Origin: Rhodobiaceae bacterium
GTDB lineage: Bacteria; Pseudomonadota; Alphaproteobacteria; Parvibaculales; Parvibaculaceae
Direction: 5' to 3'
Length of the DNA: 64,000 nucleotides
Assembly (NCBI GenBank): GCA_003330885.1
Contig: CP030277.1
Span: forward strand, 496,001 to 560,000
The notes beneath the pieces are model-generated. The model was not told the origin of the DNA, ran no database searches, and worked only from the letters and a program-made list of their open reading frames with translations. Within the stretch, counting starts at the first letter, position 1, and each line of letters opens with the position of its first letter. Position numbers and translations under genes: made by a program. Positions 1-64,000 of this stretch are shown in pieces.

Positions 1-1008
1 GCGCAGGTGTTTGGCCTTCTTGCCGCGCCCGAGCACACACGGCCTGCAGACCCATTGCCGAGTTTTGGTCCGCCGGATGTGGCATTCCTCGACTTGCCTT
101 TGCTGAACGGAGAACAAACACCTCATGCGCCTTTCATTGCTGCGACAGCAGTACCCTGGCCGGGCAGTATCGCACTCTATCGAAGCGCAACAGGCTCCGG
201 TTTTGCCCTCGACCGTGTGGTGGAGGTGCCCGCCACCATGGGCCGAACGCTGACGGACCTTGCAGCCGGTCCCGTGAGCCGATGGGATAGGGCAAACTCA
301 CTACAGGTGCGCCTGACAAGTGGCGAATTGCAGAGTGTTTCGGACCAGGCCGTACTCAATGGGGCGAACTTTGCGGCCCTGGAATCCACACCGGGATCCT
401 GGGAGGTGATCCAGTTTGCAGAAGCCGACCTTGTTGACGTGAACACTTATGTTCTGAGCGGCCTGCTGCGCGGGCAGGGCGGCACTGAACAGGCAATGCT
501 AGGAACGCTTGGCACTGGCGCGCGCTTCGTGCTCTTAAACGATGCGGTACAGCAGATCGGCCTGTCATCAGGAGAGCGCGGTCTCGACATTCATTGGCGC
601 TATGGCCCGGGCCGTTATGGCATTGATCATGAGACCAATGCGACCGAGCTACGGGCCTTTGATGGAGTTGGCCTGCGTCCACTCTCGCCTGTTCATGTGA
701 TAGGGCGGCGCAACGAAGCGGGCGACATCAACCTTTCCTGGATACGGCGGACCCGTATAGATGGCGATAGCTGGGTTGGGCTTGACGTGCCACTGGGTGA
801 AGAAATCCAAGCCTATGAGGTCGATGTTCTAGAGGGAGGGAGTGTGACACGCACACTTGCTGCTTCAACCATGTCGACCGTTTACACCAGCACCGATCAG
901 ATCGCCGATTTCGGCAGCGCCGAATTTTCAACACTCGATCTTCGCATCAGTCAATTGAGCCAGGCCTTTGGTCGTGGCACCAGCAGAGAGGTTACGCTTC
1001 ATGTCTGA
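1..1008 (+). CDS. GTA/phage tail tip (host-specificity) protein, C-terminal part
   Basis: The reading frame is open to the first base of the window, so only the last ~335 residues of a longer protein are present. The sequence is rich in short beta-strand-like segments with phrases such as LSGLLRGQGGTE that are typical of the C-terminal region of the large tail tip / baseplate protein of Rhodobacter-type gene transfer agents and related siphophages (known family knowledge, recognised by eye). The next gene (DUF2793) overlaps its stop by 8 bases, which is the usual arrangement at the distal end of a tail module. In a GTA this protein would form the distal tail fibre hub that contacts the recipient cell. 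I cannot tell from this fragment whether the cluster is a GTA or a prophage; the lack of integrase or lysis genes downstream favours a GTA. Confidence 0.7.
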   Translation, partial: AQVFGLLAAPEHTRPADPLPSFGPPDVAFLDLPLLNGEQTPHAPFIAATAVPWPGSIALYRSATGSGFALDRVVEVPATMGRTLTDLAAGPVSRWDRANSLQVRLTSGELQSVSDQAVLNGANFAALESTPGSWEVIQFAEADLVDVNTYVLSGLLRGQGGTEQAMLGTLGTGARFVLLNDAVQQIGLSSGERGLDIHWRYGPGRYGIDHETNATELRAFDGVGLRPLSPVHVIGRRNEAGDINLSWIRRTRIDGDSWVGLDVPLGEEIQAYEVDVLEGGSVTRTLAASTMSTVYTSTDQIADFGSAEFSTLDLRISQLSQAFGRGTSREVTLHV

Positions 1009-1720
1009 CAGCACTCATCTTGTCCTTCCCTTCGTGGAGGCTGCCCAGGCACAAAAGCATGTGACCGTGAATGAGGCGCTGAGCCGATTGGACGCACTTG
1101 TGCATCTGGCGGTGGAAAGTGCGACTGTGGCCGTGCCGCCGGATTCTCCTACAGAGGGTGCGCGGTGGATTGTCGGCGCCGGCGCCTCAGGTGCGTGGGC
1201 AGGTGAAGACGGGAAGGTTGCCGCTTATATCGATGGGGCGTGGGTGTTTCTGACCCCCAATGCGGGCTGGCAGGCATGGGACGCGGCGACCCGAACCTGG
1301 TTGCTCCATGACGGGACGACCTGGTTCGCGGGACCTGCAGGCACAGTCGCAGCTCTCACACCCAACATGGCGGCCACCCGTATCGAGACGATAGAGACCG
1401 ATCACAGCATTTTGGCTGGTGCCTTCAACGACACGGCGCTCACCATCCCTGATCGCGCCATCGTCTTTGGGGTGACGGGGAGGGTGCTGACAGACATTAC
1501 AGGTCCTGCATCCTGGACCCTTGGGGTGAGCGCTGACCCAGGCCGATATGGCAACGCTATTGGCACCTCTGCAGGCAGTACCGTGAATGGCGTGAGTGGC
1601 GCTCCAACCGCCTATTACGGTGCGACACCCGTACGCGTCGCCGGGACCGGCGGCGATTTCACCGGCGGTTCGCTCCGCCTGGCGCTCCACTATCTGGCGC
1701 TGGAAATCCCGACTGCTTAA
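1001..1720 (+). CDS. DUF2793 domain tail-associated protein
   Basis: A 239-residue protein starting at the ATG at 1001, overlapping the tail tip gene by 8 bases. The N-terminal ~110 residues (STHLVLPFVEAAQAQKHVT, then LDALVHLAVES and WIVGAGASGAWAG) are the recognisable DUF2793 domain, found at the end of GTA and prophage tail modules. The C-terminal half (after the Trp-rich FLTPNAGWQAWDA stretch) is variable and probably binds a surface or forms a fibre tip. Function is not established for the family; a role in tail fibre or adhesion is inference from position. The upstream in-frame start at 968 lies inside the previous gene and has no ribosome binding site. Confidence 0.75.
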   Translation: MSDSTHLVLPFVEAAQAQKHVTVNEALSRLDALVHLAVESATVAVPPDSPTEGARWIVGAGASGAWAGEDGKVAAYIDGAWVFLTPNAGWQAWDAATRTWLLHDGTTWFAGPAGTVAALTPNMAATRIETIETDHSILAGAFNDTALTIPDRAIVFGVTGRVLTDITGPASWTLGVSADPGRYGNAIGTSAGSTVNGVSGAPTAYYGATPVRVAGTGGDFTGGSLRLALHYLALEIPTA

Positions 1721-1781
1721 TGGAAGCAAATGAGCAAAAACAGATGTAGGAATAAAAACCTATATCACCTATACTCAGCTC

Positions 1782-2255
1782 ATGACCCAAGCTCTCCACC
1801 CATCCCCGTCAACGTCGGAAATGTCTAACTCTATGATTCCAAAGGAAAACCATGCTGTGCGATCAAACCAGCCGGTGATCTGTGGAATGGATTTGATGGT
1901 TCTCGGTGCTGCTGTTGCGCACTATGGGCGAGGGCTGGATGAGGATGTGTTGGCTGCGCTGAGTTGGGCCTTCCTCAATCGCCGCGCCAACGGAGACGGG
2001 AGCGAGATTGCGCCCGAAGCCGCCGGTTCGCCGGCCAGATCATCGGAATGGGCCGCCGCATTGATGGGAGATCCATTGGAACAGGAGGCCGCCCGGGCGC
2101 TCGCAGTGTTTGCTCGGGTCGTCGCAGGTGGTGTGGCCGATCCGACAGAGGGTGCTATACGCTTTCATTGCCACGACGAAACACCCTCATGGGCCGAGAA
2201 TATGGATATTCGGGCGGTGATTGGTCCCTACCTCTTCTACGCATCTAGATCATAA
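1782..2255 (+). CDS. SleB-like cell wall hydrolase, apparently divergent
   Basis: 157 residues from the ATG at 1782, or 132 from a GTG at 1857 that has a better purine-rich site (AAAGGA) ahead of it. The centre (LSWAFLNRR) and C-terminus (GAIRFHCHDETPSWA, then IGPYLFY) resemble the NR and GATHYH-PxWA-FY signatures of SleB/Hydrolase_2 peptidoglycan hydrolases. The usual early EARGE segment carrying the catalytic glutamate is not evident: the corresponding region reads GAAVAHYGRGLDED. It may therefore be inactive or use another acid. It follows the tail module by 61 bases, so release or entry through the cell wall would make sense, but this is inference. Family assignment is by motif only. Confidence 0.45.
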   Translation: MTQALHPSPSTSEMSNSMIPKENHAVRSNQPVICGMDLMVLGAAVAHYGRGLDEDVLAALSWAFLNRRANGDGSEIAPEAAGSPARSSEWAAALMGDPLEQEAARALAVFARVVAGGVADPTEGAIRFHCHDETPSWAENMDIRAVIGPYLFYASRS

Positions 2256-2352
2256 GGTCAGGACAAATCGCAGCAATTTGTTTGCAAATAGAACGGCTGG
2301 TTTTTGCATTTGATTAGGCTTTCATCCGTATTCTGACGGTTCAGCACTATTT

Positions 2353-2553
2353 GTGCGACTGAGGATCGGTGCAATGGCACAGCGGATGATATTTTTGAGA
2401 GAGAGACGACGGGCTTCGATGCGCCGCATGTCTTTTGTCGTCCTGCTGATGGCGGTGACCATGATGATCTTTCTGGCGGGCGTTCGCGTCGGCGTGCAAT
2501 ACGCCTCGCAGATCAATGAGCGGACACCGGTCTTCGCATCGCTCGAGCATTAG
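2353..2553 (+). CDS. Small single-pass membrane protein, unknown
   Basis: A short frame of 66 codons from GTG 2353; an ATG at 2374 is an alternative start. The N-terminus is strongly basic (RERRRASMRR), followed by one hydrophobic stretch of about 20 residues (VVLLMAVTMMIFLAGV) and a short polar tail, so an inner membrane anchor with its N-terminus in the cytoplasm is expected. No family is recognised. It stands alone between the SleB-like gene and the SDR gene. The clean basic/hydrophobic/polar pattern suggests it is real, but a chance frame cannot be ruled out. Confidence 0.4.
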   Translation: MRLRIGAMAQRMIFLRERRRASMRRMSFVVLLMAVTMMIFLAGVRVGVQYASQINERTPVFASLEH

Positions 2554-2625
2554 CTCACACCCCCAGATTCCCCCCTCTGAACTTTCCTGCTATGACTGCC
2601 CTAAAACAAAAACCGGGGAAACGTC

Positions 2626-3426
2626 ATGGATCTTCATCTCACCGACAAACGCGTACTTGTCACAGGCTCCTATCGGGGCACAGGACAGGCGATCGCTAAG
2701 CTGTTTGCAGAGGAGGGGGCAACAGTTCTTGTGCATGGCCTTGAAGCGGGCACTGCCGATCCAATCGCTGAGGAGATCAACGCAGCAGGTGGTATGGCAG
2801 CACCTGTGACTGGTGACATCCGCACCGATGAAGGTGCGGCACAGTTAGCGTCGCAAGTCGATGCACTGGGTCCCCTCGACATCCTCATCAACAATTATGG
2901 CACCGCTGATCGGGCAAGCTGGTCGAGCGCTGACAGTGATGCCTGGCATGAAGCCTATGACGTGAACGTGCTCTCTGCTGTGCGGATGGTTCGCCATTTT
3001 ATGGACCCCATGAAAAAGGCGGGTTGGGGCCGCATCATTCAGCTCGGCACCATCGGGTCCACAACGCCGGCTGCCCGCATGCCCCATTATTACGCGTCCA
3101 AAGGCGCGCTCCACACATTGACGGTGAGTCTTGCGAAAGAACTCGCCGGAACAGGGGTCACCTCAAACATTGTCTCGCCCGGTCTCATCAAGACAAAAGA
3201 GGTAGAAACCTGGTTCATGACACTTGCCAAGAAAAACGGCTGGGGCGATGATTGGGACGAAATTGAAGCCAAGGCCATGGAAGAAGTGACAGGCGGTCTC
3301 ACCGGCCGCATCGCGAGGACTGAGGAAGTGGCCGCCCTTGTGGCCTTTGTCGCCAGCCCGCTCGCCGACTCGATCACCAGCACCAATTTCCGCATTGATG
3401 GCGGCTCGACAGCGATTGTGTCATGA
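2626..3426 (+). CDS. SDR family NAD(P)-dependent oxidoreductase
   Basis: A 266-residue classical short-chain dehydrogenase. The cofactor motif TGSYRGTG is at residues 13-20, the NNYG motif at 89-92, and the catalytic Y155-x-x-x-K159 (YYASK) is intact; a Ser at ~145 completes the triad. The C-terminal RIDGGSTAIVS ends as in FabG-like ketoacyl reductases. The insert FMTLAKKNGWGDDWDEIEAK before the C-terminal helix is longer than in FabG, so the substrate is probably not acyl-ACP. It is followed by acyl-CoA dehydrogenases on the same strand, so a 3-hydroxyacyl or alcohol oxidation step in a catabolic route is likely but inferred. Confidence 0.88.
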   Translation: MDLHLTDKRVLVTGSYRGTGQAIAKLFAEEGATVLVHGLEAGTADPIAEEINAAGGMAAPVTGDIRTDEGAAQLASQVDALGPLDILINNYGTADRASWSSADSDAWHEAYDVNVLSAVRMVRHFMDPMKKAGWGRIIQLGTIGSTTPAARMPHYYASKGALHTLTVSLAKELAGTGVTSNIVSPGLIKTKEVETWFMTLAKKNGWGDDWDEIEAKAMEEVTGGLTGRIARTEEVAALVAFVASPLADSITSTNFRIDGGSTAIVS

Positions 3427-3569
3427 CCTCTGAGTGGCGGAGGAGATAACCTCACGCAACGTCGAGCACGGGTTTAGAGAACCAAGAATCTCTTTCTTGC
3501 CCCCTCCTGTTTGATGCCCCAAGGTGCCGCCTCGACAAACTGAAACTCAGGTGGGAGACGCCAAACCTC

Positions 3570-4718
3570 ATGCAGACGTTCCGATTTGACCCCTGCCGGT
3601 TGCCGCCAGAAGCCGAAGCGCTTCGGGGCGAGGTCCGCGCCTTTCTGAGCGATGCGCTGACAGACATTCCCCCAGTGATCCGCGCGCAAACCTGGAGTGG
3701 CTACGACCCGGAATTCTCCAAAAAGCTGGGTGCCAAAGGCTGGATCGGCATGACCTGGCCAAAAAAATATGGCGGGCATGAACGCAGCGCCTTGGAACGA
3801 TATGTGATGCTGGAAGAGATGCTGGCCGCTGGTGCCCCTGTTGGCGCGCACTGGATAGGCGACAGGCAGAGCGGTCAATTGCTGCTGAAGTTCGGGACCG
3901 AAGAGCAGCGCCAGATGATTCTGCCCAAGGCGGCTAAAGGCGAACTGCTTTTTTGCATCGGCATGAGCGAGCCCGATAGCGGGTCTGACCTCGCCGCGAC
4001 ACGCACCAAAGCCGAAAAGACCGACGGCGGCTGGATCGTCAACGGCACCAAACTCTGGACGTCGAACGCGCACAACGCGCATTACATGATTGCGCTCTTC
4101 CGCACGAATTTTGATCCCGACAATAAACATGCGGGGCTCACCCAGTTTCTGGTGGATCTCACTATACCGGGCATCACCATCCGCCCGATCAAAGATCTCA
4201 CTGGCAATGCTCACTTCAACGAAGTCGTCTTTGAAGATGTCTTTGTGCCCGACAATATGATGGTGGGTAGTGAGGGCAATGGCTGGATGCAGGTCACAGC
4301 CGAATTGGCGTTCGAGCGCAGCGGCCCTGAACGCTACCTCTCCAGTTTCCTTCTTCTAACTGAATTGATCCGCGAGCTTGGACGAACAGGGGACACGAGT
4401 GCGGACGCAGAGATTGGGCGCCTTGTTGCCCATCTCGTGACGCTCCGCCAAATGTCGGTCTCCATCGCGGGGCTCTTGGAGGCAGGGGAAAATCCAATTC
4501 AGGAAGCCTCTGTCGTCAAAGACCTCGGTGCTCTTTACGAGCAGGAACTTCCCGTAAAGGCCCATGAGCTTGCAGGCGTAGAACCCATGCTTGGCACGGG
4601 GTCGGACTATGCGCAGGTACTGGGCTTCTTGACCCAGGCAAGCGTGTCTTTTTCGTTGCGCGGTGGTACCCGCGAAATACTGCGCGGCATTATTGCCCGC
4701 GGCCTTGGATTGCGGTGA
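3570..4718 (+). CDS. Acyl-CoA dehydrogenase, large-subunit type
   Basis: A 382-residue flavoprotein with the ordinary three-part fold: N-terminal helical domain, middle beta domain with IGMSEPDSGSDLAATRTKAE and WIVNGTKLWTS (FAD and substrate binding), and C-terminal helices ending GGTREILRGIIARGLGLR. The position that is the catalytic Glu in MCAD-type enzymes (EGT) reads GGT here. It removes hydrogens from an acyl-CoA thioester and passes electrons to ETF. The next gene is a shorter acyl-CoA dehydrogenase starting 10 bases downstream, so the two are probably subunits of a heteromeric enzyme of the type known for branched-chain or steroid side chain oxidation. Substrate cannot be read from sequence. 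Confidence 0.9.
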   Translation: MQTFRFDPCRLPPEAEALRGEVRAFLSDALTDIPPVIRAQTWSGYDPEFSKKLGAKGWIGMTWPKKYGGHERSALERYVMLEEMLAAGAPVGAHWIGDRQSGQLLLKFGTEEQRQMILPKAAKGELLFCIGMSEPDSGSDLAATRTKAEKTDGGWIVNGTKLWTSNAHNAHYMIALFRTNFDPDNKHAGLTQFLVDLTIPGITIRPIKDLTGNAHFNEVVFEDVFVPDNMMVGSEGNGWMQVTAELAFERSGPERYLSSFLLLTELIRELGRTGDTSADAEIGRLVAHLVTLRQMSVSIAGLLEAGENPIQEASVVKDLGALYEQELPVKAHELAGVEPMLGTGSDYAQVLGFLTQASVSFSLRGGTREILRGIIARGLGLR

Positions 4719-4728
4719 GGAGAGCATC

Positions 4729-5757
4729 ATGAGCGAATTCAGAAATCTCCTCGGCGAAACCATTGAGCGTCTGCTCGCTGATCATGCAACCAAAGAGACC
4801 GTGCAGGGCGCGGAAGAAGGCACCTGGCCGGAAGGGCTTTGGTCAGCTCTCGAAGAAAATGGCCTGACACGTCTGATGGCGAGCGAAGCCCAGGGCGGGG
4901 CAGGTGGCACCTGGGGCGACGCTTTGGTCTTGCTGCGGGCCCAAGGTCGCTACGCAGCGCCGGTGCCGTTGGCGGAAACCATGGTCGCGGCTTGGCTCCT
5001 GTCCGAAGCGGGATTGGATGTTCCCGACGGCCCCCTGACTCTGTTGACAGGCGTGGCGCTCAGCAGCGACGGCACGCTCAGCGGCACCGCTCCTCATGTT
5101 CCCTGGGGCCGCAAGGCAGTCCTCGGCGTGGCCATGGTGGAAGGAGCAGATGGAAAATTCCATGTCGTGTCCACCCCGCTTGCCGGTGTGAAGATCGTGG
5201 AAGAAGAGAACATCGCCCGGGAGCCGCGCGACTCCATCACCTTTGACGGCCACACCGTGACGTCCGCCCCTTGCAACCTGACAGAAGGTCTTGAAACCTG
5301 GGGAGCTCTCATGCGGTCAGGCCTTATGGCTGGCGGGCTCGACTATCTGCTCACCGAATCCGTTGAATATGCCAATGACCGCAAACAGTTTGGAAAACCC
5401 ATCGGCAAGTTCCAGGCAGTGCAGCAGCAACTGGCCGTCCTGGCAACCCAGGCCGCTGCCGCAGGCGCCATTGCGTCTCATGCCTGCGAACGCGCTGGGG
5501 AGACGGATGATCCAGGCTTTGAGGTTGCTGTCGCCAAAACCCGGATTGATGAGGCGGTCAATCTTTCTACGTCGATTTCCCATCAGGTCCACGGCGCCAT
5601 TGGCTTTACCTATGAGCACGGCCTTCATCTCGTCACCCGTCGCCTCTGGAGCTGGCGGGCCGAGTATGGCAGTGGACGGTCCTGGGCGGCACGTCTCGGG
5701 CGTCAGGCAATTGAACGCGGCGCAGATGCCCTTTGGGCAGACGTCACCGCGCGCTAA
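4729..5757 (+). CDS. Acyl-CoA dehydrogenase, small-subunit type
   Basis: 342 residues from the ATG at 4729 (GAGGAGAG just upstream); the longer in-frame start at 4663 lies inside the previous gene. It has the C-terminal acyl-CoA dehydrogenase helical domain (ESVEYANDRKQFGKPIGKFQAV motif region and VHGAIGFTYEHGLH), but the N-terminal and middle domains are shortened and the GGTxEI tail is absent. This pattern is typical of the partner subunit in alpha2beta2 acyl-CoA dehydrogenases. It is translationally close to the large-type gene upstream, with 10 bases between them. A second such pair is present at 52991-55378. Confidence 0.88.
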   Translation: MSEFRNLLGETIERLLADHATKETVQGAEEGTWPEGLWSALEENGLTRLMASEAQGGAGGTWGDALVLLRAQGRYAAPVPLAETMVAAWLLSEAGLDVPDGPLTLLTGVALSSDGTLSGTAPHVPWGRKAVLGVAMVEGADGKFHVVSTPLAGVKIVEEENIAREPRDSITFDGHTVTSAPCNLTEGLETWGALMRSGLMAGGLDYLLTESVEYANDRKQFGKPIGKFQAVQQQLAVLATQAAAAGAIASHACERAGETDDPGFEVAVAKTRIDEAVNLSTSISHQVHGAIGFTYEHGLHLVTRRLWSWRAEYGSGRSWAARLGRQAIERGADALWADVTAR

Positions 5758-5804
5758 ACTCATTTCTCTCAATTTCCACAACCCGTTCGAAGAAAGACAG
5801 CGTC

Positions 5805-6479
5805 ATGAAAGTCTCCGAAGCACTCGACACCCGCATCACTTGCCGCGCCTATACCGATCAGCCAGTGGAAGCGGAGAAGATCAATCGCATCTTGCAGAGT
5901 GCTGCCCGGTCTCCTTCGGGTGGAAACCTGCAGCCCTGGCATGTGTGGGCCATTGGCGGGGAGAAACTCGCTGAGTTTCGCTCCATTGTTCAGTCGAAAA
6001 TTGTCGACAATCCGTTTGGCGATGGCGCGACCGAATACGACATTTATCCAAAAGAGCTGAGCGAGCCCTATAAGGCTCGGCGCGCGAAATGCGGCGAAGA
6101 CATGTATGCGAGTATTAATGTTGCGCGTGAGGACAAAGCCGAGCGCCAGAAGCACTTCAACCGCAATTTTGACCTCTTTGGAGCCCCGGCGGCCATGTTC
6201 TTTGCCATTGACCGCCAGATGGGGCTCGGCCAGTGGTCAGATCTCGGCATGTATATTCAAAGCATCATGCTGATGGCGCGTGAAGAGGGGCTGCATACAG
6301 CCCCACAGGAAGCATGGGCTCTCTGGTACAAAACCATTGGTGAATTTTTGGCCATCCCCGACAATCTGATGTTTTTCTGTGGCATGGGGATCGGCTATAT
6401 GGACGAAAATGCGCCGATCAACACATTGAGAACTGACCGCGCCGACTTTAACGAATATGCTCACATAGAAGGGTTCTGA
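5805..6479 (+). CDS. Nitroreductase family FMN oxidoreductase
   Basis: 224 residues from ATG 5805. The N-terminal ITCRAYTDQPV and RSPSGGNLQPWHVW segments are the FMN-binding signature of the nitroreductase fold; FCGMGIGYMDENAPINTLRTDR near the end is the second FMN-contacting loop seen in these enzymes. It would act as a homodimer in the cytoplasm, reducing nitroaromatics, quinones or an unidentified physiological substrate with NAD(P)H. It follows the acyl-CoA dehydrogenase pair by 47 bases on the same strand and may be co-transcribed. The start was chosen because the longer frame from 5733 overlaps the previous gene. Confidence 0.88.
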   Translation: MKVSEALDTRITCRAYTDQPVEAEKINRILQSAARSPSGGNLQPWHVWAIGGEKLAEFRSIVQSKIVDNPFGDGATEYDIYPKELSEPYKARRAKCGEDMYASINVAREDKAERQKHFNRNFDLFGAPAAMFFAIDRQMGLGQWSDLGMYIQSIMLMAREEGLHTAPQEAWALWYKTIGEFLAIPDNLMFFCGMGIGYMDENAPINTLRTDRADFNEYAHIEGF

Positions 6480-6514
6480 TCCTCCAAAACGTGCGCCGGG
6501 TTCCTTAACGAACC

Positions 6515-6541
6515 TGAACGTCTACGTTCATGGCGGGTTCA
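6515..6541. promoter_or_regulatory. Candidate response-regulator box (TGAAC / GTTCA / GTTCA, 11-bp spacing)
   Basis: TGAAC at 6515, GTTCA at 6526 and GTTCA at 6537 start exactly 11 bases apart, i.e. one helical turn, which is how OmpR/PhoP-family regulators dock in tandem. The first two form the perfect palindrome GAACGTCTACGTTC (6516-6529). The box is 25 bases before the PepSY gene and has a mirror-image counterpart at 9025-9050 after the kinase gene. Binding by the regulator at 6944 is inference. Confidence 0.5.
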
Positions 6542-6566
6542 GGCGATCTCGCGTACAACGAGGGTC

Positions 6567-6914
6567 ATGAAACGCCAGTCCACCATATTTGCCACTTTGT
6601 TGGCCCTGACATGTCTCATCACAAGCGGCGGCATTGCCTCTGCAAATGATGATCCATGGGGCCCCTTTGGCAGCACCTATGCAAGGTCCGATCAGGATGA
6701 TGCCCGCGACGCCGTGCGCTCCGGTCAATACATCTCCATGGAGCAGGCCTTGTCCACGGTGCGGTCCCGGTATCCAGGACGCCTCCTGGATGCTGCGTTC
6801 AATCGCCGGTCTGGTGTCTACAACATCAAAATGCTGTCGGAAGGGGAAGTTCTGCTGGTCGCAGTCGATGCCCGCTCTGGCAGCATCATGAATGTGCGCA
6901 GGGGTGGGCGGTAA
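6567..6914 (+). CDS. Small periplasmic PepSY-domain protein
   Basis: 115 residues with a signal peptide (basic MKRQ, hydrophobic core to about residue 22, cleavage near IASA-ND). The mature part is one PepSY domain: ISMEQALSTVRSRYPG, then a YNIKMLSEGEVLLVAVDA strand pair and the G-S-I-M-N-V-R tail. PepSY proteins often modulate a partner sensor or protease. It lies 29 bases ahead of a PhoP/PhoQ-like pair, matching the arrangement in which a small periplasmic protein (for example FeuN upstream of FeuPQ in Sinorhizobium) tunes the kinase. That role is inference from position. Confidence 0.8.
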   Translation: MKRQSTIFATLLALTCLITSGGIASANDDPWGPFGSTYARSDQDDARDAVRSGQYISMEQALSTVRSRYPGRLLDAAFNRRSGVYNIKMLSEGEVLLVAVDARSGSIMNVRRGGR

Positions 6915-6943
6915 CGCCTGCGGGACGCACGAAGGAGATTCCC

Positions 6944-7618
6944 ATGCGGTTGCTTGTTGTTGAAGATGATCCGGATTTGAGCCGCCAGATGCGTGAAGCG
7001 CTGTCAGACGCGGGCTATGTGGTTGATACGGCCGCCGATGGCGAAGAAGGTCACTTCTTGGGTGATACTGAACCCTATGATGCTGTCATCCTGGATCTCG
7101 GTCTGCCGGAAATGGACGGCGTGACGGTGTTGGAAAAATGGCGCCGCGCGGGCAAGGATATGCCGGTCCTCATTCTCACGGCACGAGATCGCTGGTCCGA
7201 CAAGGTCGCAGGCTTTGATGCTGGTGCAGACGACTATGTCACCAAGCCTTTCTACACAGAAGAAGTATTGGCACGGGTTCGCGCGCTGCTTCGACGCTCA
7301 GCCGGCCATGCGACCAGTGAGTTGGAGCTCGGTGGCTTGCGGATTGATACGCGCAGCGCGCGCGTAACGCTGAACGGCGAGCCCATCAAACTCACGTCGC
7401 TGGAATATCGTTTGCTCGCCTACCTGATGCACCACCAGGATAAGGTTGTGTCCCGGACCGAACTGGTCGAGCATCTCTACGATCAGGACTTTGATCGTGA
7501 TTCAAACACAATCGAAGTCTTTGTAGGGCGTCTGCGTCGCAAACTCGGCAAGGACGTCATCGAAACGGTTCGGGGATTGGGGTACCGACTTGCAACTGCG
7601 GAAGATGCGGCTCGATAG
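6944..7618 (+). CDS. OmpR/PhoP-family response regulator
   Basis: 224 residues. Receiver domain 1-115 with the acidic pocket ED at residues 7-8, phosphoacceptor D51 (VILDLGLPEMDG), T at ~79 and K at ~101 (YVTKPF). The C-terminal winged helix (~125-220) has the RTELVEHLY and NTIEVFVGRLRRKL recognition features. A clear AAGGAG site precedes ATG 6944. It overlaps the kinase gene by 14 bases. With the kinase it forms a PhoPQ/FeuPQ-like system. Candidate target boxes occur before the PepSY gene and before the lipoprotein gene at 9119. Confidence 0.92.
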   Translation: MRLLVVEDDPDLSRQMREALSDAGYVVDTAADGEEGHFLGDTEPYDAVILDLGLPEMDGVTVLEKWRRAGKDMPVLILTARDRWSDKVAGFDAGADDYVTKPFYTEEVLARVRALLRRSAGHATSELELGGLRIDTRSARVTLNGEPIKLTSLEYRLLAYLMHHQDKVVSRTELVEHLYDQDFDRDSNTIEVFVGRLRRKLGKDVIETVRGLGYRLATAEDAAR

Positions 7619-8996
7619 TCTTGCATTCCGGCTCACCGCCGCGGCTGCGATCTGGCTTGCCATTGTTTTGATCGCGGGAGGGCTCGCGCTTGCATCTGTC
7701 TTCCGCCAGTCGGTTGAAGACACGTTCGACGCAAATCTCGATGCTATTCTCGACAGTCTGATTGCTGCCATTGAGGTGAGTGCAGACGGCGAACTCGCTC
7801 TCACCAGACAGCTGAGTGATCCGCGTTTCCAGCGGGTCTATTCCGGTTGGTATTGGCAGGTGCGCGCCATCGGCGATGGCAAGTCGGAAGCGGTGGATGG
7901 CAAACAAACACCGTTGCGTTCACGGTCTCTGTTTGATCAGGCGCTGCGCACGCCCAGTCGGGATCTGGTCGATAGTGATGCTCCTCAAGATAAGTTGCTG
8001 ACCGGTCGCAGTTCTGGGCCTGAAAACCAACCCTTGCGCGTGGTGGAACGGGTTGTGCGATTGCCGGGTCTGGATGCGCAAGTCTCTTTTGCGGTGGCGG
8101 GCAACATCTCCAAGCTGGATGAACAGATCGATGAGTTTGGGGGGCTTTTGGCCGCTGCCCTTGGAGTCATTGGAGCAGGCATCCTAATCGCGCTTCTGAT
8201 TCAGGTTCGCTATGGCCTGCGCCCGCTGGACCGCGTGCGCCAGGGTCTCCATGACATCCGCACCGGGGATGAAACCCGGCTCAAGGGTGACTTCCCATCA
8301 GAGATCGAACCGCTGGCCAATGAGCTAAACTCCCTTCTGGAATATGCCAATGATGTGTTGGAGCGGGCCCGAACACATGTGGGTAATCTCGCCCATGCGC
8401 TCAAAACACCGTTAAGTGTGCTCGCCAATGAAGCCCGCGATGATGACGGGCCCTTGGCGCCAGTTGTGTCCCATCAGACTGGCCTCATGCGCCAGCAGAT
8501 TGAACATCATCTCTCCCGCGCCCGAACCGCCGCCAATGCCCGTGTGCTTGGCGCATCTGCACCGGTTGAACCATTATTGGCAGGCCTTACCCGCACACTT
8601 GAACGTATCTATCAGGACCGTGCGGTGTCCGTAAGCATGTCGGTGGAGGAGGGGCTGAGCTTTAAGGGCGAAGCACAGGACCTGGAGGAAATGGTCGGCA
8701 ATTTGCTCGACAATGCCTGCAAGTGGGCGGAGGAAAATGTCTCCGTTACGGCTGTCGCCACGTCAGGAACCATCCCGATGCTGACAATTACCGTTGATGA
8801 TGATGGTCCGGGGTTGCCGCCGGAAAAGCGCGACCAGGTGTTGAAACGCGGCGAGCGGTTGGACGAAGCGGTGCCGGGTTCGGGCCTGGGACTCAATATT
8901 GTCGGCGAAACCGCTGAACTCTATGGCGGCGAGCTCCGCCTGTCTGAAAGTGAACAAAACGGCCTGCGTGCTGAGATTGCGCTGCCCCGCGTCTGA
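7605..8996 (+). CDS. PhoQ-like sensor histidine kinase
   Basis: 463 residues from ATG 7605 (TTG 7590 is an alternative). Layout: membrane segment ~8-30, a periplasmic sensor of ~135 residues, second membrane segment ~175-197 (LGVIGAGILIALLI), HAMP-like linker, HisKA box with LAHALKTPLSVLAN carrying the phosphorylated His, then HATPase_c with NLLDNACKWA (N box), DDDGPGLP (G1) and GSGLGLNIV (G2). The HAxKTP version of the H box is characteristic of the PhoQ-like subgroup. The start overlaps the regulator gene, so the two are translationally coupled. The signal sensed cannot be read from the sequence. Confidence 0.9.
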   Translation: MRLDSLAFRLTAAAAIWLAIVLIAGGLALASVFRQSVEDTFDANLDAILDSLIAAIEVSADGELALTRQLSDPRFQRVYSGWYWQVRAIGDGKSEAVDGKQTPLRSRSLFDQALRTPSRDLVDSDAPQDKLLTGRSSGPENQPLRVVERVVRLPGLDAQVSFAVAGNISKLDEQIDEFGGLLAAALGVIGAGILIALLIQVRYGLRPLDRVRQGLHDIRTGDETRLKGDFPSEIEPLANELNSLLEYANDVLERARTHVGNLAHALKTPLSVLANEARDDDGPLAPVVSHQTGLMRQQIEHHLSRARTAANARVLGASAPVEPLLAGLTRTLERIYQDRAVSVSMSVEEGLSFKGEAQDLEEMVGNLLDNACKWAEENVSVTAVATSGTIPMLTITVDDDGPGLPPEKRDQVLKRGERLDEAVPGSGLGLNIVGETAELYGGELRLSESEQNGLRAEIALPRV

Positions 8997-9024
8997 TTTT
9001 TCCCAGAAATCAGCCATTCTTACA

Positions 9025-9050
9025 TGAACGCCAGATGAACGGAGTGTTCA
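9025..9050. promoter_or_regulatory. Candidate response-regulator box (TGAAC / TGAAC / GTTCA)
   Basis: TGAAC at 9025 and 9036 (11 bases apart) followed by GTTCA at 9046. In inverted orientation this reproduces the GTTCA-N6-GTTCA repeat at 6526-6541. It lies between the kinase stop (8996) and the lipoprotein start (9119), about 70 bases before the latter, where an activator would bind. Confidence 0.5.
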
Positions 9051-9118
9051 CGGGCCAATCAAACCAACCCGCGTAATATTGATCTCACGTTAGATCAACC
9101 GAACAAACGGGGTTCGTT

Positions 9119-9580
9119 ATGAAAATCGCCAAGCTGGCCACGGTGGGCCTCATCGCCGTCTCTCTTACGGGCTGTTACGCTCACGGTGCAGGACCGCGCG
9201 AAGGAGCCGGCACGATAATCGGTGCCATCGCAGGTGGCCTTGCAGGTTCTCAGTTTGGGTCAGGGAGCGGCCGCCTTATTGCTACAGGTGTAGGTGCGCT
9301 TGCAGGTGCAGCACTTGGACAAGGCGTTGGCCGTAGCCTTGATGGCCGCGACCGTCAGCAAATGTCATACGCGTCAACCCGCGCCATGGAAACCGGATAC
9401 GAACAGGACTGGTACAACGATCAAAGCGGGAACTACGGAACTGTGTCTCCCGGTCGATCATACAAATCCGCGCAGGGTTATTGCCGCGAATATCAGCAGA
9501 CCGTTTACATTGGTGGCGAACCTCAGCAGGCCTATGGCACTGCCTGTCGCCAACCTGATGGTCAATGGCAGGTTATGTAG
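9119..9580 (+). CDS. Glycine-zipper outer-membrane lipoprotein
   Basis: 153 residues with a lipoprotein signal peptide: hydrophobic core to residue ~16 and lipobox LTGC with the lipidated Cys at ~19. Residues ~28-75 are the glycine zipper 2TM domain (GAIAGGLAGSQFG, GVGALAGAALGQGVG), as in the 17-kDa antigen/SlyB group. The C-terminal ~70 residues hold Tyr/Gln-rich strands and a Cys pair (YCREYQ, TACRQPDG) that could form a disulphide. SlyB-type lipoproteins belong to the PhoP regulon in enterics, and here the gene sits directly after a PhoPQ-like pair with a matching box in front, so PhoP control is a reasonable inference. Confidence 0.85.
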   Translation: MKIAKLATVGLIAVSLTGCYAHGAGPREGAGTIIGAIAGGLAGSQFGSGSGRLIATGVGALAGAALGQGVGRSLDGRDRQQMSYASTRAMETGYEQDWYNDQSGNYGTVSPGRSYKSAQGYCREYQQTVYIGGEPQQAYGTACRQPDGQWQVM

Positions 9581-9613
9581 TCTCCTCCTCGCAAAACATT
9601 TCTGCCAACCGAG

Positions 9614-9651
9614 CGCCGTTCTGACTTAGCTGTCAGGGCGGCGTTTTTTTT
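9614..9651 (+). terminator. Rho-independent terminator after the lipoprotein gene
   Basis: Stem CGCCG-TT-CTGAC / GTCAG-GG-CGGCG (two T-G pairs in the middle), six-base loop TTAGCT, followed by eight T. It closes the transcription unit containing the glycine-zipper lipoprotein. Confidence 0.9.
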
Positions 9652-9711
9652 GCTTAACGCCAGATATGGAAAATGTAGACAGACAGCAGGTTGCAATGGC
9701 ACGGTGAGTTC

Positions 9712-10074
9712 ATGAAAATCACAGCACGCCTTCTCACCCTGCTTGTCGCCGTCATCCATGTGGCGTTTCTTGTCTTGGAAATGTTCTATTTCGATCATCC
9801 GGTCGGCAGAGATGTTTTTGGAACGACGCCGGAAGAGTCGGCGATCATGGCAGTTTTGGCTGCCAACCAGGGGCTGTACAATGGTTTTCTGGCGGCAGGT
9901 CTCTTCTGGGGCGTGTTGGCAGGCAAGACAGACGTGATCATCTTCTTCCTGCTCTGCGTCATTGTCGCCGGAATCTATGGCGCAGCCACAGCGAGCGGCA
10001 CCATTCTGATCGTGCAGGCGCTTCCGGCAGTATTGGCACTGGTCGCTACAATGGTGGCCAGTCGCAAGGCTTAG
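9712..10074 (+). CDS. DUF1304 family membrane protein
   Basis: 120 residues from ATG 9712 (the earlier frame from 9691 lacks a ribosome binding site). Four hydrophobic segments at about 5-25, 48-70, 75-95 and 98-115. The AANQGLYNGFLAAGL segment with the preceding EMFYFDHPVGRDVFG is the hallmark of DUF1304, a family of small inner-membrane proteins of unknown function. It stands alone and converges with the yihY-type gene, with which it shares its last four bases. Confidence 0.85.
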   Translation: MKITARLLTLLVAVIHVAFLVLEMFYFDHPVGRDVFGTTPEESAIMAVLAANQGLYNGFLAAGLFWGVLAGKTDVIIFFLLCVIVAGIYGAATASGTILIVQALPAVLALVATMVASRKA

Positions 10075-11411
10075 CTGGCAGCCGTATCTTTCGAGATCAG
10101 GTCAGCAATCGTTGCTTCTTTTAGAACAGACCTCTCCGCGTCGGTAAGGGACTGCAGGAGAGTATCGACAGACACGTCGGAACCAAGCGTTGTGTCATCT
10201 GCTGCGCCGCGATGGTCGTCTATGGCGATGATGTCGAGAACCTCTTTCACCTGCGTCATGTCAGCGGGCTTGGTTGGAACCAGACGCTTATCAGCACCCG
10301 CCCAGGCGACAAGTCCGGCACGGCGCAGGGGGTCCGCGATCAGCTCGACAGTTTGCGGCGGAATGCCGAGACGCCGCGATAATCGCGCACTTGTCCAGGA
10401 TGTGTCGCCTGTATGGAAAGAGCGATGGATCACCGTGAGGAGAACAAGGCAGATCCGCTTCACCTGATCGAGTGTCAGGCGCATAAGCCCAGACTCGGGA
10501 GATAGATGGGCGCGGTTCTGGAAATAATAAGTGACCGAGCACCCGACCAGCACGATGAGCCAGGCCGCGTAGAGCCAGATCATGAACAGAACGACACTTG
10601 CGAACGCGGAATATATCGCCGCGTAACGCGCAGATGTCACAACAAAGGTCGCAAAGGCCCAACCGGTTGCGACCCACATGAGGCCGGTAATTGCGCCGCC
10701 GACAAGTGCGGCTGACAGTTTTACCCGCGTGTTGGGGACAACGAGATAGAGGAAGGCAAAGGCACTCATGGTCATGATGAAGGGAACAAGCTTGCTCGCC
10801 TCCTCGATTGCCACTCGGATGGGGCCGAAAGCACCAACGGTATCCATGAGGAACGAACTGGCTGTGGTGGCGATCACGCCAATGGCCAGGAACAGGACCA
10901 GAGGACCAAGCAATCCCACGCTCACATAGGCCGCCATTTGTTTCGCCAGCGAACCATCGGCGGTGACCTGCCAGACCGAATTGAATGCAGCCTGGATCTT
11001 CTGAATAAGAGAGATGAGTGTGTAGATGAGGAACACAAGCCCGACCGATCCGAGCACCGAGATATTGACTTGCTGTACGAAGGCGATGGTCTTCTCCGTG
11101 ATCTCGACACCCTGTGCACCCATGGGCGCGAGAAACTCCAGCATCAAGGTCTCGATCTGATCGTCGATCCCGAACGCCTTCAGGATCGCAAACATCAGCG
11201 CCAGAACCGGCACGATCGCTAGGAGCGTGGTGTAGACAAGGCTCATGGCGCGAAGGTTCGCTTGGCCTGTGAGGAGGTCGCGAACGACCACCCAGAAGAT
11301 CTGGGCGGCCACGACGAGCGGACGTCGAAAAAACGGGTCATCCTCTTTCGGTTTGGCCCAGATTTCTCGTGTGAGCCGCGCTTGCAGGTCTGAAACTAAG
11401 CTACCGAACAC
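10071..11411 (-). CDS. YihY/virulence factor BrkB family membrane protein
   Basis: About 446 residues from GTG 11411, which has GGAGG five bases upstream; a GTG at 11423 extends it by four residues. Six membrane helices lie in the first ~300 residues, with the family pattern LVYTTLLAIVPVLALMFAILKAFG and later YSAFASVVLFMIWLYAAW. The C-terminal ~130 residues are cytoplasmic and look like a winged helix (LSRRLGIPPQTVELIADPLRRAGLV), an extension often seen in this family. It was once annotated as RNase BN, which is obsolete. Physiological role is unknown; a transport or envelope function is usually assumed. Confidence 0.88.
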   Translation of the reverse strand: MFGSLVSDLQARLTREIWAKPKEDDPFFRRPLVVAAQIFWVVVRDLLTGQANLRAMSLVYTTLLAIVPVLALMFAILKAFGIDDQIETLMLEFLAPMGAQGVEITEKTIAFVQQVNISVLGSVGLVFLIYTLISLIQKIQAAFNSVWQVTADGSLAKQMAAYVSVGLLGPLVLFLAIGVIATTASSFLMDTVGAFGPIRVAIEEASKLVPFIMTMSAFAFLYLVVPNTRVKLSAALVGGAITGLMWVATGWAFATFVVTSARYAAIYSAFASVVLFMIWLYAAWLIVLVGCSVTYYFQNRAHLSPESGLMRLTLDQVKRICLVLLTVIHRSFHTGDTSWTSARLSRRLGIPPQTVELIADPLRRAGLVAWAGADKRLVPTKPADMTQVKEVLDIIAIDDHRGAADDTTLGSDVSVDTLLQSLTDAERSVLKEATIADLISKDTAAS

Positions 11412-11675
11412 ATGTGCCTCCACGCCCGAAAAGGGGGTTCCTTATTGCCATCAATGTACCTGTTTTGACAGATTTTGGCCAAAAACAGCGCATTCTCTCG
11501 CCAGCCGCTGAAGTTTTTTCCAGATCGGCCGTACGTCGCCCCTGCGTCAATCAAAAAGCCGGTCGGAGACCTGTTGCGAGGGAGGCCGGAACCCATTATC
11601 CAAACTGTTCGAAATAAGCCAGACTGTCCGTAACAAGACCGGGCCAATCTGTTCTAAACAAAAAGGGTAAGAAAC

Positions 11676-12914
11676 ATGTCTGACGCATGGATTATCGACG
11701 CCTGCCGCACACCGCGCGGCATTGGCAAAGTAGGCAAGGGCGCGCTGGCGGAAATCCACCCGCAGCAGCTTGGCGCCACTGTCCTGAAAGCGCTGAAAGA
11801 GCGCAACGACATCAAGACAGAAGAAGTCGACGACATCATCTGGGGCACAAGCTCTCAGAAGGGTCCGCAGTCTGGTGACCTGGGCCGCATGGCGGCATTG
11901 GATGCTGGCTATGACGTGCGCTCAAGTGCCATGACCCTCGACCGTTTCTGCGGCTCCGGTATCACATCAGTGAATATCGCTGCAGCAAACATCATGTCCG
12001 GCATGGAAGACATGACCATTGCTGGCGGCACGGAAATGATGTCGCTCTTTGGCAGCATGAACAAAGGCGGTTCGCCTTTCATGGACAATGGCAATAAGCG
12101 CCTGCGTCATGAGCACCCGCAGCCCCACCAGGGTGTCTGCGCTGATGCGATTGCTACACTGGAAAATATTCCTCGTGAAGCACTCGATGAACTCGCACTG
12201 GTAAGCCAGCAGCGTGCGGATGCAGCGATCAAAGGCGGTCACTTCGACAAAGGTCTGGTGCCGGTCTATCACGAAGATGGAACACTTGCGCTCGACAAGG
12301 AAGAGTTCCCGCGTCCGCAGACAACGATGGAAGGTCTTTCGAGCCTTGCACCGTCATTCGAAGCCATTGCTGACTTTGAGTTGGACGAAGAAGGTACAAC
12401 CTTCCGCAAGCTCGTTCTCGCGAAATATCCTGACCTGAAAATCAACCATGTCCACCATGCCGGCAACTCCTCTGGTGTGGTCGACGGCGCAGCAGCTTTG
12501 CTTCTGGCTTCGCCAGAATATGCAAAAGCCAACGGTATGAAGCCGCGCGCTCGGATTGTCGCCATGTGCAACATGGGTGACAGCCCAACGCTGATGCTAA
12601 ACGCACCTGTTCCGGCGGCGAAGAAAGTACTCGCGAAGGCCAACATGAAAATCGAAGACATTGACCTCTTCGAAATCAATGAAGCCTTCTCGGTTGTGAC
12701 CGAAAAGTTCATCCGCGATCTGGATCTTGACCGCGAAAAAGTGAACGTAAACGGCGGCGCAATGGCTCTTGGCCATCCAATTGGTGCGACAGGTTCCATC
12801 CTCGTCGGCACGATGCTTGATGAACTGGAGCGCCAGGACAAACAGTTCGGCCTCGTGACCATGTGCGCTGCTGGCGGTATGGCACCAGCGGTCATCATTG
12901 AACGCATGAACTAA
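11676..12914 (+). CDS. Acetyl-CoA C-acyltransferase (thiolase)
   Basis: 412 residues. Nucleophilic Cys92 sits in DRFCGSGITSVN; the GHPIGATGS motif near residue 365 carries the catalytic His, and CAAGGMAPA near the end the second Cys; NEAFSVVTEKF is the conserved NEAFA box. The enzyme cleaves 3-ketoacyl-CoA with CoA, or condenses two acyl-CoAs in reverse. It is monocistronic by appearance, with a strong terminator immediately downstream. No partner 3-hydroxyacyl-CoA dehydrogenase is adjacent, so it may serve a general catabolic role together with the acyl-CoA dehydrogenases in this region. Confidence 0.93.
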   Translation: MSDAWIIDACRTPRGIGKVGKGALAEIHPQQLGATVLKALKERNDIKTEEVDDIIWGTSSQKGPQSGDLGRMAALDAGYDVRSSAMTLDRFCGSGITSVNIAAANIMSGMEDMTIAGGTEMMSLFGSMNKGGSPFMDNGNKRLRHEHPQPHQGVCADAIATLENIPREALDELALVSQQRADAAIKGGHFDKGLVPVYHEDGTLALDKEEFPRPQTTMEGLSSLAPSFEAIADFELDEEGTTFRKLVLAKYPDLKINHVHHAGNSSGVVDGAAALLLASPEYAKANGMKPRARIVAMCNMGDSPTLMLNAPVPAAKKVLAKANMKIEDIDLFEINEAFSVVTEKFIRDLDLDREKVNVNGGAMALGHPIGATGSILVGTMLDELERQDKQFGLVTMCAAGGMAPAVIIERMN

Positions 12915-12939
12915 CCCAACGCGCATTTTGCTGAATTAA

Positions 12940-12970
12940 GGCCGCAGAACGCTGTTTCTGCGGCCTTTTT
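12940..12970 (+). terminator. Rho-independent terminator after the thiolase gene
   Basis: Perfect ten-base stem GGCCGCAGAA / TTCTGCGGCC with a six-base loop, followed by TTTTT. It separates the thiolase from the unknown gene at 13107. Confidence 0.92.
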
Positions 12971-13106
12971 CGTGCCTGAGTTCTCTCTTTGTGAACAGAT
13001 TGTTAAACATGAGAACATAATACTAAGGATGGGATGCTCCCGGTCCGGGTGCCCGCGCGGCTGCACGATGCAGCCGCCTGCGAAGGAGCAATTTGGAAGG
13101 TTGGTT

Positions 13107-14519
13107 GTGACCAAGACCGATGCATTAAGACAGTTTCTTTCCGACCTGCCTCCGCAGGCAGCGGTGAAGCTGATGGATGCTGTCGAAAGTGGAACGCTTC
13201 CGGCGACGCATCTCGGTCTGCCGATTGAAGAAATCCGTGCAGCTCTTGGCTCCGCGCTTGCGAAGATGAAGGGTAAGCGCGATGGCACGCTAACGGACCT
13301 GCGTCTCTTCACGGCTCCCTTTGAAGACTTTTTGTTTGACGGTGAGCGTAAAGAAAAAGAAGCAGGGCTCATTCCGCGCAGCTCTGTTGAACCGATCTGG
13401 AACTGGATCACAAAAGAGCTTATTCCAGACACGTTCCCCGCGATGGCGGTGCGAATAGAAAAACACATCGCAAGCGGTGACAAGGAAGCGCTGCGTGCCG
13501 CCGTTACCGTACTGTTGCAGGCCGCAGGTTCTGCCATGACAGCCGCAATTGAACGCTGCGATACCGATACAAAATATGCAAACACGACGGCCACCCGGTT
13601 GGGCGGCTATGACGTCGTTGCAGATGCCCGCGAGGTAGCTGACGTCTTTGTCATCCTTGATGAGATGCAGGAGATGCAGGAAAGCGTGCCGCGCCACATC
13701 AGGGCATTTGATGACCGAATGGTCTCTGGTGTGCGCGACCTTTATGATGACCTGTACGAACGCGATGCCGACCGGGCAATTTACTTAGCGCTTGCTGTTA
13801 TGGGGCGCCTGGATTGCCCATGGCAGATCCTGCGTCTTGCACGCAAAGTGGCGCAGAAGAACGACGACACGATGATCTCAAGGACTGACTTTTCGATCCT
13901 TGGAGAGCGTCTTATTCGTCGCTTGGAGATGATTGCCTCCTATTTCGAAAATCTTCGTCCTGGCCTGTCTGACCTTGAAGAACTGCATTTGCAGATAATT
14001 GAGTTCTCCGAACTTTCAAAAGGGATTACGCGGGAAATCGAGCTGCTCAGGATCGGGAATTGGGGGCAGCGTTTGTTGAAGGCACGGAACGTGATTTCCA
14101 CGGCGATCAGTGATGAATTTGCGCACTACCCGAAGGACCTGGGCGCGGCGCTTCCGTTGCAGCGCATTGGGGGGTTCGGTCGTTCCGGACCCAGACGCGT
14201 CGACATCTCCCATATGCCAGACGAAGAGAAGCTCTCGCGTATTCGGCGCGAACTCAAATTCGTGCTAAAGACCAAAGATCTGGCGCAATCAATTGGTGCG
14301 CAGGCAGCCTTTGATAAACTGCTCCCCGAGTTCGAGGCCTATATGGTCACCTACGAAGATGCCATCCTTGAAGAGATGCGCCATTGTGAGGCGGATGTTG
14401 CAGATCATGCCGAAGCCTTCCTGGAATTTGCAGCAGAGGTCTCCGAGCAACTGACGGGCCGGGCCGGTGCGGCGACCTTGCTCAAGCGCGGACGCGTTGC
14501 ACTCCAGGCATCAGCCTGA
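13107..14519 (+). CDS. Conserved-looking cytoplasmic helical protein, unknown
   Basis: 470 residues if translation begins at GTG 13107, which has GGAAGG six bases upstream; the frame runs back to 12972 but those 45 codons (Cys/Arg/Pro rich) look non-coding and overlap the thiolase terminator. No signal peptide or membrane segment. Predicted almost entirely alpha-helical with many Leu/Glu/Arg heptad-like stretches (for example LEELHLQIIEFSELSKGI). No catalytic motif is visible. The smooth codon use and long open frame argue that it is a real gene. I do not recognise the family. Confidence 0.65.
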   Translation: MTKTDALRQFLSDLPPQAAVKLMDAVESGTLPATHLGLPIEEIRAALGSALAKMKGKRDGTLTDLRLFTAPFEDFLFDGERKEKEAGLIPRSSVEPIWNWITKELIPDTFPAMAVRIEKHIASGDKEALRAAVTVLLQAAGSAMTAAIERCDTDTKYANTTATRLGGYDVVADAREVADVFVILDEMQEMQESVPRHIRAFDDRMVSGVRDLYDDLYERDADRAIYLALAVMGRLDCPWQILRLARKVAQKNDDTMISRTDFSILGERLIRRLEMIASYFENLRPGLSDLEELHLQIIEFSELSKGITREIELLRIGNWGQRLLKARNVISTAISDEFAHYPKDLGAALPLQRIGGFGRSGPRRVDISHMPDEEKLSRIRRELKFVLKTKDLAQSIGAQAAFDKLLPEFEAYMVTYEDAILEEMRHCEADVADHAEAFLEFAAEVSEQLTGRAGAATLLKRGRVALQASA

Positions 14520-14543
14520 ACCGACGCCCGTCGCGTTGCTTTG

Positions 14544-15563
14544 CTACTTCCGCTTGAATTCAGCCGGGTAAGCGAAGAGGCCTGGCATGCCGCCGGTATG
14601 CAGAAAGACGAGTGTCTCCGTCGCTGCAATTTCCCCATTCAGAATTGCGGCAATCATCCCCGCCATTGCTTTGCCCGTATAGACCGGGTCGAGCAAAATT
14701 CCTTCTGTACGCGCAACAAGCTCTACAGCTGAGACCATGCCGTCGGTAGGAAGTCCGTATCCTTCGCCAAGGTGGCGAAAGTCCACATGCACGTCGTCAG
14801 CGATGATGGGACCGCCACCGATGCGCTCGGACGTCTGATTGGCAATGCCCAGAAGTTCCTCAAGCAGAGCTTCCCGGGTCGGCTTGGAAACACTTATCCC
14901 TTCGACTTTTGGACCGCCCTTCGCCAGAGCACGCCCCGCAAGAAGACCCGCCTGGGTCCCCAGGCTTCCGTTCGCGTGGAAAATGCGATCTATCGTTAGT
15001 CCCAAGGTGTCAGCTTGCTCTTGGATCTCCAGAAAAACCTGCGCATAGGCGGCGGACCCGATCGCGTTCGAACCTCCAACAGGAATGAGGTAGGGCGTGC
15101 CACCAGAGCTGCGAATGCTTGTCGTGACCTCTTCAAAAATCGCTCGGGCGTCAGCATCTTTTGGGTGCCGGTGGATATGAGCGCCCAGGATGTGGTCCAG
15201 AAGAAGATTGCCAGACGTGTCGTAGGCAGGGTCATCATAGCTAACGGTTTCAAACAGAATGAGGTGAGCAGCCATGCCAGTTTTGGCTGCCGCCGCAGCA
15301 GTTTGCCGCGCATGATTGGACTGCAGAGCGCCGGCGGTGATGACCGTATCTGCGCCTTTTTCAAGTGCATCGCCGATAAGGTATTCGAGTTTCCGTGTCT
15401 TGTTCCCACCACCGGCCAGGCCCGTCAGGTCATCTCGTTTGATGTAGAGGTGAGGACAGGGTCGCCCGTCAGCCATCAGGGCTTCCCGCAGACGGGGCAT
15501 TTCCTGCAACGGTGTTGGACCATCCATCAAAGAGACATGTGGCAGATCGTTAGGCAGCTGCAT
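14544..15563 (-). CDS. dcyD: D-cysteine desulfhydrase / ACC deaminase-like PLP enzyme
   Basis: 339 residues with an AAGGAG site six bases before the ATG. The PLP Lys is K55 in LAGGGNKTRKLEYL, followed by ALQSNHARQTAAAA, the carboxylate-binding loop of the beta-family fold II enzymes; YTGKAMAGMIA and FLHTGGMPGLFAY at the C-terminus are also characteristic. The group contains D-cysteine desulfhydrase and 1-aminocyclopropane-1-carboxylate deaminase, which differ by a few active-site residues I cannot resolve by eye, so the D-cysteine role is the more probable but not certain one. It lies 26 bases after the CoA-transferase gene and could be co-transcribed. Confidence 0.82.
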   Translation of the reverse strand: MQLPNDLPHVSLMDGPTPLQEMPRLREALMADGRPCPHLYIKRDDLTGLAGGGNKTRKLEYLIGDALEKGADTVITAGALQSNHARQTAAAAAKTGMAAHLILFETVSYDDPAYDTSGNLLLDHILGAHIHRHPKDADARAIFEEVTTSIRSSGGTPYLIPVGGSNAIGSAAYAQVFLEIQEQADTLGLTIDRIFHANGSLGTQAGLLAGRALAKGGPKVEGISVSKPTREALLEELLGIANQTSERIGGGPIIADDVHVDFRHLGEGYGLPTDGMVSAVELVARTEGILLDPVYTGKAMAGMIAAILNGEIAATETLVFLHTGGMPGLFAYPAEFKRK

Positions 15564-15589
15564 TGAGGACTCCTTTAGAACAAAGCCGG

Positions 15590-16792
15590 TCAGATCACAC
15601 CTTGGGCGCGCAATTCATCAATCGCGGTCTTGCTATATCCAAGGTCAGAAAGGATGGCGTCCGTATGTTCGCCGAGCAGGGGAGCTCTGTGTCTGATGCC
15701 GCCAGGCGTATCTGAGAGTTTGATCGGCGTTTCCATCACAGGGGCAGGATGGGGAAGGCCCGGGAAATCAAGCGGCGTCATATATTTCATCGCCTGAATA
15801 TGAGGGTCTGCAAGCGCTTGCGCCGGAGAATAGACAGGCCCGGCAGGGATGCGGGCATCTCCCAGAATGTTCAGGGCTTCCTCCATCGTATATTGGGCGG
15901 CCCAATCCGCCGTGCGTTGGCTCAGGATCTCGCCATGTTCGCCTCGCTTCAAATCATCGGAAAACCGAGGGTCTGACAACCAGGTGTCTTCCCCCATCAG
16001 TTTCGCCCACCGTTTGAAAAGGGGGTCACCGATCACCTGAACGAATATCCATCCGTCTTTTGTCTGCACACAATCTGCCGGGCCCGCATAAGGACTGCGG
16101 TTGCCGATAGCCGTTCGGTCGGTGCCCCTAAGGTCCTGTTCGATGAGGTGAAAGTTGAAGAAATTGAGCGCTGTGGCGAGCAGGGCCCCTTCGACCATCT
16201 GGCCTTTACCCGTCTGTTGTCGCGCCATCAGGGCAGCCATTGTTCCGTAGGCTGAGAGAACGGCGGTGCCGAAATCAACCCAGGGGGCGTAGCTCTTGGT
16301 AGGTTCATCGGCCCGCCCGGTGAGATAGGCCGCACCGCTCATCGCCTGAGCAACCCCATCAAAACCCACTCGGTTCGAATATGGTCCGCCATGCCCAAAG
16401 GCCGACACCGTTGTCAGAATGACTTTGCGATTTGTGGCTGACAGCGTTTCATAATCAAGGCCCATGGCGGTCAGCGTTTGCGGGGGAAGATTTGCCACCA
16501 CCACATCAGCCTCGGCGACAAGCTGGGCGACAATCTCCCGTCCTTTATCGCACATGGGATCGAGCGTCATGCCCCGCTTATTGCGGTTGAGTTGAAGGAA
16601 CATGGTTCCTTCACCGCCTTCACCTGGCGCGGCATCGGGCACGACTGGCTGAACGAACCGGTCCTCGCTGCCTTCGCGTTTTTCGATGCGGATCACGTCT
16701 GCGCCCATGTCTGCGAGCAAGGTCGCGCAATAGGGGCCAGCGATATAGCGCCCGAAATCCAATACTTTTATGCCGTCTAAAACCCCTGACAC
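15590..16792 (-). CDS. CaiB/BaiF family (class III) CoA-transferase
   Basis: 400 residues from GTG 16792 with AAAGGGAG upstream. The N-terminus GIKVLDFGRYIAGPYCATLLADMGADVIRIEK is diagnostic; NRNKRGMTLDPM and DYETLSATN follow in the usual order. The Asp in APWVDFGTAV occupies the nucleophile position that forms the aspartyl-CoA intermediate in formyl-CoA transferase. It moves CoA between carboxylic acids in the cytoplasm. Substrates vary widely (carnitine, oxalate, bile acids, 2-methylacyl groups) and cannot be assigned here. Confidence 0.9.
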   Translation of the reverse strand: MSGVLDGIKVLDFGRYIAGPYCATLLADMGADVIRIEKREGSEDRFVQPVVPDAAPGEGGEGTMFLQLNRNKRGMTLDPMCDKGREIVAQLVAEADVVVANLPPQTLTAMGLDYETLSATNRKVILTTVSAFGHGGPYSNRVGFDGVAQAMSGAAYLTGRADEPTKSYAPWVDFGTAVLSAYGTMAALMARQQTGKGQMVEGALLATALNFFNFHLIEQDLRGTDRTAIGNRSPYAGPADCVQTKDGWIFVQVIGDPLFKRWAKLMGEDTWLSDPRFSDDLKRGEHGEILSQRTADWAAQYTMEEALNILGDARIPAGPVYSPAQALADPHIQAMKYMTPLDFPGLPHPAPVMETPIKLSDTPGGIRHRAPLLGEHTDAILSDLGYSKTAIDELRAQGVI

Positions 16793-17014
16793 GTCATCAC
16801 TCCCTTTGGAAACCGCGGGGAATCGCGGCCCGTATAGTTAACAGAAGCTCACTATAGCGCCCTCGATCGCTCCCGCGCAGATCCACCGTTTTTTAATGAA
16901 AATTGTTCTTTCGCCATAACCAAATCTTTTCGGTCCTGCGGGTACTCTCGGCAAACGCTGGGATAGCGGGGGTTTAGTGAAGGTCTTGAGCCTGCATTGA
17001 GTTGAGTGAGCATC

Positions 17015-18856
17015 ATGTCGACAACAATATCTACACAACCGGTCGACACAAATTCGGACCAGCCTGTTTACCGCTGGGATGGGGAATTTGCCGACCGGAC
17101 GCTGGAAGCGCGCTTTGTGAAAGACACCTGGGGCGAGGTTGTCGCCAGGAGCCGTGCTGTGATGTTGGCCGGCCTCGTGTTCATGGTTGCAGCTGGCGTT
17201 GACTATATAACGCTCGGATATTCTCAAGCATTTTTGCAGCTTGTTGCTCTGCGTTTGCTGACCCTTATCGTCGCATTTGTGCCGGTGGTCCTGTTCTCAG
17301 ATGGAAGAGACCCCAAAGCCTTTTATGCAAGCGTTGTCTTTACACAAGTCTACCTGTTCACCGTGTTCCTCATGTCGTCGATTGTCGGCACATCGCCTGT
17401 CCGAGATATGGCGGTGGCAACCATAATCATCCTTTTTACCTACTATATTGCGGTTCCTAACCGGTTGCATTTGAACGCATTAGTGGGTGTCGTCTGTAGC
17501 GCTGCTCTTGTTGTCACCATCGGCTTTACGCCGGACATCTCGCTCTATGGATTGCTCGTATTGTCCGTTATGTGCGTGACAGTGAACTTCGTTGGCATCC
17601 AGTTAGGGAGGTTATGGGGCAGGCTGCGTCGGACCGAATATCTGTCGATGGAACACCACAAAACCATGGCCGGGCGTTTGGCCGAGGAAATCGCCGAGCG
17701 GCAGGTTGCTGAGACAGAAGCGCGCGCCAACGAACGCAGCTTTGAAGGCGTTTTTCGTGCTGCACCCTTACCCTTGGTTCTCGTCCATCCCGGTGAAACG
17801 AAAATCCAACTGGGAAACAGGGCCGCATGTGACCTGCTGGGCGTTCGCCCGGAAGAGATGAAGACACTGGACCTTCAAAAAGTCATTGAAGCGCGCATGG
17901 TGGAAAATCGTTTTGAGGATGTGAAGACATTTTTGAGCGCCCGCGAACCAGCTGAAATTGCTATTGAGTCAGCCGATGGTCGACACCTTTGGGTGAACGT
18001 TACCAGTTCAGCGATGCGCTATCGCGGAGCGCCGACGATCCTGATTGCGCTGCATGACATCACCCATCGGCGTGAAGAAGAGGAACGCCTCCGTGATGCC
18101 CGTGATGTGGCAGACTCCGCGAACCGCTCAAAAACAGAATTTCTCGCCAACATGAGCCATGAGCTGCGGACACCGTTGAATGCAATCATCGGATTTTCCG
18201 AGGCGCTGGATCGTGAGATTTATGGCGCACTTGGGAATGATCGATACAAGGAATATGCGCAAGACATTCATAGCTCTGGCATCCATCTTCTGAATATCAT
18301 CAATGACATTTTGGACCTGTCTAAGATCGAGGCCGACAAGTTCGAGCTGACAGAAGAAATCGTGAGCATAGAAGACACGATTGACACGGTGATGCGGATT
18401 GTTGCTACGCGCGCAGATCAGGCCGGCGTGAAGCTTGAAAGGTCGGTCAAGAGCGGCCTTGGCGTGAATTGTGACGAACGCGCGCTGAAACAGATCCTGA
18501 TCAACCTTTTATCCAATGCGGTTAAGTTCTCACGTGAGAAAACCACAGTCCGCGTTGACGTGACGGAGACGGAAACCGCGTTGCGGATTGCCGTGATCGA
18601 CCAGGGCATCGGTATGGCGCCGGAAGATATTCCAGAAGCGTTGGAGCCGTTCCGTCAGATCGATGGCACGCTGACCCGCACATATGAAGGCACCGGTCTG
18701 GGACTCCCATTGGCAAGGCGCCTGACGGAACTCCATGGCGGACAGCTGACGATCGAAAGTGCAAGGGGCGAAGGCACCAGCGTCCTGATCGATCTTCCCC
18801 TGGAGCGAATTGACGCACCGGTCGATCAAAATGAGCCTGAAACAGTGAGTGCCTGA
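17015..18856 (+). CDS. Membrane PAS-domain sensor histidine kinase
   Basis: 613 residues from ATG 17015 (GTG 17006 is an alternative). About six membrane helices occupy residues ~48-200, followed by a coiled coil (GRLAEEIAERQVAETEARA), one PAS domain (~240-350), a HisKA box with MSHELRTPLNAIIGFSEAL and HATPase_c with NLLSNAVKFS, DQGIGMAPED and GTGLGLPLARRL. No receiver domain is attached and no regulator gene is adjacent, so the partner must be elsewhere. Its C-terminal half is closely similar in wording to the kinase at 42945-44780, suggesting paralogues of the PleC/DivJ-like type common in alphaproteobacteria; that link is inference. Confidence 0.9.
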   Translation: MSTTISTQPVDTNSDQPVYRWDGEFADRTLEARFVKDTWGEVVARSRAVMLAGLVFMVAAGVDYITLGYSQAFLQLVALRLLTLIVAFVPVVLFSDGRDPKAFYASVVFTQVYLFTVFLMSSIVGTSPVRDMAVATIIILFTYYIAVPNRLHLNALVGVVCSAALVVTIGFTPDISLYGLLVLSVMCVTVNFVGIQLGRLWGRLRRTEYLSMEHHKTMAGRLAEEIAERQVAETEARANERSFEGVFRAAPLPLVLVHPGETKIQLGNRAACDLLGVRPEEMKTLDLQKVIEARMVENRFEDVKTFLSAREPAEIAIESADGRHLWVNVTSSAMRYRGAPTILIALHDITHRREEEERLRDARDVADSANRSKTEFLANMSHELRTPLNAIIGFSEALDREIYGALGNDRYKEYAQDIHSSGIHLLNIINDILDLSKIEADKFELTEEIVSIEDTIDTVMRIVATRADQAGVKLERSVKSGLGVNCDERALKQILINLLSNAVKFSREKTTVRVDVTETETALRIAVIDQGIGMAPEDIPEALEPFRQIDGTLTRTYEGTGLGLPLARRLTELHGGQLTIESARGEGTSVLIDLPLERIDAPVDQNEPETVSA

Positions 18857-18984
18857 GCGCGCGGTGTAAAATCGGGACAGCCGGCGGGGCTTTCTGAGCA
18901 CGGCCATAGGGTGACGCGAGCGGGTGGACCCTTTATACAGTCGACACCACAGACCTAAACCCCACCCTGTGCTGGAGATTGCCG

Positions 18985-19863
18985 GTGCCCCTAAGCTCCC
19001 AAGAGATGCTGCTTTGGCTTCTGTTCGCCGCGGTTACCGCTGCAACAATTGCATACATTCTGAGGACGGTACTTGGCGAGGGCAAGGCTCATGGATCTCG
19101 CGAAGCAGGTATCGCCGTTTATCAGGACCAGTTGGAAGAGCTCGACAGGGATGTTGAGAAAGGGATTTTGCCCGCAACAGAAGCCGCATCCGCGCGGATC
19201 GAAATTTCGCGGCGTTTGCTCGCCGCTGCCGAAAATGAGGCAGATGAGCCAGGAATCATACGCGCGGGACGCGGCAAAATACTTTTGACAGCAATTGCTG
19301 GCGTACTGCCCCTGTGCGTGCTGGCGACCTACCTCGCAATGGGATCGCCGGGACTTCCTGGACAGCCCTACGCTGAAAGATTGGAGAAACCTCTTGATCA
19401 GCTGCCTGTTGAGGGTCTGGTTGCCCGCCTGGAAGAACAACTCAAGCAGGAGCCCGACGATGCAACAGGCTGGCGGCTGATTGCGCCGATCTACATGCAG
19501 CTTGGTCGGTACAGCGATGCGATCAATGCTTTTGGGACAGTCATGCAACTTGAAGGCAGGGACGCTGACGCACTTGCAGGGCTTGGCGAAGCGCTGACTT
19601 TATCCGGAGATGGCATGGTGCCGCCACCTGCGCGCCAGGCCTTTGAGGCGGCGTTAGGGGAAGACCCGGCACATCCAAGAGCACGTTTCTATTTGGCGCT
19701 CGCTAAAGCGCAGCGCGGCGATATTGCAGATGCACTGGCGGATTGGAAGGTCTTGCTAGCAGAAGCTCCAGAGGGAGCCCCTTGGGTTGCCGCCGTGGAG
19801 GCTCAGGTTCGCGCCGCAGAAAACATTCTGGCGATCCAAAACGGCCCTACTGCTGACGAGTAA
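18985..19863 (+). CDS. ccmI: Cytochrome c maturation protein CcmI
   Basis: About 292 residues from GTG 18985, with GGAG seven bases before it; TTG 18979 is an alternative. Two membrane segments (residues ~8-26 and ~98-116) enclose a cytoplasmic coiled-coil loop with the family signature AVYQDQLEELDRDVEKGIL, followed by a periplasmic TPR domain (ATGWRLIAPIYMQLGRY, DADALAGLGEALTL). CcmI holds apocytochrome c for the CcmF/H haem lyase. In most alphaproteobacteria it directly precedes ccmE-ccmF-ccmH; here 1.8 kb with two other genes intervene. Confidence 0.9.
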   Translation: MPLSSQEMLLWLLFAAVTAATIAYILRTVLGEGKAHGSREAGIAVYQDQLEELDRDVEKGILPATEAASARIEISRRLLAAAENEADEPGIIRAGRGKILLTAIAGVLPLCVLATYLAMGSPGLPGQPYAERLEKPLDQLPVEGLVARLEEQLKQEPDDATGWRLIAPIYMQLGRYSDAINAFGTVMQLEGRDADALAGLGEALTLSGDGMVPPPARQAFEAALGEDPAHPRARFYLALAKAQRGDIADALADWKVLLAEAPEGAPWVAAVEAQVRAAENILAIQNGPTADE

Positions 19864-20476
19864 AGCGCGCAAACGGTTCGGAAAAAACCTCATCTAGATC
19901 TGCGTTGACCAGGAATGCGCGCAGGCCAATACTATCTGACGTTATCCGAATTATCGGAAGTCCGACGGTGTTGGACACAGTGCCGTCGAGTGCTCCTCGG
20001 TTGAGAAGCTCGACCATAACCCGGTCATCAAGTGTCGTGACCGACATGTCGTCACCGGTCGTCTGCACGCGAAACAGGTAATATCCTTCTTCGTCCGCCT
20101 CAGCTGCCTTGCCATCAAGGCGCTTTAGAAGAGCGGAAAGAAAAATCTCTCCCCGAATTTCGGCGGCCTCTGCCTCAAATTCAATCCATCCCTCATTGAT
20201 CGAAGGTTTTCCTTCTCTGTGGCGAATGATGAGTCCCGTGAACCGCGGGGAGGGGGCGGCGTCTTCAGCACCCTCCATGAAAATGAGAGTTGCCTTACCG
20301 TCACCAAGGCCGCCCTCCCAAATGCCTGAGAAGATAGCGGGGACTTGGGCTTCACCGTTGAGCGCGATGGGATGCTCGGATGTAGGAAAACAGGCCCCTA
20401 GCGAAACCGCAAACAGTCCGGTGAGGGCGACCTTCGCTGTGGCGCGCCATCCCAACAGTAATGGTGACAAATTCAT
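19847..20476 (-). CDS. Putative lipoprotein, unknown
   Basis: 209 residues from the ATG whose complement is at 20474-20476; the frame extends further upstream but without a signal peptide. The N-terminus has Arg, a hydrophobic core (VALTGLFAVSL) and lipobox LGAC at about residues 23-26. The mature protein is beta-rich (GIWEGGLGDGKATLIF, RFTGLIIRHREGKPSI) and may be a lipocalin-like or DUF-type barrel, but I do not recognise it. It is convergent with ccmI, overlapping its end by 17 bases, and divergent from the chitosanase-like gene. Confidence 0.65.
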   Translation of the reverse strand: MNLSPLLLGWRATAKVALTGLFAVSLGACFPTSEHPIALNGEAQVPAIFSGIWEGGLGDGKATLIFMEGAEDAAPSPRFTGLIIRHREGKPSINEGWIEFEAEAAEIRGEIFLSALLKRLDGKAAEADEEGYYLFRVQTTGDDMSVTTLDDRVMVELLNRGALDGTVSNTVGLPIIRITSDSIGLRAFLVNADLDEVFSEPFARFTRQQ

Positions 20477-20574
20477 TCTATCCCCTATCCTCACATCGCC
20501 TCTTATTCTGCGATATGAAGTCACAATTTGCAGGTTCTGGTCAACCAGATGAGGATTGAGGAACGGACAGACCA

Positions 20575-21504
20575 ATGAACGACATAGAGAAAAAGGCCGC
20601 GCAGGCGGTTGTGAATATTTTCGAAACCGGAGCTGTCCTGGGAGACTATGGCAAAGTTACTCTCTTACCGGGCGACACGGGACACCTGACCTATGGCCGC
20701 GCGCAGACCACGCTGGCATCGGGCAATCTGTTTCTGCTGATCAGGCGCTATGTGAATGCAGCGGGGGCGGCCTTTGGACGTCATCTCGAACCCTATCTTC
20801 AACGCCTAAGCGACATGGACGTCAGCCTAGATTTTGATGCCACGCTGAAAGCTTTGCTGGAAGCCGCCGGAAACGACCCGGTCATGCAAGAAGAGCAAGA
20901 CCGGTTTTTTGATGACGCCTATTGGGCGCCGGCCGCGCGTGCGGCAGAGGCCCTGGGTCTCACCGACCCGCTCGCCATTGCAGTGGTCTATGACAGCCAT
21001 ATCCACGGGTCCTGGCGGTTCATAAAAAACCGCACATTGGAGAGACATGGGCACCCCAGCGAAACGAGCACACGCTCATGGATCAAGCACTATGTTTCAG
21101 AACGCCGCGACTGGTTGGCATCCCATCGTAATCGCCTTCTTCAGAAGACCGTCTATCGCATGGATACGTTCCTGGCGCTGATGGATGCAGACAATTGGGC
21201 CCTTGATCTGCCCTTTACCGCCAGAGGGGTGCGGATTGACCGCGATGCTTTGGAGGTTGCCGTCCCTGTGCGGGTGACGGCAGAGGATGCCGGTCTCAGG
21301 ACGCTAAAACTCACCGATCCACCCATGAGTGGAGCAGATGTCCGAGCGCTTGAAGAAGCCCTGATCGAGGCAGGATATGCCATCAATGTGGACGGGATCT
21401 TCGATGCGAGCCTGGAGCGGATCGTCCGGGAGCGTCAAAAGGAGCTGGGTCTCGGCGTTGACGGCATGGTCGGCCCAATAACCCGCTCAGCCCTGGGGCT
21501 TTAG
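20575..21504 (+). CDS. GH46 chitosanase-like protein with peptidoglycan-binding domain
   Basis: 309 residues. The N-terminal ~220 residues resemble glycoside hydrolase family 46: NIFETG (E17, general acid candidate), then GDTGHLTYGRAQTT with D34 at the spacing expected for the catalytic Glu/Asp pair, and later VVYDSHIHGSW. Residues ~245-309 form a PG_binding_1 domain (VRALEEALIEAGY, DGMVGPITRSALGL). There is no signal peptide, so export would need another route, or it acts inside the cell or after lysis. It sits between ccmI and ccmE, divergent from the lipoprotein gene. Actual substrate could be chitosan or a peptidoglycan-like polymer. Confidence 0.72.
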   Translation: MNDIEKKAAQAVVNIFETGAVLGDYGKVTLLPGDTGHLTYGRAQTTLASGNLFLLIRRYVNAAGAAFGRHLEPYLQRLSDMDVSLDFDATLKALLEAAGNDPVMQEEQDRFFDDAYWAPAARAAEALGLTDPLAIAVVYDSHIHGSWRFIKNRTLERHGHPSETSTRSWIKHYVSERRDWLASHRNRLLQKTVYRMDTFLALMDADNWALDLPFTARGVRIDRDALEVAVPVRVTAEDAGLRTLKLTDPPMSGADVRALEEALIEAGYAINVDGIFDASLERIVRERQKELGLGVDGMVGPITRSALGL

Positions 21505-21690
21505 AGCCATTACAGCGGCTGAGGCGCTTCGGTTATCAATCGCGGAAATGCGGTAGAATAAAGAGCTGCTCATGCGCGGCGATTTGCCGTTTTGCGACTT
21601 GGGTGAGCGAAGGTATACCTGAAACCAAGAAGGGTGGGCGTCTTGTCGCTGGCCTGAAATGTGTGAGGACCCCTGAGCCTGTGAGGATCC

Positions 21691-22173
21691 ATGACGCGTA
21701 AGCAGCGCCGCGCCACCATGATTGGTACCAGCCTAGGTATTTTGGGCCTGGCCGTCGGCCTCGTGCTCTATGCCCTGAGCGACAATATTGTCTTCTTCTA
21801 CAGCCCTGCGGATATCGTGGAGCAGAATGTGGAAGAGGGAACGCGCATGCGCATCGGTGGTCTGGTCGTGGAAGACAGTATCGTGCGCGGCGAAGGGACC
21901 CATGTCCGTTTTGCTGTTACGGACTTCTCAGAAACCCTTTTTGTGACGTATGACGGCATCCTGCCGGACCTCTTTCGTGAGGGCCAGGGCGTGGTCGCCG
22001 AAGGTGTCTTGCAGGCGGACCTGAAATTCAGTGCCGACACGGTCCTCGCCAAGCATGATGAAAACTATATGCCACCGGAAGTCGCCGATGCGCTGAAACG
22101 GAATGGCAATTGGCAGGGCGAAGGGGCAGAAGCACCCCATAGCGAAACCTACGGGCAGGGGGCTTACCCATGA
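21691..22173 (+). CDS. ccmE: Cytochrome c maturation haem chaperone CcmE
   Basis: 160 residues: one membrane anchor (residues ~10-30) and an OB-fold periplasmic domain. H122 in LAKHDENYMPPEV is the residue that binds haem covalently, with Y126 as the axial ligand. Family phrases FFYSPADI, RFAVTD, VTYDGILPDLFREGQGVVAEG are all present. The C-terminal tail is short. The stop overlaps the ccmF start by four bases, so the two are translationally coupled. Confidence 0.95.
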   Translation: MTRKQRRATMIGTSLGILGLAVGLVLYALSDNIVFFYSPADIVEQNVEEGTRMRIGGLVVEDSIVRGEGTHVRFAVTDFSETLFVTYDGILPDLFREGQGVVAEGVLQADLKFSADTVLAKHDENYMPPEVADALKRNGNWQGEGAEAPHSETYGQGAYP

Positions 22174-24149
22174 TTGCCGAGTTCGGCCACTTTGTGTTGG
22201 TCCTGGCATTGGGCGTCGCCCTGGTGCAGGCCCTCGGTCCGCTGCTCGGCATGCCGTTTAACGCGGCCTTCGGACGGCTCGCGGTGCCCGCGGCACGGGT
22301 CCAGTTCGTTTTGCTGTCGGTCTCCTTTGTCGCTCTTGTCTATGCGTTTGCAGTGTCAGACTTCTCCCTGTCCCTCGTGACAGCGAACTCTCACAGTGCC
22401 AAACCGCTCATCTATAAGCTCACAGGCGCCTGGGGAAACCATGAAGGCTCCATGTTGCTTTGGACCCTGATCCTTGCAACGTTCGGCGCAGCGGTGGCTT
22501 TCTTCGGTGGCAATTTGCCTGATGGCCTGCGGGCGCGCGTGCTTGGTGTCCAGGGATTGATCGGCGCTGCCTTCCTCATGTTCCTTCTCTTTACCTCGAA
22601 CCCGTTCCTGCGCCTTGATCCGGCACCCTTTGATGGCAACGGCCTCAACCCGATCCTGCAGGACCCGGCGCTCGCCTTTCATCCGCCCTTCCTCTATGCG
22701 GGCTATGTCGGTTTCTCGATCGCCTTCTCCTTCGCAGTTGCAGCTCTCTTGGAAGGCAAGGTTGATCCGGCCTGGGCCCGCTGGGTGCGGCCCTGGACGC
22801 TGGCAGCTTGGTGTTGCCTGACGCTGGGCATCGCCATGGGCTCCTGGTGGGCCTATTACGAGCTCGGCTGGGGCGGCTGGTGGTTCTGGGACCCGGTTGA
22901 AAACGCTTCGCTCATGCCCTGGCTGTTGGGGACTGCCCTTCTTCATTCGGCAATTGTCGTGGAGAAACGCGGTGCCTTGAAACGCTGGACCTTGCTGTTG
23001 GCGATCTTCACCTTTGCGCTGAGCCTCATTGGCACATTTCTGGTGCGATCCGGCGTCCTAACATCCGTGCACGCCTTTGCCGTGGATCCAGCACGGGGTG
23101 TTGTGATCCTCGGCATACTGGTTTTCTTTGTCGGTGGGGCATTGACGCTCTATGCGATCCGCGCACCCGCGCTCAAAGTCGAAGGCCTGTTCGCGCCGTT
23201 AAGTCGTGAAGCAGCCCTCATCGTGAACAATCTGCTGCTCACTGCCGCGACCGTTGCAGTGTTTGTCGGCACGCTCTACCCGCTGGCACTTGATGCATTT
23301 GACGGAAGCAAAATCTCCGTTGGTGCGCCATTCTATAATCTCACTTTTGTGCCCATCGTCATCCCGCTGCTCCTGCTGGTCCCCTTTGGGCCCATGCTGG
23401 GCTGGAAGAGGGCAGATGTGTTGGGGGCGACCCAACGTCTAGGCGTTGCCGCGGCAGTCAGCACCATCGGCCTTGCCGCTGCATGGATGTGGCAGAATGA
23501 CGGTCCCTGGGGCGCGCCCTTTGGCATTGCGCTCGGTGTCTGGTTGATCGCCGGGGCCTTCTCTGAAATCGGCTATCGTGTGCGACTGTTCCGTGGGGCG
23601 ACTGTAGCGGAGGCCTTCAGCAAGGCTCGACGTTTGCCACGTTCCGCCTGGGGTACAGCGATGGCCCATGCCGGTGTTGGCGTCATGGTGATTGGTATTG
23701 TTGGCATCACATCCTGGCGCGTAGAGGTCATCGAAGCACTTGCGCCGGGCGCGACATTTGATGTGGGAAGCTACTCTATCACGTTCCAGAATGTGGAATC
23801 CTATCAGGGCCCGAACTTCCGCGCCGACAGAGGCTCTTTCCTGGTTGAGCGCAATGGCAAAGAGATTGCGACCCTCACACCGGAGAAGCGCGTCTATCCT
23901 GTCTCTGAAATGCCGACGACTGAAGCCGCCATATATACAATCTGGGTGGCAGACCTTTATGTGGTGCTGGGAGATCCAACCGGCACAGGTGCGTGGACTG
24001 TGCGCGCCTATGTGAACCCGCTGGTTCCCTGGGTCTGGATCGGGTCCGTGATCATGGTTCTGGGCGGCATGATTTCTCTGAGTGATCGCCGCTACCGTGT
24101 GGGCGCGCCGGTACGTGCCCGCAATGCCAAACCTGGTGTGCCCGCATGA
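22170..24149 (+). CDS. ccmF: Cytochrome c haem lyase subunit CcmF
   Basis: 659 residues with about 15 membrane helices. The Trp-rich haem-handling WWD loop is GWGGWWFWDPVENASLMPW at ~230-250; conserved NSHSAKPLIYKLTGAWGNHEGS and FHPPFLYAGYVG segments lie before it. The C-terminal third carries the large periplasmic loop (VEVIEALAPGATFDVGSY, GSFLVERNGKEIATLTPEKR). It transfers haem from CcmE to apocytochrome c. It overlaps both neighbours by four bases (ccmE and ccmH). No ccmG thioredoxin gene is in this cluster. Confidence 0.96.
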   Translation: MIAEFGHFVLVLALGVALVQALGPLLGMPFNAAFGRLAVPAARVQFVLLSVSFVALVYAFAVSDFSLSLVTANSHSAKPLIYKLTGAWGNHEGSMLLWTLILATFGAAVAFFGGNLPDGLRARVLGVQGLIGAAFLMFLLFTSNPFLRLDPAPFDGNGLNPILQDPALAFHPPFLYAGYVGFSIAFSFAVAALLEGKVDPAWARWVRPWTLAAWCCLTLGIAMGSWWAYYELGWGGWWFWDPVENASLMPWLLGTALLHSAIVVEKRGALKRWTLLLAIFTFALSLIGTFLVRSGVLTSVHAFAVDPARGVVILGILVFFVGGALTLYAIRAPALKVEGLFAPLSREAALIVNNLLLTAATVAVFVGTLYPLALDAFDGSKISVGAPFYNLTFVPIVIPLLLLVPFGPMLGWKRADVLGATQRLGVAAAVSTIGLAAAWMWQNDGPWGAPFGIALGVWLIAGAFSEIGYRVRLFRGATVAEAFSKARRLPRSAWGTAMAHAGVGVMVIGIVGITSWRVEVIEALAPGATFDVGSYSITFQNVESYQGPNFRADRGSFLVERNGKEIATLTPEKRVYPVSEMPTTEAAIYTIWVADLYVVLGDPTGTGAWTVRAYVNPLVPWVWIGSVIMVLGGMISLSDRRYRVGAPVRARNAKPGVPA

Positions 24150-24622
24150 TGCGCCTGGCGGTGCTGTTGGTTGTGCTCGCGTTTGCGAGTCCCGCCGCCG
24201 CTGTAGACCCGGGTGAACGCTTGGATGATCCTGTGTTGGAAGAACGCGCCAGAGGCCTGTCGCAGGAACTGCGGTGTTTGGTCTGCCAGAATCAGTCCAT
24301 CGATGACAGTGACGCGCCACTTGCCAAAGACTTGAGGGTCCTTGTGCGAGATCGGCTGAATGAAGGCGACACGGACGCAGAAGTCCTGTCCTACATTGTC
24401 GACCGCTACGGTGAATTTGTGCTGCTGCGGCCGCCGCTCCGCGCAGGAACAGTCCTTTTGTGGCTTGCGCCCTTCATCGTCCTACTTGCCGGCATTGCCT
24501 CTGTCCTCGTTTATGTCCGCAGCCGCCGTCCGGAGGTGGCAGAGGCGCCCGAACCACTGTCAGAGGTGGAAAAAGCCCGACTTGAGGAAATTGTGATCGC
24601 CCGTGACCAGCGGGGCGATTGA
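24146..24622 (+). CDS. ccmH: Cytochrome c maturation protein CcmH (CycL)
   Basis: 158 residues: signal peptide ending near AAA-VDP, then a periplasmic helical domain with the redox LRCLVCQNQS motif (C44 and C47) and DSDAPLAKDLR, and a C-terminal membrane helix (~105-125) followed by a charged tail. It reduces the apocytochrome CXXCH cysteines. Translationally coupled to ccmF. The length is that of the short alphaproteobacterial form without the CcmI-like extension found in E. coli. Confidence 0.94.
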   Translation: MMRLAVLLVVLAFASPAAAVDPGERLDDPVLEERARGLSQELRCLVCQNQSIDDSDAPLAKDLRVLVRDRLNEGDTDAEVLSYIVDRYGEFVLLRPPLRAGTVLLWLAPFIVLLAGIASVLVYVRSRRPEVAEAPEPLSEVEKARLEEIVIARDQRGD

Positions 24623-24722
24623 GGCTTTCTGCCCAATTCGCCATATGGATGTTAGCTTAGGCTGAGATGGCGCTTCAAAGCAGCGCCGTAGATCTTGTTG
24701 GACAGCACCCTGGGAGGGTTCC

Positions 24723-25958
24723 ATGGCGACCGGTTCCGTACGCTCTGAAAAAATCACGTTTACTGGCAGTCTGGGCGACACGCTTGCAGCCCGCCTTGAC
24801 CGTCCTGTCGGTCCGATCCGCGCCTATGCGCTCTTTGCCCACTGTTTCACCTGTTCCAAAGACATTTTTGCCGCGTCGCGGATAGCCGGAGCGTTGGCAG
24901 AGCGGGGCATCGCGGTCCTGCGATTTGATTTCACGGGCCTTGGTATGAGTGAAGGGGATTTCGCCAATACGAACTTCTCATCGAACGTCGCAGACCTTGT
25001 TGCCGCCGCAGACTATCTGCGCGCCGAGCATGAAGCCCCACGCATTCTGGTTGGTCATTCTTTGGGTGGGGCGGCGGTCCTGGCAGCTGCAGGTGATGTT
25101 CCAGAGGCGGTTGCTGTCGCAACCATTGGAGCCCCTTCGACCGCGCACCATGTGGCAGACTCCTTTGCCAACGACATTGAGACGATTGAGCGTGATGGCG
25201 AAGCCGAGGTGACGCTTGCAGGACGGCCTTTCAAGATCAAAAAGCAGTTTCTTGAGGACATCGCGGAAACCACCCTCAAAGACAAGATCGCAGCCCTGAA
25301 GAAGGCGCTGATTGTTTTTCATGCGCCTCTTGATGCGCAGGTGAGCGTCGACAATGCAGCTGACATCTTCACGGCAGCCAAACACCCGAAGAGCTTTGTG
25401 TCGCTCGACGATGCTGATCATCTGCTCACACGTAAAGAAGATGCGATCTATGTTGCAGACGTTCTCTCTGCTTGGGCTTCGCGCTACCTTCCAGAAGCTG
25501 AAGCTTCAGACCTGCTTCCGCTTGAGAAAGGCAAAGTGACCGTTGAAGAAACGGGCGCGGGTAAGTTCCAACACCTTGTGCGCATCGGCAATCACGAGAT
25601 TTTTGCTGATGAGCCAAAGAAGGTAGGCGGAGACGACACGGGCCTTGCGCCCTATGATCTGCTGCTGGCAGGTCTTGGCGCTTGTACGTCTATGACCATG
25701 CGCATGTATGCGGCGCGGAAGGGCATAAATGCGACCAAGCTCGGTGTGACCCTCTCACACGACAAGATCCATGCCGATGATTGTGAGGAATGCGCGGCAG
25801 AAGGGAATCAGAAGATAGATGTGATGCGTCGCGAGCTCTCGATTGAAGGCGATATGAGTGAGGAAGAGCGTGCGAAACTCATCGAGATCGCGAATAAGTG
25901 TCCAGTCCACCGAACGCTTGAATCCGACATCGAGGTCGTCACAAGCCTGAAAGCCTAG
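24723..25958 (+). CDS. Alpha/beta hydrolase - OsmC fusion protein
   Basis: 411 residues with GGGAGGG five bases upstream of ATG 24723. Residues 1-255 are an alpha/beta hydrolase (FAHCFTCSKD, oxyanion region; nucleophile Ser in GHSLGGAAVLA; DADHLLTRKEDA for the His). Residues ~265-411 are an OsmC/Ohr-type peroxidase domain (GLAPYDLLLAGLGACTSMTMRMYA with the first redox Cys, CPVHRTLES with the second). Such two-domain fusions are known in many proteobacteria. The protein probably detoxifies organic (lipid) hydroperoxides, the hydrolase releasing the oxidised acyl chain; the division of labour is inference. Confidence 0.9.
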   Translation: MATGSVRSEKITFTGSLGDTLAARLDRPVGPIRAYALFAHCFTCSKDIFAASRIAGALAERGIAVLRFDFTGLGMSEGDFANTNFSSNVADLVAAADYLRAEHEAPRILVGHSLGGAAVLAAAGDVPEAVAVATIGAPSTAHHVADSFANDIETIERDGEAEVTLAGRPFKIKKQFLEDIAETTLKDKIAALKKALIVFHAPLDAQVSVDNAADIFTAAKHPKSFVSLDDADHLLTRKEDAIYVADVLSAWASRYLPEAEASDLLPLEKGKVTVEETGAGKFQHLVRIGNHEIFADEPKKVGGDDTGLAPYDLLLAGLGACTSMTMRMYAARKGINATKLGVTLSHDKIHADDCEECAAEGNQKIDVMRRELSIEGDMSEEERAKLIEIANKCPVHRTLESDIEVVTSLKA

Positions 25959-26093
25959 TGAAACCGCCGGTCGCGTTTCAATTGTGGCGAGAAGGCGGCG
26001 CTGCGCTAAACGAAAAGTAATGGGCCGTTCAGGTGACGGTAAGGCGAGCATCCCCATGTTTGTGAGGAACCAATTTTACGGAGTTCCCTCAAC

Positions 26094-27587
26094 ATGCCTC
26101 GATCCGACGACACCAACAATAAGAGCTTCTTCTGCAACAAAGGCACGTTCATTGCCGCTGTCGGCGCCGCTGCCATCATTGGGTTTGGGGCCGCGTCGCT
26201 CAATCACCCCGTCTCCGCAGAAACGAGCGTCAGGGCGCTTCAGACCGGGTCTGCCCCAGGTCTGCCAATGGCCGGCTTCGCAGACATGGTGGAACAGGTT
26301 AGCCCAGCTGTTGTGAGCATCCAGGTTGTCCAGCAGATTCCTGCTGCTGCATCTGGCCCACGGTCAGGCTTTCCCCCGGGACATCCATTTGAACGCTTCT
26401 TCCGCGAAGGCCCTGGCGGGCAGGGCGGCAATGAGGCCGCCCCCCGTCGCGGTCCGCGTCCGCAGGCGCAAGGATCCGGCTTTGTGATTTCTGAAGATGG
26501 CTACATCGTTACCAATCATCATGTGGTCGACAAGGGCGTTGAAGTTTCTGTCGTGTTTAAAGATGGGACCGAAGCCAAGGCGGAGATTGTTGGAACTGAC
26601 GAGAAGACAGATCTCGCTCTCCTCAAGATAGAGACAGATACGGATCTCCCGTTCGTTTCGTTCAAGGAGACCGATGACCTTCGCGTCGGCGACTGGGTTG
26701 TCGCTGTAGGCAATCCGTTTGGTCTTGGTGGCACGGTCACATCCGGCATTGTGTCCGCTCGCGGTCGCGACATTGGCGCTGGACCCTATGATGATTTCAT
26801 TCAGATTGACGCCTCCATCAATCAAGGAAACTCAGGCGGCCCAACCTTTGATTTGAGTGGCAATGTCGTCGGTGTGAACACGGCGATCTTTTCCCCAACA
26901 GGCGGCAATGTCGGCATCGGGTTTGCCATCCCGGCAAATGTCGCCTCTGATGTGATTGCAGACCTCCGCGAAAACGGGCGCGTTGAACGGGGCTGGCTGG
27001 GCGTTGCGATCCAACCGGTCGGTCCGGAAATCGCTGAGACGCTGGGTCTCTCCGCAGACGAAGGCGCGCTGATTGCCCAAGTGGTTCCGGGAAGTCCCGC
27101 TGAAACAGGTGGCCTTGAGCCCGGTGATGTCATCTATTCCATCGACGGCACCATCATGGAAACGCCCAAGGATGTCAGCAAAGCGGTTGCTGCACTTAAA
27201 GCAGGCCATACAGCGCAGTTCAACTTGTGGCGCGATGGTGATCGCCAGGCGATTGATGTGGAAATCGGAGCCTTTCCGGAAGAACGTCAGTCTGCGGCGC
27301 TGAGCGGGCCAACAGATGATGGTGTCTTTGAAGGATTGGGTTTGGCGCTAGCCGAAAGTCCTGAAGGTGTTGTCATCCGTGCTGTAAAGCCCGCAAGTCA
27401 AGCTGCTGAGAAAGGATTGCGGCCAGGCGATATCATCGTTGAAGTGGCAGGAGAGCCTGTAGAGCACCTCTCAGATGTCAAAAACGACATTGCAGATGCA
27501 AAAGAGCAGGATCGCAAATCTGTCCTTCTCTTGGTTCGGTCAGATGAGGGACAGCGCTTTGTCGCGCTGCGCCTGCAGGAGACCTGA
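26094..27587 (+). CDS. degP: DegP/HtrA-type periplasmic serine protease (Do family)
   Basis: 497 residues. An N-terminal membrane/signal segment (~18-43), a Gly/Arg-rich linker (~85-125), then the trypsin-like domain with H143 (VTNHHVVD), D173 (KTDLALLKI) and S247 (QGNSGGPTF), and two PDZ domains (~285-375 and ~405-490). It degrades or refolds damaged periplasmic proteins. A two-component pair follows 240 bases downstream on the same strand, a common alphaproteobacterial layout that suggests envelope-stress control. Confidence 0.94.
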   Translation: MPRSDDTNNKSFFCNKGTFIAAVGAAAIIGFGAASLNHPVSAETSVRALQTGSAPGLPMAGFADMVEQVSPAVVSIQVVQQIPAAASGPRSGFPPGHPFERFFREGPGGQGGNEAAPRRGPRPQAQGSGFVISEDGYIVTNHHVVDKGVEVSVVFKDGTEAKAEIVGTDEKTDLALLKIETDTDLPFVSFKETDDLRVGDWVVAVGNPFGLGGTVTSGIVSARGRDIGAGPYDDFIQIDASINQGNSGGPTFDLSGNVVGVNTAIFSPTGGNVGIGFAIPANVASDVIADLRENGRVERGWLGVAIQPVGPEIAETLGLSADEGALIAQVVPGSPAETGGLEPGDVIYSIDGTIMETPKDVSKAVAALKAGHTAQFNLWRDGDRQAIDVEIGAFPEERQSAALSGPTDDGVFEGLGLALAESPEGVVIRAVKPASQAAEKGLRPGDIIVEVAGEPVEHLSDVKNDIADAKEQDRKSVLLLVRSDEGQRFVALRLQET

Positions 27588-27628
27588 GCCTTTCCCGGTT
27601 TCGGTCCGCACCGGCAGGCCGAGCATTG

Positions 27629-27695
27629 ATCAGGTGAGGGAACCTGATTGGTCACGGCGGTGTTCTTTGTCCCCCCGCGAAACGCCGTCGTGACC
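27629..27695 (+). promoter_or_regulatory. Two consecutive hairpins between degP and the regulator gene
   Basis: Hairpin 1: ATCAGGT / ACCTGAT (27629-27648, six-base loop). Hairpin 2: a 15-base stem with two imperfect pairs beginning GGTCACG and ending CGTGACC (27650-27695, 16-base loop). Neither is followed by a T-run, so simple termination is unlikely; an mRNA-processing or leader structure between degP and the downstream pair is possible. Confidence 0.5.
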
Positions 27696-27826
27696 ACAAA
27701 TTTGGAGATCAAAACATGACCCATTCGCCCCCTACACTCGCCAGCCAACCCACTTCCGCGTTAGACTTGGGCCAGCCGCCCAAAAACGTAGACAATACGG
27801 AGACAGAGGCGGAAGGGAGCGAGCGC

Positions 27827-28504
27827 ATGCGGGTATTGGTGATTGAGGACGATGTCGAGGCAGCGGCCTACCTTGTCAAAGGTTTGAAGGAGAGTGGTCA
27901 TACGGTGGACCATGCCGCTGATGGAGACGATGGCCTGACGCTTGCCATGTCCGCCCCCTATGACGTGCTGGTGGTTGACCGCATGTTGCCCAAACGCGAT
28001 GGCCTGACCGTTGTGTCCACAATCCGCGAACAAGGCAATGAAACGCCCGTCCTTTTCTTAAGTGCCCTGGGGGAAGTGGACGATAGGATCAAAGGCCTGA
28101 AGGCCGGTGGGGATGACTATCTCACTAAGCCTTATGCTTTTGCCGAATTGTTGGCCCGCATTGAGGTGCTGGTGCGGCGGTCAAATCCGGATCAGGTAAA
28201 GACCAAACTCCAGGTGGGCGATTTGGAAATTGATCTGCTCGCCCGCAAGGTGACCCGGGCAGATACTGAAATCGACCTCCAGCCCCGGGAATTCCGCCTG
28301 CTTGAATACCTCATGAAAAACGCAGACAGGGTCGTGACCCGGACAATGCTGCTGGAGAATGTCTGGGAATATCATTTTGATCCCCAAACCAATGTGATCG
28401 ACGTGCATATTTCCCGGCTCAGGTCGAAAATTGACAAAAATTTCGACGTTCCCCTCTTGCATACGATCCGAGGTGCCGGATACTCGCTACGTGCAGCAGG
28501 GTAA
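27827..28504 (+). CDS. OmpR-family response regulator next to degP
   Basis: 225 residues from ATG 27827, with GGAAGGGA eight bases upstream. A second in-frame ATG at 27716 has its own GGAG site and would add a 37-residue disordered N-terminal tail. Receiver domain with D51 (VVDRMLPKRDG), LSALGEVDDRI and YLTKPYAFAELL; C-terminal winged helix with LEYLMKNADRVVTRTMLLE and NVIDVHISRLRSKI. It overlaps the kinase gene by 14 bases. Role in envelope or metal stress is inferred from its degP neighbour. Confidence 0.92.
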   Translation: MRVLVIEDDVEAAAYLVKGLKESGHTVDHAADGDDGLTLAMSAPYDVLVVDRMLPKRDGLTVVSTIREQGNETPVLFLSALGEVDDRIKGLKAGGDDYLTKPYAFAELLARIEVLVRRSNPDQVKTKLQVGDLEIDLLARKVTRADTEIDLQPREFRLLEYLMKNADRVVTRTMLLENVWEYHFDPQTNVIDVHISRLRSKIDKNFDVPLLHTIRGAGYSLRAAG

Positions 28505-29876
28505 TCTACTAAATACAACCACTTTCAGACTGGCGCTGATTTACCTCGCGCTTTTCGCCACTTCTGCGATCGCGCTTCTGGGGTATGTGTACTGGAACAC
28601 TGCCGGATTTCTGGCCCGCCAGTCGGACGAAGCGGTTCAGGTGGAAATCACAGGTCTGGCTGAACAATATGCCCAAGGTGGCCTTGCCCAGCTCGTGCAT
28701 ATTGTCATTCAACGCAGCCGCGATCCGCGTCAGAGCCTCTATCTGCTCGTCGATCCGAGGGGCAGCGTGCTCGCGGGCAATCTGGGCCGTCGGCCGGGTG
28801 TGGAGCCGGGCCCTGATGGATGGATGGATTTTCAGTTCAACCGGCTCACCATGGAAGGCTCCGAAATTCATTCTGCGCGCGCACGGGCTTTTCCATTGCC
28901 GGATGGGTCATTCCTTCTGGTAGGGCGCGACGTGCAGGAATTGCGCAGCATTGAAAATCTCATCACGTCGTCCCTTGCCTGGGCAATTGCCCTCACGGTG
29001 GCGCTGGGGCTTGTTGGTGGTGTCATCATCAGCCGGAATATGTTGGCCCGCGTCGATGAGATCAATCAGACCAGCCGCAACATCATTCGCGGTGATCTCT
29101 CCCAGCGTGTCTCGGTCGCGGGGTCTGGGGATGAATTCGACCAACTGGCTGAGAACCTGAATGAGATGTTGGAACAGATCGAGAGTCTGATGACCGGCAT
29201 GCGCGAGGTGACCGACAATGTGGCCCATGACCTTAGAAGCCCATTGAACCGCCTGAGGACGCGTCTTGAAATGGCGATGATGCGGGAGGGGTCGACCGAA
29301 GAAGTTCGCACGGAGCTTGAACGCTCTATCGCCGATGCAGACCATCTTCTCTCGACATTCAATTCATTGCTCGCCATTGCACGTGCGGAGACGGGGTCTA
29401 TGCGCGATACCATGACCCGCTTTGATTTAGGAGAGCTCGTGCATGATGCGGTTGAGCTCTACGAACCCGTCGCCGAAGATGCGGGAATCACCTGCACCGT
29501 AGAAACCGATGAGGAGCTGGAGATATTCGGCAATCGGGAATTGTTGGCGCAGGCGATTGCAAATTTGCTCGACAATGCGATCAAGCATGGCAACAAAGCG
29601 ACGTGTGGGGCGCCCCAGATTAGAGTCATTGCACGACGGGAGCCAGGGGCCGTGACAGTCAGTGTCTCCGACAATGGACCAGGAATTGCCAGTGAAGATC
29701 GAGAACGCGTTCTAGGACGGTTTGTTCGCCTGGAAGAAAGCCGCAATACACCTGGCAGTGGCCTTGGGTTATCACTCGTGTCAGCCGCCGCACAACTGCA
29801 TGGCGGCAAACTCAAGCTCGATGATGCTGAGCCGGGATTGAAAGCTGTTTTGCGATTGTCGGTGAGGGCTGCCTAA
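28491..29876 (+). CDS. Sensor histidine kinase paired with the degP-linked regulator
   Basis: 461 residues from GTG 28491; the frame extends to a TTG at 28431 inside the regulator gene. Two membrane segments (~12-32 and ~150-172) bracket a ~115-residue periplasmic domain. HAMP follows, then HisKA with VAHDLRSPLNRLRTRLE, and HATPase_c with NLLDNAIKHG, SDNGPGI and GSGLGLSLVSAAAQLHGG. This is the CzcS/QseC-like arrangement. Its stop overlaps the convergent dehydrogenase gene by four bases. Confidence 0.9.
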   Translation: MQQGNLLNTTTFRLALIYLALFATSAIALLGYVYWNTAGFLARQSDEAVQVEITGLAEQYAQGGLAQLVHIVIQRSRDPRQSLYLLVDPRGSVLAGNLGRRPGVEPGPDGWMDFQFNRLTMEGSEIHSARARAFPLPDGSFLLVGRDVQELRSIENLITSSLAWAIALTVALGLVGGVIISRNMLARVDEINQTSRNIIRGDLSQRVSVAGSGDEFDQLAENLNEMLEQIESLMTGMREVTDNVAHDLRSPLNRLRTRLEMAMMREGSTEEVRTELERSIADADHLLSTFNSLLAIARAETGSMRDTMTRFDLGELVHDAVELYEPVAEDAGITCTVETDEELEIFGNRELLAQAIANLLDNAIKHGNKATCGAPQIRVIARREPGAVTVSVSDNGPGIASEDRERVLGRFVRLEESRNTPGSGLGLSLVSAAAQLHGGKLKLDDAEPGLKAVLRLSVRAA

Positions 29877-30766
29877 CGGCTTCGCCGGAGCGCCGTCTGA
29901 CAAGCATCGGTATAGAGCGCAACAACCTCGCTGAGAGGCGTGCTGAAATCCGCTGTCTCCCGCGTAGCGGCGGCGAGGGGCGTAGCGGCGGCCGCTTCAA
30001 AAACCTGAGCGGCAGCGTCGTGAAAGCCCGCCGGCAAGTGCGCGGCTCGAAATGTGGCAGCGATTTCATTCATCTCACCGACCCACCGGCCCGAATCCGG
30101 TGCAATGAAAGGCGTCGTAAACTGCATCCGCTGCCAGGCATCATTCTGGCTGAGCTCCAGCTCGGCGGAGAGGGGCCCCAACAGATCCAGAGAGTGGGCA
30201 AGCATCAGAATCGCCGCGTGAAGCGTCATTTGTCCCTTAGTGAGAGCCGCGTAACACATCTTGATACCTGACGCTTGGCCGATGGTCGGACCAACCGGCT
30301 TGAGGTCAAGGCCATGGCCATCAAGGGGGGAGAGCGCATCCAGATCAGGACCACTGATAAACAGTCTGATGCGTTGCCCGTTCTGCGGCGGCATGCCGAT
30401 GATGCCCGCATCAATATAGCGGCCTCCGTTCGCGACAATTCCCGCCCCAATGTCCTGACTGGTCTGTGGAGCGATTGCATTGCAGTCGACATAGTACGCA
30501 TTTGACCCTGCCGTCTTGAAAGCCGAGCTGATCCTTGCTGCGGAGGAGGCCGCATCCTCCGGTGGCATGATTGAGAGAATGATTTGGGCCTCCTCAAGCA
30601 ATGCCTCCAAAGAGTCGACGTCCTGCGCACCAGCTTGGGCTGCGCGAGTTCTCGACAGATCGCTTCGACCGCCAAGACAAGTTAAAACGCGATGCCCACC
30701 CTCGTTGAGTTCCGCGGCGACGCGATGGCCCATACCACCCATTCCGATAATTCCAATCGTACTCAT
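29873..30766 (-). CDS. NAD(P)-dependent beta-hydroxyacid dehydrogenase-like protein (DUF1932)
   Basis: 297 residues with GGAG seven bases upstream of the ATG. An N-terminal Rossmann fold (IGIIGMGGMGHRVAAEL) resembles 6-phosphogluconate and 3-hydroxyisobutyrate dehydrogenases. IDAGIIGMPPQNGQR corresponds to the substrate loop. The C-terminal half has the DUF1932 helical pattern (KMCYAALTKGQMTLHAAILML, with the expected Lys). Substrate is unknown. It faces away from HU and converges on the kinase gene. Confidence 0.82.
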   Translation of the reverse strand: MSTIGIIGMGGMGHRVAAELNEGGHRVLTCLGGRSDLSRTRAAQAGAQDVDSLEALLEEAQIILSIMPPEDAASSAARISSAFKTAGSNAYYVDCNAIAPQTSQDIGAGIVANGGRYIDAGIIGMPPQNGQRIRLFISGPDLDALSPLDGHGLDLKPVGPTIGQASGIKMCYAALTKGQMTLHAAILMLAHSLDLLGPLSAELELSQNDAWQRMQFTTPFIAPDSGRWVGEMNEIAATFRAAHLPAGFHDAAAQVFEAAAATPLAAATRETADFSTPLSEVVALYTDACQTALRRSR

Positions 30767-31035
30767 GTCATCTCCAGTCCTGCGATTCGGACCCTTGGTC
30801 TGTCAAAACTGATTCGGAAAATGCGCTCTGACCCGCATTCCCAAGCCGGATTCTTACAGTTTGAAGTGCTGCAGCGACACCAATTTGCATCATTTCCGCC
30901 TCTGTTTGCCGTTTATCCCCGGAAAAATGCTTTCTTAAGCGAAAACAGCGCGAATTTTCGTAGCGGCAATTTTTGTCATTTGTTACTGCTCGTTACGACG
31001 GGGGCACCCGGAGGCCAATTTAGGAGAGTGGACTT

Positions 31036-31320
31036 ATGAGCAAAGCAGACTTTATTGAACGCGTTGCAGACGCTGGCGATCTGAGCAAAGCAGAAGCAAA
31101 GCGCGCTGTGGAACTGGTATTCGGTCAAATCGAAGCCGGTCTCAAAGCATCTAAGAAAGAAGGCAAATACACGATCGGTACGTTTGGAACATTTTCTGTG
31201 TCTAAGCGTAAAGCCCGCATGGGTCGCAACCCACGCACAGGCGAAGCGATCAAGATCAAAGCATCGAAGACATTGCGTTTCCGCCCGTCTTCACAGCTGA
31301 AAGAGTCAGCTGGCTGCTGA
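31036..31320 (+). CDS. hup: HU family DNA-binding protein
   Basis: 94 residues with AGGAG nine bases before the ATG. The helical N-terminus (KADFIERVADAGDLSKAEAKR) and the GTFGTFSVSKRKAR beta arm base with RMGRNPRTGEAIKI (the DNA-bending arm) are classic HU. It coats and bends chromosomal DNA as a dimer. It stands alone with a terminator 27 bases downstream. The 269 bases upstream are AT-rich and presumably hold a strong promoter; I see only a small GCTT/AAGC hairpin there. Confidence 0.95.
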   Translation: MSKADFIERVADAGDLSKAEAKRAVELVFGQIEAGLKASKKEGKYTIGTFGTFSVSKRKARMGRNPRTGEAIKIKASKTLRFRPSSQLKESAGC

Positions 31321-31346
31321 TCTTATTTCAGCAATGCTGTAGGAAT

Positions 31347-31375
31347 AGGCCTGTCGGTTTCCGACGGGCCTTTTT
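31347..31375 (+). terminator. Rho-independent terminator after the HU gene
   Basis: Stem AGGCCTGTCGG / CCGACGGGCCT (one T-G pair) around a three-base loop, running into TTTTT. Confidence 0.9.
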
Positions 31376-31403
31376 CTTTGGCTAAAGGGGAGTGAGACGC
31401 ACG

Positions 31404-34340
31404 ATGGCAGCAAAGCCTGATAGTTCCTTGCTTGAGGTCACACATGGGCTGCCAAGCGGCGCTGATGAAGCCCGTGGGCAGGAGACACTTATCGACCTGC
31501 GAGCGGCTCTGGCGGGAAGTGACTGGCAGGACGTGGCTGAGACGGAAAGCTTCGCCGCTCTTACGACCTCCCTGGCTGGAAACTCCCCCTTCATTGCCCG
31601 CACCTGCCTTCGCTATCCTGAGCTGTTGCCATCCATTGCCAAGACGGCGCCGAGTGAAGCCTTTGAGGCATCACTAAGCGAAATAGCGGTTGCGACAGCG
31701 GGCGCAGCAACCTTTGACGACCTGATGACCATTGTCCGGCGAGCGAAGTCGGAGATGGCAGTTCGAGCCACCGCGGCAGATGTCTCTGGTCTCTGGTCCC
31801 TGGAGGAGGTAACCGGCAATCTTACCAGGTTCGCGGACACGATCTTGGAGGCGGGGTTTGCCTGGCTGCTTCAAAGGGCTCGGGAGAAGGGCGACATTGT
31901 CGGTGACAGCGTCTCTCCGGCGACGAGCGGGCTCGTGGTTTTGGCGATGGGGAAATACGGGTCGGGTGAACTCAACTATTCCAGTGACATAGACATTGTC
32001 GTCTTTTATGAGCCGGACACTCTGTCGCTGAAGGAGGGGCTCGATGAGAGCACATTCTTCGTGCGCCTCACCAAGGACATCGTGAAACTGATGCAGGAGC
32101 GTACAGCGGACGGCTATGTTTTCCGCACCGACCTGAGACTGCGTCCTGACCCTGGGGGCACCCGCGTTGCCGTGTCGCTTCCAGCTGCAGAACAATATTA
32201 CGAAAGCCGCGGTCAGAACTGGGAACGCGCTGCCTATATAAAGGCGCGCCCGGCTGCGTGTGACCTTGAGGCGGGCGAGCGTTTCCTCTCCATGTTGTCC
32301 CCGTTTATTTGGCGCAAATATCTCGACTATGCAGCGATTGAAGATGTTCATTCGATGAAACGCCAGATCCATGCGGTTGGGGGGCACAGCACCATTGCTG
32401 TTGAGGGTCACAACATAAAACTTGGTCGCGGTGGCATTCGGGAGATTGAATTTTTCGTTCAGACCCAGCAATTGATCGCTGGAGGACGGGATGAGGAGCT
32501 GCGCGGTATGCAGACCGTTCCGATGCTGGACAAGCTTGTTGAAAAGGAATGGATCGAACCGCTGGTCGCTGACGAAATGAAGGCGGCCTACCGGTTTCTG
32601 CGTACGCTAGAGCACCGCCTCCAGATGATCGATGATGAGCAGACGCATTCTTTGCCGTCGACCGCTGAAGGTATCGAGCATGTTGCCTGTTTCATGGGCT
32701 ATAGCGACCGAGACGCTTTTGAGCATGATCTGCTCCACCATCTCTCGCGGGTCCAGACGCACTATATGGCCCTCTTCGAGACGGCGCCTCCGCTAGGTGA
32801 AGAGGGCGGGAGCCTCGTGTTCACCGGAACCGACGATGATCCTGAAACGCTGACCACGCTCAGCGAACTTGGCTTTGAAAATGCAACCGACATGTCGGCC
32901 ACCATTCGCGGCTGGCACACGGGCCGATTTTCCGCGACCAGAAGCCCACGCTCGAGAGAGCGTCTGACGGCTCTTATGCCGGAGCTGTTGCGTGCTCTGT
33001 CCCGAACGGGCGAGCCGGATATTGCCTTCCTCCGCTTTGATCAGTTCTTGAGTGGATTGCCCGCGGGTGTGCAACTTTTCTCTCTGCTCTATGCAAATCC
33101 CAGTCTCCTCAGCCTGATCGCAGAGATCTGTGGCACGGCGCCTCGCCTGTCGAACTATCTCAGTCAAAACGCAGGAGTGTTGGACGCGGTCCTCTCACCG
33201 AATTTTTTCTCCGCACTTCCAGATGAAGCTGCGCTGGAGGGGGAGCTCGCAGAAGCGCTGAGCTCCGCTGAATATTTTGAAGATGTTCTGGATTTCGCCC
33301 GCATCTGGGCGCGCGAACAGCGGTTCCGATTGGGCGTAAGGGTCCTGTCCGCCAGCGCGAACGCCAGAGAAGCAGGCCCTGCCTATAGCGCCGTCGCGAC
33401 GGCGTTGATCCGCCAGATGCAAACCCACGTTGCAAGACAGATCGAAAATAAGCATGGCGCAATGCCAAGCGGCGAGATGGCGGTGGTTGCCATGGGCAAG
33501 CTGGGCAGCCAGGAAATGAGTGCGGCCTCCGACCTCGACATCATCACGATCTACGATCTAGATGAAGGTATCGACGCATCTGATGGCAAGAAGCCTCTGG
33601 TGGCTTCCCAATATTACGCAAGGCTGACCCAGCAGCTGGTGAGTGCGCTAACGGCGCCAACCGCTGAGGGCAAGCTCTATGAGGTGGACCTCAGACTTCG
33701 ACCGTCGGGCAATGCAGGGCCGGTGGCATCGCAGTTCGCATCCTTTAAAGCCTATCAAGCAGAGAATGCCTGGACCTGGGAGCATATGGCATTGACCCGC
33801 GCTCGGGTTGTGAGTGGTCCACCGGCCATCGTTGCCAAGGTAGAGACGATCATCAGAGAGACGCTCACCCTGGAGCGTGATGCTACTAAGACCGCGATCG
33901 ATGTGCACGAGATGAGAATACGCATAGAAAAAGAGTTTGGGACGAAAGATCCCTGGTCCTTCAAACAGGTTCGCGGCGGTCTCATTGATCTCGAATTCAT
34001 TGCGCAATATTTGCAGCTGGTCCATGCACAGGCTTGTCCAGACATTCTGTCCCGTGACACACGTGCGGTATACGCCAACGCTGCGCGTCTTGGCCTGCTC
34101 ACGCAAAGCCTGTCAGACCGGTTGCAGGCAGCCTTCGACCTGCAACACGACCTCACCCATGTTCTCCGGATATGTGTGACAGGGAATCTCGCGCCAGACT
34201 CAGCGACAGAAAGTCTGAAACTGCGTTTGGCTCAGGCTGGCAATGCGCCGGACTTTTCTGTCCTGGAGGCGTCGCTCAGAGAAGCGCAGGCAGACGTCAT
34301 GGACGCTTATGCTGAGATAATTGGGAATCCCATCTCCTGA
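31404..34340 (+). CDS. glnE: Bifunctional glutamine synthetase adenylyltransferase/deadenylase GlnE
   Basis: 978 residues from ATG 31404 (GTG 31392 is possible but overlaps the AAAGGGGAG site). Two nucleotidyltransferase domains: the N-terminal one with GSGELNYSSDIDIVVFYE (~190) removes AMP, and the C-terminal one with SQEMSAASDLDIITIYD (~700) adds AMP to glutamine synthetase; each has its own helical regulatory domain and RTDLRLRPD or EVDLRLRPSG. It responds to PII proteins and so links nitrogen status to GS activity. It follows HU, separated by the HU terminator, and is probably transcribed alone. Confidence 0.96.
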   Translation: MAAKPDSSLLEVTHGLPSGADEARGQETLIDLRAALAGSDWQDVAETESFAALTTSLAGNSPFIARTCLRYPELLPSIAKTAPSEAFEASLSEIAVATAGAATFDDLMTIVRRAKSEMAVRATAADVSGLWSLEEVTGNLTRFADTILEAGFAWLLQRAREKGDIVGDSVSPATSGLVVLAMGKYGSGELNYSSDIDIVVFYEPDTLSLKEGLDESTFFVRLTKDIVKLMQERTADGYVFRTDLRLRPDPGGTRVAVSLPAAEQYYESRGQNWERAAYIKARPAACDLEAGERFLSMLSPFIWRKYLDYAAIEDVHSMKRQIHAVGGHSTIAVEGHNIKLGRGGIREIEFFVQTQQLIAGGRDEELRGMQTVPMLDKLVEKEWIEPLVADEMKAAYRFLRTLEHRLQMIDDEQTHSLPSTAEGIEHVACFMGYSDRDAFEHDLLHHLSRVQTHYMALFETAPPLGEEGGSLVFTGTDDDPETLTTLSELGFENATDMSATIRGWHTGRFSATRSPRSRERLTALMPELLRALSRTGEPDIAFLRFDQFLSGLPAGVQLFSLLYANPSLLSLIAEICGTAPRLSNYLSQNAGVLDAVLSPNFFSALPDEAALEGELAEALSSAEYFEDVLDFARIWAREQRFRLGVRVLSASANAREAGPAYSAVATALIRQMQTHVARQIENKHGAMPSGEMAVVAMGKLGSQEMSAASDLDIITIYDLDEGIDASDGKKPLVASQYYARLTQQLVSALTAPTAEGKLYEVDLRLRPSGNAGPVASQFASFKAYQAENAWTWEHMALTRARVVSGPPAIVAKVETIIRETLTLERDATKTAIDVHEMRIRIEKEFGTKDPWSFKQVRGGLIDLEFIAQYLQLVHAQACPDILSRDTRAVYANAARLGLLTQSLSDRLQAAFDLQHDLTHVLRICVTGNLAPDSATESLKLRLAQAGNAPDFSVLEASLREAQADVMDAYAEIIGNPIS

Positions 34341-34564
34341 AAAGCCCGATGTCATAGTTTGGCTAAACATTTGCAGTTCAGTGGAAGCCCCAGTCCGCCT
34401 TGTTTGGCATCGGGTTCTCAGCATGTCCTCTGATTGCCGGAACTCAGCGAAAAACAAGGTTAACGGGGATGCTGGATCGACGCGGCGCGTCCCGGAAAGG
34501 GGCAGGCTGAGTGGTGAAAGCTAGACGAAGCAGGATTTTTGTCTCTATCTGAGACACGAACGAG

Positions 34565-36175
34565 ATGGGAATGAATCGGTCAATGGATCGCGTAGACGCA
34601 GTGATAATCGGAGCGGGGCTGAACGGCCTCACTGCGGCCGCGCGTCTGGGCGGAGCAGGCCTTTCAGTCATGATCGTCGAACGCTCGGCTCAGGTTGGTG
34701 GCGGCGCGGCCCATGGGGAACTGGCGCCCGGCTATTCAGCACCACCCATAGGCTTTTCCCATGGCTATGTGCCTCCTGAGCTGATCCGCGAATTTGATTT
34801 GGCGCGGGAAGGCCTTCAGCTCATCCGTCGCGAGGGAGGGACCTCTCTCTTCGACGACGGCTCGCATGTCGCCAATTATGCAAACGAAAATGTCATGCGC
34901 CGGGAGCTGGCGCGTCATTCGCGGCGGGATGCCGACGCCTGGCCCCGATTTGTTCGGGATATGAAGCGCCAGGCCGAACTCATTCGTCAGTCATTACTGA
35001 AGGCGCAAGAAGACCCGGGCGAATGGTCACTCAGCGCCCTCAAGCAGATGATGTCGCGCACGAAGTCTGTCCTACAGATGGAACCGGATGCGCTCTACGA
35101 CCTCACCCGGTTCTGGTCACTCTCACTCGACGATTTTCTGGAAGGCTATTTTGAAAGCCCAGAAGTGCGAGCGCACTTGGCAGCACCGGCCTTGATTGGT
35201 CGAGCTCTTGGACCCGCAGACCCAACAGGCGCAGCCTTCTTGCCTGCGCAATGGATGACAGGAAGCACAGGCGGTGCACCTTGGCGCATGAGCCCCAAAG
35301 GGGGAACACAAGCGTTGGCGGATTGCCTTGCCGGTGTGGTGCGGGCTCGGGGCGGTGACATCCGCTTTAACGCAGAAGTAACCGACATCAAGATGGTGGA
35401 TAAGAAAGCTGCTGGTGTTGTTCTCGCCGATGGGGAAGAGATTGATGCAGGTATTGTTCTGTCTGACCTCGACATCAAACGCAGTTTCCTCAGCCTCTTC
35501 CAATGGTCCGGATTGCCTGACGGGTTTGCCCGGGACGTCGCAAATGTGCGGATGGACGGCATCGTTGCGCGGATCAACTTTGCGCTGAAAGGCCTGCCGG
35601 AGATAAAGGGCGTTGCTTCGGACAATCCCGCACTGAGCGGTGGATTGATGATTGGTGGCGGATTGGACTCTATGGAGCGTGCCTATGAGGATTGGCTGGA
35701 CGAGCGGCCACCTTCAGCGCCTCTTCTGGAGATTGCTATTCCGACACTGGAAGATCCTAGTCTGGCACCAGAGGGTGGGCACATTTTCGCAGTATCCGCA
35801 CAGTACATACCCACCGAACTACATGATGGGGTGTGGTCAGATGCACGGCGCGAGGCCCTTATGCGGACAGTGAGAGACATGATCTCCCACCATGCCCCAG
35901 GGTTTGAAAACCATATAGTCGCCGAAGAGTTGCGCTTGCCTTCAGATATCGAAGATCAGGCAGGATACACAAGAGGTGATCCATTCCTCGGGCAGATGTC
36001 GCTGGACCAAATGTTTTTCAACCGCCCCGTGCCGGGCTTTAGCGGCTACGAAAGCCCTGTCAAAAACTTCTATGTCTGTTCTGCGAGTGGCCATCCAGCA
36101 GGTCTGGCCCTTGGTGCCGCCGGTGCAAATGCCGCTCAAAGCATTTTGGGCTCATTGAAGGGGAGGCGCTCATGA
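34565..36175 (+). CDS. FAD-dependent oxidoreductase, phytoene-desaturase-like (COG1233), copy 1
   Basis: 536 residues. The N-terminal FAD-binding motif is DAVIIGAGLNGLTAAARLGG (~10-30), followed by VIVERSAQVGGGA. The C-terminus NFYVCSASGHPAGLALGAAGANAAQ is the second FAD contact. COG1233 proteins range from carotenoid desaturases to amine or alkane-like substrate oxidases; no carotenoid genes are nearby. Its stop overlaps the start of a paralogous gene by four bases (ATGA), and that one overlaps a GcvT-like gene the same way. The three genes therefore form one coupled operon. Confidence 0.85.
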   Translation: MGMNRSMDRVDAVIIGAGLNGLTAAARLGGAGLSVMIVERSAQVGGGAAHGELAPGYSAPPIGFSHGYVPPELIREFDLAREGLQLIRREGGTSLFDDGSHVANYANENVMRRELARHSRRDADAWPRFVRDMKRQAELIRQSLLKAQEDPGEWSLSALKQMMSRTKSVLQMEPDALYDLTRFWSLSLDDFLEGYFESPEVRAHLAAPALIGRALGPADPTGAAFLPAQWMTGSTGGAPWRMSPKGGTQALADCLAGVVRARGGDIRFNAEVTDIKMVDKKAAGVVLADGEEIDAGIVLSDLDIKRSFLSLFQWSGLPDGFARDVANVRMDGIVARINFALKGLPEIKGVASDNPALSGGLMIGGGLDSMERAYEDWLDERPPSAPLLEIAIPTLEDPSLAPEGGHIFAVSAQYIPTELHDGVWSDARREALMRTVRDMISHHAPGFENHIVAEELRLPSDIEDQAGYTRGDPFLGQMSLDQMFFNRPVPGFSGYESPVKNFYVCSASGHPAGLALGAAGANAAQSILGSLKGRRS

Positions 36176-37749
36176 GTGACGACGCCCTTCAATACGACGC
36201 CATCGTTGTTGGCGCTGGGCACAATGGCCTCGTGGCGGCTGGATATCTCGCGAAGGCTGGGAAGAATGTTGTGGTGCTGGACAGCGCAGAGGCTGTCGGC
36301 GGCTGCGCACAGACAGCTGAAATATCGCCGGATTATCAGGTGTCGACTGCGGCGCATTTGGTTTCGGGCTTTCCGCGACAGATCGAAAAAGACCTGAAAC
36401 TCTCCAAGCATGGTCTTGCCTGGGCTACAAATGATATGGCGACAGTCGCACTGGATCGTGATGGCAAGCACATCCTGCTGTCATCAGATCGGAAATCCGA
36501 CATTGCGACGCTCACAGCACACGCCCCCCAAGATAGCGATGCCTGGAAGGCATTTGGGGGTCGCATCGGAAAATATGTGAAGCTGCTGAAACCACTTCTG
36601 GACAAGCGCTTACCAGATTTCTCAGCGGATGCCGCAACAAAGGCAGCAGCCATGCTGGCATTGCGTCTGGAGAAAATGGGACCCGCGGACTTGCGGGCGT
36701 TTTTGCAGCTGGTTCCATCCAGTGTTGCTGCTTTGTTGGACCGGAGTTTTGAAGGGGACCTGATCAAAGGCGCGCTTTCACTTGAAGCAACGCTCGGTGC
36801 GCATACCGGTCCACACACACCTGGTACTGCCTTTTCTTATGTTTACAAGAAGACACAAGAGGCGATCGGGCAGGGTATGGGTTATCCGGTCGGCGGCACG
36901 GGCGCGCTGACTGAAGCATTGGCAAGCGCTGCGGAAGGGTTGGGCGCGCGTATTCGCCTCGAGAGCGCGGTGATGGAGATCATCATTGAAGAGGGACGCA
37001 CAAAAGGTGTGCGCCTGGCAGATGGCACGATCTTCGAAGCTCCCATTGTTCTGAGCAGCGTTGACCCAAAAACGACATGCATGGATCTTGTCGGTGCGCG
37101 GCACTTCGAGACACCAGCGGTGGCCCATGTGAGCAGGATCAAGATGAAGGGGGCGACCGCCAAGATCAATCTGGCTTTGGAAGGGTTGCCCACTTTCGAA
37201 AACTTCTCGGATCGGGAGTATGGCGGACGGCTTTTGATCGCGCCGGATATGGGAACAGTGGAACGCTCTTTTACCGCCGCGAAGCGGGGTGAACTCACGC
37301 TGGAACCGGTGATGGAGCTGGTGATCCCTTCCTATCATGATCCACGGCTGGCCCCGATGGGACATCACGTCATGTCGATCATCGTGCCCAACGTTCCTTT
37401 TGACGTTGAAGGCGGCTGGGATGTGCAGAAAGAACCCTTCGTGAAGCGGGTGATCGATACCATCTCTGACTATGCACCGGACCTGAGCGACAAGATTATT
37501 GCTGGAGAGGTGCTGACACCGCCAGAACTTGAAGAGCGATTTGGCTGGGGCAATCGTGGCTGGCACCAGGGAAACATGAGTTTTGACCAGCTACTCGCCT
37601 TCCGTCCGGCACCCGGCATGGCTAATTATGAGGCCGGTGTCCGTGGTCTTTACCTCTGCGGAGTTGGGACACATCCTGGCGGGGGCTTAACTGGTCTGCC
37701 CGGGAAATTATCTGCAGAAGCAGCGTTAGCTGCGGAGAAAGTGTCATGA
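36172..37749 (+). CDS. FAD-dependent oxidoreductase, phytoene-desaturase-like (COG1233), copy 2
   Basis: 525 residues, paralogous to the preceding gene. FAD motif DAIVVGAGHNGLVAAGYLAK, then VVVLDSAEAVGGCAQTAE; the C-terminus has GLYLCGVGTHPGGGLTGLPG. A DPKTTCMDLV segment and GNMSFDQLLAFRPAPG match the first copy (GQMSLDQMFFNRPVPG). The two proteins are about 30-35% alike by eye and probably form a heteromer or catalyse successive oxidations. ATGA overlaps on both sides. Confidence 0.85.
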   Translation: MSDDALQYDAIVVGAGHNGLVAAGYLAKAGKNVVVLDSAEAVGGCAQTAEISPDYQVSTAAHLVSGFPRQIEKDLKLSKHGLAWATNDMATVALDRDGKHILLSSDRKSDIATLTAHAPQDSDAWKAFGGRIGKYVKLLKPLLDKRLPDFSADAATKAAAMLALRLEKMGPADLRAFLQLVPSSVAALLDRSFEGDLIKGALSLEATLGAHTGPHTPGTAFSYVYKKTQEAIGQGMGYPVGGTGALTEALASAAEGLGARIRLESAVMEIIIEEGRTKGVRLADGTIFEAPIVLSSVDPKTTCMDLVGARHFETPAVAHVSRIKMKGATAKINLALEGLPTFENFSDREYGGRLLIAPDMGTVERSFTAAKRGELTLEPVMELVIPSYHDPRLAPMGHHVMSIIVPNVPFDVEGGWDVQKEPFVKRVIDTISDYAPDLSDKIIAGEVLTPPELEERFGWGNRGWHQGNMSFDQLLAFRPAPGMANYEAGVRGLYLCGVGTHPGGGLTGLPGKLSAEAALAAEKVS

Positions 37750-38993
37750 CGGAAGATGTGACAGAGCATAGCGTACCTGAAGAGGTCATAGATGTGTCTC
37801 GCGATAGCCCGCTCAATGGGCCTGGTGTCGCGCCAGATCCTGCATGGTTCGAGCAGGCGGCAGATGAGGCACCTTATGCCCGTCATGTGCTCACCACGCC
37901 GCTCCATCTGGAAGTAGCAGACGAAAGCCGGACCAACAGCTGGACTGCGTGGGCTGGCTACACAGTGGCGGACGTTTATACGAGCGTAGAGCAGGAATAT
38001 GATGCACTACGGACGCGCGCAGGACTGTCTGATATTTCGCCGCTCACTAAAATCCGCCTGTCAGGGGAAGACATCATCCCATATTTGGATCGATTGCTCA
38101 CACGACCTGTGGAAGAGCTGGAACCGAACCATTCCACACGGGCGGTCTTGTGCGACGGCAAGGGCTGCGTCATTGCCGAAGGTGTGTTGTTTCGCCTGGG
38201 TGAGGAAGAATTTCGCCTTGTTCTGCGCTCATCCCACATGGATTGGCTCCTGCAGTCAGCACTTGGCTTTGATGTTCAGTTGGAAGACGTTTCAGGGACG
38301 ATTGCAGGTCTCTCGCTTGCAGGACCCATGGCAGACAGTGTCCTTACACTGGCTGGTATGGAGAAATCTGCAACGCTGGCCAAGCACCAAGCTGCCTGGG
38401 TAGAACTCGGTGGCATGCCTGTCTATCTAAGCCGTACCGGCATGATGGGTGGGCTTGAATTTGAGCTTTGGTGCGACCCGGCAGACGCATCTGTTGTCTG
38501 GCGTCGCCTGCTCGGAGTCGGACAAGAAGTCGGTCTTCGACCTGTCGGATCTGTGGTACGGGACATTGCCCGTCTAGAGAACGGAGTGGCACTGGAAGGT
38601 GTGGATTATCAATCCGCATTCACCGCTATTGATCCGTCAGACGCACTCTCCCCCTATGATCTCTGCCTGGGCGGAGTTGTTGACCTGGACCGCTCTGTTT
38701 TTAACGGCCAGTCGGCACTGAGAAAAACTGCCGAAAGCGGAAGCCGAAACGCGTTGGTCGGCTTTGAACTTGATCTGGCTGACACAGCTGTCGCGGGGCC
38801 AATTTGCATCGGCGATAAGCAGGTCGGGCGGATGACGTCTCATGCCTGGTCGCCGACGCTCCAGTGCACCATCGCACTCGGGCTGGTTGAAGCATCTGCA
38901 CTTGGCGCGTCCGATGGCTTTAGCATTAAGACCCAGGTCGGGGAAAACATCCCAGCAAAGCTCACAAAACGGCCCTTTTTGCGCTTCTCCTGA
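37746..38993 (+). CDS. GcvT-like aminomethyltransferase / demethylase
   Basis: 415 residues. Folate-binding GcvT fold: EYDALRTRAGLSDISPLTKI at the N-terminus, SRTGMMGGLEFELWCDP in the middle (YTGE-like loop of GcvT), RDIARLENGVALEGVDY and the C-terminal barrel with KTQVGENIPAKLTKRPFL. In glycine cleavage, DMSP demethylation (DmdA) and methylamine routes, this fold moves a methyl or methylene group to tetrahydrofolate. No GcvH or GcvP is nearby, so it is not the glycine cleavage protein. Coupled to two FAD oxidoreductases, it suggests oxidative removal of a one-carbon group from an unidentified N- or S-methylated compound. Confidence 0.8.
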   Translation: MTEDVTEHSVPEEVIDVSRDSPLNGPGVAPDPAWFEQAADEAPYARHVLTTPLHLEVADESRTNSWTAWAGYTVADVYTSVEQEYDALRTRAGLSDISPLTKIRLSGEDIIPYLDRLLTRPVEELEPNHSTRAVLCDGKGCVIAEGVLFRLGEEEFRLVLRSSHMDWLLQSALGFDVQLEDVSGTIAGLSLAGPMADSVLTLAGMEKSATLAKHQAAWVELGGMPVYLSRTGMMGGLEFELWCDPADASVVWRRLLGVGQEVGLRPVGSVVRDIARLENGVALEGVDYQSAFTAIDPSDALSPYDLCLGGVVDLDRSVFNGQSALRKTAESGSRNALVGFELDLADTAVAGPICIGDKQVGRMTSHAWSPTLQCTIALGLVEASALGASDGFSIKTQVGENIPAKLTKRPFLRFS

Positions 38994-39113
38994 AAAAAGT
39001 TGAGATCGTCCGACGGAACTGAGCTTCCCATGCGTTCTATTGAGTGAATGCAGGCAGCGACACTTTTCCGGTTTGGGATATTCGGACCATGAATTTCCGC
39101 TCAATGTGTTCAT

Positions 39114-39152
39114 GCGGCAGGCACGTTCCCCCACCCCTAGCGTGTCTGCCGC
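39114..39152. promoter_or_regulatory. Long inverted repeat upstream of the EF-hand gene
   Basis: A 12-base stem GCGGCAGGCACG / CGTGTCTGCCGC with one T-G mismatch and a 15-base C-rich loop, lying 120 bases after the GcvT-like gene and 54 before the EF-hand gene. No T-run follows. It could be a factor-dependent terminator for the upstream operon or a control site for the downstream module. Confidence 0.5.
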
Positions 39153-39205
39153 TCCTAATTCTTGCGGTCTGGACGAATGTCGTGGACCTACATTGGAGAT
39201 GAGCA

Positions 39206-39673
39206 ATGCGTAAAAACAAACTGATCCTGTCATCGGCCCTCGCGGGTCTTCTACTGACCTCGGCAGGCGTTGCTGTTGCAGCAAAAGGCCCAGGCGGCGG
39301 ACCGCCAAACCCTGACCGGATGTTCGAAATGCTTGATCTGAACAAAGACGGCGAAATCACACGTGAAGAAGCAGAGTCTGCTCGTGAGGCGCGCTTTCAG
39401 GCCGCTGATACGAATGGCGATGGATTGCTTTCCCGCGAAGAAATGACGGCGGCAAGAGAGGCCAGGTCTGCGGAGCGACAGGAAAGACGGTTCGCGAAAC
39501 TCGACACAAATGAGGACGGACTCTTGAGCCCTGAGGAGATAGCCGCCGGTCCACATGGTGAGAGGCGCCAAGGCATGTTTGATCGCGTGGATGAGAACGG
39601 TGATGGAAAAATTACCCGCGAAGAAGCCGAAGCAATGCACCAGAAAATGCAAGAGCGTCGCGGCCAGCGTTAA
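39206..39673 (+). CDS. Secreted EF-hand calcium-binding protein
   Basis: 155 residues with GGAG eight bases upstream and a signal peptide cleaved near AVAA-KGPG. Four EF-hand loops are visible: DLNKDGEITREE, DTNGDGLLSREE, DTNEDGLLSPEE and DENGDGKITREE, each with the Asp/Asn and final Glu ligands in place. It should bind calcium (or another divalent ion) in the periplasm. It is followed by an ECF sigma gene whose frame begins inside its 3' end, so it belongs to or abuts the metal-sensing module downstream. Confidence 0.92.
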   Translation: MRKNKLILSSALAGLLLTSAGVAVAAKGPGGGPPNPDRMFEMLDLNKDGEITREEAESAREARFQAADTNGDGLLSREEMTAAREARSAERQERRFAKLDTNEDGLLSPEEIAAGPHGERRQGMFDRVDENGDGKITREEAEAMHQKMQERRGQR

Positions 39674-39842
39674 ACCCGTGAGCGTCGCGCCGAGATCATC
39701 TGTTTCCAGACCAGGTGACTTCGCCGCGGCGCCCCGGTATAGAAGTAACAGTGTCCAAAGACGATCGAGGAAAGGGCAGGGCGTCATTCCTCTGACGACG
39801 GAAACCCACAAGCCTGAAGGCGCATCGCAGGACGATGCATTG

Positions 39843-40415
39843 ATGGCAGCACTTGCTGGTGGCGACCCGAAAGCGGGCCGCGCTCTGGTGGACGACCACC
39901 TGACTCACGTGCTCGCCGTTGCCCGGCGGATGCTGGGTGACCAGGCAGAGGCGGAAGATGTCGCACAGGACACATTTATGCGTGCCTGGAAGGCGGCCGC
40001 CCGATGGGAGCCTGGACGGGCAAAGCTATCGACCTGGCTGCACCGTATCGCAATGAACCAGTGCCTGGATCGGCTCCGAAAGAAGAAGCCGGAACCTCTC
40101 GCCCCCGATTTCGATGCGCCAAGTGACCGCCCGGATCCTGAGGCTGAGCTGTATCAACAGCAGATGGGCAGACGTATTGATGGTGCGATACAGGCTTTGC
40201 CGGAGAGACAGCGCGCGGCGATCGTACTGTCTCACTATCAGCACCTCTCAAATCAAGAGGCGTCTGAAGTGATGGGTGTCAGCGTTGAAGCGTTGGAATC
40301 TCTCCTGTCGCGTGGGCGACGGGCATTGAAACAATCATTGAGACCGGAATGGTCTGAACTAAAAGGAGAGGGGGATACTGCATCTCCCGACCCAACCATG
40401 AGCGTGAAACCATGA
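39843..40415 (+). CDS. ECF-type RNA polymerase sigma factor
   Basis: 190 residues if started at ATG 39843; the open frame reaches back into the EF-hand gene and ATT 39786 or CTG 39792 would give an N-terminus (TTETHKPEGASQDDALMAAL) more like other ECF factors, so the start is uncertain. Region 2 is DQAEAEDVAQDTFMRAWKAA with WLHRIAMNQCLDRLRKKK; region 4 is LPERQRAAIVLSHYQHLSNQEASEVMGVS. Downstream genes are an anti-sigma-like membrane protein (ATGA overlap) and a periplasmic sensor, giving the layout of CnrYXH-type systems. Confidence 0.88.
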   Translation: MAALAGGDPKAGRALVDDHLTHVLAVARRMLGDQAEAEDVAQDTFMRAWKAAARWEPGRAKLSTWLHRIAMNQCLDRLRKKKPEPLAPDFDAPSDRPDPEAELYQQQMGRRIDGAIQALPERQRAAIVLSHYQHLSNQEASEVMGVSVEALESLLSRGRRALKQSLRPEWSELKGEGDTASPDPTMSVKP

Positions 40416-40879
40416 CAGACGCATCAGATTTTGAAAAAGCAAAAGCCCGCGCACAAGAAGTGCTCGATGCTTATGGGGCAGACGAAGCCCGCTGGCCCGA
40501 GGCAGATCGCGCGGCGGTCCGAAAGACCATTGCAATGGACCCGGTGCTTGCAAAGCATCAGGCTGAAGAAGCAGAGCTGGACAGCTTGCTGGCATTGGCG
40601 CCTGTTGAAGCACCGAGCTATGTCTTGCAGAACCGCATTCTCTCTACCCAAAAGGAAGAAGGGATCGGCGGTGTCGGGATTGTGAAACAGATACTCGATC
40701 TGCTTTGGCCCTATGGATCATCTGCGATTCCGGCTGGCGCTCTCGCGGCCTCTATTGTCTTGGGCGTGACGTCTGGTGCTGTCACGACGATCGCGACGGA
40801 CAGCTGGAGCGATGAACAATCCTATGATGTGCTTGCCCTTGCGCTCGGTGACACGACATTGACGGAGGAATGGCAATGA
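40412..40879 (+). CDS. Putative membrane anti-sigma factor
   Basis: 155 residues. The first ~95 residues are helical and cytoplasmic (DYGADEARWPEADRAAVRKT-like stretch; a typical small anti-sigma region); one membrane helix at ~105-128 (SSAIPAGALAASIVLGVTSGAV) is followed by a short periplasmic tail. It overlaps the sigma gene by four bases and the next gene likewise. No zinc-finger HxxxCxxC is seen. I do not recognise a named family; the role is inferred from position, size and topology. Confidence 0.65.
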   Translation: MTDASDFEKAKARAQEVLDAYGADEARWPEADRAAVRKTIAMDPVLAKHQAEEAELDSLLALAPVEAPSYVLQNRILSTQKEEGIGGVGIVKQILDLLWPYGSSAIPAGALAASIVLGVTSGAVTTIATDSWSDEQSYDVLALALGDTTLTEEWQ

Positions 40880-41394
40880 GCGAGCAAACGCCAAACACCA
40901 CAAGGCCCGTCCGCAAATGGTTGGGTCCTGCATTGCTGGGCTCCTTGGTGATCAACTTGTTTCTGGTCGCTGCCATCACGGCTGGTCTCGTCCGCAATAT
41001 GGACCGGGGCGGTCGCGGTCACGCGTCGCCACTCGGACTGCCACATCATATTGTGGCGCGCGAACTATCGGGTGAGGAACGCGATAAGCTCAAAGCGACC
41101 ATGAGGGAGAACCGGGCTGAGCTTCGCCCTCTCTTCAGAGAAATGCGTCAGACGCGCCAGGCACTCAGTGTAGCGATTGCCGCTGACCCCTATGATCCGG
41201 AAGCTGCCAGAGCGGCATTTGCGGATCTCCGCGCCGGTATGCACGCTGTGGCGACCCAGTCTCAGGATATTCTGGTGCAAGCATTCGCGGATTTAACGCC
41301 GGAATCTCGCGAAAAAATTGCTGAGGCCCTTCGTCGTGGCCGCCCGGGTGGTCGTGGCCTGGACCGGAACACTGAGCCCTCAAATCCCGAGTGA
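40876..41394 (+). CDS. Periplasmic heavy-metal sensor / CpxP-Spy-like protein
   Basis: 172 residues from ATG 40876, which overlaps the anti-sigma stop (ATGA); an ATG at 40870 is an alternative. One N-terminal membrane anchor (~17-40), then a helical periplasmic domain with RELSGEERDKLKATMRENR and QDILVQAFADLTPESREKIA, the repeated LTxxQ-like pattern of CnrX, ZraP and Spy. A Gly/Arg-rich tail follows. In CnrYXH this protein binds metal and releases the sigma factor through the anti-sigma; the same logic is proposed here. Confidence 0.78.
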   Translation: MSEQTPNTTRPVRKWLGPALLGSLVINLFLVAAITAGLVRNMDRGGRGHASPLGLPHHIVARELSGEERDKLKATMRENRAELRPLFREMRQTRQALSVAIAADPYDPEAARAAFADLRAGMHAVATQSQDILVQAFADLTPESREKIAEALRRGRPGGRGLDRNTEPSNPE

Positions 41395-41487
41395 TGAAGA
41401 TATAGAACAGCTGGTGAGCTCATGACTGGTACCTGTTAAGCTTCGTCGCCTATGATTGGCAAGGATCGAAGCGAAGAAGAGACGGCT

Positions 41488-42870
41488 ATGAGCAATCGAG
41501 AAAAACCTGCCTCAGCAGGAAGAGCGACTCTGGCGGATTGGAAAGCCTTTTGTGCTGCCCATCCTGAGGTCGCCTATTTGAATGCGGTCTTTACCGATCA
41601 ATGCGGCACAGTGCGCGGCAAACGCATGCCGTTGGCGGAAGCGGGCAAAGTCTTCACCGATGGTCTTGAATTGCCTATGTCGGTCTATTTTCTGGATGTG
41701 ACCGGCGAGAATGAAGACATTCACGGACGCGGTTTTTCTGATGGCGATCCCGATGGCACGGCGCATCCCATTGCAGGCACCGTAGCAGTGGTACCCTGGG
41801 CGCGAGACCAGGCTCAGGTGATGATGACTATGGATGTGCCCGAAGGGGGCGCTTGCGAATTTGAACCGCGCAATGTGCTGGCACGAGTGGCTGAGCGCCT
41901 TGGTGCTCGGGGCCTGACCCCGGTCTCGGCTGTGGAGTTTGAATTCTATCTTCTCGATCAAAAACCGGATCCTGATGGGCGTCCGCTCGCACCCATTAAC
42001 CCCAGCACCGGCGATCGCGAACGAAGCAATCAGGTATATGGCCTGTCAAAGCTGGATGGGTTCAGCGATCTCTTGAGAGACATCAGTGTCTTTGCCGCGG
42101 ATCTGTCCGTTCCGGCCTCTGCTGCGGTCGCAGAATTTGCACCCGGGCAATATGAGATCAATCTGAAGCATGGACCCGATCCCTTGCGGTCCGCCGATCA
42201 TGGAATCCTACTGCGTTATCTGATTGGCGCAGCGGCGCGCGCCCATGGGTTTCGGGCAAGCTTCATGGCGAAGCCTTATGTCGATCAGGTGGGCAATGGA
42301 TGCCACATCCACACAAGCCTGTTGGACGGGGACGGAAACAACGTCTTCGATGATGGTGGAGACAGGGGCACCGAACTGATCCGTCACGCCATTGGCGGCC
42401 TGCAACGCACGCTCCCGGCAGCGATGGCCCTCATGGCGCCCAATCTCAACGCCTATCGGCGGTTTGCGCCCAATCGCTTTGTGCCGGTGAACGGCGCCTG
42501 GGGATATAACAACCGATCGGTAGCGTTCCGCGTACCCACAGGGTCACCAAAAGCACGACGCATTGAGCACCGCGTCGCTGGCGCGGATGCCAATCCCTAT
42601 CTCGTTTTGGCGGCTATTCTGGCGGGCATTGATTATGGGCTTGAGAACAAAATTGATCCTGGTGAGCCGACCCAGGTAAATGCCTGTGACCGTGTCGATC
42701 CGGACCTGCCGCTCACGCTGCCGCGTGCCCTCGACACCTTTGTAGGGTCTCCGGTCTTGCGTGATTATTTCGGGGATCTCTTTGTCGACATCTATGCAGA
42801 GACAAAGCGGCTTGAATTTGAGAAATTCAACAAGATCATCTCGACCCGCGAACTGGAATGGTATCTCTGA
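41488..42870 (+). CDS. Glutamine synthetase family protein (gamma-glutamyl amine ligase-like)
   Basis: 460 residues from ATG 41488 (ATG 41452 would add twelve). The beta-grasp N-terminus is followed by VSAVEFEFYLLDQ (metal ligands), GNGCHIHTSLLD (ATP/ammonia site) and NPYLVLAAILAGIDYGLENK. The N-terminal signature ADWKAFCAAHPEVAYLNAVFTDQCGTVRGKR matches PuuA-type gamma-glutamylpolyamine synthetases and relatives rather than GlnA. It would attach glutamate to an amine. Lying beyond the FAD/GcvT operon, it may work in the same amine catabolism, but the ECF module intervenes. Confidence 0.85.
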   Translation: MSNREKPASAGRATLADWKAFCAAHPEVAYLNAVFTDQCGTVRGKRMPLAEAGKVFTDGLELPMSVYFLDVTGENEDIHGRGFSDGDPDGTAHPIAGTVAVVPWARDQAQVMMTMDVPEGGACEFEPRNVLARVAERLGARGLTPVSAVEFEFYLLDQKPDPDGRPLAPINPSTGDRERSNQVYGLSKLDGFSDLLRDISVFAADLSVPASAAVAEFAPGQYEINLKHGPDPLRSADHGILLRYLIGAAARAHGFRASFMAKPYVDQVGNGCHIHTSLLDGDGNNVFDDGGDRGTELIRHAIGGLQRTLPAAMALMAPNLNAYRRFAPNRFVPVNGAWGYNNRSVAFRVPTGSPKARRIEHRVAGADANPYLVLAAILAGIDYGLENKIDPGEPTQVNACDRVDPDLPLTLPRALDTFVGSPVLRDYFGDLFVDIYAETKRLEFEKFNKIISTRELEWYL

Positions 42871-42874
42871 TCTG

Positions 42875-42945
42875 AGCGTTTCAAGAAAAGCGCCAAATCA
42901 GACTTGGCTGGTTTTCTGTCTGAAAACGCAGCAATTTGAGACGCT
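42875..42945. terminator. Cruciform between convergent genes
   Basis: Outer stem AGCGTTTCAA / TTGAGACGCT (9 of 10) enclosing an inner hairpin GCCAA / TTGGC at 42892-42908 and a T-rich stretch. It fills the gap between the glutamine-synthetase-like gene and the convergent kinase gene and probably ends transcription from both sides. Confidence 0.6.
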
Positions 42946-44780
42946 TAGTGCGTTGCGGCGAGGGGAAGTGTGAACGAAACCGTCGTGCCGACACCTTCGT
43001 CACTCTCAATGGTGAGCGCGCCTTCATGCATTTCAACCAGCGAGCGCGATAAGGCGAGGCCAAGCCCTGTGCCTTTGTGTTTCTTACTGTGCTGAGACTC
43101 TACCTGTTCAAAGGGTTTGCCTAGTTTGGAGAGATGCGCCGCTGGGATACCGATGCCCGTATCAGCGACAGCGATGTTGAGCCATCCACCTGACGCTTCA
43201 GCGGTGATGTTTACCTCACCGCCGGTTTCTGTGAACTTCACCGCATTTGACAGCAGGTTGAGCAGCACCTGTTTCACTGCCCGCTTGTCAGCAAGCACAG
43301 GCGGCTGAACCCCAATCTCATTGTTGAGACGCACCTGAGCGATGTCTGCCCGTCCAGCGACGAGGCGTAACGCATCACGCACGGCATCTGCGACATCAAG
43401 ATGTTCAAGCTCAAGGGTGAGGCGCCCGGCCTCGATCTTGGACATGTCGAGAATGTCATTGATCACATCGAGCAAATGTTCGCCACTTGCCTTGATATCA
43501 GTCGCATATTCATCATATTTCGGCGCGCCAAGCGGACCGAAGAGCTGCGTTTCCATCATCTGCGAGAAGCCGATAATGGCGTTGAGCGGTGTCCGCAGCT
43601 CATGGCTCATATTGGCCAGGAATTCTGATTTGGATCTGTTCGCTGCTTCCGCGCGTGATTTTTCGGCGGCATATTTCTCTGCAAGCTCAACGAGCTGGCC
43701 AGCCTGGTCCTGCAACTTGGATTTCGACATCTCCAGATCTGTGACGGTGGACTGCAACTGGTCCTGATGGGTGGTGAGCGCTTCTTCTTGCGCTTTGATC
43801 GCCGAAATGTCGGTGCCGACGCTCACATGACCACCATCGGCTGTTGACCGCGTGCTGATCTGCAGCCAGCGGCCGCTCGGCAATCTGATCTCCGTTGCCG
43901 AAGCTTCCGGGTCTGACGGCCAGGCGTCCGCAACGCCCGTATCTTCAAAGAGGGCGGCGCGCGTTGTGCCTGCAGTGGCGCGTTCTGCATCGATCTCGAG
44001 GAATTCTTGGAACTTGTCATTGCAGGCCAGAAGCGTGTCATTCTGATCGAACAGAACGAACGCTTCGCCGATGCTGTCAATGGCGTCGCTCAGGCGGTCT
44101 GTTGCGAGTTGTGCAGAGGCCTCCGCATTGCGTTGCTCGGATATATCAATCGTGAGGCCAATGACACGGTCGCCTGTATTGCGCGGGCCGCTCCAGACCT
44201 GACCTTTGGCGTGAACCCAGATCCAGCTGCCATCTTCGTGCAGCAGGCGAAAGCTCGTGTCATAGGAGCGGGACGCTTTCTCTGGCGCCGCGATGATTTC
44301 ATCAATAGCGCTGACATCGTCTGGGTGGGCGAGCGCCTTGATCTCTGTTGGCGTCATACGCGTCGCGGGCTGTCTGCGCCCCAACATGTCGAACATGGCT
44401 TTGGACCAGTAGACGCGGTTTTCCGTAATGTCCCAGTCCCAGATACCACAACGGGCACCAGCAAAGGCCATGTCAAAGCGCTGCTGATTGTCGGATGCGC
44501 GGGCTTGGGCCTCTGATTTGCGTTCATTGGAGCGGATAAGTGCATATCCAAGACCAAGGCAGGCCGCACTCGCGATGGCAGATAGCATCAAAGGTCGGGA
44601 AAGGCCTTCCTGCCACCAAAGCGCACCGTTCACCGCTGTAAGTGCGACAGCCGATACACCAAGTGTTAGCTTCTGCGCCCACGTCGTGGGTTCGGTGGTC
44701 TTTGCGGGTAGGTCTGCGCCGTCTGTTTCACGCGACATGGCACCAGGCATCTTTTCTCTTACTGTGGCCACAAGGTTCAT
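42945..44780 (-). CDS. PAS-PAS sensor histidine kinase
   Basis: 611 residues from the ATG complementing 44778-44780, preceded by a purine-rich AGAAGAG; the open frame reaches 44966 (GTG) but the added residues look non-coding. Two membrane segments (~35-53, ~60-80), two PAS domains (~100-220 with IWDWDITENRVYWS; ~230-340), a coiled coil, HisKA with MSHELRTPLNAIIGFSQMM and HATPase_c with NLLSNAVKFTET, DTGIGIPAAH and GTGLGLALSRSLVEMH. No attached receiver and no adjacent regulator. Paralogous in its kinase core to the one at 17015. Confidence 0.9.
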   Translation of the reverse strand: MNLVATVREKMPGAMSRETDGADLPAKTTEPTTWAQKLTLGVSAVALTAVNGALWWQEGLSRPLMLSAIASAACLGLGYALIRSNERKSEAQARASDNQQRFDMAFAGARCGIWDWDITENRVYWSKAMFDMLGRRQPATRMTPTEIKALAHPDDVSAIDEIIAAPEKASRSYDTSFRLLHEDGSWIWVHAKGQVWSGPRNTGDRVIGLTIDISEQRNAEASAQLATDRLSDAIDSIGEAFVLFDQNDTLLACNDKFQEFLEIDAERATAGTTRAALFEDTGVADAWPSDPEASATEIRLPSGRWLQISTRSTADGGHVSVGTDISAIKAQEEALTTHQDQLQSTVTDLEMSKSKLQDQAGQLVELAEKYAAEKSRAEAANRSKSEFLANMSHELRTPLNAIIGFSQMMETQLFGPLGAPKYDEYATDIKASGEHLLDVINDILDMSKIEAGRLTLELEHLDVADAVRDALRLVAGRADIAQVRLNNEIGVQPPVLADKRAVKQVLLNLLSNAVKFTETGGEVNITAEASGGWLNIAVADTGIGIPAAHLSKLGKPFEQVESQHSKKHKGTGLGLALSRSLVEMHEGALTIESDEGVGTTVSFTLPLAATH

Positions 44781-44969
44781 GCTCTTCTGCCCCCTCTCGG
44801 CAAGGTCCATCCTAGACCTCCAAAACGCGCCCGCCAATCCCGCAGAAAAAGTGCGCTTCTGCTTATGTGATTCGCCTTTTTGATGATTCAAGCGCGGCGC
44901 GTGCTTGTCCAGTTCAGCCTTGTCAGGGACCCAAAAACCGGCGGGACCGGTGCATTTATGACTCACTTT

Positions 44970-47615
44970 TTAGCCGAGCGATTTGCTCGCAATTTCATAC
45001 ACATCCTGCGAAATACCCGGCGTGTTAACCACCTTCTGCAAGGCATCGCGGATAAGTGACTGTCGGCCCGCATCGAACTGACGCCAGGATCGGAAGGCAC
45101 CCAGCATCCGGGCCGCAACCTGGGGGTTGATCTTGTCGAGTTCCAGAACCTTGTCGCTTATATAGGCGTAGCCCGCGCCATCTCCCGCATGAAAACGGAC
45201 CTGGTTGGCTGAGGCAAAGCTGCCGATCAAAGCGCGCACCTTATTTGGGTTCGACATTGAGAAGGTGGCGTGTCCGGTTAGCCGCTTAATGTCATTCAGC
45301 GCTTCTGGACGGGTCGAGGTCGCCTGCAGTGCAAACCATTTGTCGATGACGATGTGATCGTCGGCCCAGCGATCATGAAAGGCTTTGAGGGCTTCGTCGC
45401 GTTCCGGTCCATCATGATCCACCAAAAGGCCAAGGGCGGCGATCTGGTCTGTCATATTGTTGGCTGCTTTGAACTGCTGCACAGCAAGAGCCCGTCCTTC
45501 GGGCGCTGCAGCGGCGACGAGATAGGAGAGGCAGACATTGCGCAATGTGCGACGTCCTGCACTTTCTGCGTCAGGCGAATAGGACCCACTCACCTCGAAC
45601 CGGTCATAGGCTGACCTGAATTCATCCCACAGCGTATCTGCAAGGGAGGCCTTAAGGTTATCGCGCGCTTCATGGATTGCGTCCACATCAACATTGGTGG
45701 CGATTGTCTGCGCAAGCGTCTGTTCTGCAGGGAGCGTAATAATCTGAGCCACAAACTCAGGCTCTAGCTTAGGGTCCGCAAGCAGGTTTTTGATAATGTC
45801 TGCGAAGGCATTGCCTTGGCGTTCTTTTTGGCCGTTTTGAATGGCATCAACATTACCAACGAGAATAGCTGAGGCATATTTCTGACCAGCTTCCCATCTG
45901 TTAAAGGGATCAGTGTCGTGCGCCATCAGGAACGTCCAGTCGCGCTCACTTTGATTGGCATTGAGTTTGACCGGCGCGGTAAAGCCACGCAGCAAAGACG
46001 GGACCGGCTGCTCGGGCACATTCTGGAAGCGGAAAATCTGGTCCCGTTTGGTGAGCGTTATGACCCGTGAAGTGCCACAGGGCGCGTCTTCTCCTTCGAG
46101 GTGAAGCTCAATCTCGCGGCCTTGTCCATCCAACAGGCCAAGCGCAATGGGAATGGGCAGTGCTTCTTTCGTCGGCTGGCCCGGGGTCGGTGCCGTAACC
46201 TGGCTCATATTGAGCGTATAGGTCTTGGTGCCAGCGTCCCAGTTGCCCGCAATCAGTACTTCCGGCGTACCGGCCTGAGCATACCAGCGCTTGAACGCCG
46301 TAAGGTCCTCTTCACCGCCATCGGCAAGTGAAGAAAGGAAGTCTTCAACCGTCGCAGCTTCTCCATCATGACGTTCAAAATAGAGATCCATCCCCTTGCG
46401 GAACCGTTCGGCCCCCAAAAGTGTGTGGATCATGCGAACAAGCTCTGCGCCTTTTTCGTAGACGGTCGCCGTATAGAAATTATTGATCTCAATATAGCTG
46501 TCGGGACGCACAGGGTGCGCCAAGGGGCCGCCATCTTCCGGGAACTGATGCGTCCGGAGCAGGCGCACATCCGCGATCCGCTTAACAGGACGGGAGCGCT
46601 GGTCACCGGTAAATTCCTGATCCCGAAAAACGGTGAGCCCCTCTTTGAGGCAAAGCTGGAACCAATCGCGGCAGGTAATGCGGTTGCCGGTCCAATTGTG
46701 GAAATATTCATGCGCGATGATGGATTCAATCGCCGCATAGTCTGCATCTGTCGCCGTGTCTGGCCGTGCCAGCACATATTTATCATTGAAGACATTGAGG
46801 CCCTTGTTCTCCATGGCCCCCATATTGAACGCGCTCACCGCGACAATCATGAAGATGTCGAGGTCATATTCACGGCCAAAAACCTCTTCGTCCCACTTCA
46901 TGGACCGCTTGAGCGCATCCATTGCGTAGTCGCACCGGTCTTCATTTCCAGGCTCGACAAAGATCCGAAGGGTCACATCGCGGCCAGACTGGGTGCGGAA
47001 AATGTCTTCCACCATGGCGAGATCGCCCGCCACAAGCGCAAAAAGATAGGCTGGCTTTTTGAACGGGTCATGCCATTCCGCATAGTGCCGCCCGTCTTCT
47101 GTTTCTCCTTCATCGACGCAATTGCCGTTGGAGAGCAAAACAGGTGCGAGCGCTTTGGAGGAGACAATGCGCGTGCGAAACTCAGCCATCACATCAGGAC
47201 GGTCGAGATAGTAGGTGATCCGCCGGAAGCCTTCTGCCTCACACTGTGTACAGAAAATGCCGTTCGACTGATAAAGACCCGTAAGCTCGGTGTTGGACGC
47301 GGGCGAACAGGTGGTAAGTGTTGAAAGGGTGAACGTGTCGGGCAGATCGGCGATGGTCAAAGACGTGTCGTCGACCTGATATTGGTTTTCACCCAGTCGC
47401 TCATCATTCACCCGTACTTCCTTGAGTGTCAGATGTTCACCGTCGAGCACCAGAGGACCGGTGTTCTCGGCATCCGGATTCCGCCGCATCTGAAGGACAG
47501 AGCGCACCTCGGTCTTCTCTGGATCAAGGGAAACGTCTAGGGAAACAGTGTCCACCAGGAAGGCTGGCGGACGGTATTCTTTAAGGAGAACGGGACGCGG
47601 TTCTTCCGTTTTCAT
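44970..47615 (-). CDS. pepN: Aminopeptidase N
   Basis: 881 residues from ATG (complement of 47613-47615); a GTG two codons earlier is possible. M1 family metalloprotease: substrate motif MGAMENKGLNVF and zinc site HEYFHNWTGNRITC with the distal Glu in LCLKEGLTVFRDQEFT. The N-terminal beta domain and the long C-terminal helical domain have the sizes of E. coli PepN. It removes N-terminal residues from peptides in the cytoplasm. It lies between the RND pump operon and the PAS kinase and appears to be its own unit. Confidence 0.95.
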   Translation of the reverse strand: MKTEEPRPVLLKEYRPPAFLVDTVSLDVSLDPEKTEVRSVLQMRRNPDAENTGPLVLDGEHLTLKEVRVNDERLGENQYQVDDTSLTIADLPDTFTLSTLTTCSPASNTELTGLYQSNGIFCTQCEAEGFRRITYYLDRPDVMAEFRTRIVSSKALAPVLLSNGNCVDEGETEDGRHYAEWHDPFKKPAYLFALVAGDLAMVEDIFRTQSGRDVTLRIFVEPGNEDRCDYAMDALKRSMKWDEEVFGREYDLDIFMIVAVSAFNMGAMENKGLNVFNDKYVLARPDTATDADYAAIESIIAHEYFHNWTGNRITCRDWFQLCLKEGLTVFRDQEFTGDQRSRPVKRIADVRLLRTHQFPEDGGPLAHPVRPDSYIEINNFYTATVYEKGAELVRMIHTLLGAERFRKGMDLYFERHDGEAATVEDFLSSLADGGEEDLTAFKRWYAQAGTPEVLIAGNWDAGTKTYTLNMSQVTAPTPGQPTKEALPIPIALGLLDGQGREIELHLEGEDAPCGTSRVITLTKRDQIFRFQNVPEQPVPSLLRGFTAPVKLNANQSERDWTFLMAHDTDPFNRWEAGQKYASAILVGNVDAIQNGQKERQGNAFADIIKNLLADPKLEPEFVAQIITLPAEQTLAQTIATNVDVDAIHEARDNLKASLADTLWDEFRSAYDRFEVSGSYSPDAESAGRRTLRNVCLSYLVAAAAPEGRALAVQQFKAANNMTDQIAALGLLVDHDGPERDEALKAFHDRWADDHIVIDKWFALQATSTRPEALNDIKRLTGHATFSMSNPNKVRALIGSFASANQVRFHAGDGAGYAYISDKVLELDKINPQVAARMLGAFRSWRQFDAGRQSLIRDALQKVVNTPGISQDVYEIASKSLG

Positions 47616-47720
47616 GGGCACGACATTCTTTTTGGCAAGCGGGGGATGCGAGCGAAGCGATTTGCAACTGCGCCGAATGTATGCCTTTAAACTGCTGCAG
47701 CCAACCGTGTGAGCCGAATT

Positions 47721-50700
47721 TTAGAGTTTTCTTCTAAACCGTGAGAGCCCACGTGCGTTACCCTCGCCACTGAGGCCTTTCACGCGGTCTATGCCTTGCC
47801 GTATGAGCACCCCGGCATCGTCCATCAACGTATAGGCGGCAGGCACGACCAGAAGGGTGAGGAAAGTCGAAGAGGCGAGGCCCCCGATCACTAGAAAACC
47901 CATGGCATTGCGGAACTCAGCGCCCTGGCTATCAGAGAAAGCAACAGGGATCATGCCGCAAATGGTGGAAAAGGCGGTCATAAGGACCGGCCGCAGCCGC
48001 ACAGGACCGGCACTCAGCATGGCTTCATGGGACGAACCGGTTTCTGCTTTCAAATGGTTGGCATAATCCACGAGCAGAATGCCGTTTTTCATCACAAGCC
48101 CCATGAGCGCGAGCAAACCGATCTGGGCAAACATGGTGAGCTCAAGACCTGACAGTTTGAGCGCGATGAAAGCCCCTACAAAGGAAAGGGGGGCGGTGAG
48201 CATGATGATGACCGGCTGAACGAAGCTGTTGAACTGGCTCGCCAGGATCATATAGAGCGCGGCCAGCGCCACCATGAAGGCAAAGCCGATGGCTTGCTGG
48301 TTTTCCTTCATGCGTTTGGCTTCACCTTCGGCACTCCAGATATAACCGGCAGGAAGCCCGACTTCCGCGATAATCTCCTCAAGCTTGTCTGTAGCGGGGC
48401 CGAGAGACACTCCCTCCGGGGTGTTTGCCATGATCATGATGCTGCGGGAACGGTTCTGTCGGGTGATTTGGGCAGGGCCGGAGTCAATGTCGAACTGCGC
48501 GAGGTTGGCAATATCAATCAAGCGCCCGTCTGCAGCGCGGATCTGAATCATCTCCAGCTTGGTGACGTCATTGCGTTGATCCTCTTCGAGCCGTACACGC
48601 ACATCGTAGCGAGAGCCAAACTCTTCATAGGTAGTAACGTCGGTGCCGCCAACGAGTGCCCGAACGGACTCCGCAAGAGTACGCATGCTGACACCAAGGT
48701 CTGCTGCACGGCGGCGGTCAATGGCGACCTGGACTTCAGGTTTGCCCGCTTCAAAGCTCGATTGAACGTCGGCGAACATGCCGCTCGCCCGCATGCGCGC
48801 AAGGATCGCGTCCGTACGTTGTTGCAACACACCTAGATCGGCGCCACTGACGGCATAATTGATGCCAAAGTTCGAGCTCCCGCCGCCGGAAATCCAGGGG
48901 ACTTCCGTCACCGAGACCTTCTGGGCTTCGGGTGCTGAGGCTTTCATCTCTGCGCGTACGGCATCCATTAGGGCCACAATGCCCACATCACGGTCCGCCT
49001 TGGGTGTGACGCCGATGTAAAACTCTGCTTCGTTGACACGCTCCTGCGCATCGGCGCCGATTGTGTAGAAGACCGTGTTGACGTGATCGAGGGCGCTGAG
49101 GCGTTGTGCCACACGGCTCGCAATCGTACGCATTTGGTCAACGCCGGTGCCAAAGGGCAGGTCGACATTCGCCAAAAATTCAGATCGATCAGAACTGCTG
49201 TCAAAGGCGATGGGGAGTGTGCGTGCGACCATGACACCGAGCACAACGGTGCCGACCGCGCCCAGCATCACGACCCAGCGATAAGACAGTGCGAGGCCCA
49301 GCAGGCTTTTGTAGGCCTGTTCGAGCATCACATACCCATCGTCAAAGAAGCGGGCAACGCGGCCCATATTTTCCCGCTTATCAGCAGCTTCACTCAAAAG
49401 GCGCGAGCAGAGCATGGGCGTAAGCGTGATGGAAGTGAGAAGCGAGACCAATACGGAGAAGGTAATCGCCATGCCGTACTGGAAGAAAAAGCGTCCCACC
49501 ATGCCTTCCATGAAGGCGATCGGTACGAAGACGGCGCACACAGACGCTGTACCTGCGAACACCGCGAGGCCCACCTGTTTCACGCCGAGCGATGCCGCTT
49601 CCATGGGCGGGTGGCCCTCGTCGAGTTTGCGATAAATGCTTTCCAGCACCACGATGGCATCATCAACCAGAAGCCCCACCGAAATGGAAAGCGCCATCAA
49701 AGTCATCATGTTGATGGTGAAGTCCATCACGTAAAACGCGAAGAAGCTGGAGATGAGCGCCGTGGGCATCGCCATGGCCACAATAAGCGTCGCCCGGAAG
49801 CTGAGCAGGAAGGCCAGCGTTACAATGATGACCAGAATGACCCCCAGAATGATGTCATCGAAAACATCATTGGCGGCAGCTTCAATAAACTTGGATGTGT
49901 CACGGGCGGATACGATCCTGACCCCTGGAGGGGCGAGCGCGCGAATGCCATCAAGCTCGGTCCGGATTGCTTGCGCGACTTCGACGGTGTTTCGCCCTGA
50001 TTGACGACGGACTTCCAGTGAGATGCCAGGTTTGCCGTCGAGCTCCGCATAGGAGCGTCGATCTTCCATCCCATCTTCCACACGGGCCACATCACGAATA
50101 CGCGTGGGCAGCCCGTCAGCTCTGAAGTTGATGACTATGTCACCGAATTCAGCAACAGACGTCACTTCGCCCATGGTCTTCACAGAGAACTCAGACTGCA
50201 GGCCGGCTGTGTCCAATCGCCCGCCTGGAATTTCAGCATGTTCACGCCGCAATGCGCTGATGACATCATCGGCAGTGACGGCATAGGAACGCAGTTTTAC
50301 CGCATCCAACCAGATCCGCACTTCTCGGTCGCGGCCACCCACAACACGGATGGACCCCACGCCGGAGATGCGCTGCAAGTGTTCTTTGACGGTCTTGTCC
50401 GCAAAACGGGTCAGATCGCGGATCGGCATGTCACCGGCAATCATGATCGACATGATGGGCTGAGAATCCGGGTCAATTTTTTGGACGATGGATTGCTCCG
50501 CATCGCGCGGCATTTCGCCCTGGGCAAGGGCTACCTTGTCCCGCGCATCTTGCGCTTTCGCGTCTGCGTCTTCATCCAGCTCAAACTGGATCACGACAGA
50601 GCTGCGGCCTTCCGAGCTGGTGGATGAAAGGGTCTCAATGCCCGAGATCGTATTGACCTGTTCTTCAATGGCGTCGCTAAGCTCGCTCTCCACTGTCTGA

Positions 50701-50867
50701 GGCGATGCGCCTTCAAGGCGGGTCTCAACGGAGACAACAGGAAATTCCACCTTGGGGAAAAGATCGACACCCAGCCGACCAAGAGAAAGCCACCCAAGCG
50801 CAACCAGTGCGCCAATGAGCATGACGGCAAAGACAGGGCGTTTGATGGAGATGTCAGAAATCCACAT
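47721..50867 (-). CDS. RND efflux pump inner-membrane permease
   Basis: 1048 residues from the ATG complementing 50865-50867 (MWISDISIKRPVFAVML). Twelve membrane helices in the 1+6+5 pattern; the proton-relay Asp pair is in VGLLVDDAIVVLESIYRKL; two large periplasmic loops (porter domain) with ISGVGSIRVVGGRDREVRI. Of the AcrB/MexB superfamily, nearest in style to the MdtBC/OqxB-like HAE group. It starts five bases after the adaptor's stop. No outer-membrane TolC partner gene is in this window. Confidence 0.94.
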   Translation of the reverse strand: MWISDISIKRPVFAVMLIGALVALGWLSLGRLGVDLFPKVEFPVVSVETRLEGASPQTVESELSDAIEEQVNTISGIETLSSTSSEGRSSVVIQFELDEDADAKAQDARDKVALAQGEMPRDAEQSIVQKIDPDSQPIMSIMIAGDMPIRDLTRFADKTVKEHLQRISGVGSIRVVGGRDREVRIWLDAVKLRSYAVTADDVISALRREHAEIPGGRLDTAGLQSEFSVKTMGEVTSVAEFGDIVINFRADGLPTRIRDVARVEDGMEDRRSYAELDGKPGISLEVRRQSGRNTVEVAQAIRTELDGIRALAPPGVRIVSARDTSKFIEAAANDVFDDIILGVILVIIVTLAFLLSFRATLIVAMAMPTALISSFFAFYVMDFTINMMTLMALSISVGLLVDDAIVVLESIYRKLDEGHPPMEAASLGVKQVGLAVFAGTASVCAVFVPIAFMEGMVGRFFFQYGMAITFSVLVSLLTSITLTPMLCSRLLSEAADKRENMGRVARFFDDGYVMLEQAYKSLLGLALSYRWVVMLGAVGTVVLGVMVARTLPIAFDSSSDRSEFLANVDLPFGTGVDQMRTIASRVAQRLSALDHVNTVFYTIGADAQERVNEAEFYIGVTPKADRDVGIVALMDAVRAEMKASAPEAQKVSVTEVPWISGGGSSNFGINYAVSGADLGVLQQRTDAILARMRASGMFADVQSSFEAGKPEVQVAIDRRRAADLGVSMRTLAESVRALVGGTDVTTYEEFGSRYDVRVRLEEDQRNDVTKLEMIQIRAADGRLIDIANLAQFDIDSGPAQITRQNRSRSIMIMANTPEGVSLGPATDKLEEIIAEVGLPAGYIWSAEGEAKRMKENQQAIGFAFMVALAALYMILASQFNSFVQPVIIMLTAPLSFVGAFIALKLSGLELTMFAQIGLLALMGLVMKNGILLVDYANHLKAETGSSHEAMLSAGPVRLRPVLMTAFSTICGMIPVAFSDSQGAEFRNAMGFLVIGGLASSTFLTLLVVPAAYTLMDDAGVLIRQGIDRVKGLSGEGNARGLSRFRRKL

Positions 50868-50871
50868 GGGT

Positions 50872-52089
50872 CTATTGAACCTCTGAAGTCGAGGCAGGCG
50901 TGAGCGCCGCCGATGGCTGCCCATCATCATAGGCAGCTTCAACCCGGACTGGCATGCCTTCAACCAGCGAGCTGACGGTGGGACCCATCAGAACCTCAGC
51001 GCCTTCCGCGAGGCCTTCGAGAAGCTCCACGCGTTCTGCGTCAATCTGGGTGACGCGCACTGGCATTTGTTTGGCGCGTCCGGCTGCATCTTCAATGAAG
51101 ACATAGTGATTGCCCTCAATGCCGAGTACCGCTTTGCGATCCAGTGTTAGAGCTTCGCGCGGCGGTGGGAAGAATTCAGCTCGGGCGAACATACCCGGTT
51201 TGATCATATATTCTGGGTTCCGCAATCCAATCCGGACCTCAGCGGACCGGGTTGTCTGGTCAACCTGATCATTGAACACGTGAATCTCGCTATCATAGAC
51301 GCCGTCAAGGCCATCAACATAGATGCGCGCTTTCATTCCGACACTCAGTTGGCCGACGTGAACTTCAGGCACATTGATGATTGCGGCCACGATGTCGATT
51401 TTCAGAACGCGCAGAACGCCAGAGGGACCACCCATCCCGCCGCCACCACCGCGGGTCGACATAAATTTTCCTTCGTAGATTTGCTGACTTGTGATGACGC
51501 CATCAAAAGGGGAATAAACCGTCGCATCAGTCAGGTTCTGCTTGGCTGCATCAAGACGTGCACGGGCAACGTTGAGTCGGGCAGTAGCGATATCTGCTTT
51601 TGTCTGCACATTGTCGAGCTGGCCGACAGAGGCCACGCCCTTGCCATGCAATTCTTTGATCCGGTCCAGCTCACGCCGAGAGTTACGAGACTCTGCTTCG
51701 GCAAGGCGGGTTTGGGCTTCCAATTCTTGGACACGAAGACGAAATTCAACGTCGCGGGTTTTGAAAAGAGGGTCGCCTTCAGCCACCCGGTCACCCACCC
51801 GCACAAACACTTCTTCGATAATACCATCGATGAGCGGTCCAACATCGGTACCCTTATGAGCCGTCATTGTGCCTGTGCCGGTAATGGGCTTTGTCAATTC
51901 TTCACTCAGCACATGGGTCGAAAAAACACTTACTGCTGCGACTGGTGCTGCCTGCCCCTCGGTCTGGGCCGCCTCCTCTTCGCCACAAGCCACAAGCGAA
52001 AGGGCAACACCTGCGACAAGCACTGCCCGCAGACCTGGTTTCATCCGTACACGAAAGGAAAACGAACGCTTTTGGGGGATGGACGACAT
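50872..52089 (-). CDS. RND efflux periplasmic adaptor (membrane fusion protein)
   Basis: 405 residues with AAAGGTG before ATG 52089. The signal peptide ends in lipobox LVAC at about residue 35, so it is a lipidated adaptor. The lipoyl half-motifs (IIEEVFVRVGDRVAEGDPLF and DATVYSPFDGVITSQQ) flank an alpha-helical hairpin; a Gly-rich loop (TRGGGGGMGGPSG) lies in the barrel domain. It links the permease to an outer-membrane channel. First gene of the pump operon, divergent from the MarR gene. Confidence 0.93.
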   Translation of the reverse strand: MSSIPQKRSFSFRVRMKPGLRAVLVAGVALSLVACGEEEAAQTEGQAAPVAAVSVFSTHVLSEELTKPITGTGTMTAHKGTDVGPLIDGIIEEVFVRVGDRVAEGDPLFKTRDVEFRLRVQELEAQTRLAEAESRNSRRELDRIKELHGKGVASVGQLDNVQTKADIATARLNVARARLDAAKQNLTDATVYSPFDGVITSQQIYEGKFMSTRGGGGGMGGPSGVLRVLKIDIVAAIINVPEVHVGQLSVGMKARIYVDGLDGVYDSEIHVFNDQVDQTTRSAEVRIGLRNPEYMIKPGMFARAEFFPPPREALTLDRKAVLGIEGNHYVFIEDAAGRAKQMPVRVTQIDAERVELLEGLAEGAEVLMGPTVSSLVEGMPVRVEAAYDDGQPSAALTPASTSEVQ

Positions 52090-52148
52090 TGCGGCACCTT
52101 TGATGCCGGTCTTGCGAAACCGGCTGTTGAATTTTTGTTGCTCTGATT

Positions 52149-52172
52149 ATAGTAACTATGGATATTATATCC
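52149..52172. promoter_or_regulatory. Two abutting perfect palindromes, candidate MarR operator
   Basis: ATAGT-A-ACTAT (52149-52159) is followed without a gap by GGATAT-T-ATATCC (52160-52172). They lie in the 157-base divergent region between the efflux adaptor and the MarR-family gene, where a repressor would block both promoters. Binding is inferred. Confidence 0.6.
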
Positions 52173-52246
52173 AGCGTTCCTTTTTCCTGGTCTGGGGAGC
52201 GAACTGCAAGGGTAGGCTAGCCAGACGAGGCGAGGATAAGTTCGCA

Positions 52247-52759
52247 ATGCCAAAGGCAGAAAACGGCGACGATTTTGAATTTGAGCGCACATTTGCTTGG
52301 TCGATGCACGATGTGCAGCGCCTGATCCGGCGAAACTGGGCGCGAACCTTCAAGGCTTCTGGGTCGGACCTTTCCGAGCCGCAAGCGCGCATTTTGGCCA
52401 ATCTGGAGCGCCAGGACGGGGGGCTCACCCAGACTCAACTGGCCAACGAGCTGGAGATGGAAAAGGCGCCGCTCGGACGACTGCTCGACCGGATGGAGGA
52501 GAGTGGATACGTCACCCGGGAGCAGGATCCGGAAGATCGCCGCGCACGCCGGGTTTTCATCAATGACCAGGGCATGGCAGCCTTGCCAGATATGCGTGAG
52601 GCCGCAAGGGCTGTGTTTGCTGTCGCCCTGAAAAACGTGCCGGACGCAAAAATAGACACCATGTTGGACGTTCTGGCGACGATAAAATCGAATCTGAGTT
52701 CTCTCGATTTGGATGAGGCGGTTGCTGATCGGCAGCAAGGATCCAAAGCGGCCGAATAG
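52247..52759 (+). CDS. MarR family transcriptional regulator
   Basis: 170 residues from ATG 52247; the frame is open upstream through the divergent region but that part carries the operators. Winged helix with LSEPQARILANLERQDGGLTQTQLANELEMEKAPLGRLLDRMEESGYVTRE (DNA-binding helices) and the wing DPEDRRARRVFIN; N- and C-terminal helices form the dimer interface. Divergent from the RND pump operon, so it most likely represses the pump and itself until a ligand binds. Confidence 0.9.
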   Translation: MPKAENGDDFEFERTFAWSMHDVQRLIRRNWARTFKASGSDLSEPQARILANLERQDGGLTQTQLANELEMEKAPLGRLLDRMEESGYVTREQDPEDRRARRVFINDQGMAALPDMREAARAVFAVALKNVPDAKIDTMLDVLATIKSNLSSLDLDEAVADRQQGSKAAE

Positions 52760-52990
52760 GGGCTCTTGGCTGACCCTGCGTCAAAGCTGATCCGTGCTTA
52801 CCGGTTCCCCTACGCGAATTGGCCAGGCCCAAAAAACCTTTGATTTCTGGGTGTTTGGAGCAAGAATACGCGCCGACTTTACTATTGCTAATCGCGGGGC
52901 CGGCCCTAGTTTCTCCTTCAGAAACGAGAGGTCTTGGCCGCTCATATAACGGTTGGGCAAAGAACCTGATCGGGACACTTGGGAGACGAT

Positions 52991-54115
52991 ATGAATTTCG
53001 ATTTTTCTGACGACCAAAAACTCTTGAAAGAGTCGGTCAAGAAAATGCTCAGCGATAAATGTGACTTGGGCCGTGTGCGCAAAGTCCTGGATGGCGACGA
53101 ACCCTTCGCGAGAGACGTGTGGGATGCCCTCGTTGAAATGGGTGTCACCGGTACAGCCATTCCCGAAGAATATGGCGGGCTCGGCCTCGGTGCTTTGGAA
53201 CTCTGTGTCGTGGCAGAAGAGCTTGGTCGCTCGGCAGCACCCGTTCCCTTCTCAAGCTCTGTTTATCTTGCGACCGAAGCGCTGCTCGTTGCTGGGACCG
53301 AAGAGCAGAAGCAGGCCTGGTTGCCTAAGCTCGCATCGGGCGAAGTCATTGGCACTTTCGCGATGGCTGAAGGCTTCACAGCCGCAAGCCCGCGCACGGT
53401 GGAAGTCGCCTTCAATGGCGGCAAGCTGAACGGGACCAAGGTTGCAGTACCAGATGGCGACATTGCTGATGTTGCGGTGGTGCTGGCAAACACGGGTGGG
53501 TCCGGTGACAAAGCGCTATCACTCGTCGTTGTCGACCTGAAAGCAAGCGGTGTCACCATTGAGGCCGTAAAGACCATCGACCCAACCCGCTCTCATGCCA
53601 ACATCACCTTCAAGGACACGCCTGCAGAACTGATGGGTACTGAGGGCGAAGGCTGGGCAAGCACAGGTACCGTCTTTGACAGTGCAGCCGTGTTGATGGC
53701 GTTTGAGCAGATTGGCGGCGCAGAAGCAGCCATGTGGATGGCCCGCGACTATGCACTGGAGCGCTATGCCTTCGGTCGTCTGATCGGGTCTTACCAGGCC
53801 ATCAAGCACAAGATTGCCGACATGTATGTGAAGCTCGAGCTGGCACGCTCCAACTGCTATTTCGGCGCCATGATGCTGAATGACCGCGGAGCAGAATTGC
53901 CAGAGGCAGCTGCCGCAGCGCGCATTTCTGCGACCGAAGCCTATCGCTATGCCGCACAGGAAAACATCCAGGTGCATGGTGGTATTGGCTACACATGGGA
54001 AGCAGACACCCAGTTCTATTTCCGTCGCTCAAAGCTCTTGGCTTTGGCGCTGGGCAGTGCCCTTGAGTGGAAAGACAAGCTGGTCGCACGTCTCGAAACC
54101 CGCAACGCCGCCTGA
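52991..54115 (+). CDS. Acyl-CoA dehydrogenase, small-subunit type
   Basis: 374 residues from ATG 52991 (GGGAGA upstream). N-terminal helices (FDFSDDQKLLKESVKKM), a shortened middle domain (GTFAMAEGFTA) and C-terminal helices with RYAFGRLIGSYQAIKHKIADMYVK and VHGGIGYTWEADTQFYFRR. Lacks the GGTxEI tail of the large type. It precedes a large-type acyl-CoA dehydrogenase by 42 bases. The pair corresponds to the one at 3570-5757 but in the opposite gene order. Confidence 0.9.
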   Translation: MNFDFSDDQKLLKESVKKMLSDKCDLGRVRKVLDGDEPFARDVWDALVEMGVTGTAIPEEYGGLGLGALELCVVAEELGRSAAPVPFSSSVYLATEALLVAGTEEQKQAWLPKLASGEVIGTFAMAEGFTAASPRTVEVAFNGGKLNGTKVAVPDGDIADVAVVLANTGGSGDKALSLVVVDLKASGVTIEAVKTIDPTRSHANITFKDTPAELMGTEGEGWASTGTVFDSAAVLMAFEQIGGAEAAMWMARDYALERYAFGRLIGSYQAIKHKIADMYVKLELARSNCYFGAMMLNDRGAELPEAAAAARISATEAYRYAAQENIQVHGGIGYTWEADTQFYFRRSKLLALALGSALEWKDKLVARLETRNAA

Positions 54116-54157
54116 GCTTTTTCCGATTTTTCGAATTCCCTTTGATGGAGATGATCC

Positions 54158-55378
54158 ATGGATTTTAACGACACAAAAGAAGAAGCCGAATACCGCGCCA
54201 AAGTTCGCGCGTGGCTCGACCAAAACGCTGAGCGTAAAAAGAGTAGCAAAGATGCACTGCCCAATCTCGGACTGGAAGAAGCATTGGAGCGTGCCCGCAA
54301 GTGGCAGGCAACAAAAGCAGAAGGTGGCTTCGCCTGCATTACCTGGCCAAAGGAGTATGGCGGCCAGGGCGGGTCTTCCATCCACAATGTGATCTACAGC
54401 CAGGAAGAATCGAACTACCTCGTCCCCGGCGGTTTCTACGCCATTGGTCTGGGCATGTGTGTGCCAACGGTGCTGGCATGGGGCACCGAAGAACACAAAG
54501 AGCGCTATGTCGCGCCCGCGATCCATGGCGACGAAATCTGGTGCCAGCTTTTCTCGGAGCCTGCTGGTGGCTCGGATGTTGCCGGTCTTCGCACGAAGGC
54601 GGAGAAGGATGGCGATGAGTGGGTGATCAACGGCCAGAAAGTCTGGACGTCGGGCGCGCATTATTGCGACTACGGCATTGTCGTGGTGCGGACTGATCCC
54701 AATGTGCCAAAGCACAAAGGTCTCACCATGTTCATCATCGACATGAAGTCGGAAGGTGTTGATGTTCGTCCGATTAAGCAGATGTCCGGTGAGAGCGAAT
54801 TCAACGAAGTCTTTTTCACCAACGTACGGGTGCCGGACTCCAACCGTCTTGGCAATCCGGGCGATGGCTGGAAAGTGGCACTTACCACGCTGATGAACGA
54901 ACGTCTCGCTGTTGGTGGCGGCGGTGGCGCTGACTGGGAAGAGCTCATGTCTCTTGGCCGTGAAAGCGAACTGGAACAGATGGCTGCCATGTCGAACGGC
55001 GCTGTACGTGAGCGTGTCGCGGATTGGTATGTGCAGACCCAAGGGTTGAAATATACCCGCTTCCGGACACTTACGGCTCTTTCCAAAGGCCAGACGCCAG
55101 GACCAGAAAGCAGCATCTCCAAAGTGGTCTCGGCTGCGAAAATGCAGGACCTTGGCTCGTTCGCGATGGATTTGCAGGGACAGGCAGGCATCATTCGAGA
55201 CCGGGAGGTTTCGCCTCAAGGCGCCATCTTCCAGAACCAATGGATGGGCGGCGCAGGCTATCGTATTGCCGGTGGTACGGATGAAATCCTCCGTAACATT
55301 GTTGCGGAACGGGTTCTCGGCCTGCCGCAGGATATCCGGGTTGATAAGGCCAAACCTTACAACGAGCTTCCAAAATAG
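54158..55378 (+). CDS. Acyl-CoA dehydrogenase, large-subunit type
   Basis: 406 residues with GGAG upstream. Full three-domain enzyme: FACITWPKEYGGQGGSS, CQLFSEPAGGSDVAGLRTKAE, WVINGQKVWTSGAHYCDYG and the C-terminal GGAGYRIAGGTDEILRNIVAERVLG. As with the gene at 3570, the EGT catalytic triplet of MCAD reads GGT. Partner of the preceding small-type gene. A terminator follows 24 bases after the stop. Confidence 0.92.
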   Translation: MDFNDTKEEAEYRAKVRAWLDQNAERKKSSKDALPNLGLEEALERARKWQATKAEGGFACITWPKEYGGQGGSSIHNVIYSQEESNYLVPGGFYAIGLGMCVPTVLAWGTEEHKERYVAPAIHGDEIWCQLFSEPAGGSDVAGLRTKAEKDGDEWVINGQKVWTSGAHYCDYGIVVVRTDPNVPKHKGLTMFIIDMKSEGVDVRPIKQMSGESEFNEVFFTNVRVPDSNRLGNPGDGWKVALTTLMNERLAVGGGGGADWEELMSLGRESELEQMAAMSNGAVRERVADWYVQTQGLKYTRFRTLTALSKGQTPGPESSISKVVSAAKMQDLGSFAMDLQGQAGIIRDREVSPQGAIFQNQWMGGAGYRIAGGTDEILRNIVAERVLGLPQDIRVDKAKPYNELPK

Positions 55379-55403
55379 GAAGCTGTTCTTAGGACACAAT
55401 GAA

Positions 55404-55434
55404 AGCCCGCAGGGAATTCCTCGCGGGCTTTTTT
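55404..55434 (+). terminator. Rho-independent terminator after the acyl-CoA dehydrogenase pair
   Basis: Stem AGCCCGC / GCGGGCT extended inward by AGG / CCT, followed by TTTTTT. Confidence 0.9.
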
Positions 55435-55484
55435 GTGGGGGATTTGCTAAGCTCGACTTGCATCCCGGAAGCAGGAGAAGTGCG

Positions 55485-56888
55485 CTGAGTGACAGTGAAA
55501 AGAGGCAACGTCCGAACGCCAGATTGTTCGACAAGCCGCATCTCCCCTATCTCATCATCGGTCTATTGGTGTTTGCCGGCCTCTATCTCTCGCTGAGCGA
55601 TTGGGGGTTAGACACTTCCCTCGCGGCGATTGAAGAAGAGGGGCGTCTCGTCGTCGTCACGCGGAACTCACCAACCACCTATTATCTTGGACGTGATGGC
55701 ACAGAAGAAGGTTTTGAAGTTGATCTTGTGCACTCCTTCGCGGCAACTCTGGGGCAGGGTGTGGGCGTTGATTTTCTAGTGGTTGATACAGTGCCCGAGA
55801 TTTTTGATGCGATCACAGATGGCAGTGCACATATCGCTGCTGCGGGGCTCACCGTGACGCCAGAGCGCAATGACGCTTACCGCTTCGCACCGTCCTATGA
55901 CCGCGTCCGCCAGATTGTCGTCTGCCGGAAAGATGGGAGTTCTCCCAAAAGTGCTACCGACCTGGTCGGCCGATCAATTGCAGTCACTGCAGGTAGTTCG
56001 CATGTAGCAGCACTGGAGGGCCTGGCGTCTGATGTAGAGGGACTTGAATGGACAGAGCTCGATAGTGGCCCCGAGACATTGATGCTTCAGGTGTGGGAGC
56101 GGGAATATGACTGCACTGTCGCTGACGATCCGGTTTTCAATGTAACGCGGCGCCACTATCCCGAACTGATCAAAGCCTTTTCTCTGACGGACGAGGAGCC
56201 GCTTGCCTGGGTTGTCGCACCCGGCGCCGATGAATTGGCGGATGCGGTGGCTGCCTGGTTTGCCCGAGAGAGCACGGCGAAAGAAATCGACCGTCTGACC
56301 GCGTCGCATTTTGGTTTTTTCCCGAAGTTTGACTATTTGGACATGGTTCGGTTTCGCCGCGATATCAAAGAGGTTTTGCCGGAATACGAACGTGATTTTC
56401 GCACGAGCGCGAGGCGCAACGAACTTCCTTGGATGCTGTTGGCCGCCAAAGCCTACCAGGAGTCCAAGTGGGACCCGGATGCCGTGAGCCCCACCGGCGT
56501 GCGCGGCATCATGATGCTGACACGCTCAACCGCCGAACACGTAGGCGTGTCTGACCGCACTGATGCGCGAGAAAGCATTTGGGGTGGCGCGCGCTACTTC
56601 GCCGAATTGCTCACACGTATCCCCGAAGATGTAGAGGGGGATGACCGCTACTGGTTTGCGCTCGCGGCGTACAATATGGGGCTCGGTCATGTGTATGATG
56701 CGCGGGCTCTAGCCGAACGACGGGGGCTCAACAAAAACATCTGGGTCGATGTGAAGAAGATGCTCAGGTTTCTCTCCGATGAGAAGGTCTATCCGACCTT
56801 GCGCCATGGATACGCGCGCGGCTATGAAGCCCGCCGCCATGTAGAGCAGGTCCGGACCTACTGGCACGTGTTAAAAGAACAACGATAA
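55485..56888 (+). CDS. mltF: Membrane-bound lytic murein transglycosylase F
   Basis: About 467 residues. The start is uncertain: CTG 55485 has a strong AGGAG eight bases upstream, while TTG 55458 and TTG 55524 are other in-frame options; no ATG or GTG fits. A membrane anchor (PYLIIGLLVFAGLYLS) is followed by a periplasmic substrate-binding-like domain (GRLVVVTRNSPTTYYLG, GFEVDLVHSFAATLG) and a C-terminal SLT domain with the catalytic Glu in AKAYQESKWDPDAVSPTGVRG and AAYNMGLGHVYDAR. It cleaves the glycan strands of peptidoglycan. Its last 107 bases are duplicated at 58694-58800, so the present gene end was probably supplied by an integrated element. Confidence 0.92.
   Translation: MSDSEKRQRPNARLFDKPHLPYLIIGLLVFAGLYLSLSDWGLDTSLAAIEEEGRLVVVTRNSPTTYYLGRDGTEEGFEVDLVHSFAATLGQGVGVDFLVVDTVPEIFDAITDGSAHIAAAGLTVTPERNDAYRFAPSYDRVRQIVVCRKDGSSPKSATDLVGRSIAVTAGSSHVAALEGLASDVEGLEWTELDSGPETLMLQVWEREYDCTVADDPVFNVTRRHYPELIKAFSLTDEEPLAWVVAPGADELADAVAAWFARESTAKEIDRLTASHFGFFPKFDYLDMVRFRRDIKEVLPEYERDFRTSARRNELPWMLLAAKAYQESKWDPDAVSPTGVRGIMMLTRSTAEHVGVSDRTDARESIWGGARYFAELLTRIPEDVEGDDRYWFALAAYNMGLGHVYDARALAERRGLNKNIWVDVKKMLRFLSDEKVYPTLRHGYARGYEARRHVEQVRTYWHVLKEQR
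56782..56888 (+). repeat. Left direct repeat (attL-like) forming the current mltF 3' end
   Basis: Identical to 58694-58772 over its first 79 bases, then different at four of the next 28 (56861, 56870, 56873, 56882). All four are third-position synonymous changes and the stop codon is the same. The offset between copies is 1,912 bases. Confidence 0.93.
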
Positions 56889-56906
56889 TTTTCCGGTGAG
56901 AAAATT
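56887..56906. terminator. Bidirectional hairpin at the left edge of the element
   Basis: Perfect seven-base stem AATTTTC / GAAAATT with loop CGGTGA, starting at the mltF stop and touching the stop of the convergent cargo gene. A/T arms on both sides would serve termination in both directions. Confidence 0.65.
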
Positions 56907-58540
56907 CACTTAGGTTGCTCGTCTGTGACTTCTTGGATATCTCCTAGATCATCACACAATTGATCAAATGCACAGCAACAATCAACTTTTACACCGGTTG
57001 CTTCATCAAACTCTCGGAAGGTTTTTTCGAGGTATTTACCGGCCAAATAGAGCCAGTAGGGATCGATTGGATGATCCGCAATGCCAGGGAGTCTGTGAAA
57101 TCTATGAGCGGGATTAGAGCAATATACAGTATTATGAGTGCTTACATGCGCCCAGTTTGAATGCACGGCTGCGCTAAACGGAGCAAAAACAAAATTGTAG
57201 TAATCTAAGCAGCCTGCTTCCTCCGCCATTGCTCTCGAGTTTAGGCCCGACCAGCTGCCAAGATTCACTTCCACCAAGTCCGGCAATCTCTGAGAGTTCA
57301 ACCAGCTTTCCCAATATTCGATGATGTTTTTGTTGTGCTCATTTGTTTCGTTGTCATCTGACTCTGCAACCGACTTTTTTCGGTGGGCGATTTGTAGTTT
57401 TATCGCACCCAAACCGTCTTCTATGAATTTCCCGGCCCTTACCTCTGCGTCTTGTAAGATCCATGCAATTGCAATGTGGACATCAGCCATACCACGCAAA
57501 AGTGTTGGTGCTGTGTGGGAAGTCCACGTCGTTGGAGCGATTGCAAGCTCGGTTGCAATTGTGGTTTGCCTGGCGAGCAAGGCGCCGATGACTTCGTATT
57601 GTTCTATCGAGTTGAGCCGGAAGCCCCACTTGTCTATCCGCGATTCGAGCTCCTGCTGCGCTGCCTTCCGATATCTGAATACAAGCCTTTCAAGTGTATC
57701 AGTTGGTTCCGGTCCTTCTCCTTCTCCTTCTCCTTCTCCTTCTCCTTCTCCTTCTCCTTCTCCTTCTCCTTCTCCTTCTATCGTGGTGTTTTGGATGCAC
57801 GGCCCAAACCCCGCAACTTGTTCCCAAAAATACTCTAACCAAATTAGTTCTGTTTCAGAGCGTTCGCTAAATGGTCCCATATTTAGCGCACCGACTGACG
57901 CTCGAAAACTTGAAGCCGCACCCTCAGATTCTTCAGTGTCGGGATAATTCACGATTGCTTCAAAATCGGACATCTTCTTATCCCAAAGCTCAGTAGGAAA
58001 ATGCAGCTTGCCTTGGGAAATTGTTATGTACTCCATCGTTGCCATAGTGTGCGCCGATATTCGGCTATGCCTATCATATAGTCGGTACAGCAAGTCCGAT
58101 GTTTCTGACATTATTTGGTCAGACAACGACACTTTTTTCTCTCTACAAAGGAAGACCAACGGGTGCTCAGGACAAATTGCACTCAGTGGCGTCAATGCAT
58201 TGGCGATTGCTAACGAGTCATCATTGGCAATGCTTTCGACTAGCTGTCGCTTTCTATTTTCGTCCAGAGTTGAGAATGATGTGATGCGTGCAAACAGTTG
58301 AGTCGGCTCATAGTCGCATTGTGACGCAGCGGTTTTAGTCAACATGGTTGCGAGTTCCACTCCACGTCGTAGTCCGTGCTTCTCTATTATAAGAGAAATC
58401 CAGATAAACTCTGGGACCAACTCTCTCGCCCAAGAATAGAAATGGGGGTCTCCCATCGCCGCAAGTAGTGGCGGGACCAATACCTTACCTTTTCGTTTGT
58501 GGTCCTGGAGCACGGATCGCCGTCGTATCTTATCGCTCAT
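56906..58540 (-). CDS. DUF5677-like protein with Glu-Gly repeat, element cargo
   Basis: 544 residues with AAAGGAG eight bases before the ATG. No signal peptide or membrane helix. Residues 1-250 are helical and unrecognised. An (EG)11 linker follows, encoded by a hexanucleotide repeat. The C-terminal half (~310-530), with LNSRAMAEEAGCLDYYNFV and FSAAVHSNWAHVSTHN, resembles DUF5677, a HEPN-like helical domain found in many uncharacterised mobile-element proteins; a CCCAFDQLCDD cysteine cluster lies near the end. A defence role is plausible for a lone cargo gene but is inference. Codon use is AT-shifted relative to neighbours. Confidence 0.7.
   Translation of the reverse strand: MSDKIRRRSVLQDHKRKGKVLVPPLLAAMGDPHFYSWARELVPEFIWISLIIEKHGLRRGVELATMLTKTAASQCDYEPTQLFARITSFSTLDENRKRQLVESIANDDSLAIANALTPLSAICPEHPLVFLCREKKVSLSDQIMSETSDLLYRLYDRHSRISAHTMATMEYITISQGKLHFPTELWDKKMSDFEAIVNYPDTEESEGAASSFRASVGALNMGPFSERSETELIWLEYFWEQVAGFGPCIQNTTIEGEGEGEGEGEGEGEGEGEGEGPEPTDTLERLVFRYRKAAQQELESRIDKWGFRLNSIEQYEVIGALLARQTTIATELAIAPTTWTSHTAPTLLRGMADVHIAIAWILQDAEVRAGKFIEDGLGAIKLQIAHRKKSVAESDDNETNEHNKNIIEYWESWLNSQRLPDLVEVNLGSWSGLNSRAMAEEAGCLDYYNFVFAPFSAAVHSNWAHVSTHNTVYCSNPAHRFHRLPGIADHPIDPYWLYLAGKYLEKTFREFDEATGVKVDCCCAFDQLCDDLGDIQEVTDEQPK
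57714..57779. repeat. Hexanucleotide microsatellite (CCTTCT)11
   Basis: Eleven uninterrupted copies of CCTTCT on the plus strand, read as Glu-Gly in the minus-strand gene. Because the unit is six bases, gain or loss of units changes the linker length without shifting the frame. Confidence 0.95.
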
Positions 58541-58630
58541 CGCTGTGTCTCCTTTGTTGGGTATGCCAACGCATCCATACCGTAAGATCTATTGGATGAA
58601 ATAGAAGGATTATAATAGACAGAGGGTTCC

Positions 58631-58653
58631 AGGTGACCTAACCCTGAGGTGAC
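58631..58653. repeat. Paired AGGTGAC direct repeats near the right edge of the element
   Basis: AGGTGAC occurs at 58631 and 58647, 16 bases apart, in the 153-base stretch between the cargo gene start and the right repeat. Could be arm-type sites for a recombinase, or operator half-sites for the cargo promoter. Confidence 0.4.
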
Positions 58654-58658
58654 GCATG

Positions 58659-58679
58659 CTCCTTTTTATGAAAATGGAG
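58659..58679. promoter_or_regulatory. 21-bp near-perfect inverted repeat beside the right repeat
   Basis: CTCC-T-TTTT / AAAA-T-GGAG with a three-base centre ATG and one T-T mismatch, ending 14 bases before the right direct repeat. Possible excision/integration protein site or terminator against incoming transcription. Confidence 0.45.
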
Positions 58680-58693
58680 TAATTTCGTTCTTT

Positions 58694-58800
58694 AGAAGGT
58701 CTATCCGACCTTGCGCCATGGATACGCGCGCGGCTATGAAGCCCGCCGCCATGTAGAGCAGGTCCGGACCTATTGGCACGTCTTGAAAGAACAGCGATAA
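58694..58800 (+). repeat. mltF: Right direct repeat (attR-like), displaced original mltF 3' end
   Basis: Encodes the same last 35 residues of MltF and the same stop as 56782-56888, preceded by an in-frame TAG, so it is not expressed as protein on its own. It is interpreted as the pre-insertion gene end, now separated by 1.9 kb from the rest of the gene. Confidence 0.9.
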
Positions 58801-58843
58801 ACTCGACATGTATGAAACGACAGATCCAATTGGAGAATAATCG

Positions 58844-60772
58844 ATGCGGTTACCAGTCATTGTAAGTATGGGCGGGGTGAATGCCGCAGGCCGCACATCG
58901 GGGTATCAAAGCTTTCGTCGGATGGTAATCGATCTTTTGCCTGAAGCCGAACAGCAGCAGACACTCGCTGCATTGGCTGTGATGATGGGGCTCGTCACCG
59001 CAGAAGATGAAACACATTTTGTGCCGACTGGGGAAGACGGACCGCGTGATCCGCTGACGGTCTCCGAAGTGGCGGAACGCTATCGCGAACAGGTGCTAAA
59101 CGGGACTCTGGTCCGACGGGTTGAGGAATCCGTTTTTGATGTCGACGCCCTGCATTGGCAGTCGTCCGCGTCCTTGCGGTCTTCATCAGAGCAACAAGGT
59201 GAGCCTCTCGTTTTCACATTGGCCGCTGATCAGGTTCCCACACGCATTCCAGAAGGCTGGACCGTTGAGGCGAGTGATAAAGACAGTGTCCAGGTAACTG
59301 TCGTCGGGGATCTTGAGGTTAAACTAGAAAACTATCGGGATTTTCCAATCAAGGCAGCAGGGCAATTGCCGACCGGTTTTGAGATTGCTGATCTCTACAA
59401 TTCGCGCTTTCAGCCGCGCGGTCTTCAAATGGCTCTGTTCGGGGCAACAGATGCTCTCCGCGCCATGGGCATTGAGTGGGATACCGTTCTTCAACATATC
59501 GAGCCCGATGAAGTTGGAGTCTATTCCAGCAGTGGCTTTGGTCAGATGGACAAAGAAGGCTATGGGGGCATGCACCAGGCCCGCATGAAGGGCGAGCGTG
59601 TCACGACCAAGTCTCTGGTAATGGGGGTGAACTCCATGCCAACCGACTTCATCAATGCCTATGTGTTGGCCAATGTTGGCATTGCCAGCAGTTCCGTCGC
59701 TGCTTGTGCAACCTTCCTGTCCAATTTACGCCATGCGGTGTCTGACATCAGGTCCGGTAAGATCAGGGTCGCCATGGTGGGAAATAGCGAAGCTCCCATC
59801 GGTCCGGAGCTCATGGATGGGTTTGGGACAATGGGCGCGCTCGCAACCGATGCGAACATGATGAAACTTTACGGGACCGAGGAGGTCGATCACCGCCGTG
59901 CGAGCCGCCCGTTTGGCGAGAATTGCGGATTTACAATCGGCGAGTCGAGCCAATATTTCATCCTTATGGATGACGCACTTGCAATCGAACTGGGCGCGCC
60001 GTGCCTAGGGTCGGTCACTGATGTGTTTGTCGATGCAGACGGCACGAAAAAATCTATCAGTGCTCCTGGCCCGGGAAACCACATCAGCATGGCGAAGGCG
60101 GTGGCTGCTGCATCCGCAGTTGCTGGCAAGGAAGCCGTCCGCGAAAAAAGCTTTGTCCTCGCCCATGGGTCCAGTACGCCGCAAAACCGCGTCTCTGAGT
60201 CTCAGATTTTTGATCAGGTCGCCGAGGCCTTCAACATCACCGACTGGCCAGTGGTCGCGGTCAAGGCTTATCTGGGTCACACCATTGCGCCAGCCAGCGC
60301 CGACCAGCTGGTGGCCGCTCTGGGCTCATTCAAGTATGGCATTCTGCCGGGGATCCCGACAATCGATTCTGTCGCCGATGATGTTTATCAGGATCGCCTC
60401 AAGCTGGGCCCTGAACACCAGCAGACCGCTCCTGAAAACCTTGACGTTGCGATCCTCAATTCAAAAGGCTTCGGCGGCAACAATGCGTCTGCTGTTGTTC
60501 TGTCACCTGATCGCACAGAAGCCATGCTCCGCAAGCGCCATGGGGATGAGGCGATGGCTGCCTACACCAAGAAGCGGGAAGGGAGCCTTGAGGCATCAGC
60601 GCAATATCTAAGCGCTGCCGACCGGGGTGAATATGCCCCCATCTACCGGTTTGGCGGGGACATGATCGAAGAAGCTGACATTGACATCAGCGAGACCCGC
60701 ATATCGATCAAGGGCTTTGCCAATGACATCTCCTTGCCAACTGAAAACCCCTATCAGGACATGACCGACTGA
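58844..60772 (+). CDS. Beta-ketoacyl synthase, FabY-like
   Basis: 642 residues with TTGGAGAA eight bases before ATG 58844. The N-terminus PVIVSMGGVNAAGRTSGYQS and the ~200-residue extension before the thiolase fold are as in Pseudomonas FabY. The Cys-His-His triad is seen in SSVAACATFLSNLRHA, AHGSSTPQNRVSE and KAYLGHTIAPASADQ; a C-terminal GFGGNNAS loop is also present. FabY condenses acetyl-CoA with malonyl-ACP to start fatty acid synthesis; other members make special lipids. It lies immediately after the displaced mltF end, so it was the original downstream neighbour of mltF. Confidence 0.8.
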   Translation: MRLPVIVSMGGVNAAGRTSGYQSFRRMVIDLLPEAEQQQTLAALAVMMGLVTAEDETHFVPTGEDGPRDPLTVSEVAERYREQVLNGTLVRRVEESVFDVDALHWQSSASLRSSSEQQGEPLVFTLAADQVPTRIPEGWTVEASDKDSVQVTVVGDLEVKLENYRDFPIKAAGQLPTGFEIADLYNSRFQPRGLQMALFGATDALRAMGIEWDTVLQHIEPDEVGVYSSSGFGQMDKEGYGGMHQARMKGERVTTKSLVMGVNSMPTDFINAYVLANVGIASSSVAACATFLSNLRHAVSDIRSGKIRVAMVGNSEAPIGPELMDGFGTMGALATDANMMKLYGTEEVDHRRASRPFGENCGFTIGESSQYFILMDDALAIELGAPCLGSVTDVFVDADGTKKSISAPGPGNHISMAKAVAAASAVAGKEAVREKSFVLAHGSSTPQNRVSESQIFDQVAEAFNITDWPVVAVKAYLGHTIAPASADQLVAALGSFKYGILPGIPTIDSVADDVYQDRLKLGPEHQQTAPENLDVAILNSKGFGGNNASAVVLSPDRTEAMLRKRHGDEAMAAYTKKREGSLEASAQYLSAADRGEYAPIYRFGGDMIEEADIDISETRISIKGFANDISLPTENPYQDMTD

Positions 60773-60786
60773 CGCTCGCGACAACG

Positions 60787-61812
60787 CTACGCCGCAGTGA
60801 TTATCGGTGGTGTATCGCCAAACCCCTTCATCACACCGGCGACATTTGGGTGTACTTCCGGGCGGGAGTAGAGATTGAGCCACAGGCGGAGCAAGAGGCG
60901 TTTTTTGTCGGGATCTGGATCGTCCTGAAAAGCGGAGCGCTTATGCATCAGCGACAGATTGTTGACGATGATGAGTTCGCCCGGTGCTAGACGAAAATCA
61001 AACTTGAGGGCTTCTTGCTCAGCAACCTCTTCGATTATTTTGAGGGCGCTCATATCACTTTCAGAAAAGGGACTGTCGGACAGAGAGCTTGCGAGTTCCG
61101 CGAGCTTGAGGTTTACCCAAGCGGTGATGCGTCCATCCTTTTCAGAGATACATGGGATACGCCGCTCGTTCACTTTCCCAAGCCGCGCATCATTGCCTTC
61201 TTTTCGCATGTAGATAGGGAAGCCGCGATAGAGGGTCTCCAGATGCTCAGGATGCTTTTCCAGAATTTCATTGTAGACACTCAGCAAACTAACGATTGAG
61301 TTGACCCCGCCAGTGGGCGCTTGCCGCACACAAAAGAGGGCGGAAACCTCGCCCCCATCACAATGGAAACGCAGTTCATCACTGCTTGTGTAGCCACGGT
61401 CATTGTCGCCGCGCGGTGCACCGGCAATCTTGTCGGTCACATATCCTATCAGTTCGCCCTTGGCGTTCTGTGTGATTACATTGCCGAGCAGAACGGCGAT
61501 GATCCAATAAGTCCGATGCAACATGTCGGCGTCGTAGCGAGAAATGTCGAGGCCGGAGATTTTTGCGAAACCAAAGCCGTTTTCGATTTCGTCTGAAGCG
61601 CGTTGCAAGGTTGCTGCGAGCTGAGGCGCTTTGACGTCGTCTCGGCTCATTCGGACCCAAGCTGCGAGATCATCTGGCAAAGTGCGGGCAGATTGTTCGA
61701 GTTCGCCGATTTCGGCTGCGCTAAGAACCAGGTTCCAGCCATCATCCTTGTCCAAATCAGCGCGAGTCCAGGCTCGTTTTCCTTGGACGGGTTCACCCAA
61801 TACATCGCTCAT
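60787..61812 (-). CDS. TauD/TfdA family 2-oxoglutarate-dependent dioxygenase
   Basis: 341 residues from the ATG complementing 61810-61812 (GGGAGA upstream); the frame extends to 61854. The iron ligands are the His and Asp of RFHCDGGEVSALFCV and the distal His of NNLSLMHKRSAF, with the Arg of RLLLRLWLN binding 2-oxoglutarate. Fe(II)/2-oxoglutarate enzymes of this family hydroxylate small molecules such as taurine, alkyl sulphates or phytanoyl-type substrates; the substrate here is unknown. Convergent with the FabY-like gene, 14 bases apart. Confidence 0.88.
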   Translation of the reverse strand: MSDVLGEPVQGKRAWTRADLDKDDGWNLVLSAAEIGELEQSARTLPDDLAAWVRMSRDDVKAPQLAATLQRASDEIENGFGFAKISGLDISRYDADMLHRTYWIIAVLLGNVITQNAKGELIGYVTDKIAGAPRGDNDRGYTSSDELRFHCDGGEVSALFCVRQAPTGGVNSIVSLLSVYNEILEKHPEHLETLYRGFPIYMRKEGNDARLGKVNERRIPCISEKDGRITAWVNLKLAELASSLSDSPFSESDMSALKIIEEVAEQEALKFDFRLAPGELIIVNNLSLMHKRSAFQDDPDPDKKRLLLRLWLNLYSRPEVHPNVAGVMKGFGDTPPIITAA

Positions 61813-61876
61813 CTGTGTCTCCCATTGCTTTTGCAACAGCGTATGTATTGACATCTATAGTGTCAAATCACCTGAG

Positions 61877-62392
61877 CTACACACCGAGCGCCGAAACTGT
61901 AGCAAAGACGACAATGCCAACGGTGACCGCCAACACGACGAATACCGTCTGAACCGATAGGCTGAATGGTCTGTGTTGAGCACGGGCGGTCCTGGCATCC
62001 CGTTTACTGAGCTTGAGGGGTTTGGAAGCCGCCATGAGGAGACCGGCAACAATCAGGCCGATAGATTCAACGTAATAGAGGGGTGCTGACATAGCTGTCG
62101 GAGAGGTTGGGAATATCTCTAAAAGATCGAGGAGATAGACACCGGCAAACCCGATGCTACAGAGGAACGCCAGACCGCCACCGAAGTGGGACCGCTTCCA
62201 GGTGAGGACGACAGCAAATACGGAGGTCAGGATCAGGGCGGCCAGGAAAATGTTGAAGGTAAGAACAGCGGCAACCCCCAAATGTCCAAATTCTCTGTTC
62301 TCGATCGGACCGCCGGGGATAAGGGAGCTCAGCAACGCGATGGAGACAATTAGAAGACCAGGGGTTAGGCCTTGTCGGAGGGAGAGGGACAT
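61877..62392 (-). CDS. Multi-pass membrane protein, unknown
   Basis: 171 residues from the ATG complementing 62390-62392. Five hydrophobic segments (for example LLIVSIALLSSLIPG, VLTFNIFLAALILTSVFAVVL, VQTVFVVLAVTVGIVVFATV). No recognised family. Starts 17 bases after the stop of the membrane gene upstream on the same strand, so the two are likely co-transcribed, and probably functionally linked. Confidence 0.65.
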   Translation of the reverse strand: MSLSLRQGLTPGLLIVSIALLSSLIPGGPIENREFGHLGVAAVLTFNIFLAALILTSVFAVVLTWKRSHFGGGLAFLCSIGFAGVYLLDLLEIFPTSPTAMSAPLYYVESIGLIVAGLLMAASKPLKLSKRDARTARAQHRPFSLSVQTVFVVLAVTVGIVVFATVSALGV

Positions 62393-62408
62393 TCTATTAG
62401 CCTTTCGT

Positions 62409-63002
62409 CTATGGGCGATAGGGTTCTTCACGCAGAAGATGGGCAACCAGAAGCTTGAGCATCAGCAAGGGCGTGAACCACGCAATCTCGTGTGGCGCTC
62501 CCCAGGCATAGATTTCCAGCAACATGCCGAGAGTGACCAGGAAGAGCGCGATAGAGCGCTGCAGGTAAAGCGGGAAGAGTAGGATCAGGACCGCAGCGCT
62601 GATGAGGTAGCTAGGCATCGCAACCAAATAGACCAGGTCAATGTCGCGAAAGAGGATGGCAACAAGTCCGATATGTGCGACATGCAGCGCAACAAATCCA
62701 AGATGGTTACGCCAAGTCTGTGTGGCCCGGTGGAACCAGCGTTTGGCTGACGACGTGGAATTGGTGACCACGCCTCCGACCATGTCAAACGCCAGAACGC
62801 AAAAGAGCAGGACCTTCCACCAGGGCCAGGCAGGGAATGCTGCATCTGCATAGAAATAGGCGAGAAGTGTTGCAGCCCCGGGCAGCGCAAACTGCAAAAC
62901 ATACTCAGCCCGTGTCGCACCAGGCCCAATGCCTTTGTCGACAGTTCCGAGGAATCCGCTTCTTGGTGGGGGATAGTTCCAATCGATGGGGGCGTTGGTC
63001 AT
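62409..63002 (-). CDS. Multi-pass membrane protein, unknown (TetR-divergent)
   Basis: 197 residues from the ATG complementing 63000-63002; the longer frame reads into the divergent TetR gene and is rejected. The cytoplasmic N-terminus (NYPPPRSGFLGTVDKGIGPG) is followed by five or six helices (VLLFCVLAFDMVGGVV, LISAAVLILLFPLYLQ, FTPLLMLKLLVAHLL). Unrecognised. Divergent from a TetR regulator across a 91-base region with a palindrome, so probably its target. Confidence 0.65.
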   Translation of the reverse strand: MTNAPIDWNYPPPRSGFLGTVDKGIGPGATRAEYVLQFALPGAATLLAYFYADAAFPAWPWWKVLLFCVLAFDMVGGVVTNSTSSAKRWFHRATQTWRNHLGFVALHVAHIGLVAILFRDIDLVYLVAMPSYLISAAVLILLFPLYLQRSIALFLVTLGMLLEIYAWGAPHEIAWFTPLLMLKLLVAHLLREEPYRP

Positions 63003-63023
63003 TGTCGCACATCTATTTAAATA

Positions 63024-63035
63024 GTCCAAGTGGAC
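63024..63035. promoter_or_regulatory. Candidate TetR operator
   Basis: Perfect palindrome GTCCA-AG-TGGAC in the divergent region between the membrane gene at 63002 and the TetR gene at 63094, within an A/T-rich context. Confidence 0.5.
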
Positions 63036-63093
63036 GAAAATAGGATATGGTACAGGAAGAGTCAATGACGCGATTCCATGAGGCCGGAGATCA

Positions 63094-63669
63094 ATGCCGA
63101 AAATTGTGGACCACGAAGAATACCGGCGCACCATTGTGGAGAAGGCGACGCCTGTTTTCTCTGCGCATGGATTTAACGGGCTGGGCATGCGCCAGATCGC
63201 GCAGGAGCTCGGCATGTCCAAAAGTGCGCTCTACCACTATTTCCCTTCAAAGGACGAGCTGTTCGCTGCCTGTACCGAATTTGTCGTCGAGAGGGACGGG
63301 GCTCTGGTTGAGGCGGACATGACCGCTGCAACGACACGCGAAAAGACCGCAGTGCTGATGGAAGTGTTCGGGGAGATTGAGAAAGGCTTCCAGGGGGAGG
63401 CCTTTCTGCTTCTGGACTATATGCGCGGCAAATCACATCGCGAAGTCGCCCGCGACAAAAACATGAAGCTCGCGAACAAAAGATATCTGGAAATGATCGC
63501 GGCGATCGTCGGCAAAGCGGACGCGGCAAAGGTTCTGACATTTATGCTCGGTGCACTGATGCAGCGCTTGCTAGATGGAAGAAGGACGCGCCTGTCCGAT
63601 ATTGAGCTTTGGTTGCGGGAGACATTGGAAGCCCATGAAACGCTTAGGACGAAGAGAGAAAGCATATGA
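63094..63669 (+). CDS. TetR/AcrR family transcriptional regulator
   Basis: 191 residues. N-terminal helix-turn-helix: FSAHGFNGLGMRQIAQELGMSKSALYHYFPSKDELF is the family signature. The C-terminal ligand-binding helices (~65-185) are variable, as usual. It probably represses the divergent membrane-protein pair and its own operon. The gene downstream begins inside its stop codon (ATGA), so they are translationally coupled. Confidence 0.92.
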   Translation: MPKIVDHEEYRRTIVEKATPVFSAHGFNGLGMRQIAQELGMSKSALYHYFPSKDELFAACTEFVVERDGALVEADMTAATTREKTAVLMEVFGEIEKGFQGEAFLLLDYMRGKSHREVARDKNMKLANKRYLEMIAAIVGKADAAKVLTFMLGALMQRLLDGRRTRLSDIELWLRETLEAHETLRTKRESI

Positions 63670-64000
63670 TTCCAGATCTGAAGGCCATCAACGCACAGGC
63701 TGATCTGCACCATCAATACTTGCTGGGCCTTGAGCTGATGGTCTCGACTCGGGAGGGACCAGAGGCGGTGGGCGAATGGATGTTTAGGCTGTTCCGTCGC
63801 CAACACGAGGAAAAGTTTCTTTCAAGCTTCAAAAAGCTGGGGCTGGACGGTCTGCCTGATGCGGTCGCCTGTGCCAAGTATCATGTTCTCTCAAATAGCA
63901 TGGGCGGCGTGGCGGTAGAATATATGCCCGAGTCCGACAAGAAGGCCTGGGTCCGCTTCCGGTATCCGCGCTGGATGTATGATGGGGCTGTTGTCTGTGG
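63666..64000 (+). CDS. Unknown protein, 5' part, coupled to the TetR gene
   Basis: Starts at ATG 63666 overlapping the TetR stop and runs off the window after 111 codons. The visible N-terminal part is soluble and rich in Trp, Tyr and Arg (GEWMFRLFRRQHEEKFL, WVRFRYPRWMYDG). No family is recognised. Coupling to a TetR regulator suggests a ligand-metabolising enzyme, but nothing in the fragment proves it. Confidence 0.7.
   Translation, partial: MIPDLKAINAQADLHHQYLLGLELMVSTREGPEAVGEWMFRLFRRQHEEKFLSSFKKLGLDGLPDAVACAKYHVLSNSMGGVAVEYMPESDKKAWVRFRYPRWMYDGAVVC

What the first reader, a model, noticed from the sequence alone, without database searches (positions are those of the whole stretch)
56782..58800. 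Integration into mltF with a replacement gene end made of synonymous changes
The last 107 bases of mltF occur twice, 1,912 bases apart. The first 79 bases are identical; the remaining 28 differ at four sites, all third-position synonymous, with the same stop. This is what site-specific insertion into a gene leaves when the element carries its own version of the gene end. The copy at 58694 would be the old end, and the one in mltF the imported one. No recombinase lies within the element. Protein-gene att sites with recoded ends are known for some islands, but a lytic transglycosylase gene as the target, combined with a one-gene, integrase-free element, would be unusual.
Basis: partly seen in the sequence, partly recalled or inferred. 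Interest (0 to 1): 0.9.

Follow-up and report, generated by a model that had tools for sequence, protein, structure and literature searches.

The report
Foreign gene inserted behind mltF
A single foreign, defence-like gene has landed at the end of a cell-wall gene, apparently giving that gene a borrowed ending and leaving its old ending stranded two kilobases away; the arrangement looks like a small, stripped-down mobile element of a known kind.

Summary
The last 107 bases of mltF (56782-56888) recur at 58694-58800: 79 identical bases, then four synonymous third-position differences. Three of six other genus genomes have one mltF end followed directly by fabY, and two of these three carry the codons of copy 2. 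Copy 2 is thus most likely the old end, and the last 28 bases of copy 1 the imported one. The 1.8 kb between is foreign: 47% G+C against 57%, one gene, a DUF5677/DitA-like (Aditi-type) protein without a full-length relative in 40 family genomes. No tyrosine recombinase lies in the window. How it arrived is not settled. I favour a site-specifically integrated element that has no integrase now, with an e14/icd-style gene-end swap (0.5). RecA-type capture anchored in the mltF end (0.35) explains the 79+28 mosaic better. No second mltF end was found in 34 other family genomes and no integrase beside mltF in the loci examined. Gene-end replacement and integrase-free cargo remnants are both known, and this genome has another one-gene, integrase-free, repeat-flanked segment at tRNA-Thr. 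A new member of a known kind.

The parts
55488..56888 (+). mltF-like gene (solute-binding domain plus SLT transglycosylase); start codon uncertain, 55488 is only an in-frame position near it
   Evidence: Pfam SLT E 1.4e-20 and SBP_bac_3 E 2.3e-17; tail found in G001-G006
56782..56888 (+). repeat copy 1, the working 3' end of mltF
56861..56888 (+). most likely the imported part of the mltF end (the four synonymous differences lie here)
   Evidence: 24/28 to G006, 23/28 to G001, 26/28 to G004
56889..58693 (.). foreign insert, 47% G+C against 56.6% for the rest of the window
   Evidence: absent at this place in G001, G004, G006; G+C
56906..58540 (-). cargo gene, 544 aa, DUF5677 and DitA-like protein
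   Evidence: Pfam DUF5677 E 8.6e-17; PADLOC DitA E 1e-27
57713..57779 (-). hexanucleotide array (11.2 units) encoding a Glu-Gly run in the cargo protein; absent from the Rhizobium indicum homologue
58541..58693 (.). non-coding arm of the insert next to copy 2; no significantly similar DNA elsewhere in 40 family genomes
   Evidence: best other match E 0.18
58694..58800 (+). repeat copy 2, most likely the native mltF end, now stranded 5' of fabY
   Evidence: 28/28 to G006 and 27/28 to G001 in the last 28 nt, 24/28 to G004
58844..60772 (+). FabY-like ketoacyl synthase gene that follows mltF directly in three relatives
   Evidence: Pfam ketoacyl-synt E 4.4e-12; start 44 nt after the mltF stop in G001, G004, G006

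Best explanation
A foreign one-gene segment was inserted into the 3' end of mltF and supplied its own mltF ending, so the gene stayed intact while the old ending was pushed 1.9 kb away and still sits in front of fabY. Shown: insertion at a site that is empty in three relatives, foreign cargo, and one ending that resembles the two relatives best matching there while the other does not. Inferred: the entry was by site-specific recombination between an element's att site (a copy of the mltF end) and the chromosomal mltF end, as e14 does at icd, and the integrase was deleted afterwards or acted in trans from another element. What remains would be a cargo-only remnant comparable to a cis-mobilizable element. 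The cargo is probably an anti-phage protein of the DitA (Aditi) type, from homology alone.
For: Empty site with a single end and direct junction to fabY in 3 of 6 other genus genomes. Copy 2 matches the endings of G006 and G001. Gene end restored exactly, 34 full codons and the stop. Low G+C insert whose cargo has no full-length relative in 40 family genomes. A second one-gene, integrase-free segment in the same genome is flanked by a copy of a tRNA-Thr 3' end (63-64 nt, 91%, 2,116 nt apart), so cargo-only segments of about 2 kb between att-like repeats occur here. A short inverted repeat AAGGTC-TATCC-GACCTT sits at the 5' edge of the repeat, where an e14-like crossover would lie, but it is weak. 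Published parallels: PMC11148124 and PMC6379469 for e14/icd and PMC7563491 for CIMEs of 1.2-13 kb, passages only.
Against: No tyrosine recombinase in the window. No attP-like third copy in the genome. No other family genome shows a second mltF end (35 of 40 match the tail), and no integrase was recognised downstream of mltF at 33 loci (weak tests, and 5 further family genomes had no locus to examine). No full-length cargo homologue is flanked by comparable repeats (5 loci). 79 identical bases followed by 4 differences in 28 is unexpected if the whole end was imported (p about 0.004, or 0.012 after setting aside a 25-bp core), unless later gene conversion erased differences. The edge inverted repeat is no better than codon shuffles (252 of 300 reach its score) and is broken in G001. 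G004, also an empty site, has an ending nearer to copy 1.
Confidence: 0.5

Rival explanations
1. Homologous capture: DNA from a relative carrying the cargo behind its own mltF end recombined with the recipient's mltF end by RecA, and the other end joined inside mltF (homology-facilitated illegitimate recombination), or a re-circularised fragment entered by a single crossover. Both first-79 segments are then recipient sequence (or repaired to it), and only the last 28 nt of copy 1 come from the donor.
For: Explains the 79 identical + 28 divergent mosaic directly. The last 28 nt of copy 1 match G004 at 26 of 28, as expected of a related donor. The repeat lies in the best conserved stretch between G000 and G001 (180-nt block 96.7% against a mean of 84.1%; 4 of 321 windows as high), a good anchor. 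No recombinase is needed. Precedent: in E. coli conjugation with a one-sided homologous fragment, 56 of 60 Lac- clones gave the PCR product of a duplicated lacZ end, and 14 sequenced had 109-950 bp duplicated (PMC3240628, section 12 read); the authors explain these by single crossover of a re-circularised molecule. A similar capture model is proposed for displaced Vibrio cholerae effector ends (PMC5361080, passages).
Against: Needs a donor in which the cargo already lay beside an mltF end; none was found. True HFIR generally deletes recipient DNA rather than duplicating it (PMC3240628, passages). Microhomology at the second junction cannot be judged without the donor.
Confidence: 0.35
2. Later drift: the four differences in copy 1 arose after the insertion because copy 1 no longer lies in front of fabY, rather than being imported.
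For: All four changes are synonymous. Copy 2 lies in a stretch that is well conserved between G000 and G001, so constraint on copy 1 may have been relaxed. Agreement of three of the four changed positions with G004 is only mildly unexpected (about 0.07 by my own count of variable codons, made without a tool).
Against: Clustering in the last 28 nt (p about 0.004). It does not by itself explain the insertion; no other genome of the genus carries two copies, so the insertion is not ancestral to the genus.
Confidence: 0.1
3. Insertion by the host XerCD system at a dif-like site, as integrase-free Xer-dependent elements do.
For: Such elements exist in Alphaproteobacteria (Jorvik, PMC10589892, passages).
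Against: No dif-like sequence (consensus from recall, up to 3 mismatches) anywhere in the window; the repeat is 107 bp and G+C rich.
Confidence: 0.02

Closest known systems
e14 prophage in icd of Escherichia coli K-12 (PMC11148124 and PMC6379469, passages)
   Same: Insertion into the 3' part of a housekeeping gene; incoming DNA supplies a replacement end (12 nucleotide exchanges over 165 bp, two conservative amino-acid changes), and the old end remains as a stranded partial copy.
   Different: e14 is a prophage with its own integrase gene; here there is one gene, no integrase, a 107-bp repeat and a different target gene.
Cis-mobilizable elements (CIMEs) of streptococci (PMC7563491, passages)
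   Same: Cargo-only segments of 1.2-13 kb between att sites at the 3' end of a gene, without recombination or transfer genes.
   Different: The CIMEs counted in that study sit in tandem with an ICE or IME (its method finds only those); no integrative element sharing the mltF end was found here.
Displaced gene ends from homology-facilitated illegitimate recombination or single crossover (V. cholerae T6SS immunity arrays, PMC5361080 passages; E. coli lacZ-end duplications, PMC3240628 section 12)
   Same: A homologous anchor lets foreign DNA in, the host gene gets a new end and an old or duplicated end is left downstream.
   Different: There the changes affect the protein or were made in the laboratory; here the protein end is unchanged and the donor is unknown.
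Aditi defence system, DitA component (PADLOC PDLC03826)
   Same: The cargo matches DitA, best over its N-terminal half (residues 8-248); the Rhizobium indicum homologue aligns over 5-474 of 486 profile positions.
   Different: No partner gene in the element. Aditi is recalled as a two-gene system (DitA, DitB).

Membership tests
Site-specific integrative element with gene-end replacement (e14/icd type) | Direct repeat of the target gene's 3' end flanking the insert | tested here: met
Site-specific integrative element with gene-end replacement (e14/icd type) | Site empty in relatives, whose single end matches the distal copy | tested here: met
   G001, G004, G006 empty; the distal copy matches G006 28/28 and G001 27/28, but G004 only 24/28
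Site-specific integrative element with gene-end replacement (e14/icd type) | Integrase carried by the element | tested here: not met
   one cargo gene, DUF5677; no PF00589 hit in the window; serine recombinases not searched genome-wide
Site-specific integrative element with gene-end replacement (e14/icd type) | Use of the same target by integrase-bearing elements elsewhere | tested here: not met
   no second mltF end in 34 other family genomes that match the tail; no integrase recognised at 33 loci by weak tests nor by Pfam in 10 frames at 8 loci
Cis-mobilizable element (CIME) | att-like flanks without recombination or transfer genes, carrying cargo | tested here: met
   that the repeats work as att sites is untested
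Cis-mobilizable element (CIME) | Derived by deletion from an ICE or IME, or mobilised by one sharing its att site | not testable with these tools
   no partner element with this mltF end was found
Homology-facilitated illegitimate recombination product | One homologous junction, one non-homologous junction with short or no homology | tested here: inconclusive
   the mosaic repeat fits a homologous junction; the other junction cannot be judged without a donor
Aditi anti-phage system | DitA homologue | tested here: met
   E 1e-27, best stretch residues 8-248
Aditi anti-phage system | Partner gene DitB (recalled) beside it | tested here: not met
   only one gene in the insert; its neighbours are mltF and fabY; no DitB search of the rest of the genome was made
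Aditi anti-phage system | Protection against phages | not testable with these tools
   needs an experiment

The most novel reading that the evidence does not exclude
A minimal non-autonomous defence cassette: one DitA-like gene of about 1.6 kb carried between two copies of a host gene end, moved between strains of this genus by a recombinase supplied in trans or by RecA using the conserved mltF-fabY junction as a landing strip, with the recoded gene end as its only mobility feature.
Probability: 0.12. Interest if true: 0.7.

Novelty: new member of a known kind. Interest (0 to 1): 0.4.

Why it matters
It is a clean case of how a single foreign, possibly anti-phage gene is added to a genome without breaking either neighbour: the repeat keeps the mltF reading frame and leaves the old mltF end in front of fabY. 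It shows that gene-end duplications can mark one-gene acquisitions that integrase-based searches would miss, and it poses a testable question: recombinase in trans, or homologous capture.

Tried and rejected
Assembly duplication: unlikely, since the two copies differ and enclose foreign DNA in one contig. XerCD/dif insertion: no dif-like site. RNA element at the repeat: no Rfam family up to E 1 except a chance snoRNA hit at E 0.13, below its gathering score. Promoter and terminator scan of 56600-58900: no more than shuffles give. Phage or plasmid origin: no phage record with the cargo; three plasmid records, one full-length (Rhizobium indicum, 42.5%) and two partial (Rhodococcus, 29%); by DNA one plasmid record over 6% of the query; no viral contig with the mltF-end pattern; one weak 47-residue cargo match in a viral contig and none with the two-row alignment. 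Cargo homologues in repeat-flanked contexts: none among five full-length loci.

Integrase beside mltF: only the first four frames of each locus were printed; the check was repeated over all 427 frames of at least 60 aa at 33 loci. The motif flagged two frames: one opposite the fabY-like gene in G004, and one of 137 aa at L162 that has no Pfam match. A profile made from five integrases of the same genome found nothing there, nor in the window, but in the four control stretches it found only the three integrases that were in the profile and missed the one in L101, so it is a weak test. Pfam on 10 downstream frames at 8 loci found no integrase (Dus, OmpW, FMO-like, or no family). Class-wide search for the MltF tail: 33 of 385 genomes matched at E up to 0.1, many weakly; besides the window's own only G123 had two matches, both weak and on different contigs, which I did not follow. 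Core-type inverted repeats in the 107 bp: no better than codon shuffles.

Literature: no paper held all of mltF, integration site, genomic island and integrase. Of 7 papers with lytic transglycosylase, attB, integrase and 'integrated into', none named mltF as a target in the listing (titles and abstract starts); passages of one were looked at. PMC10121019, passages only: integrase-only defence islands of unclear mobility in E. coli. PMC2884548, passages only. One search (Aditi names) held 56 papers, 20 listed, none relevant by title; one search gave two, one of them PMC10121019; search 81 (DUF5677 with phage) one unrelated listing; search 82 one listing (PICMIs), not read.
Full report
The repeat. 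The repeat search gives two copies of 107 nt at 56782-56888 and 58694-58800, 1,912 nt apart and 96% identical. They differ at 56861, 56870, 56873 and 56882, all third codon positions, so both encode the same ending (34 full codons) and stop. In the whole genome (one contig, 3,862,255 bases) only these two places match strongly; the next best match has E 0.36. If the four differences were scattered at random over 107 positions, all falling in the last 28 has probability about 0.004.

The surroundings. Upstream is an MltF-like transglycosylase (SLT domain E 1.4e-20, solute-binding domain E 2.3e-17). Between the copies lies one gene of 544 codons on the minus strand. The insert has 47% G+C against 56.6% for the rest of the window. 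The seven PF00589 hits of the genome all lie outside the window. Serine recombinases were not searched.

Relatives. Of six other genomes of the genus that are held, five match the mltF end in DNA, once each, and the sixth, G002, matches in protein, once. In G001, G004 and G006 mltF is followed directly by fabY, whose start lies 44 nt after the stop. In G003 and G005 other genes follow (a DUF4238 protein; a 345-aa protein without Pfam match), and these loci are not simple empty sites. In G002 no fabY match lies within 1.5 kb. In the last 28 nt, matches for copy 2 and copy 1 are: G006 28 and 24, G001 27 and 23, G004 24 and 26, G005 22 and 20, G003 21 and 21.

A conserved stretch. With the flanks joined, the 180 nt that begin at the repeat are 96.7% identical between the window's genome and G001, against a mean of 84.1% (4 of 321 windows as high). 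Against G006 they are 90.6% (15 of 321 as high), between G001 and G006 88.3% (22 of 321), and the three pairs with G004 show little or no excess. This may be a constraint around the start of fabY or an old recombination tract.

The cargo. The protein matches Pfam DUF5677 (E 8.6e-17) and PADLOC's DitA (E 1e-27). It has no full-length relative in 40 family genomes (one other, weak, 77-residue match). Of 385 class genomes 6 matched including its own, the others over short stretches. Homologues of 40-43% identity over nearly the whole length exist in Rhizobium indicum (plasmid), Rhizobium multihospitium, Caulobacter, Novosphingobium and Azorhizobium. In the Caulobacter and Azorhizobium loci the protein is split into two overlapping frames that match the two ends of DitA. 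None of the five loci has comparable flanking repeats. An anti-phage role is inferred from this homology only.

A survey of the same genome. In 60 stretches of 20 kb plus the window (1.264 Mb with 4 kb of overlap, about one third of the genome; six stretches were placed on integrase hits on purpose), six same-strand repeat pairs of 22-400 nt, at least 85% identical and at least 500 nt apart, were found. One is this finding. One is a copy of the 3' end of a tRNA-Thr gene (63-64 nt, 91%), 2,116 nt away, enclosing one long gene, a permease (Pfam Xan_ur_permease E 4.9e-8), and no integrase among the frames listed. One is a pair of tRNA-Met copies enclosing only a weak-scoring integrase, in a stretch chosen for that integrase. 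The other three overlap neither an ORF end nor a tRNA and were not followed. With a looser filter on the first 20 stretches, the window and two stretches of relatives, five further pairs appeared, longer or less identical, most of them long gene duplicates or unexamined. At the relatives' tRNA-Thr loci (six, with 0.4-1.5 kb downstream) nothing between the two copies aligned beyond 28 bases past the tRNA end.

Mechanism. Two readings remain. In the first, an element recombined site-specifically into the mltF end, carried its own version of that end, and has no integrase now. This is the anatomy of e14 in icd (165-bp duplicate with 12 exchanges, PMC11148124, passages; also PMC6379469, passages). 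Cargo-only remnants of 1.2-13 kb are known as CIMEs (PMC7563491, passages). In the second, a relative's DNA was captured by homologous recombination anchored in the mltF end, with an illegitimate or end-joined second junction. Duplicated gene ends of 109-950 bp were obtained in E. coli (56 of 60 clones positive by PCR, 14 sequenced; PMC3240628, section 12; the authors invoke single crossover of a re-circularised molecule), and displaced gene ends in V. cholerae are explained by homology-facilitated illegitimate recombination (PMC5361080, passages). The 79+28 mosaic favours the second reading. The in-genome tRNA-Thr parallel, and the fact that the second reading needs a donor already carrying the cargo beside mltF, favour the first. 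I give 0.5 and 0.35.

Against a general mltF target. Of 40 family genomes 35 match the tail, and only the window's own has two ends. At 33 loci (29 of the family, 4 of other families; 5 further family genomes had no locus) I looked 1.4-1.5 kb downstream: a motif flagged two frames that are probably not integrases, and a home-made profile found none but also missed one true integrase among its controls. Pfam on 10 downstream frames at 8 of these loci found Dus, OmpW and other ordinary families or nothing. The repeat has no third copy in this genome.

Verdict. The kind of event is known. The target gene and the one-gene defence-like cargo make it a tidy new example rather than a new class.

Noticed in passing
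L093:1257-3462 (G000:C1 about 1431257-1433462): tRNA-Thr 3' end repeated 2,116 nt downstream (63-64 nt, 91%), enclosing one long gene (a permease) and no integrase: a second one-gene, repeat-flanked segment in the same genome.
   Followed up: partly
L101:9027-10731 (G000:C1 about 2497027-2498731): Two tRNA-Met copies (81 nt, 88%) enclose nothing but an integrase gene.
   Followed up: partly
L042:10004-11552 and L044:9989-11537: DitA-like cargo homologues in Caulobacter and Azorhizobium are split into two overlapping frames, while the Rhizobium indicum one and the one in the window are single proteins.
   Followed up: partly
57713-57779: In-frame hexanucleotide array of 11.2 perfect units in the cargo gene, giving a Glu-Gly run absent from the Rhizobium indicum homologue.
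   Followed up: no
L012:7585-8433 and L011:8166-9203: In G003 and G005 other genes of unknown function (DUF4238; an unassigned 345-aa protein) follow mltF, so the place behind mltF varies within the genus; neither matches PADLOC.
   Followed up: partly
58694-58873: The mltF end and fabY start form one of the best conserved 180-nt blocks between the window's genome and G001, including synonymous sites; it may hold a regulatory element of fabY.
   Followed up: partly
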